A stretch of DNA of 36,529 bases, taken from the NCBI GenBank assembly GCA_016281925.1, contig JAEEJP010000116.1, positions 1 through 36,529 of the forward strand, read 5' to 3'. Source of the DNA: Methanomassiliicoccaceae archaeon. Its GTDB lineage: Archaea > Thermoplasmatota > Thermoplasmata > Methanomassiliicoccales > Methanomethylophilaceae. The position numbers were made by a program, and so were the translations under genes. Positions 1 through 36,529 of this stretch are shown piece by piece. Each line of letters begins with the position of its first letter. The first letter of the stretch is position 1. The notes below the pieces were generated by a model. That model was not told where the DNA came from, did not search any database, and was given only the letters and a program-made list of their open reading frames with translations.

Positions 1-238
1 CTGTGCTCTCTTCCTAGGGCCGTATGCCCTAGATCCTCTCTTAGGACGTCTTCTTTGTGGCATATTCTCACATACCTGCGAGGGTGTCTTCGCTAACCTC
101 GCGATTTATCAGACGAACGTCTTAATGCTTCGACCGTGGCGCCTATGATGCCGCCAGAATTCCCGTGGGATGGCGGCGGGATGTGGGTTGCGTTCGCATT
201 GCCCGATGCGTCTGGTCGAACACTATTATGTCCAATCC
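1..238 (-). ncRNA. Putative structured non-coding RNA, 3' end outside the window
   Basis: No convincing ORF covers this stretch. Read on the minus strand it follows an AT-rich promoter (TATA-like elements at 251-268) and folds into many local helices. Examples are CGCAT/ATGCG, a GCCGCCA/TGGCGGC stem enclosing CCC/GGG, AGAC/GTCT, GCGAGG/CCTCGC, and a terminal CTAGGGC/GCCCTAG hairpin near 15-32. A longer pairing, TTCGACC with GGTCGAA, brackets the first domain. The start near 238 is estimated from the TATA position; the 3' end lies beyond base 1. I looked for the conserved cores of RNase P RNA (GAGGAAAGUC), SRP RNA and rRNA and did not find them in this part. Its identity is unknown. Confidence 0.45.
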
Positions 239-528
239 GACCGATGGTAATAGTATATCATATTTAAACATGGCAGTCCCACAATATTACGGCTTGATCT
301 TCTGCCAAAGAAATCGCCGGTGATGCCGGCATAGCAGCGAAGAATCGGAGCGAGCGGATCTGCATGGGAACGCGGATGATTGCCGGACGGATGCTGGCGG
401 GATAACCGGCCGGCATGGCGCCCGGCTTTTCAAGAACGCGCGAAACGGGAACTCCGCTGCACGATCGAAAGATGAGGGCCACGGGGCGATGCCCCCTGCG
501 ATCCCCGGATAACTCTGGAGCAGCGCCT
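239..528. other. Intergenic region, promoter at left, otherwise empty
   Basis: The left 30 bases carry the TATA-like elements assigned to the leftward RNA. The remainder, downstream of the minus-strand ATP-grasp gene, contains only short ORFs with no recognisable protein features. I see nothing else supportable here. Confidence 0.4.
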
Positions 529-1380
529 TCACGCCCGTTTCTTACTGAAATATTTCCCGTACTTTTCTTCCGGAGCCTCTCCCGTCAGCTGCGGAAATAT
601 GGTCATATCCCACTTGGAATTCCCTTCTATCAATATGGGCCCGTACGGTGTTATGGCGACATCCCACCCTACCGAATTCATGCCGTACAGATGCTTATGG
701 GCATTGACGACCAATTCTTTTGCGGCATCCCAAAACGGAATGGTGAATTCGGAGAATTTGATGCCGGTGAGAGGGTGCTTGGTGAACTTTTTGCCGGTGC
801 TGATCTGAAGGCCCTGCTTGCTGAGCCGACCATCATCGCTTACCGCCATCGTGATCCCTCCCGAATGGCTGTTGTCGACATGGCTGTCATCGACGCTCAC
901 TTTCATCCAATGCTCGAATATGTCTATTGAAGATTTACTGCGGACAGTGACTATGCGTATCGTGTTGACGCAATTGGGATTCAGCGATGCCATCGCCGGA
1001 TGCTGCTGGACCTTCTCCTCCAGTATCCATGTGTATTTGTTGATGTTGGGGATCGAAACCAGATCGCTGTAGCTGTCGACGTAATAAGTAGTGGTGCCCT
1101 GCATCCCCCGGATCCATTTGCAGAAGTACCCTCCCATCTGCTTCAGATCGCCGCCGATCTACGGATCCAGATTGCAGTCGCAATATTCTCCTTTGTAGTA
1201 AATCCCAAGAAGATCGGGGCATCCCAGATTGAATCTGTCGGCGAAAATATGGAATGCCAGCTTGTCATCCAAAAAGCATATCTGAGGCTTGTTGTTGAAG
1301 ACATTCCTATAGTTCATGTAGATTCTAAGCTTTTCTTTCCAATATTCTTCGTCTTTTTTCACTTTGGCTGATGCTGGCAT
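529..1380 (-). CDS. ATP-grasp protein (sugar-transfer-associated type) with an in-frame TAG at codon 74
   Basis: The reading frame opens with ATG at 1380 and stays in one frame to a TGA at 529, apart from a single TAG at 1159-1161. Read through, the product is about 283 residues. After the TAG comes a typical ATP-grasp nucleotide-binding segment (GGYFCKWIRGMQG), then NSHSGGITMAVSDDG and the C-terminal metal/ATP site VGWDVAITPYGPILIEGN. These resemble the sugar-transfer-associated ATP-grasp family. The part before the TAG (FADRFNLGCPDLLGIYY) looks like the normal N-terminal lead-in, so both halves are one gene. TAG is almost absent as a stop in this window and encodes pyrrolysine in related methanogens, so codon 74 may be Pyl; otherwise this is a nonsense-mutated gene. 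A TATA box lies around 1405-1424. Substrate unknown. Confidence 0.7.
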
Positions 1381-1513
1381 GATATAGCGAGCAATACCTG
1401 TGCAAATAAATAATATATAGCATTCATGCGGAGCGCCTGTCTCGGAAAGTCCGGCCGGCAGGGATGCCGGGCACAGCCTTCCGGCTGGATCTCACTCGCA
1501 GATAGGATAAAAT

Positions 1514-1540
1514 CGGGCGGGGAAGGAAGCGCCTCGCCCG
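1514..1540 (-). terminator. Hairpin terminator after the 1547-1882 gene
   Basis: CGGGCGGGG (1514-1522) pairs with CCTCGCCCG (1532-1540) with one mismatch. In the minus-strand direction the hairpin is followed by ATTTTATCC. It sits directly downstream of the TGA at 1547. Confidence 0.55.
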
Positions 1541-1546
1541 GAAAAA

Positions 1547-1882
1547 TCAGAGCTTGCCTTCCTTGGCTTTCTTCTGGGCCCTCTTCATGCGGGCCTTTGC
1601 GTCGAACCCCGTGGCTTTCTCGGCGAACTCGTTGAGCTTCCTCTTGCTGTCGAGGACCTCGGCATCCGGGATCTGCGTGGGATCGATGTCTTTGTTGGCG
1701 GTGGTTATGTCCAGCACCGTTTTGGACACTATGCTGGCCTCTATCCTCTCCATTATGCCGTATGAGGATACGAACTTCCCGCCTTCCTCGGAGACGTTTC
1801 CGAAGACCTCCTCCATGAGATTCTTCAGGCCGTCTCCCTCTATGTTCTTGAGCCATCCTTTCTTGATATCGAAATCTGCCAT
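1547..1882 (-). CDS. Small conserved archaeal protein, DUF5611-like (tentative)
   Basis: This is a 111-residue soluble protein without signal or membrane segment. The N-terminal part (KKGWLKNIEGDGLKNLMEEVFGN, then GGKFVSSYG) resembles a small domain family of Thermoplasmata that I recall as DUF5611, but I cannot confirm the match. The C-terminal 25 residues are strongly basic and helical (KARMKRAQKKAKEGK), as in many nucleic-acid-binding proteins. It begins four bases after the stop of the RaSEA gene on the same strand, so the two are probably cotranscribed and perhaps linked in tRNA modification. Function unknown. Confidence 0.75.
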   Translation of the reverse strand: MADFDIKKGWLKNIEGDGLKNLMEEVFGNVSEEGGKFVSSYGIMERIEASIVSKTVLDITTANKDIDPTQIPDAEVLDSKRKLNEFAEKATGFDAKARMKRAQKKAKEGKL

Positions 1883-1886
1883 ATTA

Positions 1887-2912
1887 TCACAAAACCCTGA
1901 GGGTAAGCTCGTTTTCGAAGCTTCTGTCCAGGTCCGCAGGGGATCCGAGCAGATCCTCGGATTCCATGTATGCCTTCCATTTCGCTATGCATTGGCAGGA
2001 AACCTCCAGATCGGAGGGGTCCTGGGTGAAACTGAATCTTTCGACCGCGTCCAGCGCCGCCCTGTCGCAGGAGCCGCAGTTGTGGACTCCCCTCTGGGAT
2101 CCTCCCCCGGACGGCGAGGACATCAGCCTGGCATGGACGCTTCCTGACAGCTGCCTGAACACCTCTATCAGAGTCCATATCCAGGGCGGCCTGAATTCGC
2201 CCCTTTTCCACAGCCTCTCCACATATGTCCCGTGCTGGACGTTCAGAGGGTTCACGGAGATCTCGTCCGAGAAAGCGTCGGCGAACATGGCGGAAGAGAC
2301 CGCATCGCGTATGGCCATGGATTCCGTCATGAACGGGGTCTTCAGAAGGAGATAGGTCCTCACGCCGATCCCGCGGCTCTTCAGAAGGAGCCCTGCGCGG
2401 CGTATGTCGTCGGGGGTGAAACCCTTGTGGACGGCCGCCGCCAGCACCTCGGGGTCGGAGCTCTCCAGCCCCAGCGCCACGGTGGCGTTCCCCGGAATCT
2501 CCCCCGCCGAATCCTCGGTGATGAATTCGGGGCGGCTCTCGAAGAGAAGGCGGGCGCATCCGGAGAAAGCGGAATATATCTCGGCCCGGACCGCGGGAGG
2601 CACCTCGTTGTCGTCCAGAAAGCTCCCGGACGTGTAAATCTTGACGAAAGGCTCCCCTTTGTACTTGGAAAGAGCCTGCGCCAGCTGTTTCCGGAGGTCT
2701 TCCTCGGATACGTCGCGGAGGGAGGCTTCTCTGTAGCCGCACATGGTGCAGCCGCCGCTCCTGACCCAGCAGCATCCGCTGGTGCGCATAATCATCACCA
2801 TAGCGCGGACCTTCTCGCCGCCGGCCATGTCGTCCTCTTTCCACAGAGCCTCGAGCTCCGACGGGGATCTTCTCTCTTTCAATCTCCGACACCTGCGCCC
2901 CCATCCGAGCAT
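1887..2912 (-). CDS. raSEA: Archaeosine biosynthesis radical SAM protein RaSEA
   Basis: The product has about 341 residues and a radical-SAM core of the Elp3-like kind. The cluster cysteines are in SGCCWVRSGGCTMCGY (Cys47/48, Cys55, Cys58), followed by KIYTSGSFLD, a glycine-rich strand GLESSDPEVL and TYLLLKTPFMTE. The C-terminal HNCGSC...CQC cysteines may bind metal. RaSEA is the radical-SAM partner of ArcS; together they convert lysine-modified preQ0 in the D-loop of archaeal tRNA into archaeosine. The GGCTMCGY signature is characteristic of the family. The ATG at 2912 is the first in frame; a TTG a few codons downstream is an alternative. The gene is divergent from the flavoprotein gene at 3014 and heads a two-gene unit. 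Confidence 0.85.
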   Translation of the reverse strand: MLGWGRRCRRLKERRSPSELEALWKEDDMAGGEKVRAMVMIMRTSGCCWVRSGGCTMCGYREASLRDVSEEDLRKQLAQALSKYKGEPFVKIYTSGSFLDDNEVPPAVRAEIYSAFSGCARLLFESRPEFITEDSAGEIPGNATVALGLESSDPEVLAAAVHKGFTPDDIRRAGLLLKSRGIGVRTYLLLKTPFMTESMAIRDAVSSAMFADAFSDEISVNPLNVQHGTYVERLWKRGEFRPPWIWTLIEVFRQLSGSVHARLMSSPSGGGSQRGVHNCGSCDRAALDAVERFSFTQDPSDLEVSCQCIAKWKAYMESEDLLGSPADLDRSFENELTLRVL

Positions 2913-3013
2913 GCGGATATAACACTTTGTCGGCTACGAGCACGCCGCGGAAGAGACTTTGCGTCTCGCAACATAATTATAAAAAGCATCCGTTGACCAT
3001 TACGGTAAGCCAA

Positions 3014-4363
3014 ATGGCAAAGAAGATCATAGTTATAGGCTCGGGGGCTGCTGGGATGACCGCGGCATCTGCCGCGAGGGAGAAAGACCCGGCAGCCGAA
3101 ATCACAGTGCTCACCGAGGATTCTGACATAGCATATTCGCCCTGCGCCATCCCCTGGGGCATAGAAGGCAGAAGCGGATGGGACGAAATCGTCATGCACA
3201 CCCCGGAATTCTACGCGAAGAACCGCAGGATTGATGTCATCACCGGAACTAAGGCGGAATCCGTTGATGACGCCGCGAAAACCGTGGCCGCCGGCGGGAA
3301 GACCTACCAGTACGATTCGCTGGTTATCGCCACGGGAGGAAGGGTTTTCGTCCCGCCCATACCCGGCGCCGATCTGGAGAATGTGTTCATAGTCAGGACG
3401 GTAAGAGACGGGAAACGCATACAGGAGGCTCTGAAAGGGGCATCCAAGGTGGTCGTCGGCGGCGCCGGAGTCATCGGGCTGGAGCTGGCGGTTTCCCTGA
3501 AAGGGATGGGGAAAGACGTCACCGTCATCGAGATGATGGACCAGGTCATCCCCCGCATAGCTGACGGCGACATGGCCAGGCACATCCAGGAGCACCTCGA
3601 AGGCATGGGCATAAAATTCGTCATGAAAGCGCCGGTCCAGTCGGTAGACGGAACCGGGAAAGTGTCCGGGGTGACCGCCGCTGGTAAATCCTACCCCTGC
3701 GACGTCATGATATTCGCCACCGGGATCCGCGCCAACCTGGATATACCCAAAGCGCTGGGATTCGACATAGGCCAGCTGAACACCGTCGTCGTGTCCCCGA
3801 CCCTCCAGCCGTACAGAAGAGGGCGCCTGGTGCCTGACATCTATCTCGCCGGGGATCTGGTCCAATGCCAGTCGGCGGTATATCCCGGGGCAACCTCGAG
3901 CCAGCTCGGCTCGACCGCCGTCAAACAGGGCCGCGTCGCTGGAACCAACGCCGCAAAAGGCCCAGAAGCCCAATTCGGACCGGTAGCCAGCCCTTGGGTC
4001 AGCGTCATCGGCGGACTGCAGATCGCCGGCACCGGCATGTCCAAAAGCCTCGCCTCATGGTATGGCATCCAGGCGGCCGAGGGGAAAGCTGAAGGACTTA
4101 CCCGCGCCAGGTATTATCCCGGCGGGAAGAAGCTCATGGTCAAGGTCCTCGGCGACAGGAGCACGCACAGAATCATCGGAGCACAGATCGTAGCCGGCGA
4201 AGAGGCCACCGGACGCATAGAGTGGCTCACATCCGCGATCGTCTGCGGCATGACTGCCGAGGATTTCCTCGTCAGAGCCGAGACTGCATACTGCCCTCCG
4301 ACCTCGATGGTCAGAGACCCGATATTCGATGCGGTGGAGGACCTATGCAGGAATATGCAGTGA
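3014..4363 (+). CDS. FAD-dependent pyridine nucleotide-disulfide oxidoreductase (CoA-disulfide reductase / NADH oxidase family)
   Basis: The product has 449 residues, the usual size for this family. It starts with a FAD-binding GSGAAG loop (residues 9-14). A single redox cysteine, Cys44, sits in AYSPCAIPW, the signature of the one-cysteine Cdr/Nox group that cycles through a CoA mixed disulfide or sulfenate. A second Rossmann motif (VVVGGAGVIGLELA) binds NAD(P)H, YLAGDLV closes the FAD site, and a C-terminal dimerisation domain follows. The usual C-terminal histidine motif reads YCPPTSM here. The ATG at 3014 is chosen because a TATA box (AATTATAAAAAG, about 2975-2985) places transcription just before it. 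Likely role: cytosolic thiol/disulfide or oxygen detoxification. The substrate cannot be fixed from sequence. Confidence 0.85.
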   Translation: MAKKIIVIGSGAAGMTAASAAREKDPAAEITVLTEDSDIAYSPCAIPWGIEGRSGWDEIVMHTPEFYAKNRRIDVITGTKAESVDDAAKTVAAGGKTYQYDSLVIATGGRVFVPPIPGADLENVFIVRTVRDGKRIQEALKGASKVVVGGAGVIGLELAVSLKGMGKDVTVIEMMDQVIPRIADGDMARHIQEHLEGMGIKFVMKAPVQSVDGTGKVSGVTAAGKSYPCDVMIFATGIRANLDIPKALGFDIGQLNTVVVSPTLQPYRRGRLVPDIYLAGDLVQCQSAVYPGATSSQLGSTAVKQGRVAGTNAAKGPEAQFGPVASPWVSVIGGLQIAGTGMSKSLASWYGIQAAEGKAEGLTRARYYPGGKKLMVKVLGDRSTHRIIGAQIVAGEEATGRIEWLTSAIVCGMTAEDFLVRAETAYCPPTSMVRDPIFDAVEDLCRNMQ

Positions 4364-4370
4364 TGATAGC

Positions 4371-5144
4371 ATGAATTACGACGAGTACAAAGAGCTCTAC
4401 AACAGCCTTAGGACCGTCGAAGACGTCAGAAAACTCTCCGGCCAGTACGACGAAAGGATGCTGGACTCCCTGTTCACCCAGAAAACCAGCAGAGAAGTCA
4501 AAAAGAACTTCTACAGGGTGAAGCAGAACTCCAAGCGCATGCTGAAGGAGTGGACCAAAGGGAAGTCCATAATGGAGCTGTCCGGCAAATACCGCTTCCC
4601 CCCGATCCTCACGGCGATGTTCATATTCCTGGAGGACGGGGCATCCAAAAAGGAGTTCTGGAGCTACGTGAACGATCCGGACCTTCTGGAGAGCGAAGAG
4701 ACCGCCAGAGAAGTGCGGGAAGCCGTGGAGAACGACATAGTGTATTCCCCCCAGGCAAACATCCGCCAGAAAGAGAGGGGGCTGTGGGGGGAGGAGCTCC
4801 TCCACGAATGGCTGGACGGCCAGGGCATCGGCTACCGCACCGAGAACGATCTCCGCGGGATCGACGCGACGAAAACCCCCGACTGCCTTCTGGACGAGCC
4901 GGCGGTATATCGCGGGCACAAAATCTGCTGGGTCGAGAGCAAAGCCTCGTTCGGCGACAACACGGAGTTCAGGTTCAATTCAAGGAAGCAGCTCGTACCG
5001 TACACCCAGCTGTTCGGTCCGGGGCTGGTGGTCTACTGGGTCGGATGCCTGGACGACCTCGAATGCCCCGAAGGGGTGTACGTCAGCGACATATCCGTGA
5101 TGGACGAGAGCCTCGAAAAGTACGGGGAACGAGCCGGCGGCTGA
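4371..5144 (+). CDS. CDIN1/C15orf41-like TPD-motif protein, predicted PD-(D/E)XK nuclease
   Basis: The product has 257 residues. Its C-terminal half carries the hallmarks of the TPD-motif family, which includes human CDIN1: RGIDATKTPDCLL (TPD at 169-171) followed by the catalytic-looking pair E189-x-K191 in CWVESKASFGD. This D...ExK arrangement is that of PD-(D/E)XK nucleases, and GLWGEELLHEWL before it supplies the usual helix with an acidic residue. The N-terminal 120 residues are helical and charged, plausibly nucleic-acid binding. The ATG at 4371 lies 7 bases after the flavoprotein stop, so the genes are probably cotranscribed. Archaeal members have no settled function; nuclease activity is an inference. 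Confidence 0.8.
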   Translation: MNYDEYKELYNSLRTVEDVRKLSGQYDERMLDSLFTQKTSREVKKNFYRVKQNSKRMLKEWTKGKSIMELSGKYRFPPILTAMFIFLEDGASKKEFWSYVNDPDLLESEETAREVREAVENDIVYSPQANIRQKERGLWGEELLHEWLDGQGIGYRTENDLRGIDATKTPDCLLDEPAVYRGHKICWVESKASFGDNTEFRFNSRKQLVPYTQLFGPGLVVYWVGCLDDLECPEGVYVSDISVMDESLEKYGERAGG

Positions 5145-5185
5145 ACAGAAAAGCATCGGACCCCGTCAGGGGCCCGGATGCCGGC

Positions 5186-6070
5186 TCACTGGTTTTCCTG
5201 GCGGAGCTCGCCCAGAGACGCTTCCCTCTCCGCAAATGCGTTGTGCTTGTGGATGGATTCCTCCGATTCGCTGGTTACATCCACATAAACATCGTCCGGA
5301 AGGTCCGGGAATTTGGCTACGACGCGCTCGAGCACGCATCTGACGACATCCTCGACGAACCTAGTCTTGTTGTGCGCGTTGATTATGACCTGGCCCTCGT
5401 CAGGCCTCTTCAGAAGCTCGAAAGTAGGAGAGGAGAAGGAGTCCTCTATAATGTCGATAAGATCGTCGGCCTCCACGGAGATGTCCTCAGGCATCTCCAG
5501 AACCAGGGAGCTCACATTCCTCTGGTTGTGCGTCATCACAGGCATATCGCCGCTGTAGCCGAGCATCTCGGTCACGGTCTGCTGGCCGCAGGGACATGCG
5601 GTCATTCCCAGCACCTCCACCCCGATCTTCTTCAGCAGGGCCCCGTCCCTTTCGATGTGGCCTCCGGCCATGAGCCCGTAGGATTCGAAAGTGGGCTTCC
5701 CGAGGGGCGTCACGCCGCCGCGGAAGTACTCGGCATATATGGAGACGTCCGCGGTCCGAGCATATTCGTGGCGTACGAGAAGGCGCTTGCAGATGTCCGC
5801 CGCCATGTCCTCCAGGCCGGATATCGGATTCTTCACGCTGTCCGCCACGATTTCGTTGAGGACCTCGACGTTCCTGGACATATGCGAGCCTTTCTGGTCG
5901 GCAGGAAGGTCTACCGTGATGTCGAAGGAGCAGTTCAGAGCGTTGTTCAGCGTCTTTCCGATGCCTTCCCTTTTGACGATGACTGGTTTGCGCACGCCCT
6001 TTACTCCGACGCGCGTCAGCTTGTATCCGACATCCCCTTTGCCGTACTGAAGATCGCATTTCAATGCCAT
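5186..6070 (-). CDS. mptA: GTP cyclohydrolase MptA (FolE2/GCYH-IV family)
   Basis: The 294-residue length and motifs fit the COG1469 family: KGSHMSRN (His63), GMTACPCGQ (Cys159, Cys161) and MTHNQR (His181). MptA is an Fe(II)-dependent enzyme that opens GTP to 7,8-dihydroneopterin 2',3'-cyclic phosphate, the first step to methanopterin. The FolE2 paralogue instead supplies folate and 7-deazaguanine (archaeosine) precursors. Methanomassiliicoccales lack the methanopterin-dependent C1 branch, and RaSEA lies 3 kb away, so a role in preQ0/archaeosine supply is a fair alternative. Translation starts at the ATG at 6070; a TATA element (CTTAATTAAAC on the minus strand, about 6093-6103) makes the transcript nearly leaderless. 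A perfect inverted repeat lies just upstream of that TATA. Confidence 0.85.
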   Translation of the reverse strand: MALKCDLQYGKGDVGYKLTRVGVKGVRKPVIVKREGIGKTLNNALNCSFDITVDLPADQKGSHMSRNVEVLNEIVADSVKNPISGLEDMAADICKRLLVRHEYARTADVSIYAEYFRGGVTPLGKPTFESYGLMAGGHIERDGALLKKIGVEVLGMTACPCGQQTVTEMLGYSGDMPVMTHNQRNVSSLVLEMPEDISVEADDLIDIIEDSFSSPTFELLKRPDEGQVIINAHNKTRFVEDVVRCVLERVVAKFPDLPDDVYVDVTSESEESIHKHNAFAEREASLGELRQENQ

Positions 6071-6113
6071 GATGCCGTGTCATACGTCGCCTGTTTAATT
6101 AAGCATTGTCTAA

Positions 6114-6128
6114 CTACAAAAATTGTAG
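6114..6128. promoter_or_regulatory. Inverted repeat in the divergent mptA / RNase HII promoter region
   Basis: CTACAA-AAA-TTGTAG is a perfect 6-3-6 palindrome. It is about 10-20 bp upstream of the leftward mptA TATA element and 25-40 bp upstream of the rightward TATA-like AATCTATATC (about 6152-6161). The position suits a regulator binding site; which protein binds is unknown. Confidence 0.35.
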
Positions 6129-6183
6129 GAAATGGCATCCATAGAAAAAGATAATCTATATCTTCGGCGTGGCAAGCGGCAAC

Positions 6184-6831
6184 ATGATGCGCTGCGGTGT
6201 GGATGAGGCCGGAAGAGGCTCCGTAATGGGGCCGCTGGTAGTCGGCGCGGTTTTCGCGGAATCCGATGTCGCCCTGCTGGAGATCGGCGTGAAAGACTCC
6301 AAAAAACTCACTCCGAAAAAGCGCGAAGCCATGTACGGGCAGATCATCGATTCCGTGCCGGGATGGTCCGTCTCCATAGCGTCCGCCGCCGACATAGACC
6401 GCCTCCGCAAAACATGCAGCCTGAACGAGATAGAGCTCAGGATGTTCTGCGACGCCGTCTCGAAGCATCCCGCAGATGCCGTCATCGCCGACTGTCCAGA
6501 CGTGAACGAAACGGGATTCTCCGCCCGCTTCAGCGCGGCTCTCGGAGGCGCGAAAGAAATCACGGCAAAGCATAAAGCGGATGACACATACCCTATAGTA
6601 TCCGCCGCATCCATAATCGCGAAAGTGACCCGCGACAGGATGATGGAGGACATACGCAGAGAATTCGGGGCGGATATCGGAAGCGGATATCCGAGCGACC
6701 GCGACACTATGCAGTTCATAGAGGAATGGATCAGGAAGAACAGGGAAGCGCCGAAAGAGGTCCGCTGCTCCTGGGAGCCCGTAAGGGCCATGCTGTCTGG
6801 AAGATACAACACGAAACTAAGCGATTGGTGA
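6184..6831 (+). CDS. rnhB: Ribonuclease HII
   Basis: The 215-residue product matches archaeal RNase HII. It has the GVDEAGRG metal site (Asp7, Glu8), KDSKKLTPKKR, the third acidic residue in VIADCPDVNE, and KADDTYPIVSAASIIAKVTRDR with the catalytic aspartate and substrate-contact residues. The enzyme cleaves RNA in RNA-DNA hybrids and removes single ribonucleotides and primers. I chose ATG 6184 rather than the in-frame GTG at 6169 because the TATA-like element near 6152-6161 puts the transcript start almost at this ATG. It is followed six bases later by the SCP2 gene. Confidence 0.92.
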   Translation: MMRCGVDEAGRGSVMGPLVVGAVFAESDVALLEIGVKDSKKLTPKKREAMYGQIIDSVPGWSVSIASAADIDRLRKTCSLNEIELRMFCDAVSKHPADAVIADCPDVNETGFSARFSAALGGAKEITAKHKADDTYPIVSAASIIAKVTRDRMMEDIRREFGADIGSGYPSDRDTMQFIEEWIRKNREAPKEVRCSWEPVRAMLSGRYNTKLSDW

Positions 6832-6837
6832 ACGGAA

Positions 6838-7170
6838 ATGACGATGGAAAAGGAATTGCAGGCTCTTATAGACAAATTCCACAGGAAAGTCGAGAGCGAC
6901 CCTGAACTGAAGAAAGAGCTCATGCCCCTCAAGAAGACGATCAACATCGACCTCGAAGAAGAGAAATACTCCATGAAGATCGAGGACGCCCATGTCTCGG
7001 AATTCAAGCCGGAACTCCTGGAGAAATCCGATCTCACTCTGATAACCACGGTCGAGAATCTCCGCGCCCTCATGAACGGAACCCTCAGGCCGATGAAAGC
7101 GTACGTCCTGAAGAAGATCAAGGTCAAAGGGAAACTGGACGACCTTATGTTCCTCAAAAAATTCTTCTGA
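6838..7170 (+). CDS. SCP2 sterol-binding domain protein
   Basis: This is a 110-residue single-domain protein with the alpha/beta pattern of SCP2-like proteins: an amphipathic N-terminal helix, strands INIDLEEEKYSMKIED, then DLTLITTVENLRALMNGTLRPMKAYVLKKIKVKG and a final helix. The segment LMNGTLRPMKAYVLKKIKVKG is the typical one, seen in small archaeal and bacterial SCP2 proteins thought to bind lipids or acyl chains. It follows the RNase HII stop by 6 bases, so the two form an operon closed by a strong hairpin at 7188-7220. Confidence 0.8.
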   Translation: MTMEKELQALIDKFHRKVESDPELKKELMPLKKTINIDLEEEKYSMKIEDAHVSEFKPELLEKSDLTLITTVENLRALMNGTLRPMKAYVLKKIKVKGKLDDLMFLKKFF

Positions 7171-7187
7171 AACCGATCGCAACATCT

Positions 7188-7220
7188 TCCCCGGGAGCAA
7201 GGGCATAGCGTTCCCGGGGA
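7188..7220 (+). terminator. Hairpin terminator between the SCP2 gene and tRNA-Met
   Basis: TCCCCGGGA (7188-7196) pairs perfectly with TCCCGGGGA (7212-7220) across a 15-base loop, 18 bases after the SCP2 stop. The AT-rich tRNA promoter follows immediately. Confidence 0.55.
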
Positions 7221-7224
7221 TTAA

Positions 7225-7233
7225 AATTATATA
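7225..7233 (+). promoter_or_regulatory. TATA box of the initiator tRNA gene
   Basis: AATTATATA lies 25-33 bases before the first base of the mature tRNA, the distance expected for an archaeal promoter transcribing from or very near position +1. Confidence 0.6.
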
Positions 7234-7257
7234 CCCCTGTTTTATTGGGAATTTCAT

Positions 7258-7335
7258 AGCGAGGTAGGGTAGCCAGGATATCCCGTCGGGCTCATAACCC
7301 GGAGATCGGTCGTTCAAATCGACCCCTCGCTACCA
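7258..7335 (+). tRNA. Initiator tRNA-Met (CAT), CCA encoded
   Basis: A full cloverleaf is visible: acceptor AGCGAGG/CCTCGCT, D-arm GGGT...ATCCC, anticodon arm TCGGG-CTCATAA-CCCGG, T-arm GGTCG-TTCAAAT-CGACC, discriminator A at 7332, and an encoded CCA at 7333-7335. The A1:U72 pair and three consecutive G:C pairs in the anticodon stem (GGG/CCC) are the hallmarks of archaeal initiator rather than elongator tRNA-Met. The last 22 bases also encode, on the other strand, the C-terminal end of the CLC protein. Confidence 0.95.
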
Positions 7336-8603
7336 TCTTTTCCATCTTTCGATCGGCTCTTCTCCGAGAGGATTCTCTTCACCGATTCCGGCAGAGGCAG
7401 ATATGCTCCCATGACCGCGGGTACCGCCATTATTATCGCTCCCTGAATCGGGAAGCAGAGGAACAGCAGCACTATGGCCATCGCCGGTTTCCTGAGCGCC
7501 GCCCCCATCAGAGCCGCCGAGCACACGCACAGGCAGAACGTCGGATCTATGCCTATGACAGACGAAAGCCCGTAGCCTATCGCTATCGCGGAGAATATCA
7601 GCGGAAACAGATGCCCGCCGCGCCAGCCCATGTTCACGCACATGGCCGATACTGCGACCTTCGCAAATCCCGTTGCCAGAAGCAGCCCCGCCGACATCCC
7701 CGTCCAGACTTCGTTCAGCTCGCCGGCCTGGGTCTCCCCGGCGAACATCGTAAACGGAAGAAGCGCCCCTGAAATGCCCAGGACCAGACCTGCGACGGCG
7801 CACATCAGAACCGGTCTCTCGCCGAAGAATCTGTCCGCAGCGGATCTGAACGCGGCGCTGAATACAAGGAACAGCCAGCCGGCGAAAGCCGCTACGAGAG
7901 CGACCGGAATCATCCACAGAAGCTCGTCGGCCCCGTGCCCCATTTGACTGTAATACGGAAGCGAAAGCCCGCCGCCCAAATAATGGGAAAGCAGATAGAA
8001 CGCGCCGACTGCGCCTATGGCGGCGGCCGCACCGGCGGCGAATCTCATCGCCCGGGAGACCTTTGCCGGCCCGCCGGACTGGGCCGCATCCTTTTCCGCC
8101 GAAAGGAACATCCCCAGGAACGGCGCGGTGAATATCGCCGAGACCGTGGCGTACATCCCCAGCGCGCTCATCTCGCCGAGATCCTTGCCGATGCGCTTCA
8201 GACGGTCGCCGACCCATGTGCACAGCGCGGCGACGATGCCGCTGAGCCCCGCCTCCGGCCCGACCGATCCCCCGAAAACCAGCGGCAGAACAGCTCCGGC
8301 GGTGATCTTCCCCAGATTCCTGTGGTCATAGCGGCGGTCGCGCCGGACCTTTCCGATGACCTGCATGAGATCCTCCGGATATGGCCCGATGCGCTTGGAC
8401 ATCATGCCGATGATCAGGCCTCCGATGAGGCAGACTATGACCGGATAATAATCCCCCAGGTAGACCGGCGCCCTTTCCCAGATGGCTTTGACGCCGAAAT
8501 CCATCGCGAACAGGACAGCCCATGCGAACGCCCCGGCGAAAGCCCCCGTGATAATGGCCGCGGCCGAGAATGCGATTATGCCGATCTTTCCTGCGCCGCC
8601 CGT
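7314..8603 (-). CDS. YfeO-like CLC-family ion channel/transporter with no canonical start codon
   Basis: This is a polytopic membrane protein with about ten hydrophobic helices. Its closest resemblance is to the YfeO branch of CLC chloride channels. The signature GGSVGPEAG contains the presumed gating glutamate (compare GxEGP), and a later GWRGGHLFP corresponds to GFRGGRIFP of YfeO. It probably moves chloride or fluoride across the cytoplasmic membrane. The start is a problem: between the helix-B region and far upstream there is no in-frame ATG, GTG or TTG except an internal ATG at 8504 that would remove helix B. A GGAGG (8611-8615) lies 7 bases before an in-frame ACG at 8603, taken here as the best guess (429 residues). 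The stop lies inside the opposite-strand tRNA gene. Confidence 0.75.
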   Translation of the reverse strand, partial: TGGAGKIGIIAFSAAAIITGAFAGAFAWAVLFAMDFGVKAIWERAPVYLGDYYPVIVCLIGGLIIGMMSKRIGPYPEDLMQVIGKVRRDRRYDHRNLGKITAGAVLPLVFGGSVGPEAGLSGIVAALCTWVGDRLKRIGKDLGEMSALGMYATVSAIFTAPFLGMFLSAEKDAAQSGGPAKVSRAMRFAAGAAAAIGAVGAFYLLSHYLGGGLSLPYYSQMGHGADELLWMIPVALVAAFAGWLFLVFSAAFRSAADRFFGERPVLMCAVAGLVLGISGALLPFTMFAGETQAGELNEVWTGMSAGLLLATGFAKVAVSAMCVNMGWRGGHLFPLIFSAIAIGYGLSSVIGIDPTFCLCVCSAALMGAALRKPAMAIVLLFLCFPIQGAIIMAVPAVMGAYLPLPESVKRILSEKSRSKDGKDGSEGSI

Positions 8604-8731
8604 CGGATAGCCTCCTGCCCTAGGAACGCTTGCCGCAAAGATATAGGTGATGGGGACGGCCCGGAACCGGACGCAAAAATAGGGGCCGGGCCGGAGACAG
8701 GCGCCCCGGCCGCGGAAATCTCCCGATCGGG

Positions 8732-9244
8732 TCAGAGAAGCGATTTCGCCTCTTCGACCGACATATCCAGAGCTTTCAGAAGATAGCTGAGGGCCTTCTT
8801 CCCGTAAGGGGCGCGGGCCTTGGGATCGTCCATGATCTCGCCGTACGAAGCCATGACGGCGTTGTAGTATTCTATGGCGAACTCGCTGAACAGGGACGAG
8901 GACATGGATTCGTCGATCTCCGCCGCTTCGCAGTAGGCTTTCTCGGCCTCGTCGTATTTGCCGACCGAGATGCAGAACTGCCCGTAGGACTGGTAATAAT
9001 CCACGCGCTCGGGATCCAGCTCGATGGCTTTGTTGTAAGCCTCGGTTATATCTTCCTGCGAAATCTTGGCCCCTGCCATTCCGGACGCGAAATTCCCGCA
9101 TTCGGCTTTGCAGTACCAGACCTCGGCATCCTCGGGGAACTCGGCGGTCAGCTTCTTGAATGCGGCGTACGCTTTCTTGAAATCCCCCTCATCCATCGCT
9201 TTCATCGCCGTGGCGATCTTCTTCTCGGGCGTTGCCTCTGCCAT
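8732..9244 (-). CDS. TPR-repeat protein
   Basis: This 170-residue soluble helical protein contains tetratricopeptide-like repeats: DEGDFKKAYAAFKKLTAEFPEDAEVWY, then ITEAYNKAIELDPERVDYYQSYGQFCISVGKYDEAEKAYCEAAEID, and a degenerate C-terminal pair. TPR proteins act as protein-interaction scaffolds; nothing shows the partner. The ATG at 9244 follows a minus-strand TATA (GTTTTATAACC, about 9265-9275), shared in a compact divergent promoter with the DUF2284 gene. Confidence 0.85.
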   Translation of the reverse strand: MAEATPEKKIATAMKAMDEGDFKKAYAAFKKLTAEFPEDAEVWYCKAECGNFASGMAGAKISQEDITEAYNKAIELDPERVDYYQSYGQFCISVGKYDEAEKAYCEAAEIDESMSSSLFSEFAIEYYNAVMASYGEIMDDPKARAPYGKKALSYLLKALDMSVEEAKSLL

Positions 9245-9319
9245 ATGATTCCTGTACTCCTGGCACGGTTATAAAACACTCCGACAAACCTTATAAAGTG
9301 AGCCGGGAGATTGTTCGGC

Positions 9320-10087
9320 ATGAAGCCTTGGAGAGACGTTGCGGCGGCGGCCCTGCCGGAGGGATTCGAGCTGATGGACTGGAAACTGCCAGAATACAGC
9401 GGGGAATCCCTGCTGAGATGCAGAAGCCTCTGCGCCGAGAACAAATGCGGCAGCTACGGGAAGACCTGGGGCTGCCCGCCGGGATATTCCGGCGACATCC
9501 GCAGCCTGAGCGGAAAATACAGCATGGCAGGCGTGTTCAAGAAAAGGTTCGAAGCCGACTTCGGCGACGCGGCGCTCATGGACAGGCTGGGCGAAGACCT
9601 CCAGACCTGCGTCAGAGACGTCGTCCTGGCGCTGAGGAAGGAAGGGTACCTATGCGAAGGCTTCTCCGACGGCGGATGCAGGTACTGCGGGGTATGCTCG
9701 TACCCGGAGCCGTGCAGATTCCCGGAGATGCTCATACCTTCGGTGTCGGCGCTCGGCATCGACATGGGCGCGTTCGCCAAGGCCAACGGCGAAGAATTCG
9801 CTTTCGAGAAGGACGCGGTCACCCTGTACGGCATTGTTTTCATCGGATTTCCGCGATACAATTTATTATTGAATCGCGCGTTAGGCCCCAATAGGTCTGA
9901 CAATGGACAGAGAAACCGTGGAAAGAGTCGCCCGCGCGGCGCATATCAAGCTCACGGAAGCCGAGCTGGAAAGATACAGCAAGGATCTGAACGACATCCT
10001 CTCGTATTTCGAGCTGCTGGACGAGGCTCCCGACTGCGAGGAATCCGGCGTGAATCCCATCGAGGTCGCCGACGTCCTGAGGGATGA
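9320..10087 (+). CDS. DUF2284 putative metal-binding protein with run-on C-terminus
   Basis: Residues 1-~175 match the DUF2284 family. The cysteine motifs are CAENKCGSYGKTWGCPPG and GGCRYCGVCSYPEPCRFPE, followed by the conserved PSVSALGIDMGAFAKA and a C-terminal VTLYGIV. The cysteines suggest an iron-sulfur or zinc site; the biochemical role is unknown. The ATG at 9320 suits a leaderless transcript from a TATA at about 9290-9297. The family normally ends near VTLYGIV, about position 9840, but this frame stays open for another 80 codons, through the gatC promoter and 185 bases into gatC in a different frame. The extra part is arginine/glycine-rich out-of-frame translation, so the natural stop seems to have been lost or a frameshift is present. 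Confidence 0.7.
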   Translation: MKPWRDVAAAALPEGFELMDWKLPEYSGESLLRCRSLCAENKCGSYGKTWGCPPGYSGDIRSLSGKYSMAGVFKKRFEADFGDAALMDRLGEDLQTCVRDVVLALRKEGYLCEGFSDGGCRYCGVCSYPEPCRFPEMLIPSVSALGIDMGAFAKANGEEFAFEKDAVTLYGIVFIGFPRYNLLLNRALGPNRSDNGQRNRGKSRPRGAYQAHGSRAGKIQQGSERHPLVFRAAGRGSRLRGIRRESHRGRRRPEG

Positions 10088-10175
10088 CGAGCCCCGCATG
10101 GATGCCGACCCGGACGTCCTGCTCAGAGGCATGGACACCTACGAAAGATACATCAGGGGGCCGAGGCTGTCATGA
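9903..10175 (+). CDS. gatC: Asp-tRNA(Asn)/Glu-tRNA(Gln) amidotransferase subunit GatC
   Basis: The 90-residue product has the GatC pattern: DRETVERVARAAHIKLTEAELERYSKDLNDILSYFELLDE near the start, and later DVLRDDEPR and the C-terminal ...YIRGPRL. GatC is a small subunit that wraps around GatA and stabilises the GatAB complex. Its own TATA (AATTTATTATTG, about 9862-9873) gives a transcript start just before the ATG. The stop overlaps the gatA start (ATGA), so the three subunits are translationally coupled. Confidence 0.92.
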   Translation: MDRETVERVARAAHIKLTEAELERYSKDLNDILSYFELLDEAPDCEESGVNPIEVADVLRDDEPRMDADPDVLLRGMDTYERYIRGPRLS

Positions 10176-11500
10176 CCATGCGGAGCATACTGTCCGGGCT
10201 GAAGGAGACCAACGCAAAATACCGCATGTTCCACGCGATGACCGAGGACTCCGACCCGGGGGACGCCAAATTCCTGTTCTCTGCCAAAGACAATCTGACT
10301 TCCGCCGACATGGAGACCTGCTCCGGATCCAAGATTCTGGTAGGATACAGGCCGCCGTTCGACGCCGAATCGATAGCCAAGATGAGGGCCGCCGGCGGAA
10401 AGCTCATCGGAAAATGCAACATGGACGAGTTCGGGTTCGGAACGTTCTCCACGAACTCCGGCCTTGAGATCCCCAGGAACCCCTACGACCTGGAAAGGGC
10501 ATGCGGCGGCTCCTCCGGAGGATCGGCATGCGCGGCCGCGGTATTCGAAGGGCATGTCTCCCTCGGAGTGTCCACCGGAGGATCGATATGCTGCCCCGCG
10601 TCGTTCTGCGGCGTATACGGGATCGCACCGACCTACGGGCGCGTCTCCAGATACGGGCTCATAGACTACGGGAACTCCCTGGACAAGATCGGGGTGATCT
10701 CAGCCGACGCGAAAGACCTGAGGAAATACACCCATATCATAGCCGGGAAGGACGCCAAAGACCCGACTTCCTGCGCCCAGCCGGAATTCAAGGATACGGG
10801 GAGGAAGCTGAAATCTGTGGCCATACCCAAGGAAGGCGTCGAAGGGCTGTCCAAAGACGTTGAAAAAGCGTTCTTCGAAGCCGTGGAAAGGCTCAGAAGC
10901 ATGGGCGTGGACGTGGAGAGCATCGACATGCCTTCGCTCAAGTATGCGATGCCTGCGTATTATGTCCTAGCGACCTCGGAGGCGTCCACCAACCTGGCCA
11001 GATACGTCGGGATGAGGTATGGACAGCAGGAAGGGGACCATTCCCTCAAATTCGACGACTACTTCAGCTATTTCCGCTCCAAATACTTCGGGGACGAGGC
11101 CAAACGCAGGATCCTCCTCGGAACTTACACCAGAATGGCCGGATTCAGGGACAGATACTATGCCAAAGCCCTGAAGGTCAGGCAGGTGGTCATAAAGGAT
11201 TACAAGCGCGCGTTCGAGACCCACGACGCCGTCCTGGCCCCTACGATGCCGTTCTCCGCGCCCAGATTCGACGATATCTCCGGCATGTCCGCGCTGGACT
11301 CGTACAAAGCCGATTACCTCACCGTCCCCGCCAACATCGCCGGAACCCCCCACATATCTGTCCCGTGCGGATACGGCTCCGACGGCATGCCAATCGGAAT
11401 GCAGTTCGTCGCCGACCATTGGGACGAGGAAGTCCTGTTCGACGCCGCGGAGGAATGGGAGAAGGGATTCGAGATGAGGAAGCCGGAGGTGGGCGCATGA
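10172..11500 (+). CDS. gatA: Asp/Glu-tRNA amidotransferase subunit A (GatA)
   Basis: The 442-residue amidase releases ammonia from glutamine or asparagine for transamidation. The amidase-signature catalytic triad is visible: Lys39 in FSAKDN, Ser114 in ACGGSSGGSACAAA and Ser138 in VSTGGSICCPA. ATIAGTPH-type substrate-channel residues appear as PANIAGTPHISVPCG. It is slightly shorter than bacterial GatA, as usual in archaea. It overlaps gatC and gatB by four bases each. In archaea GatCAB normally serves Asp-tRNA(Asn), while GatDE serves Glu-tRNA(Gln); the non-discriminating AspRS at 17539 in this window fits that role. Confidence 0.95.
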   Translation: MTMRSILSGLKETNAKYRMFHAMTEDSDPGDAKFLFSAKDNLTSADMETCSGSKILVGYRPPFDAESIAKMRAAGGKLIGKCNMDEFGFGTFSTNSGLEIPRNPYDLERACGGSSGGSACAAAVFEGHVSLGVSTGGSICCPASFCGVYGIAPTYGRVSRYGLIDYGNSLDKIGVISADAKDLRKYTHIIAGKDAKDPTSCAQPEFKDTGRKLKSVAIPKEGVEGLSKDVEKAFFEAVERLRSMGVDVESIDMPSLKYAMPAYYVLATSEASTNLARYVGMRYGQQEGDHSLKFDDYFSYFRSKYFGDEAKRRILLGTYTRMAGFRDRYYAKALKVRQVVIKDYKRAFETHDAVLAPTMPFSAPRFDDISGMSALDSYKADYLTVPANIAGTPHISVPCGYGSDGMPIGMQFVADHWDEEVLFDAAEEWEKGFEMRKPEVGA

Positions 11501-12834
11501 AGATCGGACTTGAGATACACGTCCAGCTGCCCACGAAATCCAAGATGTTCTGCTCCTGTCCCACCACGGATGCCCCGGCGCCGAACACGCATGTGTGCCC
11601 CACATGCCTGGGAATGCCGGGATCGAGGCCGGTCCTCAACAGGAAAGTCCTGGAATACGGCATAATGCTGGCGAAGATGCTCGGATGCAAGGTGGCGGAC
11701 ACCACCTGGTTCTCCAGGAAGACGTACTTCTACCCGGACATGTCCAAGAGCGTCCAGATCACCCAGTACGACAATCCCATCGGAGAAGGCGGCGTCTACT
11801 ATCTGAACGGCAAGAAACCCATCAGGATCACCCGCATCCACGTCGAAGAGGACCCCGGGAAGACCAAGAGGGTCGGAGATCTGTCATCCCTGATCGACTA
11901 CAACAGATCCGGGATTCCGCTGGCGGAGATAGTCACCGAACCGGATATATCCACGCCCGCCGAGGCCAGGGAATTCCTCGGGCAGCTCATAGAGGACATC
12001 AGGCACGTCATAGCCCTCCCCGGAGACGGCGAGAGGAGCATCCGCTGCGACTGCAACATCTCTGTAGGGAAGGAGAGATGCGAGGTCAAGAACGTCACCG
12101 GGCTGAAGAACGTCGAGAGGGCGCTGACCTTCGAAATGATCAGACAGACCAAGATCCTGAAAGCCGGCGGGAAGATCGACCGCGAGACCCGCAGATTCGA
12201 CGAGGAGCGCGGAGTCACCATCTCGGTGAGGAAGAAGGAGTTCGAGGCCGACTACGGATACATCGACGAGCCAGACCTGGGGATCTACCACCTGAAGGAG
12301 ATGGCGGACGCCATAAAGATCAAGGAGAGCCCCCAGAAGATGGCCCTGAGGCTGGCGCACGAGTACGGCATCGACCAGAAAGCCGCCAAACAGCTCGTAA
12401 CGACCTCCGTGGGCCTTGCGGAGACCTTCGAGGCCGTCGCCAAGGAGCTCGGGGTCCAGAACGCGGTGAAATGGGTCTCGGGACCCGTCAGCGCCGGATG
12501 GAAGGCCATGGAAGCCCGCGGAGGGAGCCCCGACGACGTCGTGCCGATAATCAGGAGGTTCGTCGCCGGCGAGATAACCGACACCGAATGCGCCCTCGAG
12601 ATCAAGTGCGCCATGACCGGCGAATCGGCCGAATCCGTGAAAGGGGCTTCCGGCGACCTCGACAAGATCATAGGGGAGTTCCTCGACCAGAACCCCGCCA
12701 TCATAGCGGACTATGCCAAGAACGAGAAGGCCGCGAACAAGGCGATCGGATTCGTCATGAAGCAAAGCGGAGGGAGGTTCTCCTCTGCGGAGGTCGTGGA
12801 AGCGGTCAGGAAGGACATCGAATCGAGGATGTGA
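11497..12834 (+). CDS. gatB: Asp/Glu-tRNA amidotransferase subunit B (GatB)
   Basis: The product has 445 residues. The start MKIGLEIHVQLPTKSKMFC is unmistakable GatB, and its ATG overlaps the gatA stop. CxC...CPTCLGMPGSRPVLN supplies the zinc-type cysteines, and RIHVEEDPGK plus DYNRSGIPLAEIVTEPD form the kinase-like active site that phosphorylates the misacylated Asp- or Glu-tRNA. The C-terminal YqeY-like helical tail (around residues 330-445) binds the tRNA. It completes the gatCAB operon; the nitroreductase gene follows after 4 bases. Confidence 0.95.
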   Translation: MKIGLEIHVQLPTKSKMFCSCPTTDAPAPNTHVCPTCLGMPGSRPVLNRKVLEYGIMLAKMLGCKVADTTWFSRKTYFYPDMSKSVQITQYDNPIGEGGVYYLNGKKPIRITRIHVEEDPGKTKRVGDLSSLIDYNRSGIPLAEIVTEPDISTPAEAREFLGQLIEDIRHVIALPGDGERSIRCDCNISVGKERCEVKNVTGLKNVERALTFEMIRQTKILKAGGKIDRETRRFDEERGVTISVRKKEFEADYGYIDEPDLGIYHLKEMADAIKIKESPQKMALRLAHEYGIDQKAAKQLVTTSVGLAETFEAVAKELGVQNAVKWVSGPVSAGWKAMEARGGSPDDVVPIIRRFVAGEITDTECALEIKCAMTGESAESVKGASGDLDKIIGEFLDQNPAIIADYAKNEKAANKAIGFVMKQSGGRFSSAEVVEAVRKDIESRM

Positions 12835-12838
12835 ACGG

Positions 12839-13375
12839 GTGGAGTTCGAGGACGTGATCAGCCGCCGGTACTCCGTCAGGAAGTACAGCGGCAGGCCTGT
12901 CGAGGACTGGAAGATCCGGAAGATCCTCGAAGCCGCCCGCCTCGCCCCCACCGGGAAGAACAAGCAGTGCCAGCGCATCTACGTGCTCAGGTCGCCCGAA
13001 GCCGTGAAAAGGATCGGCGAGCTGTGCATCATGACCTTCGGGGCGCCCGTCGTCATGCTGGTGTTCGCCAAGAAGGGGGAGTCCTGGATAAGCAGGTTCA
13101 CCGGAAGGGACATCGCGGAGACTGACACGTCGATAGTCACTGACCACATGATGCTCCAGGCCACAGACCTCGGCCTGGGCACATGCTGGGTCGGATACTT
13201 CGATCCGGAACCTATCTGCGAGGCGTTCGGGATCCCGGACGACCTCGTCCTCATGCATATCCTGCCGATAGGATACGCCGCGGAGGACAGCGAACCGGGG
13301 CCGCTGCATTTCCAGAGGAAGGAGATCCCGGAGTTCACGACGTTCCTGCGATGCTTACAAAGAAACGCCGAATAA
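12839..13375 (+). CDS. Nitroreductase-family flavoprotein
   Basis: The 178-residue product has FMN-binding nitroreductase motifs: SRRYSVRKYSGRPVE at the N-terminus, AARLAPTGKNKQCQRIYVL for FMN and phosphate contact, and DLGLGTCWVGYFDP with the usual GLGTCW. HILPIGYAAED sits near the end. Short family members of this size reduce quinones, flavins or nitro compounds, or dehalogenate; the substrate cannot be told. Translation starts with GTG at 12839, 4 bases after gatB, so it is likely cotranscribed with gatCAB. It is the only gene here ending in TAA. Confidence 0.85.
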   Translation: MEFEDVISRRYSVRKYSGRPVEDWKIRKILEAARLAPTGKNKQCQRIYVLRSPEAVKRIGELCIMTFGAPVVMLVFAKKGESWISRFTGRDIAETDTSIVTDHMMLQATDLGLGTCWVGYFDPEPICEAFGIPDDLVLMHILPIGYAAEDSEPGPLHFQRKEIPEFTTFLRCLQRNAE

Positions 13376-13477
13376 ACGTGTCCGCATAGAATCCCGTGAG
13401 GATGGCTCCAGAGGGATATCGGCATCGCCAAGGGCTTTGGAATCCCGGCTGGCTGATCGGGAACTGACTGCGGCCGC

Positions 13478-14677
13478 TCAGAGAATGGGGTCTCCCATAA
13501 GCCAATCAACAACGTTTCTGATTGCGATCCCTTTGTCGTCGCCCAGTCCGAAACGGTCCAGCGTCAGCACCGTCTTAGGATAATTGTCCGCGGGACGCAT
13601 CAAAGACCTGGTCTCCCTTTCCTTCGTGCCTTCGGTCATCAGGGTCTGGCATACCTGGTAGTACTCGATTCCGCCGTCTTTGGATGCTATGAAATCCACT
13701 TCGGAATCCCTGTAGCTGCCTACTCTCACCTTGTATCCCCTTCTCAACAGCTCGACGAAGACGACGTTCTCGAGAAGCCTGCCTATGTCAGTTCCGGCCG
13801 CCATATCCAGTGCGGCCTTTCTGATGCCGAGGTCCATGACATAGTATTTGGAATTTGTTCTCAGCAACTTTTTGCCCACAGCGTCATAACGATTGCATTG
13901 GAGGATCAGGAAAGCCTCCTCCATAGCATCCATATACATCCCTACCGTGGATTCTGACAATCCTGTCTCCTTTGCTATGGAAGCTTTATTGGTTATATTC
14001 CCTATATTGAAGAACAGGAACCTGGCTATAGCCTCGACCTTTGCAGGATCGCTCACATTCACATGCCTCAGGACGTCTTTTATCACGACAGTACTGTAGA
14101 CACCTTCCAGATAATCCATCAGATACCTGGATCCCCTGGATAGATCTATCCCGGGAAGACCGCCGTATTCGAGATAGTCCAGCATCGCTTTCTCCGCGTC
14201 GGAGTAACCGTGCATCTCCATGAATTCGGATAGAGACAGCGGGAAAACACGGATTTCCACATGACGTCCGGAGACACGGGTTGCCAGTTCGGATGAAAGC
14301 ATATCGGAATTGGAACCTGTTACGTAAACGTCGCAGTTGCCCATGGATACCAATCCGGACAGCGTAAGCTCCCAACCTTCTACATTCTGAATCTCGTCCA
14401 GAAGAACATAATGCAGATCGTCCGTCTTGATTCTTTCCGAAAGGAACTCGTTCAGCATGCCCTTGTTCTTTATGCCTTGATACTCGAAACTCTCGAAATT
14501 CATCTGGATGATGTTCTCCTTCGGAACGCCCGTCCTGATCAGTTCTTCATAATACAGATGAAGAAGGACGGATTTTCCGCAGCGTCTCATCCCTGTTATG
14601 ACCTTGATGACGTCCGTATCTCCGCGGCCGGCGCTGATGCGGTCTATATAGCCCCTCCTTTCGAGATACTTCTCCAT
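13478..14677 (-). CDS. AAA ATPase with DUF4143 domain
   Basis: The 399-residue product belongs to the AAA_14/DUF4143 family common in archaea and gut bacteria. Walker A is GMRRCGKSVLL (Ser36), Walker B is YVLLDEIQNVEGWE, and sensor VTGSNSDMLSSELATRVSGR follows. A winged-helix region (TNKASIAKETGLSESTVGMYMDAM) leads to the DUF4143 part with SEVDFIASKDGG, which resembles a PD-(D/E)XK-like fold. Role unknown; the family is often lineage-expanded and mobile. The ATG at 14677 is chosen over an in-frame ATG at 14770 because the intervening 93 bases form two promoter-like direct repeats, one carrying the TATA (TTTATA, about 14696-14702). The gene is AT-richer than its neighbours. Confidence 0.85.
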   Translation of the reverse strand: MEKYLERRGYIDRISAGRGDTDVIKVITGMRRCGKSVLLHLYYEELIRTGVPKENIIQMNFESFEYQGIKNKGMLNEFLSERIKTDDLHYVLLDEIQNVEGWELTLSGLVSMGNCDVYVTGSNSDMLSSELATRVSGRHVEIRVFPLSLSEFMEMHGYSDAEKAMLDYLEYGGLPGIDLSRGSRYLMDYLEGVYSTVVIKDVLRHVNVSDPAKVEAIARFLFFNIGNITNKASIAKETGLSESTVGMYMDAMEEAFLILQCNRYDAVGKKLLRTNSKYYVMDLGIRKAALDMAAGTDIGRLLENVVFVELLRRGYKVRVGSYRDSEVDFIASKDGGIEYYQVCQTLMTEGTKERETRSLMRPADNYPKTVLTLDRFGLGDDKGIAIRNVVDWLMGDPIL

Positions 14678-14700
14678 GGTTGATGATGCGTATTGCTGTA

Positions 14701-14778
14701 TAAATCCATTATTAATCGAGGATTTTTGCAGTTTATGAATAAATCCATGATTTATCAAAGATTTTTGCAAATATGAAA
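14701..14778 (-). repeat. Two 39-bp direct repeats upstream of the DUF4143 ATPase
   Basis: Two adjacent copies (14701-14739 and 14740-14778) share their first 30 bases with four differences. Common blocks are TAAATCCAT and GATTTTTGCA. The copy next to the gene overlaps the probable TATA box. They look like duplicated operators or a duplicated promoter. Confidence 0.6.
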
Positions 14779-14786
14779 CTCAATCA

Positions 14787-15965
14787 TCACCGCTTGGAAC
14801 GGATCACTTCGCGGCGGACCTCTTCCTGAGGCACGCCTGAGCGCTTGGACGCTTCGACGACATCATCATGCTCCGGCTTCCATTTCGATATGCCGTGCCC
14901 TTCCGAAGTCTTTACCCTGACATCCCCATAGACGGTAGAAACCGTTTCGAACCTCGAGGACAGCTCCAGCCTTTCGCACCTGTGCATGCGGATGCCGATG
15001 GTCGTCGTGTTCCTGATGACCGACTTGGCGATGCGATCCCTGTCGGCATCCCGGCACAGGACGACCATCATATGTCCGGGACGGCCCTTCTTCATCGTCG
15101 CGGGCAGAACGCTGACGTCCAGAGCCCCGTCATCCATTATGGCGCGCACGGCCTCCCCGAGGTCCTCAGGGGTCATGTCGTCGAGATTGCATTCGATCTG
15201 CGTCATCGTAGGCTTCCTGGAGTCAGATTCCCCCAGGAACGCGCGCAGCATGTCGGCGACCCCTGCGGCCTCGATGCCGCCGAAGCCGGTCCCGATCCTG
15301 TCGTAGGTCATCAGCGGCATCCTGCCGTATTCCTGAACGAAATGTGATATCAGGGCGGCGCCGGTGGGCGTGGTGAACTCGCCCTCGGCATCCCCCGCAT
15401 AAACCGGAACGCCTCTGAGAAGGATGGCGGTCGCGGGAGCGGGGACGGGAAGGACGCCATGGGCGCACCTCACCTGGCCGTATCCGGTCCTGAGCGGGGA
15501 AGCCACGATCCTCTCGGCCCCCAGCCTTTCCATGAGCATGCACGTGCCCACCACGTCCGCCACGGCGTCCATGGCCCCGACCTCATGGAAATGGACCTCG
15601 TCCACCGGCCTTCCATGGACCTCGGCCTCGGCGGAAGCTATCGAGCCGTAGATCTCCAGAGCATGCTTCTTGACCGTCTCGGAGACGTTCAGGCCGGAGA
15701 TGACGCTCTCTTTGCTCCCCTGAGTGCCGTGATGGCCATGGCGGCCGTCGTTCTGATGCTCCTCCTCCCCATGGACCAGGACGCGGACCCTGTTTCCCGA
15801 TACGGATGACACGGAAGCCTTCTCGATGCGGACGTCCACGTGAGGGATCCCTGCATCTTTCATCATCCCTTCGAGCTCGTGCGGGTCGTCCAGAAGCCCG
15901 CAGAGGGCTCCGAGCATCATGTCGCCGGAAACGCCGGCGCTGCAGTCCAGATATAACGTCCTCAT
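14787..15965 (-). CDS. larC: Nickel-pincer cofactor cyclometallase LarC
   Basis: The 392-residue product begins MRTLYLDCSAGVSGDMMLGAL, the LarC signature. It carries a histidine-rich loop (His65, 70, 76, 78, 79) suited to nickel handling, then EVHFHEVGAMDAVADVVG and TPTGAALI. The C-terminal CTP-binding half includes CNLDDMTPEDLG and MKKGRPGHMM. LarC inserts nickel into the dithio-pyridinium mononucleotide in a CTP-dependent reaction, giving the NPN cofactor used by LarA-type racemases and epimerases. In Lactobacillus plantarum it is split by a frameshift; here it is one uninterrupted frame. The start overlaps the larB stop. Confidence 0.92.
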   Translation of the reverse strand: MRTLYLDCSAGVSGDMMLGALCGLLDDPHELEGMMKDAGIPHVDVRIEKASVSSVSGNRVRVLVHGEEEHQNDGRHGHHGTQGSKESVISGLNVSETVKKHALEIYGSIASAEAEVHGRPVDEVHFHEVGAMDAVADVVGTCMLMERLGAERIVASPLRTGYGQVRCAHGVLPVPAPATAILLRGVPVYAGDAEGEFTTPTGAALISHFVQEYGRMPLMTYDRIGTGFGGIEAAGVADMLRAFLGESDSRKPTMTQIECNLDDMTPEDLGEAVRAIMDDGALDVSVLPATMKKGRPGHMMVVLCRDADRDRIAKSVIRNTTTIGIRMHRCERLELSSRFETVSTVYGDVRVKTSEGHGISKWKPEHDDVVEASKRSGVPQEEVRREVIRSKR

Positions 15966-16714
15966 AATGGCGCGCTCCTTCTGTCTATCATGCTGGCTAT
16001 GTATCCCGCCCCGAATCCGTTGTCTATGTTCACGACGCTCACATCGCTGGAACAGGAGTTCATCATCGAAAGCAGAGCGGTGACGCCTCCGAACGAGGCC
16101 CCGTAGCCCACGGACGTAGGGACAGCCAGGACGGGGACGTCCACGAGCCCGCCGACTACCGAGGGGAGGGCGCCTTCCATCCCTGCCACCACGACCACGG
16201 CTCTCGCCCTGAGCAGATCGTCTGCCTTGTACAGGAGCCTGTGTATGCCCGACACCCCGGCGTCGTAGATCCTTACGACCCTGCTGCCTTCGGCTTCGGC
16301 TGTGATCGCGGCCTCCTCCGCGACCTTCATGTCGCTTGTGCCTGCGGATACGACGCAGACAAGGCTGTTCTCGGACGGCTCAGGCTTCTTCCCTACGATG
16401 ACCATGCCGCAGTCCGGATGATGCTCCGCGTCGCGGAAGCGTTCCTTGATCAGCCTGGCCGTCTCCTCGGGAGCGCGGGTCACGAGGACGCATCCGGCGC
16501 CCCCTCCGATGAGGGCCTCGATTATCCCCGCAGTCTGCTCTGGAGTCTTCCCTGCTCCGTAGATGACCTCTGTGGCCCCCTGCCTGATGCGGCGGTGCGT
16601 ATCTGGCTTCGCGTAGCCCAGCTCCACGAACGGCTCGGCCTTCAGCATGACCTCCGCGTCCTCCGGGGACAGCTTCCCGTCCCTCACGTCCTGAAGAATC
16701 TGCAGCGTATTCAT
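15962..16714 (-). CDS. larB: Nickel-pincer cofactor biosynthesis carboxylase LarB
   Basis: The 250-residue product shows the N-terminal LarB helix region (LQILQDVRDGKLSPEDAE) followed by a PurE-like domain: VVSAGTSDMKVAEEAA, VYDAGVSGIHR-type motif (IYDAGVSGIHRLL), VVVAGMEGALPSVVGGL and PTSVGYGASFGGVTALL. LarB carboxylates and hydrolyses nicotinic acid adenine dinucleotide to pyridinium-3,5-biscarboxylate mononucleotide, the first step to the NPN cofactor. It overlaps larE upstream and larC downstream by four bases each, so the three are translated as a coupled unit. Confidence 0.93.
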   Translation of the reverse strand: MNTLQILQDVRDGKLSPEDAEVMLKAEPFVELGYAKPDTHRRIRQGATEVIYGAGKTPEQTAGIIEALIGGGAGCVLVTRAPEETARLIKERFRDAEHHPDCGMVIVGKKPEPSENSLVCVVSAGTSDMKVAEEAAITAEAEGSRVVRIYDAGVSGIHRLLYKADDLLRARAVVVVAGMEGALPSVVGGLVDVPVLAVPTSVGYGASFGGVTALLSMMNSCSSDVSVVNIDNGFGAGYIASMIDRRSAPL

Positions 16715-17481
16715 TCCGGCGGCCTCCTTCCGTAGGATATCTCCGAATAGTACTTATTGAGGATGGAATACGCTTCTGCCGATCTGCAGTCGAGAATGCC
16801 CTTTTCACAGTCCTGTATCTCGAAGATGCAGCGGTCGCCCCTGTCCCTGACGCGGAATCCCGAGAATCCCAGCCTGCGGAGGCCGTCCTCGGACTTCTCC
16901 ACCCTCTCCAGCGCCTCCCGGGTTATCATCGTCCCGGTCTCGATCCTGGTAGCCAGGCAGGAATTGGAAGGAAGGTCCGCGGAAGGGAGGGCGGCGATTC
17001 TGGACAGCCTCCTGACCTCCGTTTTGGGGATCCCGCAAATCCTGAGCGGGGACAGCACCCCCAGCTCCTCCAGGGCCTTCATCCCGGGCCTCGAAGCGGG
17101 ATCGTCCGACGCGTTGGTGGCGTCTATCAATGCTCTCGCCTCTTCGTCCGCGATGGCGCGGAGCCTCCCGAACAGCATCTTCTTGCACAGATAGCATCTG
17201 TCAGGCCCGTTCGATGATATGCGGGGGTCCGAAAGGGGATCGATGCCCATCACGGAATGGTCCGCGCCCATGCTCCCGGCGAACGATACCGCATCTTCGG
17301 TCTCGAAATCCGGCTGGAACGGTCCTTTGCCCGTGAATGCCCTGACGTCGGCGCCGCATTGCATGGCGGCGTACAGGAGATAGGAGGAATCCGTGCCGCC
17401 CGAGAACGCCAGCAGGACCCTGGGATGCTCCCCGAAGAATGCTCTCAGACTTTCAGGCACGGCAGACGGATCCGTTTCCAT
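16711..17481 (-). CDS. larE: Sulfur transferase LarE, possibly of the [4Fe-4S] type
   Basis: The 256-residue PP-loop ATPase has AFSGGTDSSYLL (residues 25-36) for AMP activation of the pyridinium carboxylates. LarE supplies the two sulfur atoms of the NPN precursor. Cys175 (PSNSCLATRIETG) corresponds to the position of the sacrificial cysteine in the Lactobacillus enzyme. This protein also has Cys96 and Cys99 in RCYLCKK. Three such cysteines are the pattern reported for LarE proteins that hold a [4Fe-4S] cluster and turn over catalytically, so this form is inferred here. It is the first gene of larE-larB-larC, 57 bases downstream of aspS with a hairpin between. Confidence 0.88.
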   Translation of the reverse strand: METDPSAVPESLRAFFGEHPRVLLAFSGGTDSSYLLYAAMQCGADVRAFTGKGPFQPDFETEDAVSFAGSMGADHSVMGIDPLSDPRISSNGPDRCYLCKKMLFGRLRAIADEEARALIDATNASDDPASRPGMKALEELGVLSPLRICGIPKTEVRRLSRIAALPSADLPSNSCLATRIETGTMITREALERVEKSEDGLRRLGFSGFRVRDRGDRCIFEIQDCEKGILDCRSAEAYSILNKYYSEISYGRRPPE

Positions 17482-17517
17482 AGCTGGGAGAATAGAATTA
17501 CGATAAGAAAGGTTTGA

Positions 17518-17531
17518 GGGGCCGGAGCCCC
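17518..17531 (-). terminator. Hairpin between aspS and larE
   Basis: GGGGC-CGGA-GCCCC forms a short GC-rich hairpin a few bases after the aspS stop, in the 57-bp gap before larE. It could partially terminate aspS transcription; no long T-run follows. Confidence 0.35.
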
Positions 17532-17538
17532 ATGTAAA

Positions 17539-19356
17539 TCATTCGATCTCGGACTCGTCGATGTCGCCGATGTCCAGGTCTCCTGCGAGGGAGATGATCT
17601 GGAGCTCCTCGAGCTTGTCGTCGTCGACTTTGGACGGGGAGCCGTCAAGAAGAGACACCGCCCTCTTGTTCTTCGGGAACGCGATGACGTCCCTGATCGA
17701 ATCCTTGCCGAGCAATATGGCGCACAGCCTGTCTATTCCGATGGCGATGCCGCCGTGGGGAGGCGCCCCGTAGCTGAGCATCTCCACGAAGTAGCCGAAA
17801 TTCCTCTCGATCCTGTCGTCGTCCAGGCCGAGCTTGTGGAACACCTGCCTCTGCATCTCCACATTGTGGATACGCAGGGAACCTGATCCGAGCTCGTTGC
17901 CGTTCAGGCACAGGTCGAAGCAGGCGCCTCCGACGCCGGAGTCCATGGGATCTCCCTGGGGAAGGACGAACGGATGGTGGAACGCGTCGCATTTCCCGGA
18001 GACCGGATCGACCTCGTACATGGGGCACTGGTCCATCCAGAAGAACTGGAAGACGTCCTCCGGGACCAGCCCGAGGTCCTCGGCGATCTTCTTCCTGAGG
18101 AACCCTCCGCCCTCGTAGGTCGATTTCCAGGGTCCGGCGATTATGAACAGCAGATCGCCTTCCTCCGCGCCCATAACCGACTTTATGTTGCCGAGGATCT
18201 CGGGCGTGAAGTACTTCACGATGTTGCTCTCCAGCTTCCCGTCGACGCACCTCATCCAGGTGAGCCCTCCGAGGCCGACTTTCTTGGCGTAGTGTATGTA
18301 GCGGTCCACGTCGTTCCTGCCGACCTTCTCTCCGGCGACGCCGGCTTTCAGGTTGATTCCGGCCACGATGCCGCCTTCCGCGAGGATGTTCTGGAATATC
18401 TTGTAGGGAGCGTCCTTCACGACCTCGGTCAGTTTCACGAATTCGAGGCCGTATCTCATGTCGGGCTTGTCGGATCCGAACCTCTCCATGGCGTCGCGGT
18501 ATCCTATGTGGGGGAACGGGATCTGAAGCTCCTTCCCGTAGAGGCCTTTCCAGACATAGGAGACGAGGCCTTCCATCATGCTCTGGATATCTTCCATGTC
18601 TACGAACGACATCTCCATGTCCAGCTGGGTGAATTCAGGCTGCCTGTCTTTCCTCGAGTCCTCGTCGCGGAAGCATCTGGCCACCTGGTAGTAGCGGTCC
18701 ATGCTGGCGACCATCAGCATCTGCTTGAACTGCTGGGGGGATTGGGGTAGAGCGTAGAAAGTCCCGGGATGGACCCTGGACGGGACGATGTAATCCCTTG
18801 CCCCTTCTGGCGTGGATCTGCCGAGGATCGGAGTCTCGATCTCGAGGAAGCCGTTCTGCTCCAGGAACTGCCTGGCCAGATGGACGAGCTTGCTCCTGAA
18901 TTCCATCGCCTGGATCATCTCGGTCCTCCTGAGGTCCAGATACCTGTATTTCAGGCGGACGTCCTCGTTGGGCAGGACCCCTTCCTTCTGGTCCCCGAGC
19001 TCGAAAGGAGGCATCGCGGAGGTGTTCAGAAGCTCGGCGCCGGTGATCAGAACCTCGATCTCCCCGGTGGGATTCCTGGCGTCGTCGGTGCCTTCAACCC
19101 TCTTCCTGACTATCCCGTCGATCGACACGACGCATTCGCGGGTGAAAGTGGACATGACCCGCTCTATCTGATTTTTGTCGCATCCTGCGGGAAGATCTTC
19201 CGGGTCGAATACGACCTGCGTGATCCCGTATCTGTCGGCGAGATCTATGAACGCGACTCCGCCGTGATCCCTGGAGAACCTTACCCACCCCTGCAGGCAT
19301 ACCTTCTTCCCGAGGTCCGATGCCCTCAGGTCTCCGCATGTGTTTGTTCTTCTCAT
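17539..19356 (-). CDS. aspS: Aspartyl-tRNA synthetase, bacterial type, predicted non-discriminating
   Basis: At 605 residues this is the long bacterial form of AspRS, not the ~430-residue archaeal one. It has an N-terminal OB anticodon domain, the class II core with motif 2 (CFRDEDSRKDRQPEFTQLD) and motif 3 (GGIAIGIDRL), an inserted GAD domain around residues 290-410, and an acidic C-terminal tail. The anticodon domain has His31 (SRDHGG) and Gly81 (SIDGIV), the two residues known to let bacterial AspRS charge both tRNA(Asp) and tRNA(Asn). With GatCAB in the same window this predicts indirect Asn-tRNA synthesis. A TATA (ACTTTATATT on the minus strand) precedes ATG 19356. Probably an ancient transfer from bacteria. 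Confidence 0.95.
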   Translation of the reverse strand: MRRTNTCGDLRASDLGKKVCLQGWVRFSRDHGGVAFIDLADRYGITQVVFDPEDLPAGCDKNQIERVMSTFTRECVVSIDGIVRKRVEGTDDARNPTGEIEVLITGAELLNTSAMPPFELGDQKEGVLPNEDVRLKYRYLDLRRTEMIQAMEFRSKLVHLARQFLEQNGFLEIETPILGRSTPEGARDYIVPSRVHPGTFYALPQSPQQFKQMLMVASMDRYYQVARCFRDEDSRKDRQPEFTQLDMEMSFVDMEDIQSMMEGLVSYVWKGLYGKELQIPFPHIGYRDAMERFGSDKPDMRYGLEFVKLTEVVKDAPYKIFQNILAEGGIVAGINLKAGVAGEKVGRNDVDRYIHYAKKVGLGGLTWMRCVDGKLESNIVKYFTPEILGNIKSVMGAEEGDLLFIIAGPWKSTYEGGGFLRKKIAEDLGLVPEDVFQFFWMDQCPMYEVDPVSGKCDAFHHPFVLPQGDPMDSGVGGACFDLCLNGNELGSGSLRIHNVEMQRQVFHKLGLDDDRIERNFGYFVEMLSYGAPPHGGIAIGIDRLCAILLGKDSIRDVIAFPKNKRAVSLLDGSPSKVDDDKLEELQIISLAGDLDIGDIDESEIE

Positions 19357-19550
19357 AAAAGAGCCTCTGACAATGCCACTCGCTATTCTGAAGCAATATA
19401 AAGTAATTATTTAGAAAGAAACAGAAAAGGAATCCGCCCCTAAGCCAAGCAATGACTGAGCTATGAGACGGACTGCAACATTCCGGAAGAAACGGCAAGC
19501 CCTGCGGATCCGTCCCTCAATCTTTTATCCTCAACTTCTTATGGGCCCTC

Positions 19551-20102
19551 ATGGAGAAAGAGGACGTCGACAAGCTTCTCGACATCGCATCTAGATCCCG
19601 TACGCACAGTGCGCTGATAGGGATGCTGCTGCTGGTCATAGGGGTGATCTTCGTCCTTCTGGGAGCGCACGCCGTCGTCCTCGAGATCACCGTCGCCGGC
19701 ATACTCATGATTGTGATGGGGTTCAATGCGGTCGTCGCCCGGGGCATCAGGAGCACCGACGGCATACCCATGATAATATTAGGGGCACTTTTCATCGTCC
19801 TCGTCTACCTCTTCGAAGCGCTCCACGGGATCATGCTCTTCATGGAGTTCCTCTCCGCCGGCGTCGTCGCCCTGCTGACAGCCCTCGGCCGCAGAGAAAG
19901 CAAGTACGGGCGCAGGACATCCCTGATCATAGCGATAGTGTCGATATACGTCGCGGTGAACCTCCTCGTCGCGCACGAGGAATCCATGGACATCCTCATC
20001 ACCATAGTCGGAATCGTCCTTATCGCGCTCTCGGCCTATGTCCTGTGGTGCGCCGCCACGGACAGAGAAGTGGCCAACCCGCTGCCCAAAGAAGATCTGT
20101 GA
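19551..20102 (+). CDS. Polytopic membrane protein of unknown function
   Basis: The 183-residue protein starts with a short charged N-terminus (EKEDVDKLLDIASRSRT) followed by about six hydrophobic segments: roughly residues 20-40, 43-64, 73-93, 97-114, 123-142 and 146-167. It ends in a charged tail. The layout resembles small DUF308/HdeD-like membrane proteins, but I see no defining motif. ATG 19551 follows a TATA-like TCTTTTATCC at about 19520-19529. It is alone on its strand. Confidence 0.75.
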   Translation: MEKEDVDKLLDIASRSRTHSALIGMLLLVIGVIFVLLGAHAVVLEITVAGILMIVMGFNAVVARGIRSTDGIPMIILGALFIVLVYLFEALHGIMLFMEFLSAGVVALLTALGRRESKYGRRTSLIIAIVSIYVAVNLLVAHEESMDILITIVGIVLIALSAYVLWCAATDREVANPLPKEDL

Positions 20103-20307
20103 TTGCCGGATGGATGCTCTCCCAAGAAATACGCGCATTCAATCGATAATCCGCCCATATCTGAATAGCGAATGAGACTGCCTGATCCGTAAAAGGATGG
20201 CGCTGCTTGCGGATTCCCATCCATAACTTGCGCAAACGGCGCCACCCGCCCTCTGTTCTGAAGGGTTCTGTCAGGCTTCCGTCATCCGCGGATTATTGTG
20301 CCGCCAT
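20103..20307. other. Intergenic region without recognisable feature
   Basis: This lies between the membrane protein stop and the end of the small minus-strand ORF. I see no convincing ORF, hairpin or repeat. Confidence 0.3.
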
Positions 20308-20541
20308 TCAGCCGCTGCCGATTCGCATGACCGCATATCCCCTGCCTCCGAGGGGAATTCTTTCCTCCTGCAATCCTTTCGGTTCGAAAGACTCTTCGCC
20401 CCCGCTGCGGTCCTCTTCGACATCAACATCGCCCAATATGAACGGACGCACATGCGGAACACCTTCGCCGATCCTGACCCTGTGCTCAGTTTCGGCAATG
20501 CTTTTTGTCTCAGTTCTATCTTTTATGCTAGCATTTTGCAT
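20308..20541 (-). CDS. Possible small protein (77 residues), divergent from marR
   Basis: The frame runs from ATG 20541 to TGA 20308. A strong ribosome-binding site (GGAGGA) lies 6 bases before the ATG, and a clear TATA (TTATATATC on the plus strand, 20618-20625) lies about 80 bases upstream. The product is hydrophilic and acidic in the middle (GDVDVEEDRSGGEE) with no signal or membrane segment. I recognise no family. The divergent arrangement with MarR and the flanking palindromes suggest it may be a MarR target. It could also be spurious. Confidence 0.4.
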   Translation of the reverse strand: MQNASIKDRTETKSIAETEHRVRIGEGVPHVRPFILGDVDVEEDRSGGEESFEPKGLQEERIPLGGRGYAVMRIGSG

Positions 20542-20596
20542 GATGAATTCCTCCATCATGCGGATGATTGTATTCTTTAAGATTATTAAACTGACG

Positions 20597-20608
20597 TGTG
20601 CATGCACA
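20597..20608. promoter_or_regulatory. 12-bp perfect palindrome near the start site of the small divergent ORF
   Basis: TGTGCATGCACA is fully self-complementary. It sits 15-25 bp downstream of the minus-strand TATA at 20618-20625, i.e. at the expected transcription start of the 20308-20541 ORF, a typical position for a repressor site. Confidence 0.45.
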
Positions 20609-20663
20609 GCAAACCATTATATATCACCGAATAACGGCACGATTTTTTCAATCGGGAAATTTC

Positions 20664-20705
20664 ATACAGGCACCATGTATAATTTTAAATACAGGTAGCC
20701 TGTTA
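20664..20705 (+). promoter_or_regulatory. marR promoter with two similar inverted repeats
   Basis: ATACA-N7-TGTAT (20664-20680) and ACAGG-TAG-CCTGT (20691-20703) are two imperfectly related palindromes sharing ATACAGG. They flank the TATA-like TTTTAAAT (20683-20690) of the marR gene. This is the layout expected for autoregulation by a dimeric winged-helix repressor. Confidence 0.5.
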
Positions 20706-20726
20706 TACTGCCTGAGGTAAAAAGAA

Positions 20727-21467
20727 ATGAGCGATATGCAAAAGTCTGCCTGCGAGAAAGTGATGCATCTGAACAGACTGATGAGGAGGAGCATGTTCCC
20801 CCGCGACCCGGATCCGATAATGGACAAGACCCGCGGCCAGGGACGCGCGATGGCCATCCTCAAGATAAAGCCCGAGATAACCACCAGGGACCTCGCATTC
20901 CTGATGGGCATCAGGCAGCAGTCCCTCAACGAGCTCCTGCTCCGCCTGGAGAGGGACGGCTACGCGGAGCGCGTGCCGTCGGAAGAGGACAGAAGGGTGA
21001 TGATCGTCCGCCTGACCGAGAAGGGCCGGCAGCTGAACCAGGACCCGTTCGACGCCGAGGACATCTTCGGCTGCCTGAACGAAGAGGAGCTCGGAAGCCT
21101 CAACGCCATCCTCGGCAAAGTGATAGCAAATCTCGAAGAGAAGAGCGCCGACGAAGGACAGGAAGGCTGCAGGGAGTTCATCGAGCGCATGCGCGCGTCC
21201 ATGAGCGAGGAGGACTTCCGCAGGCTCATGAGGATGCGCGGAGGGCCCAGACACCACAGGGGACCCTTCGGGCCGCAGATGGGAATGTGCTGGAAAGGTC
21301 CGGAGGCACCGATGCCCCCGATGGGATGGCCACGCTGGAAGCCCGCCGGATGGGGGCAGCCCCAGTGGAAAGGCCCGTGGATGGGTCCCTCCGAATGCAG
21401 GCCCCCGATGCGCGGGCCGTGCGGCGGAGGCTTCGGCTCCCCGCCCATGCCTCCGAGAAGGTTCTGA
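20727..21467 (+). CDS. MarR-family regulator with a Pro/Gly/Met/Trp-rich C-terminal tail
   Basis: Residues 1-~150 form a MarR winged helix: TRGQGRAMAILKIKPEITTRDLAFLMGIRQQSLNELLLRLERDGYAERVPSEEDRRVMIVRLTEKG, with the usual DRR wing. The remaining ~80 residues (about 167-246) are unlike MarR proteins: low-complexity Pro, Gly, Met and Trp with scattered His, Cys and Arg (for example PRHHRGPFGPQMGMCW). Such a tail may bind metal or mediate assembly; that is inference. A Shine-Dalgarno GAGGT lies 8 bases before ATG 20727. Two palindromes around the promoter suggest autoregulation. A terminator hairpin follows at 21509-21550. Confidence 0.88.
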   Translation: MSDMQKSACEKVMHLNRLMRRSMFPRDPDPIMDKTRGQGRAMAILKIKPEITTRDLAFLMGIRQQSLNELLLRLERDGYAERVPSEEDRRVMIVRLTEKGRQLNQDPFDAEDIFGCLNEEELGSLNAILGKVIANLEEKSADEGQEGCREFIERMRASMSEEDFRRLMRMRGGPRHHRGPFGPQMGMCWKGPEAPMPPMGWPRWKPAGWGQPQWKGPWMGPSECRPPMRGPCGGGFGSPPMPPRRF

Positions 21468-21970
21468 CCTTCTGCGCCGGATACCGTCCGGCAAAACCCA
21501 TTCCCCGACCTTCGTCTCACTATCGGGACGAAGGAGAAAGGATCTTTTTTGATGTCCATTATCACGGACGTGTTCGTGCGGGTGACCCCGCCTATGGAGT
21601 TTATCCTCTTGACCACGGCAGAGAACTCCTCCCTGTCCGCGCACGCGATCCACGCCATGCAGTCACTTTCCCCGGTGACATCGAACACGGCCACCACCTG
21701 CGGTATGCCGGCGATCTCCTCCTGAGCGGCGATGACGTCGGAAGCGCTGACGTTCACGATTCCCATGTACTCATATCCGACCTTCATGAAATCGATATTC
21801 GCGCGGTACCCGCGGATTATACCTTTGGACTCGAGGTTCTTCACCCTCTGGATCAGCGTGGACGGATGGACATCCAAGGTCTTGGCTATCTGCCTGTAAG
21901 AGCCTTGGCTGGAGGTGCTGAGAAGCTCGATTATGCGCCTGTCCAATTCGTCGAATCCTTCAGCGGCCAT
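20960..21970 (-). CDS. Lrp/AsnC-family regulator with run-on antisense C-terminus
   Basis: Residues 1-~145 are a complete Lrp/AsnC protein. The helix-turn-helix is FDELDRRIIELLSTSSQGSYRQIAKTLDVHPSTLIQRVKNLESKGIIRGY, and the RAM/ligand domain follows with MGIVNVSA, VVAVFDVTGESDCMAWIAC and TNTSVIMDIKKD. Family members normally end here, near 21535. This frame instead stays open for about 190 more codons, antisense to the marR gene, ending at a TAG at 20960. The added sequence mirrors the repetitive marR tail and is unlikely to be functional protein. The neighbouring frame has TAG TGA at once, so a one-base frameshift or sequencing error is plausible. The true gene is probably about 21520-21970. 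It is divergent from alaX. Confidence 0.75.
   Translation of the reverse strand: MAAEGFDELDRRIIELLSTSSQGSYRQIAKTLDVHPSTLIQRVKNLESKGIIRGYRANIDFMKVGYEYMGIVNVSASDVIAAQEEIAGIPQVVAVFDVTGESDCMAWIACADREEFSAVVKRINSIGGVTRTNTSVIMDIKKDPFSFVPIVRRRSGNGFCRTVSGAEGQNLLGGMGGEPKPPPHGPRIGGLHSEGPIHGPFHWGCPHPAGFQRGHPIGGIGASGPFQHIPICGPKGPLWCLGPPRILMSLRKSSSLMDARMRSMNSLQPSCPSSALFSSRFAITLPRMALRLPSSSSFRQPKMSSASNGSWFSCRPFSVRRTIITLLSSSDGTRSA
21509..21550 (+). terminator. Terminator hairpin after marR
   Basis: CCTTCGTC (21509-21516) pairs perfectly with GACGAAGG (21527-21534) and is followed by a run of six T (21545-21550), 42 bases after the marR stop. It lies within the 3' part of the convergent lrp gene. Confidence 0.65.
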
Positions 21971-22040
21971 GTTATGCGCATCTTGAATGTCTTCAAGGAT
22001 ATTTATTAACCCATCAGGCATTGGACGTGGCAGCGATAGC

Positions 22041-23219
22041 ATGACCGACGAAATATTCAGGCGCGACGGATACCTCTTCAATTTCGAGGCCGAGGTTGTA
22101 TCCGTCGAAGGGGACGAAGTGATCCTGGACACCACCGCATTCTATCCTGGCGGCGGAGGACAGGTCTGCGACACCGGAAGCATCCGCGACCATAAAGTCA
22201 CCGAGGTCCGCATGAAAGGCAAGGACATCGTGCACATAGTGCCGGGCAACGATCTTGCCAAAGGGGATCTGGTATGGTGCGGCGTCGACTGGGACCGCCG
22301 CTACGACCTGATGCGCGGGCACACCGGGGAACACCTTCTGTTCTGCTCCCTGAAGAGGCAGTGCCCCGAACTCACCATCACCAAGATTTATATCTCACCC
22401 GAGAGCAAATATGTGATCGTCGACAGGGATCTGACCTGGGATCAGATCAGAGACGCGCTGAAATTCGCCAACCAGGCGATAAGAGACAACCTCCCTGTGA
22501 CCAAGAGCGTCATGGACAGGGACGACCCCGACCTCGAGAAAGTGAGGATAAAGCTCGACAGGATCCCCGAGGACGAGGAGATCACCGTGGTCGCCATCGG
22601 GGACATAGACCTCTCCGCGTGCAGCGGGATCCACGTGATGGAGACTTCCGAACTGGAATTCATTGCGGTGGATAAGAAGGTCTCCGCCGGGAAGGAAGGC
22701 GTCGCCATCCATTTCAAAATCGGAGATGCGGCCAAAGACGCCGCGCTGGCCATGTCTGCCGATGCCCTGGAGATCACGGACGAGATAGGCTGCAGAGCCG
22801 AAGATTCCCCCAAAGCGGTCGCCAACATGAAGCGCGAGCTCGAGCTGGACAGGAAGCTGCTAAGATCTGCCTCCAAAATCATCCTGGATTCGTCTCCTTC
22901 CGAGGACATCTGCGGATGCCGCGTGTTCTGCGCCTGCGTGCCCGGAGGGGACCGCACGGCGATGTCCGAGAAGGCTGAATCAATAAAATCGGAGGGGGGA
23001 GTGGCGGCAATAGTGTCCGTCGGCGAAACCCTCTCCGTCATACTGGCTTCCGGCTGCGAAGCGGTCGACTGCAAAAAGATCCTCGGCGACGTGCTGAAAG
23101 AGTTCGGCGGGAGGGGCGGCGGAAAGCCCGAGTTCGCCCAGGGCGGGGCGCCCGACCCGGAATCCGCCGGAAAGGTCCTCGGATCGCTGAAGGAAGCCGT
23201 CTCGAAAGCGCTGTCCTGA
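22041..23219 (+). CDS. alaX: Alanyl-tRNA editing protein AlaX, long form with DHHA1 domain
   Basis: The 392-residue product is a free-standing relative of the AlaRS editing domain. TAFYPGGGGQ (32-41), the zinc/catalytic pair HTGEHL (His94, His98) and SACSGIHVMETSEL (Cys194, His198) are all present. A coiled helical stretch around 260-290 and a C-terminal DHHA1 domain with GGRGGGKPEFAQGG follow. AlaX hydrolyses Ser-tRNA(Ala) or Gly-tRNA(Ala) in trans, protecting translation. ATG 22041 is chosen because the conserved domain starts there; an earlier in-frame ATG at 21987 would overlap the divergent promoter. Confidence 0.9.
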   Translation: MTDEIFRRDGYLFNFEAEVVSVEGDEVILDTTAFYPGGGGQVCDTGSIRDHKVTEVRMKGKDIVHIVPGNDLAKGDLVWCGVDWDRRYDLMRGHTGEHLLFCSLKRQCPELTITKIYISPESKYVIVDRDLTWDQIRDALKFANQAIRDNLPVTKSVMDRDDPDLEKVRIKLDRIPEDEEITVVAIGDIDLSACSGIHVMETSELEFIAVDKKVSAGKEGVAIHFKIGDAAKDAALAMSADALEITDEIGCRAEDSPKAVANMKRELELDRKLLRSASKIILDSSPSEDICGCRVFCACVPGGDRTAMSEKAESIKSEGGVAAIVSVGETLSVILASGCEAVDCKKILGDVLKEFGGRGGGKPEFAQGGAPDPESAGKVLGSLKEAVSKALS

Positions 23220-23294
23220 TCCGCCCGCCGAAACCACTTACCCCCTTTTCCGCATAGTTAATTTAAAATCGTACGAAACAGTAGACGTGCCCAT

Positions 23295-23654
23295 ATGCCA
23301 GGAATGAGGATGAACGACCGCCAGATGAAGCAGGCGATGAAGAAGATGGGGATCACGCAGACTGCCGTCGAAGACGTCGCCGAAGTCATCATCAGGACCA
23401 AGGACAAAGAGATCGTGCTCAGAAACCCCGAAGTCATCTGCATAGAGATGCCCGGGAGCAAGAGCTACCAGATCAGCGGCCCCGAGACTGTCATGAACAT
23501 CGGCGAGAGCGGGGAGCCGGAGCCCATATTCAGCGAAGACGACATCAACCTAGTGATGTCCCAGGCCGGATGCGACAGGGCCAAGGCGCTCGAGGCTCTG
23601 AAAGCGGCCGACGGACAGCCTGCGGAAGCGATTCTGAAGATCATTTCGGGGTGA
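23295..23654 (+). CDS. nac: Archaeal nascent polypeptide-associated complex protein (NAC)
   Basis: The 119-residue product has the archaeal NAC layout. A basic N-terminus (RMNDRQMKQAMKKMG) contacts the ribosome, the NAC beta-barrel follows (ITQTAVEDVAEVIIRTKDKEIVLRNPEVICIEMPGSKSYQISG), and a C-terminal UBA domain ends it (FSEDDINLVMSQAGCDRAKALEALKAADGQPAEAILKII). It shields nascent chains at the ribosome exit. A TATA-like ATTTAAAATC precedes ATG 23295. hypC follows after 4 bases. Confidence 0.95.
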   Translation: MPGMRMNDRQMKQAMKKMGITQTAVEDVAEVIIRTKDKEIVLRNPEVICIEMPGSKSYQISGPETVMNIGESGEPEPIFSEDDINLVMSQAGCDRAKALEALKAADGQPAEAILKIISG

Positions 23655-23658
23655 TATC

Positions 23659-23889
23659 ATGTGCCTTGCGATACCGGGGAAGATCGTGAAGATAGAGGGT
23701 AGCATGGGCGACGTGGATTTCGGCGGGACCATCAGGAAAGCCAACCTTTCCATGGTCGAAGCCGGGGTCGGCGACTGGGCAGTCGTGCATGCCGGATTCG
23801 CGATCCAGATCATGGACGAGGAAGACGCCCAGGAGACCATCAGGCTCTGGAACGAAGTCCTCGACAGCGACGCGACTGAATTCCGCTGA
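23659..23889 (+). CDS. hypC: [NiFe]-hydrogenase maturation chaperone HypC
   Basis: The 76-residue product starts MCLAIPGKIVKIEG, the diagnostic HypC N-terminus, in which Cys2 carries the Fe(CN)2CO precursor with HypD. DVDFGGTIRKANLSMVEAGVGDWAVVHAGFAIQIMDEEDA completes the small OB-like fold. It delivers iron to the hydrogenase large subunit before nickel insertion. The gene follows nac by 4 bases and is convergent with the F430 operon, whose stop lies 18 bases away. Confidence 0.95.
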   Translation: MCLAIPGKIVKIEGSMGDVDFGGTIRKANLSMVEAGVGDWAVVHAGFAIQIMDEEDAQETIRLWNEVLDSDATEFR

Positions 23890-23907
23890 AACCGAGGGGA
23901 TGCCCCC

Positions 23908-25239
23908 TCATTCAATCTTTTCCACTATAGTCTTACACCAATCCTCCGCCGAGAGGGCGTTCTGGTGCATATATTCCCCGAGAGAATTCCTGGCGCAGAG
24001 GCCATCGAACCCTCCGGAGATCCCGGTCCCTCTGGCCATGCGGAATCCGTATTCGGGCCGGGAACGGAGTTTAAGCTCCGAATAATGGAATTCGTGGCCT
24101 CTCACCGTGCCGGAGAACAGAGGATTCGCATCTGCGGAGACGGCTTCCACATACTTCGGGCCGTGCCTTCCGCACATCACGGCGTCCGCATCGAATATGC
24201 CCGCCATTTTATGGCTGGTTCCGTCCTTTGTCACTATAGTCTTACACAATGTCATAAGACCGCCGCACTCCCCGAATACTATAGTGCCATTATCGGACGC
24301 ACTCCTGAGACCCTCCAGAAAATCCCTATTCTCGGATATCCTGTCCGCGTAGAGCTCGGGATATCCTCCGCCCAGATAGTACATGTCGGCGTCAGGAAGC
24401 GGATCCCCGGCCAGAGGGCTGAAGTATTCTATCCTGAACCCAGCCGCTTCCAGGCATTCCAGGTTCTCCCTATAGTAGAAGCAATAAGCATCGTCCATGG
24501 GGACGGCCGCCTTGGCTCCGGCGCTGTGCCCGGTATACGGGGACCCTCCGGGAAACTGCGCCTCGCATGACTCGCATATCCCCAGGAAGACGTCCATGTC
24601 TATGTCGTCGGCCATGGCCTCCAGGCCTCTTACCTCCTCCTCGGACGTCCGGTCCACGGTTTTCAGGCCCAGATGCCTGTTTTTCAGCCCGCATTCCGGA
24701 TGCCTCCTGACCATGCCAACGATCTCGACCCCCGGGCAGTACCTCTTCACGGCCTCCCTCAGCTTCCCTTCGTGCTGCTCTCCGGAGACGTTGTTCAGTA
24801 TGACGCCGCGGATGTCCACGCCGGGATCGAAGGCTATGAACCCGTTTATCATGGCCGCCGCGGATCTAGTCAGCGAGCGCGCGTCTATCACCAGGATCAC
24901 CGGGAACCCCAGGATCTTGGCCGCCTCGGCCGTGGAGCAGCGGTCGGAAACCCCGGAAAGTCCTTCGTACAGGCCGCGGACGCCCTCCACTATGCATATG
25001 TCCGCGCCTGCGGATGAGCTTCCCACTATCCCGCGGATGCCGTCGCCCGGAACCATGTAGGTATCCAGATTCCTGGAGGCCCTGCCGGACGCGACCGTAT
25101 GGTACATGGGGTCTATGAAATCGGGCCCGACCTTGTACGGCTGCACCTTCATCCGCTTCGACAGCGACGACATTATGCCGGTGGCAATCGAAGTCTTCCC
25201 GGCTCCGCTCCCGGCCCCGGCGATCACCGCACCTTTCAT
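23908..25239 (-). CDS. cfbB: Ni-sirohydrochlorin a,c-diamide synthase CfbB
   Basis: The 443-residue product is of the CobB/CbiA class: a P-loop AGAGSGAGKTSIATG (7-20) and QPYKVGPDFIDPMYHTVASGRASRNLD, then a class I glutamine amidotransferase domain with the nucleophile Cys325 in FGECGGLM and His385 in GHEFHYSEL. CfbB amidates the a and c acetate groups of Ni-sirohydrochlorin with glutamine and ATP, the second step to F430. Sequence alone cannot separate it from cobyrinate diamide synthase CbiA, but its place as last gene of an operon with all other cfb functions makes CfbB the natural call. Its ATG overlaps the cfbD stop. Confidence 0.9.
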   Translation of the reverse strand: MKGAVIAGAGSGAGKTSIATGIMSSLSKRMKVQPYKVGPDFIDPMYHTVASGRASRNLDTYMVPGDGIRGIVGSSSAGADICIVEGVRGLYEGLSGVSDRCSTAEAAKILGFPVILVIDARSLTRSAAAMINGFIAFDPGVDIRGVILNNVSGEQHEGKLREAVKRYCPGVEIVGMVRRHPECGLKNRHLGLKTVDRTSEEEVRGLEAMADDIDMDVFLGICESCEAQFPGGSPYTGHSAGAKAAVPMDDAYCFYYRENLECLEAAGFRIEYFSPLAGDPLPDADMYYLGGGYPELYADRISENRDFLEGLRSASDNGTIVFGECGGLMTLCKTIVTKDGTSHKMAGIFDADAVMCGRHGPKYVEAVSADANPLFSGTVRGHEFHYSELKLRSRPEYGFRMARGTGISGGFDGLCARNSLGEYMHQNALSAEDWCKTIVEKIE

Positions 25240-26300
25240 CTGAGAAGCTCCCTCAGGGTGTCCCCGGTCTCGAGCGGGATTATGCTCTTGACGCCCATCA
25301 CCATGGAATGCGAGGAGACTTCGCCGACGGCATCCAGGCCCATCGATAGATAGTTCGCCAGCTGCCTGGGCTGATCCGTGACCAGCAGATTCCCGGGGAA
25401 GAGCTCCGGATACGCGTGGGGTATGCCTATTATTATGAGCAGATCCGGCGCGAACCCGTCCACCTTCTCTTTGATCCTCCCCCCGATGAGCGCGTATTCG
25501 TCCATCCCCCCGACGGACTCGTAGGAGACGCCTTTGGAATCCAGCTCGGAGCATATCGCTTCGGCGTAGCCTCTGATCCTTGGGAGGCCCAGATTCCCGT
25601 CGAGATTCCCGACCAGGTATAGCTCCCCACCCAGCTTCTCCTTGGCTTCGGTCAGCGCTATGAACATGTCCGCGAAACGGAACGCCAGCTCCTTCTTCGC
25701 CAGCATGGCGCAGGCCACTCTCTTCCCGCTCCCCAAAGCGTCGGCTATCCTCCTGGCGGCAGCGAGCTTGGTCGGCCCTCTGGTAGGCGAAAGATATTCC
25801 CTACCGGCCATGCCGACCCTCTTCTCCATGGATGTGGCCGCGTTCATGAGGAAGATCTGCCTGTCGCGCTCCCCTTCTGATAGAAGCCCGGCTCTGCATG
25901 CGCATTCCAGCGCTTTCACCGCGCCGGTTGTGTTGTCGCCGGAGCATCCATGGCTGTCCACTGAGAAAACATTGCACGGAAGGGCGGCCTTCTTTATGGA
26001 GGCGTCCATGTCCTCCCCTATAATCATGCTGGAACAGGTCCCTATTACGGCGACCGTATCCGGATGGAACTTCTCCCATGACATCTTCAGGGTCTCCACC
26101 AGAGATTCGGAGCCGCCGAAGATGAGATCGTCCTCCATGAGGCCGCTGGTAACCACCCTGACGCCGGCTTCCTCCAGCATCCTGGACGCCATGAAGCAGC
26201 AGCCTGCCGGGCCGTGCACAACTATGACGTCTACGTTCAGATCCCTGAGGGTGTACATCGCGGCGACGATCGGGTTCGGACGGGGATGGATTATCTTCAT
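25236..26300 (-). CDS. cfbD: Ni-sirohydrochlorin a,c-diamide reductive cyclase, catalytic subunit CfbD
   Basis: The 354-residue protein is related to nitrogenase NifD. It starts MKIIHPRPNPIVAAMYTLRDL, typical of CfbD. Cluster-ligand cysteines are visible in VHGPAGCCF (Cys34/35), IGTCSSMIIGED (Cys89) and DSHGCSGDN (Cys119). With electrons from CfbC it carries out the six-electron reduction and gamma-lactam ring closure of Ni-sirohydrochlorin a,c-diamide to 15,17(3)-seco-F430. It overlaps the fusion gene upstream and cfbB downstream by four and four bases. Confidence 0.93.
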   Translation of the reverse strand: MKIIHPRPNPIVAAMYTLRDLNVDVIVVHGPAGCCFMASRMLEEAGVRVVTSGLMEDDLIFGGSESLVETLKMSWEKFHPDTVAVIGTCSSMIIGEDMDASIKKAALPCNVFSVDSHGCSGDNTTGAVKALECACRAGLLSEGERDRQIFLMNAATSMEKRVGMAGREYLSPTRGPTKLAAARRIADALGSGKRVACAMLAKKELAFRFADMFIALTEAKEKLGGELYLVGNLDGNLGLPRIRGYAEAICSELDSKGVSYESVGGMDEYALIGGRIKEKVDGFAPDLLIIIGIPHAYPELFPGNLLVTDQPRQLANYLSMGLDAVGEVSSHSMVMGVKSIIPLETGDTLRELLR

Positions 26301-28306
26301 TGCCAGGCCTCCTTTGTGAAAGTCGCGACGGTCTTGTGGCCGGAGGCGTCGACCTCCCCGCCTTTCCCGTCTGTTATGACGTACTCCACGCCGTATCCGT
26401 CCAGGACTTCGCGTATGAGCGGGGCTTTCATCTTGTCGCAGACCTTCCTGCTGACGGGGTCCACCACCACGAAGCAGCCGTCCAGAGCTCCCATCTCCTT
26501 CAGGCACTCCATGGTCATCCTGATAGAGATATGCGATATCCCGGGGTTCCTCTCCTTCACGAACCATTGGCCGCCCTTCTTCGAGACTTCGCCCCTGCCC
26601 GGCACGCCGCGGAAGGTTCCCAGCGCTTCCCTTACCCTGTCCGCCGGGACGTCCATGAACTCGGAAATCCTGAGGGCGATATCGATGGCCGGGAGATACT
26701 GAAGCGAAAGGCAGTCCGGCGGAAGGTCCGCCTCATAATCCCTGCCCCCGTAGGAATACCCTATGCGCAGAGGCTCCCCCAATCTGGGCGCCCCGAGCGC
26801 GCGGCAGTTCGCCCCGAACGTTCTCAGATCGGTTCCGGGGGCTTTGGCCTCCCAGAATTCCTTCTCGTCCTCCCTGACGAGATTGATCCCCTGCGAGAAT
26901 ATCTGCGCCTTCGCGTCCGACGCTTTCCTGGTGTCCTTCGCTATCCCGTAATCGTCCGCCAGATTGGTTATGGCCGCTATGTCCGCGCGGCCGCTCCCTC
27001 CCAGGGACACTTCGGCGACGATCACATCATACCCTTCGGACGGAAGCTCCAGCAGCATCGGCGGAGCTATGCTTCTGAAGGCTTCGACCCTGTGCGATCC
27101 CCCGGAATACGGGCCCTGCCCCCTCGAAGTATGGAGGAAAACCTTCTTTCCGCAGGAATCCAGGATGTGGGCGATCAGATAGCACGCGCTGGTCTTCCCT
27201 TTGACTCCGGTGACTTCGACCCTGAACGGGAGGCCGTCCGGCATCAGCATCCTCACCGCGTCGCTGAAAGTGTGTTTCCTGCCGAAAGATGCCTTGCCTA
27301 TGAACGAATCGGGGCAGTGGGCCGGCATGAAGACGGCATCAAAGTGCTTTTCCGGGGATTCGTCCAGCGCCTGGATGCCTCTGGCGGCCATGCGGGCATC
27401 GCATTCCGGAGAGGATACATTGTAGACATCCACGCACGCCGCCCCCCATCCGCGGTCCATCAGGCGCTCGGCGATGATGTACCCGCCGTGGGTCATGTCC
27501 AGCACGAGAGCTTCCATGTCCCTGCCTCGGAGCATTTCCCTGGCTTTGGCGGCGAATATGTCCGTGAGACGCGGATCCTCGCCGACCGGCGGGACATACA
27601 CCACCCTGACCTTCCTTCCGGCGCATTCGATCTCGCAGTCCGGGCAGCCGTCCTTCTGCCTGATCTTCGGGGGGATATCGTTCTTGAGATGGTCGCCCAG
27701 CGAGATGAACAGCGGCAGAACGATGATCTCGTCGAACCTTCCGTCGGCGCAGGAGTCGAATACCTCCTTCAGATCCGGCCCGTCGAACTCGTTGAAAGCG
27801 GGGAACACATTGGAGAATCCCATCTCTTTGAGGCGGCCGGCGTTCAGAGTTATGATTTCCTTGTTGTATGGGAGCCTGGAGCCGTGCCCGACCACGATTA
27901 CCGCCGTCTCCGACCCTTTCCTGGTCTCTTCGATCTTCTCGGACAGTATGGTCGCGAGCATGGGGTCCTTCCCGAAGGGGTCCCCGAAGCGCACCTTCAT
28001 CCTGCGGCCCAGAAAAACCGGCTCCCCTTCTTTGCTCCCTGCCTCCAGACCGAGCTTCGGGGGGATATCTCTGACCATATGAAGGCCGGACGCTATGAAG
28101 AACGGGACGGCCGCGACTTCGTCCACGCCGTCGGATACCATCTTCTCCATCGCCTCCCCTATGAAAGGGTGGGAGGTCTCGTTGAACCCTATGTAAACGT
28201 TCTCGAAACCCATCTCTTCCAGGCGCCGCTTCTGCAGCTCCATGATCTCTTTGTTGTAAGGATATCTGGATCCGTGCCCGACTATCAACAATGCTTTCTT
28301 CGCCAT
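26297..28306 (-). CDS. cfbA-cfbE: Fusion of two CfbA nickelochelatase domains with F430 synthetase CfbE
   Basis: A single 669-residue frame encodes three modules. Residues 1-~132 and ~133-262 are two CbiX/CfbA domains. Each keeps the chelatase histidines: VGHGSRYP (His11) and FFIASGLHMVRDIPPK (His76), then VGHGSRLP (His141) and LFISLGDHLKNDIPPK (His206). Residues ~263-669 are a MurF-like ligase matching CfbE: LVLDMTHGGYIIAERL, P-loop VTGVKGKTSACY (366-373) and VAEVSLGGSGRADIAAITNL. CfbA inserts nickel into sirohydrochlorin; CfbE closes the last ring of seco-F430 with ATP. Methanogen CfbA is usually a separate short homodimer. The second CfbA domain has an extra cysteine cluster (Cys221, 224, 228). 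ATG 28306 follows the cfbC stop by five bases; a GTG at 28315 is an alternative. Confidence 0.92.
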   Translation of the reverse strand: MAKKALLIVGHGSRYPYNKEIMELQKRRLEEMGFENVYIGFNETSHPFIGEAMEKMVSDGVDEVAAVPFFIASGLHMVRDIPPKLGLEAGSKEGEPVFLGRRMKVRFGDPFGKDPMLATILSEKIEETRKGSETAVIVVGHGSRLPYNKEIITLNAGRLKEMGFSNVFPAFNEFDGPDLKEVFDSCADGRFDEIIVLPLFISLGDHLKNDIPPKIRQKDGCPDCEIECAGRKVRVVYVPPVGEDPRLTDIFAAKAREMLRGRDMEALVLDMTHGGYIIAERLMDRGWGAACVDVYNVSSPECDARMAARGIQALDESPEKHFDAVFMPAHCPDSFIGKASFGRKHTFSDAVRMLMPDGLPFRVEVTGVKGKTSACYLIAHILDSCGKKVFLHTSRGQGPYSGGSHRVEAFRSIAPPMLLELPSEGYDVIVAEVSLGGSGRADIAAITNLADDYGIAKDTRKASDAKAQIFSQGINLVREDEKEFWEAKAPGTDLRTFGANCRALGAPRLGEPLRIGYSYGGRDYEADLPPDCLSLQYLPAIDIALRISEFMDVPADRVREALGTFRGVPGRGEVSKKGGQWFVKERNPGISHISIRMTMECLKEMGALDGCFVVVDPVSRKVCDKMKAPLIREVLDGYGVEYVITDGKGGEVDASGHKTVATFTKEAWQ

Positions 28307-28311
28307 GTTGT

Positions 28312-29088
28312 TCACATCCCTCTGAGGCCTCCGGCGGCCTCCTCCGATCTGCGCAGGAGCTCCGACGCCAGGCTGCGGTACGCTTCCGCCTGGGCCGAAT
28401 CCGGTGCGCCCTGTATGACCGTCATACCCATCGCCTCGCATTCCTGGACCGTCTCCGATCTGGGCAGGACGGCGATGACCTCCGTGCCCAGCTCCTCCGC
28501 GGCTTCGCGGACTTTCCCGTCCTCCCCGCGGATGGCCCTGGAATTCTGTATCAGCCCGCCGAAACGGGCGTAACCGCTGTCTGAGAATCCTTTCACCGCC
28601 TCGGCTATGTTCCCGGCGGCGTACAGAGACATCATCTCCCCGGAAGTCACGACGAATATGTCCCTGGCATAGCCGTTCCTGATGGGCATGGCGAATCCGC
28701 CGCACACGACGTCGCCCAGAACATCGTAGATCACGACGTCGGGACGGAAATGCTCGACGGCCCCCAGCCTCTCAAGAGTCTCGAAAGCGGCGATGATGCC
28801 CCTGCCGGCGCATCCGGTGCCGGGTTTCGGCCCCCCGCATTCCACGCAGAGGGATCCTCCGTACCCTTCGAAGACTATGTCGTCCAAAGCCGGGGATCCT
28901 CCCCCGCGCACCGCATTGAGAACCGTGAGCGGCCTTTTCCCTCCCAGAAGAAGCCCGGTCGAATCGGATTTCGGATCGCAGCCTATCTGCATGACTTTCA
29001 GCCCGCGCTCGCAGAGAGCGGCAGTGACGTTGGAGGACGTTGTGGATTTTCCGATTCCGCCCTTCCCATAGATCGCAATCCTTCTCAT
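28312..29088 (-). CDS. cfbC: NifH-like reductase component CfbC
   Basis: The 258-residue homodimeric iron protein has Walker [14 protein letters not shown] (8-20) and bridging [4Fe-4S] cysteines Cys93 (GTGCAGRG) and Cys129 ([10 protein letters not shown]). It hydrolyses ATP to pass electrons to CfbD in F430 synthesis. A nitrogenase NifH role is ruled out by the operon, which holds only cfb functions. It is the first gene. Upstream are AT-rich TATA candidates around 29110-29125 (nearly leaderless start) and an inverted repeat at 29143-29164. Confidence 0.93.
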
Positions 29089-29142
29089 GCAACCGGGTAA
29101 TAACTTTTCATTAATAATTATTATCCATTAATTAACACTTAG

Positions 29143-29164
29143 TACTATTTTTCAGGCAATAGTA
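29143..29164 (-). promoter_or_regulatory. Inverted repeat upstream of the F430 operon promoter
   Basis: TACTATT (29143-29149) and AATAGTA (29158-29164) form a perfect 7-8-7 inverted repeat. It lies 20-50 bp upstream of the TATA-like bases before cfbC, so it could be an activator or operator site for the F430 operon. It does not match the NikR boxes I know. Confidence 0.4.
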
Positions 29165-29433
29165 AGACTTACGATTGCTCTCGGTCTGCGGGCGCGCATC
29201 CGCCCGAGCATTCGCGACGAAAACAGAGCTAACGCCGGAAGCAGAGACGATCATCGGATGCCTTCCGCTAGCCTCTTGGCGGATGCGCTTCGTCTCCCTG
29301 CCTATTGCCTGCGTAGGCGGACAAAACGGCGCATCACTAAGTTAAGGGACGGAAACGATACCTATGCCGTATCCGGGGCAGGATTCCCAAAAACCGGTCC
29401 CGGCGGACTGGAACGAAAAAAGAGGCTCCAAAC
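29165..29433. other. Intergenic region with long-range inverted repeats, possible structured leader
   Basis: This lies between the divergent F430 operon and secreted protein. GCGCATCCGCC (29194-29204) is perfectly complementary to GGCGGATGCGC (29278-29288). Inside and next to it are further pairings (GCAGAGACGA with TCGTCT...CTGC; CGGAAG with CTTCCG). It may be a folded 5' leader of the secreted-protein mRNA or a separate small RNA. No known riboswitch core is recognisable and no ORF is convincing. Confidence 0.3.
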
Positions 29434-32400
29434 ATGAGAATGAAAACAGCAGCAGCTGCGGTCTTCGCTGTGACCGTGATGGTGCTTTCGTCTCTGGCTG
29501 TCGGCATCGGTGATTCGGACGCCGACGGCACGCTGATAGAGACGGCCCCCCTGCCAGCTCAGAAGACCTATATGTATGTCATAAAAACAGATTCCGACAA
29601 CTCAAAAATACTGTCCGTAAGAGCTTCGGAGAACGGTTCCGCGCTTAAGCAGATAACCGGGGCCAGAACATCCGGGAGCACAGGGGCGGATGCGATATCC
29701 GACTTCTGGAAATTCGATCCCGAGACCGGCATGGGTCCGTTCAACTCATTCTATGCCGCGGTGAACATAGGCAACGGATACGGCGATGACTGCGGAGAGA
29801 AGCAGATCAGCCCCAAAGCCGGGCGCATATCCTTCGTGCTGGACCCCTACGATCTGTCCAGAACCCTCAAAGGAACCGAATACGAAGGGAACTACAACAT
29901 CATGCTCATAATCCCGACCGCCTACTGGAAGGCCAGCTCGGATGCCCTCTACATATCCAGCTCCCCCAGCTATACCGCTGGGACCGTCAAATGCACCGGA
30001 ATGACGGCGTATGCCCATTCCGCCGGGGACGGCAAGACCTTCAAGAGCATATTCCCGTACATAGGCATAGGCGTCTACGAGGCCAGCATCGACGGGAATC
30101 TGATGATGTCGAAGAGCGGCCTTTATCCCACATACACCAGCAACAGCTTCTTCGCGGCATGCGCCGGCATGCTGACCCCCGCATCCGGATCCGGCTTCCA
30201 GATGTGGAACTTCTACCAATGGACGCTGTACAAGATTATGGCTTATACTGTCATGGGCACCAAGAATTCACAGGCGATGCTTGGCCGGGGCTTCGATGCC
30301 GACATGGAAACCCAGCCGACCGGGCTCTCGGATTGCGCAGGGCCGTATGCAGATGCGACATCCGAGTATTCCAAGCTGTTCATCGAGAACTCCTGGGGAT
30401 ATCTCCGCGAGCAGCTCGGCGATACCTATGCGGACGGAGGCGCCCTGTATACGGGAAACGCCTTGGGCGGAGCCAGGCTGGGAGATGGCCAGACTTTCGC
30501 GGGACAGAGCATAAGCCTCGGGCAGGGATGGATAAACTCCGCCTCCAAGGCTTCGGAGTTCTGGGATTTCCCCGTCTCATACGTTTCCGGCAGCAACAGC
30601 GGCGACCTGTCTTTCTCAGGCGACTATGTGAGCTGCTCTTCGGATCGGCGCCTGGTAAACGTGGGAGGAGGCTGGAACGAAAAGACAGGCATGGCCGGCA
30701 TCGCCGAGCTCATCTGCGACTGCGACCTGTCCAGCACGTATTCCGATGTGGGCACCCGTCTGGCATACGTCATGTCCGCGGATGCGGCGGCGCCGTCTAC
30801 CGCCCCGGAATACACGCCTCTGACCGCCGGAGTGCCGTACAAGGTTACGCTGGATGGCTACCGGGATTACGCGACGTTCAGGTTCACTGCCCCCGAGGAC
30901 GGCATCTACCGGTTCTGGACGTCAGGCATGTTCAGCACTACCGGCGTCCTGCTGAATTCGGTCGGGAACCGCATCAAAACGGACGCGACCTGGGATGACG
31001 GCCTGAACTTCTCCATGAGCTGCCTCCTGGAAGGGGGATGCAACTATTACCTCAGGACCTCAAGCTACGGCACGGACGAAAAGACCTTCACGGTATCGGC
31101 CGAATTCGTATCCGGCCCGCCTATGAGGGACGTCCATGCTTTCAGCCCGGGAACCTATGCTTTATTCAGGAACATAGCAAAATCCTCGGAAAGCAATGAA
31201 ATGGATATCTTCGTAGGATACTGCGAGCATGCGCTGATCGGGCAGTTCGAGCTGGGATTCGAACCGGAGAACGCGGTCGTCACCGTATACGCCTACGACG
31301 TGGACGAGGAATCCGGGGAAAGGAACGTCATCCATCTTGAGGACCTGACTGACGGCACCGAAACCGAATTCCCTGCCCAGTATATCCACGGCTCGGACAG
31401 CACCTGGAGCACATCCACCGTGACCATAGACGGGCGGTACCTGAATTCCGGCCACAGATACGCCCTCTACAACTATGAGATGGTGGATTGGTGGGTCGTC
31501 TGGATAAGGGACGTCGCCATTCAGTTCGCAGGCGGCGAATACGATCTTAGCCTCACCGCCTCGGCGTCGGGATCCGATGTGGAAACATCTCTGTCGGGCA
31601 AGCTGGCCCCCGGATCTTACGAAGTGGAATACGGGGTGTACAGAACGTCCGACCTGGTGCATCTGCAGACCATCCACGGCTCGTTCGCCGCCGGCTCCGA
31701 CGGAAGATTCGCGGCGGACATGACGTTCTCCATGTCTGGATACGATACCGGCGAGTACAGAGTGGATGCGTTCATCAGATCGGGAGGCGATCTGGTCAGC
31801 ACCGCCGTCTGCACATTCAGCATGAGCGGCCACTCCGTCAACTACAGTCCCAACGGCGGATCCAACAACGTGCCTGAAGGGGCTTCGTACGCGGACGGAG
31901 ACACGGTAAAAGTGAGATTCGATAGGATACCCACCAGATCCGGCGGCAAATTCCTGGGGTGGTCCGCCGACAAAGCCGCTTCCGAAGCGGAATATACCGC
32001 TGACGGAAAGAACACGTTCGTCATCAGAAAAGACGTCACGCTGTATGCCGTATGGACGGGCAGGATCCCGGCCGGCACGGAGTTCACTGCGGGGCATCTG
32101 AAGTATTCCGTGATATCGTCGGATCCGGCGCAGGCATCCGTGATCGGTTATACCTCCGGCCTGAAGAACGCGATTGTGCCGGCATCAGTGGAATACGGCG
32201 GTAACGTCTACGAGGTGGCATCGGTAGGGGAGAAGGCATTCTATGGGAGCGCATCTCTGGTGAATGCATCCGTAAGCGCCCCCGTGATATCGCAGAAAGC
32301 GTTCGGCAACTGCGCGTCTCTGAAGGCGGTCGCTCTGCCCTCGGTCGAAGAGATAGGAGCTTACGCGTTCTACGGATGCGGAGCGCTGACGTCAGCCAAG

Positions 32401-34599
32401 TTCTCGGAAGATCTAGCTTCCGTCGGATCCAACGCGTTCGGCAAGGCCCAGTTCCTCGTCAACGGCAAAGAGGTGCCTGCGACGGCCAAGAACCTCGCCG
32501 GAAAGAACTTCGCAGGCTCGGACGGGAAGCTTCGGTATCCCTCCGTCCCCGTGGGCAAAGTGTTCGCGAAGGACGGCGTGAAATACACAGTCGTCTCGCT
32601 TGATCCTGCATCGGTCGATGCGACGGGATTCTCGGCCGGAATCAAAGCGGCAGACATACCCGCTTCCGTGACGTACGGCGGCATATCATTCCCGGTGGCA
32701 TCCGTCGCAGAGAAAGCGTTCTACGGGTGCCCGACGCTTGAAAGCTTGTCGGTATCCGCGCCTGCGATATCCCAGAAGGCGTTCGCCAACTGCGCGTCGC
32801 TGAAAATCCTGTCCCTGACGTCGGTGAAGGAGATAGGGGCGTACGCGTTCTACGGGTGCGGAGCGCTGACATCTGCGGGATTCTCCGAGGACCTCGCATC
32901 GGTGGGAGCGTCCGCGTTCGGCAAAATCCAGTTCCTCGTCAACGGCAAAGAGGCAGCGGCGGATGCCGGCAGCCTGTCCGGAAAGACCTTCTCAGGGTCG
33001 GACGGGAAGCTTCGGTATTCCTCCGTCCCCGTGGGCAAAGTGTTCGCGAAGGACAGCGTGAAGTACACAGTCGTCTCGCTTGATCCTGCATCGGTCGATG
33101 CGACCGGATTCTCGGCCGGAATCAAATCCGCGAGCATCCCGGCTTCGGTGACGTACAGCGGGATCAGATTCGCCGTCGGATCGGTGGCTGAGAAGGCATT
33201 CTACGGGTGCCCGACGCTTGAAAGCTTGTCGGTATCCGCGCCTGCGATATCCCAGAAGGCGTTCGCCAACTGCGCGGCCCTGAAGACAATCGCACTGACG
33301 TCGGTGAAAGAAATCGGGGCGTACGCATTCTACGGGTGCGGCGCCCTCGCATCCGCCGAGTTCGCTAAAGATCTCGCTTCCGTCGGATCCAACGCATTCG
33401 GCAAAATCCAGTTCCTCGTCAACGGCAAAGAGGCAGCGGCGGATGCCGGCAGCCTGTCCGGAAAGACCTTCTCAGGCTCGGACGGGAAGCTTCTATATTC
33501 CTCCGTGCCAATCGGCAAGGTATTCACCAAGAACAATGTGAAATACACTGTCACATCGCTGGATCCGTTCTCCGCGGACGCAACGGGATTCGCATCGGGC
33601 ATCAAATCCGCGAGCATCCCGGCTTCGGTGACGTACAGCGGAATCAGATTCGCCGTCGGATCGGTGGCTGAGAAGGCATTCTACGGGTGCCCGACACTTG
33701 AAAGCTTGTCGGTATCCGCGCCTGCGATATCCCAGAAGGCGTTCGCCAACTGCGCGGCCCTGAAGACAATCGCACTGACGTCGGTGAAAGAAATCGGGGC
33801 GTACGCATTCTATGGATGCGATGCCCTAGGATCCGCCGAATTCTCCGGGAGCCTTTCTTCTGTGGGATCGGCTGCGTTCAGCAAGATCCAGTTCTTCGCC
33901 GGCGGCAAAACGATCGCTGCCACGGCCAAGAATCTGGCAGGAAAGGAATTCTCGGGATCCGCCGGCAAGCTCTATGCGAAATCGCCGGTTGGGACGGAGT
34001 TCGCCGTAGGGAAGCTGAAGTACACCGTGACCTCCCTGAATCCCTACGAAGCATCCCTGACCGGATATTCCGGAGGGATTGCAGGCGTCTCGGTTCCAGG
34101 CTCGGTGAGTCTGGGCGGCGTGCCCGCAGATGTCGTCTCCATCGGAAGCCAGGCATTCCTGAACTGCAAGACGCTCACTTACGCCGATCTCGGAGATGCC
34201 GTATCCGTAGGGCATAAGGCGTTCGCCGGATGCTCCTCCCTGAGGTCTGTCCAGATGCATTCCGTGAAAGACATAGGGTCTTACGCTTTCTACGGGTGCA
34301 AAATGCTCACGGTGGCCGATCTCCCCGGAACCGGGACTGTCGGAGCCGGCGCGTTCTCCGGATGCACCTCTCTGAAGATGCTGGACATGCCTGAAGCGAA
34401 GACCATAGGTGCCGGCGCGTTCTCGGGCTGCACTGGGCTGATGTTCGTATCGATGTCGAAGGATCTGGCCAAGATAAGCTCCGATTCCTTCTCCAAAGTG
34501 AATATATCAAAGGGAACCGCGTCGCTGGCAGTGACGGCGAAGAATATGGCCGGCCACATTTTCGCGGGGACGGCAGGAAACCTGAAGCTCGTAGTCTGA
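29434..34599 (+). CDS. Large secreted BspA-type leucine-rich-repeat surface protein
   Basis: The 1721-residue product starts with a Sec signal peptide (hydrophobic residues ~5-24, cleavage probable near GIGDSDADG). Residues ~30-450 are an extracellular module with the motif FQMWNFYQWTLYKIMAYTVMG (about 256-276), seen in gut surface and phage-tail carbohydrate-recognition proteins. A PPC-like beta domain (~455-560) and Ig-like segments follow. Next comes an InlB/Listeria-Bacteroides repeat (~800-880, YSPNGG...FLGWS...LYAVW). From ~880 to the end there are LRR_5 (BspA-like) repeats built on KAFYGCxxL and IGAYAFYGC. I see no C-terminal anchor. Probable role: adhesion to host cells, other microbes or polysaccharides. 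Three nearly identical 480-bp units show recent internal duplication. Confidence 0.88.
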   Translation: MRMKTAAAAVFAVTVMVLSSLAVGIGDSDADGTLIETAPLPAQKTYMYVIKTDSDNSKILSVRASENGSALKQITGARTSGSTGADAISDFWKFDPETGMGPFNSFYAAVNIGNGYGDDCGEKQISPKAGRISFVLDPYDLSRTLKGTEYEGNYNIMLIIPTAYWKASSDALYISSSPSYTAGTVKCTGMTAYAHSAGDGKTFKSIFPYIGIGVYEASIDGNLMMSKSGLYPTYTSNSFFAACAGMLTPASGSGFQMWNFYQWTLYKIMAYTVMGTKNSQAMLGRGFDADMETQPTGLSDCAGPYADATSEYSKLFIENSWGYLREQLGDTYADGGALYTGNALGGARLGDGQTFAGQSISLGQGWINSASKASEFWDFPVSYVSGSNSGDLSFSGDYVSCSSDRRLVNVGGGWNEKTGMAGIAELICDCDLSSTYSDVGTRLAYVMSADAAAPSTAPEYTPLTAGVPYKVTLDGYRDYATFRFTAPEDGIYRFWTSGMFSTTGVLLNSVGNRIKTDATWDDGLNFSMSCLLEGGCNYYLRTSSYGTDEKTFTVSAEFVSGPPMRDVHAFSPGTYALFRNIAKSSESNEMDIFVGYCEHALIGQFELGFEPENAVVTVYAYDVDEESGERNVIHLEDLTDGTETEFPAQYIHGSDSTWSTSTVTIDGRYLNSGHRYALYNYEMVDWWVVWIRDVAIQFAGGEYDLSLTASASGSDVETSLSGKLAPGSYEVEYGVYRTSDLVHLQTIHGSFAAGSDGRFAADMTFSMSGYDTGEYRVDAFIRSGGDLVSTAVCTFSMSGHSVNYSPNGGSNNVPEGASYADGDTVKVRFDRIPTRSGGKFLGWSADKAASEAEYTADGKNTFVIRKDVTLYAVWTGRIPAGTEFTAGHLKYSVISSDPAQASVIGYTSGLKNAIVPASVEYGGNVYEVASVGEKAFYGSASLVNASVSAPVISQKAFGNCASLKAVALPSVEEIGAYAFYGCGALTSAKFSEDLASVGSNAFGKAQFLVNGKEVPATAKNLAGKNFAGSDGKLRYPSVPVGKVFAKDGVKYTVVSLDPASVDATGFSAGIKAADIPASVTYGGISFPVASVAEKAFYGCPTLESLSVSAPAISQKAFANCASLKILSLTSVKEIGAYAFYGCGALTSAGFSEDLASVGASAFGKIQFLVNGKEAAADAGSLSGKTFSGSDGKLRYSSVPVGKVFAKDSVKYTVVSLDPASVDATGFSAGIKSASIPASVTYSGIRFAVGSVAEKAFYGCPTLESLSVSAPAISQKAFANCAALKTIALTSVKEIGAYAFYGCGALASAEFAKDLASVGSNAFGKIQFLVNGKEAAADAGSLSGKTFSGSDGKLLYSSVPIGKVFTKNNVKYTVTSLDPFSADATGFASGIKSASIPASVTYSGIRFAVGSVAEKAFYGCPTLESLSVSAPAISQKAFANCAALKTIALTSVKEIGAYAFYGCDALGSAEFSGSLSSVGSAAFSKIQFFAGGKTIAATAKNLAGKEFSGSAGKLYAKSPVGTEFAVGKLKYTVTSLNPYEASLTGYSGGIAGVSVPGSVSLGGVPADVVSIGSQAFLNCKTLTYADLGDAVSVGHKAFAGCSSLRSVQMHSVKDIGSYAFYGCKMLTVADLPGTGTVGAGAFSGCTSLKMLDMPEAKTIGAGAFSGCTGLMFVSMSKDLAKISSDSFSKVNISKGTASLAVTAKNMAGHIFAGTAGNLKLVV
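32521..33960 (+). repeat. Three tandem ~480-bp (160-residue) repeats in the BspA-type gene
   Basis: The landmark GACGGGAAGCTTC recurs at 32521, 33001 and 33481, a period of exactly 480 bp. Units starting near 33121 and 33601 are almost identical over more than 200 bp, including synonymous positions. More diverged units flank them on both sides (about 32056-32520 and 33961-34590). Confidence 0.9.
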
Positions 34600-34613
34600 G
34601 CAAAACCGCGGGG

Positions 34614-34640
34614 TCCGGCCGGCCGCCGGATTCCGCTTTT
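34614..34640 (+). terminator. Terminator hairpin after the secreted protein gene
   Basis: TCCGGC (34614-34619) pairs with GCCGGA (34625-34630) across CGGCC and is followed by TTCCGCTTTT, 15 bases after the stop codon. Confidence 0.55.
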
Positions 34641-34738
34641 CTTGGAACAATCTTTCGGCCGAAACGAAAACCGGATGGCCCGTCCCGGGTGCGCTGAGAA
34701 GAAGACGCCCGGAAAAGCTCTCCCGGACGTGCTATAGT

Positions 34739-36070
34739 TCAGCTCTCGCCGTTCCCAGAGGGATCTCCGGACTCGGTATCGCGGGGCTTTCTGGCGTAGC
34801 CGCCTCTCGGCTTGCCTCCGAAGTCGCGCCTCGGACGGTCTCCGTAGTCCCTTCTCGGGCGGCCGCCATAATCCCTGCGGGGACGGTCCCCGAAATCCCT
34901 CCTGGGCCTGTCTCCGTAGTCCCTGCGGGGCCTCTCCTCCCCTTCGGAAACGGATCCGTCTTCGTCCCTGCCGCCGTAATCCCTGCGGGGACGGTCCCCG
35001 AAATCCCTCCTGGGCCTGCCGCCGAATCCGCCGGAGCCGCGGAAACCTCTTCTGCCTCCGCGACCGTATCTCTCTTCGTTCTCTCTTCTGCGGGCTTCCC
35101 TGGCTTCCCTGTTTATGGCTGCAGTTCCCGCATTTTCATAACCGGGATCGACGTATGTGCCCTCATAGATTTCTTTTTTGGACACCCATTCGACAGGCTT
35201 CGGGGGCTCCTTCCACTTCATGCGGTAATCGCGCTGGCGAGGCTTGTCTCCGATTTTGTATGCCGCGTTACGCTCCATCTTCTGCCTGGAAACGCCGGCA
35301 TGCCTCTCGCGGATGCCCTCTCCGTCTTCTTCCTCCCTTGGATTCTCATCGAAGCTGCCCGATTCCGCTCCGATTCTTTCGGAATCAGCATCATCATCGG
35401 TATTTATTGAAGAAACCGATCCGTCGGATTCACTCCCTTCCGGGCTGAATCCAGGATCGATTGTCTTTTCCCCGATCTCATAAGAAACGACTTCTTCTGG
35501 TTCTTCAGAATCCCGGGGTTTCCTTTCATATTCGCGCTTAGGCCTGTCTCCGAAATCGCGCCTCGGGCGGTCTCCGTAGTCTCTGCGGGGCCTGTCGCCG
35601 AATTCCCTTCTGGGTTTGTCTCCGAAATCGCGCCTCGGGCGGTCGTCGCTGTCACGTCTCGGCCTATCGCCGAACTCCCTTCTGGGACGGTCTCCGAAAT
35701 CGCGTCTGGGACGGTCTCCGTAGTCCCTTCTGGGTTTATCTCCGAAATCGAGCCTCGGGCGGTCGCCGAAATCACGTTTAGGGCGGTCTCCGTAGTCTCT
35801 GCGGGGTCTGTCGCCGAATTCCCTTCTAGGTTTATCTCCGAAATCGCGTCTGGGACGATCTCCGAACTCGCCGCGCGGACGGTCAGATTTTTCCCTGTAG
35901 TCCCTGCGGGGCCTGTATGAACCGGAATATCCCGATTTCCTGTAGCCATCTTTCTTTCTGTAATCGGGCTTCCCCCGCCTTCCGGCCGATGACCCATCCT
36001 TCTTGTACCCCTCGGACCTGCCATTGTTTTTTCCGTATCTGGAATCCCTGTCATAGCCGGAATCTACCAT
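34739..36070 (-). CDS. Intrinsically disordered Arg-rich octapeptide-repeat protein
   Basis: The 443-residue protein has almost no hydrophobic core. Residues 62-181 hold fifteen copies of an eight-residue repeat close to GDRPRRDF (Y/F and D/E alternate at the end), and residues 349-424 about eight more. Between them are an acidic block (187-255, rich in D, E and S) and a helical charged stretch (256-340). Evenly spaced Arg and aromatic residues separated by an acidic block are typical of RNA-binding, condensate-forming RG/RGG proteins; that function is inferred and no family is recognised. ATG 36070 is preferred over an in-frame ATG at 36124 because TATA-like CCTTTTTAAGC (about 36099-36109) and AAGGAG lie between them. 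Confidence 0.85.
   Translation of the reverse strand: MVDSGYDRDSRYGKNNGRSEGYKKDGSSAGRRGKPDYRKKDGYRKSGYSGSYRPRRDYREKSDRPRGEFGDRPRRDFGDKPRREFGDRPRRDYGDRPKRDFGDRPRLDFGDKPRRDYGDRPRRDFGDRPRREFGDRPRRDSDDRPRRDFGDKPRREFGDRPRRDYGDRPRRDFGDRPKREYERKPRDSEEPEEVVSYEIGEKTIDPGFSPEGSESDGSVSSINTDDDADSERIGAESGSFDENPREEEDGEGIRERHAGVSRQKMERNAAYKIGDKPRQRDYRMKWKEPPKPVEWVSKKEIYEGTYVDPGYENAGTAAINREAREARRRENEERYGRGGRRGFRGSGGFGGRPRRDFGDRPRRDYGGRDEDGSVSEGEERPRRDYGDRPRRDFGDRPRRDYGGRPRRDYGDRPRRDFGGKPRGGYARKPRDTESGDPSGNGES
34799..35026 (-). repeat. C-terminal block of 24-bp repeats
   Basis: About eight copies of a 24-bp unit encoding G-D/G-R-P-R-R-D-F/Y, interrupted once by an acidic insert (DEDGSVSEGEE). Many copies are identical at the DNA level, for example CGGGGACGGTCCCCGAAATC recurring near 34875 and 34989. 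Confidence 0.85.
35528..35887 (-). repeat. N-terminal block of fifteen 24-bp repeats
   Basis: Fifteen consecutive 24-bp units encode the octapeptide with variation R/K at position 3 and 6, D/E at 7 and F/Y/S at 8. The period is perfect, with no insertions, pointing to expansion by slippage or unequal recombination under selection for the eight-residue spacing. Confidence 0.88.
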
Positions 36071-36341
36071 TGAATATCGGACGCTCCTTATCGCGCTTTG
36101 CTTAAAAAGGTTCGTACCGTCCACATAGAGAAATCTTTACGATTGTCAATGAAAACTACGTTGATGCATATCGCTGATTGACCGGCGGGAGAAATAATTC
36201 TCCGCATCCGTTTTGCATTCGAACAATCCTTTGTTCTTCACCGATAAGTTTGATGCCAATCCATTTGAAACAATCATAATGACGCTTGACTGATGCCATT
36301 GCCTCAGAATTGATTGGCTGATTTAGAATAGCCATTAAGGT
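36071..36341. other. Intergenic region, promoter of the repeat protein, otherwise empty
   Basis: TATA-like bases around 36099-36109 belong to the leftward repeat-protein gene. The remaining roughly 200 bases are AT-richer and hold no convincing ORF or hairpin. Confidence 0.35.
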
Positions 36342-36359
36342 GGGCGGGTAAACCCGCCC
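36342..36359 (-). terminator. Strong GC hairpin terminator after the partial gene
   Basis: GGGCGGG-TAAA-CCCGCCC is a perfect 7-bp stem (36342-36348 with 36353-36359), 15 bases past the TGA at 36375-36377. It separates the highly biased upstream gene from the repeat-protein gene. Confidence 0.65.
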
Positions 36360-36374
36360 TTATTAAGGTTTCAA

Positions 36375-36529
36375 TCAGGCTTTTGCGAATCCGGGGCCGT
36401 AGCTGCAGATCTTGGACACGTCGGCCCTGTCGGCCCAGCCGATGAGCTTCAGGTACTCCTGGAAGGCCTTGTCGGTGTCGAAGGCCTTGAACACGGGGTT
36501 GTCCGGGAAGAAGGTCTTCGCGAAGAACA
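36375..36529 (-). CDS. C-terminal 50 residues of an unidentified, probably highly expressed protein
   Basis: The frame enters from the right edge and ends in TGA at 36375. The visible end contains FFPDNPVFKAFDTDKAFQEY, then KLIGWADRADVSKICSYGPG and FAKA. Codon choice is very uniform (GGC, AAG, CTC, GAC, TTC), stronger than in the neighbours, as in abundant metabolic enzymes. I compared it from memory with methyltransferase (MtaB, MtmB, MtbB) and McrA ends and could not match it, so no function is assigned. Confidence 0.7.
   Translation of the reverse strand, partial: FFAKTFFPDNPVFKAFDTDKAFQEYLKLIGWADRADVSKICSYGPGFAKA

Follow-up and report, generated by a model that had tools for sequence, protein, structure and literature searches.

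Does an archaeal ATP-grasp gene that contains a single in-frame TAG codon encode a working enzyme with pyrrolysine (Pyl), or has it been disabled by a recent nonsense mutation? The question is raised by one end of a 36,529-nucleotide contig from a Methanomassiliicoccaceae archaeon, the whole of which is termed "the window" here. The relevant features of this region are as follows.

529..1380, minus strand: ATP-grasp gene (ATPgrasp_ST, 283 codons plus TGA), read through TAG; a Pfam match crosses the TAG
1159..1161, minus strand: in-frame TAG at codon 74, proposed to encode pyrrolysine; TAG occurs at the same codon of a paralogue on contig C64
1062..1158, minus strand: the 97 nucleotides 3' of the TAG, without unusual RNA structure in a comparison of folding with shuffles
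1404..1419, minus strand: TATA-like A+T stretch TATATATTATTTATTT, 24-39 nucleotides upstream of the start codon, taken from the printed sequence
1547..1882, minus strand: upstream neighbor gene, encoding a DUF5611 protein, without internal TAG

The ATP-grasp gene and its amber codon

Read from position 1380 to position 529, the frame extends from a methionine codon to TGA, and its sole internal stop is the TAG at codon 74 (CTA on the plus strand), just as the initial annotation had described it. That annotation had also proposed that the same ATP-grasp protein lies on both sides of the TAG. A profile search agrees: PF14397 (ATPgrasp_ST) alone runs across the codon, matching residues 23-262 with E=1.2e-45 and 156 bits, compared with a curated cut-off of 31.4. 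The protein is therefore of the same family as ATPgrasp_ST proteins of bacteria and archaea over most of its length. The gene has a G+C content of 48.5%, versus 58.1% for the window, which suggests that it was acquired. The A+T stretch upstream of its start codon is a putative promoter element.

Under the standard code, our home-made gene finder predicts 32 genes in the window, of which 30 end with TGA, one with TAA and one with TAG. The single TAG end is codon 74 itself. Within the limits of such a finder, the claim that TAG hardly ever serves as a stop in the window is thus borne out (1 of 32 gene ends). The nucleotides that follow the TAG (1062-1161, TAG included) show no unusual RNA structure, with a z-score of -0.24 relative to 200 shuffles, and an Rfam scan of window positions 1-2000 gave no match. 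RNA signals after UAG are described as not obligatory in passages of an earlier study (PMC4153887). Elsewhere in the window, positions 29440-34599 contain a very long open frame of 1719 codons with a signal-like N-terminus.

No orthologue of the ATP-grasp gene emerged from a search of 101 further genomes belonging to the family. Among 147 genomes of the order, only the genome under study exceeds the PF14397 cut-off, and 10 of the 146 others have weaker matches. Contig scans by a short-pattern method, whose reach is confined to close relatives, confirmed no orthologue, and none was found in viral scans, conducted with whole proteins and with parts, or in phage records. Plasmid records contain seven distant matches at 25-36% identity, and sequence was retrieved for four of these. 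In other genomes of the phylum, PF14397 proteins are without an internal stop among the matches listed, whereas the window gene has its TAG.

A homologue search detected 18 frames at E<=1, and the eight with E<1e-4 were aligned. In this alignment, which is loose at the site of interest, the codon-74 column holds a residue in five homologues (Leu in three, Val in one and Ile in one) and a gap in three; none has TAG. AlphaFold2 predictions for both copies were too poor to use (mean pLDDT 45.9). Codon 74 appears to fall within a loop whose length varies, immediately ahead of the strand presumed to carry the ATP-binding lysine. This position, coupled with a column of Leu, Val, Ile or gap, fits tolerated drift better than a catalytic function for Pyl. 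Thus, Pyl at residue 74 is probably tolerated rather than catalytic, and the codon may have drifted from, for example, a TTG leucine codon.

A paralogue with TAG at the same codon

The sole paralogue in the genome is located at C64:6338-7174 and is 66% identical to the window copy. Its codon 74 is likewise TAG, and additional TAGs occur at codons 22 and 189, where the window copy has ATG and CAG, respectively. The paralogue contains no internal TGA or TAA, and neither copy has a frameshift. Both copies are near contig ends. We also observed a seemingly truncated frame (L023:5787-6437), with a signal-like N-terminus and an in-frame TAG near its start, that enters the second copy out of frame.

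Across 275 aligned codons, the two copies differ with a dS of 1.15 and a dN of 0.24, giving a dN/dS of 0.21. The pN/pS ratio is 0.35 before the TAG (bootstrap 0.21-0.54) and 0.35 after it (0.26-0.45). Corrected dN/dS values are 0.14 before the TAG, where synonymous sites are near saturation, and 0.23 after it. Thus, both sides of the TAG have long been maintained by purifying selection. The codon-74 TAG is probably older than the split of the two copies, which is the simplest history. Retention of one codon at 66% identity is nonetheless unexceptional, and is by itself no proof that Pyl is needed; the evidence of conservation consists of two copies in one draft genome (1.96 Mb in 122 contigs, completeness 86%). 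The initial annotation had recommended an alignment of orthologues at codon 74; the TAG is kept in the paralogue, and the related genomes searched supplied no orthologue.

Pyrrolysine genes and TAG codons across the genome

A search for pylT, pylS and pylBCD had also been proposed, and pylT, pylS, pylC and pylD are present, together with a 3' part of pylB. The pylS gene (C94:537-1181, 256 bits) adjoins pylT, the gene for tRNA-Pyl, which has the anticodon CUA. Contig C8 carries pylC (307 bits), pylD (198 bits) and the 3' part of pylB (179 bits) together. The pylB gene is cut by the contig end, and its match, to model positions 193-347, is below the model's whole-protein cut-off. Two mtmB genes have one TAG each. 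In a survey of tRNAs, ARAGORN assigned an anticodon to 41 of 42 matches, none of which is CUA; pylT was found separately. The Rfam tRNA model failed to list pylT, and therefore other odd tRNAs could be missed too. The one match of the 42 that ARAGORN missed, at L153:95-199 (G000:C105), is by eye an intron-bearing tRNA with a CAT anticodon.

We sampled TAG usage in 425,704 bases, including the window (~22% of the genome), by using a home-made gene finder based on codon usage. Coding sequence extends in the same frame beyond 17 of 35 TAG ends, compared with 17 of 298 TGA ends and two of 36 TAA ends (19 of 334 for TGA and TAA combined; Fisher p=1.8e-10). The TGA and TAA rate was taken as the background produced by same-frame neighboring genes. 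The other 18 of the 35 sampled TAG ends lack a clear coding extension, and termination may occur at some TAGs.

In eight of the 17 extensions, a family model crosses the TAG. Both ATP-grasp copies and both MtmB genes belong here, as do the genes for diphthine synthase, a PHP phosphatase, an ABC ATPase and the archaeosine synthase alpha subunit. For RNA polymerase A'', the support comes from orthologues. A nucleotidyltransferase extension has a model match below the cut-off (E=7.5e-14), and another has Sel1 repeats on both sides of the TAG, by eye. Six of the 17 are without homology confirmation; one of these was scanned and gave no Pfam match, and some resemble separate neighbor genes. Outside the 17, a family model also crosses the TAG of TruA. 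Judged from these predicted frames, the ATP-grasp gene is not special, and in-frame TAG codons are present in many genes of the genome. Locations of several such genes are as follows.

L038:13321-15012: archaeosine synthase alpha subunit, crossed by its family model
L034:6536-7327: TruA, crossed by its family model
L027:13868-14515: PHP phosphatase, crossed by its family model
L032:1533-2399: ABC ATPase, crossed by its family model
L026:12627-13421 (G000:C56), minus strand: diphthine synthase (dph5), TAG at codon 188
C1:17257-18729 (L034), minus strand: RNA polymerase A'' (rpoA2), TAG at codon 100

Two Sel1-repeat proteins were also observed, one with two in-frame TAGs (L037:1095-1949) and one with a single TAG (L028:18072-20000).

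Of the 28 genus genomes matched for dph5, this one alone has the TAG. In seven relatives whose DNA was examined, the aligned codon is GAG (four), GAA (one), CAG (one) or CTG (one), and the nearest relatives have Glu codons. The rpoA2 gene, generally considered essential, is matched in 26 of 31 genus genomes, and seven of the 26 have TAG at exactly codon 100 (G000, which is the genome under study, G068, G057, G067, G070, G061 and G069). These seven share 71-100% identity with the query. At the same position, the remaining 19 carry AAG (16), AAA (one) or ATG (two), and thus encode Lys or Met. The A'' model match scores 409 bits, just under the cut-off of 421, and begins at residue 110, after the TAG, but within the genus the alignments of most full-length matches start at residue 1. 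Across the order, matches were obtained in 130 of 147 genomes, with no further internal TAG among the matches listed, some of which are partial and do not reach codon 100. An rpoA2 relative from another genus of the family (G007:C1:21418-22851) has one in-frame TGA. The aligned codons indicate that TAG both arises anew at sense positions, as in dph5, and becomes fixed, as in rpoA2. Such patterns are expected if TAG is decoded efficiently.

Alternative readings and biological meaning

We assign a probability of about 0.87 to the reading that the ATP-grasp gene is functional and that its host translates UAG as pyrrolysine in many genes, with Pyl inserted at residue 74 and most likely tolerated there. 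Read-through is well supported by the pyl genes, the TAG in the paralogue, the purifying selection that acts before and after the codon, and the TAGs in many other genes, including that for RNA polymerase A''. A sense codon would have drifted to TAG in a lineage in which TAG was no longer lethal. PylS would attach pyrrolysine, the product of PylB, PylC and PylD, to tRNA-Pyl, whose anticodon is CUA. The charged tRNA would then insert Pyl at residue 74, within the variable loop that follows the N-terminal part and leads into the strand presumed to bear the ATP-binding lysine. From these sequences we infer that residue 74 is Pyl and that the protein is produced and active as an enzyme.

The initial annotation had offered a recent nonsense mutation as the alternative. 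In favor of both copies being pseudogenes of this kind are the failure to find an orthologue in related genomes, the location of both near contig ends, and the overlap between copy 2 and the 3' end of an upstream frame that itself seems truncated. However, the two copies share the TAG codon despite a dS of 1.15, there is no frameshift, and the internal stops include neither TGA nor TAA. The shared TAG, together with a whole-gene dN/dS of 0.21, led us to reject decay, which we regard as highly improbable. Neither of the two findings named in the initial annotation as telling against read-through, a genome without pyl genes or orthologues with further disabling mutations, was obtained. Alternatively, the TAG could terminate translation, and a restart at the conserved Met82 could yield a separate C-terminal protein, making the locus a split ATP-grasp gene. 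An ATG is indeed present at codon 82 in both copies, but copy 2 has TAGs at codons 22 and 189, and the latter would cut the second product too. Moreover, no clear ribosome-binding site precedes Met82, by eye, and pN/pS is equal on both sides of the TAG. This arrangement, rejected because of the TAG at codon 189 of copy 2, is hardly credible.

A different objection concerns the identity of the residue. UAG might be a sense codon that is read by another tRNA or by near-cognate decoding, for example as Gln or Lys, and not as pyrrolysine. One TAG of copy 2 aligns with CAG, a Gln codon, and the rpoA2 TAG occurs where relatives mostly have Lys codons. However, the residues in relatives vary by site, being mostly Lys, mostly Glu, or Leu, Val and Ile. 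In addition, pylT is the only gene found for a tRNA with the CUA anticodon, and the genome combines pyl genes with amber-containing mtmB genes. Decoding by another tRNA is therefore unlikely, and pyrrolysine is the preferred assignment.

Other members of the order provide precedents. For 'Ca. Methanomethylophilus alvus', passages of published accounts report 16 additional putative Pyl proteins and a TAG share of 1.6% among stops, and argue that a new in-frame amber codon would be stable in a cell of this type (PMC4153887); those on ISO4-H5 report in-frame amber codons in 46 genes (PMC5011839), and the pyl cassette of the order has been described in part of a further source (PMC3941956). The genome studied here resembles both organisms in having the pyl cassette and in-frame TAGs in genes that have no link with methylamine use, and resembles 'Ca. 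M. alvus' in its rare TAG stops. It differs in that neither an ATP-grasp protein nor a TAG common to two diverged non-methyltransferase copies is named for these organisms in the passages compared. The tRNA that decodes the internal TAG of MtmB, MtbB and MttB as Pyl would do so here as well. In these methyltransferases Pyl has a role in catalysis (PMC9842639), whereas the site in the ATP-grasp protein appears to be in a variable loop. The proposal of Pyl read-through in the initial annotation is thus upheld by the pyl genes, the shared TAG and the signs of selection. Its suggestion that a Pyl protein other than a methyltransferase would be a novelty does not stand, because PMC4153887 and PMC5011839 report many genes with in-frame amber codons. 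The ATP-grasp gene is one more putative Pyl protein in an order for which in-frame amber codons are already known in dozens of genes.

Passages from two other papers (PMC10804542 and PMC11363022) contain nothing on TAG use in these genomes. In searches of open-licence PMC papers, none was found that combines ATP-grasp, pyrrolysine and amber, and none from 2024 on that combines at least two of the topics Pyl code, archaeal genetic code and pyrrolysine. Of 150 papers matched in a search for an RNA polymerase amber codon, the 15 listed include none that mentions an RNA polymerase subunit. Genome-wide use of TAG as Pyl in archaea is reportedly described by Kivenson and co-workers ('An archaeal genetic code with all TAG codons as pyrrolysine', Science 2025).

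We consider it fairly likely that a subclade of the genus can no longer live without Pyl. UAG would then be a sense codon in essential genes such as that for RNA polymerase A'', with TAG fixed at one codon in seven genomes, the methylamine-linked amino acid could no longer be lost, and newly acquired genes, the ATP-grasp gene among them, would be free to drift to TAG. Of greater consequence than the single gene is the group of archaea to which it points, where TAG seems to act as an ordinary codon even in RNA polymerase. Genes that contain TAG would be split by standard gene callers, and therefore annotations of these methanogens may be wrong where TAG read-through is not taken into account. 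The subclade would also provide a natural system in which to study how optional suppression of a stop codon develops into an obligatory code that includes an additional amino acid.
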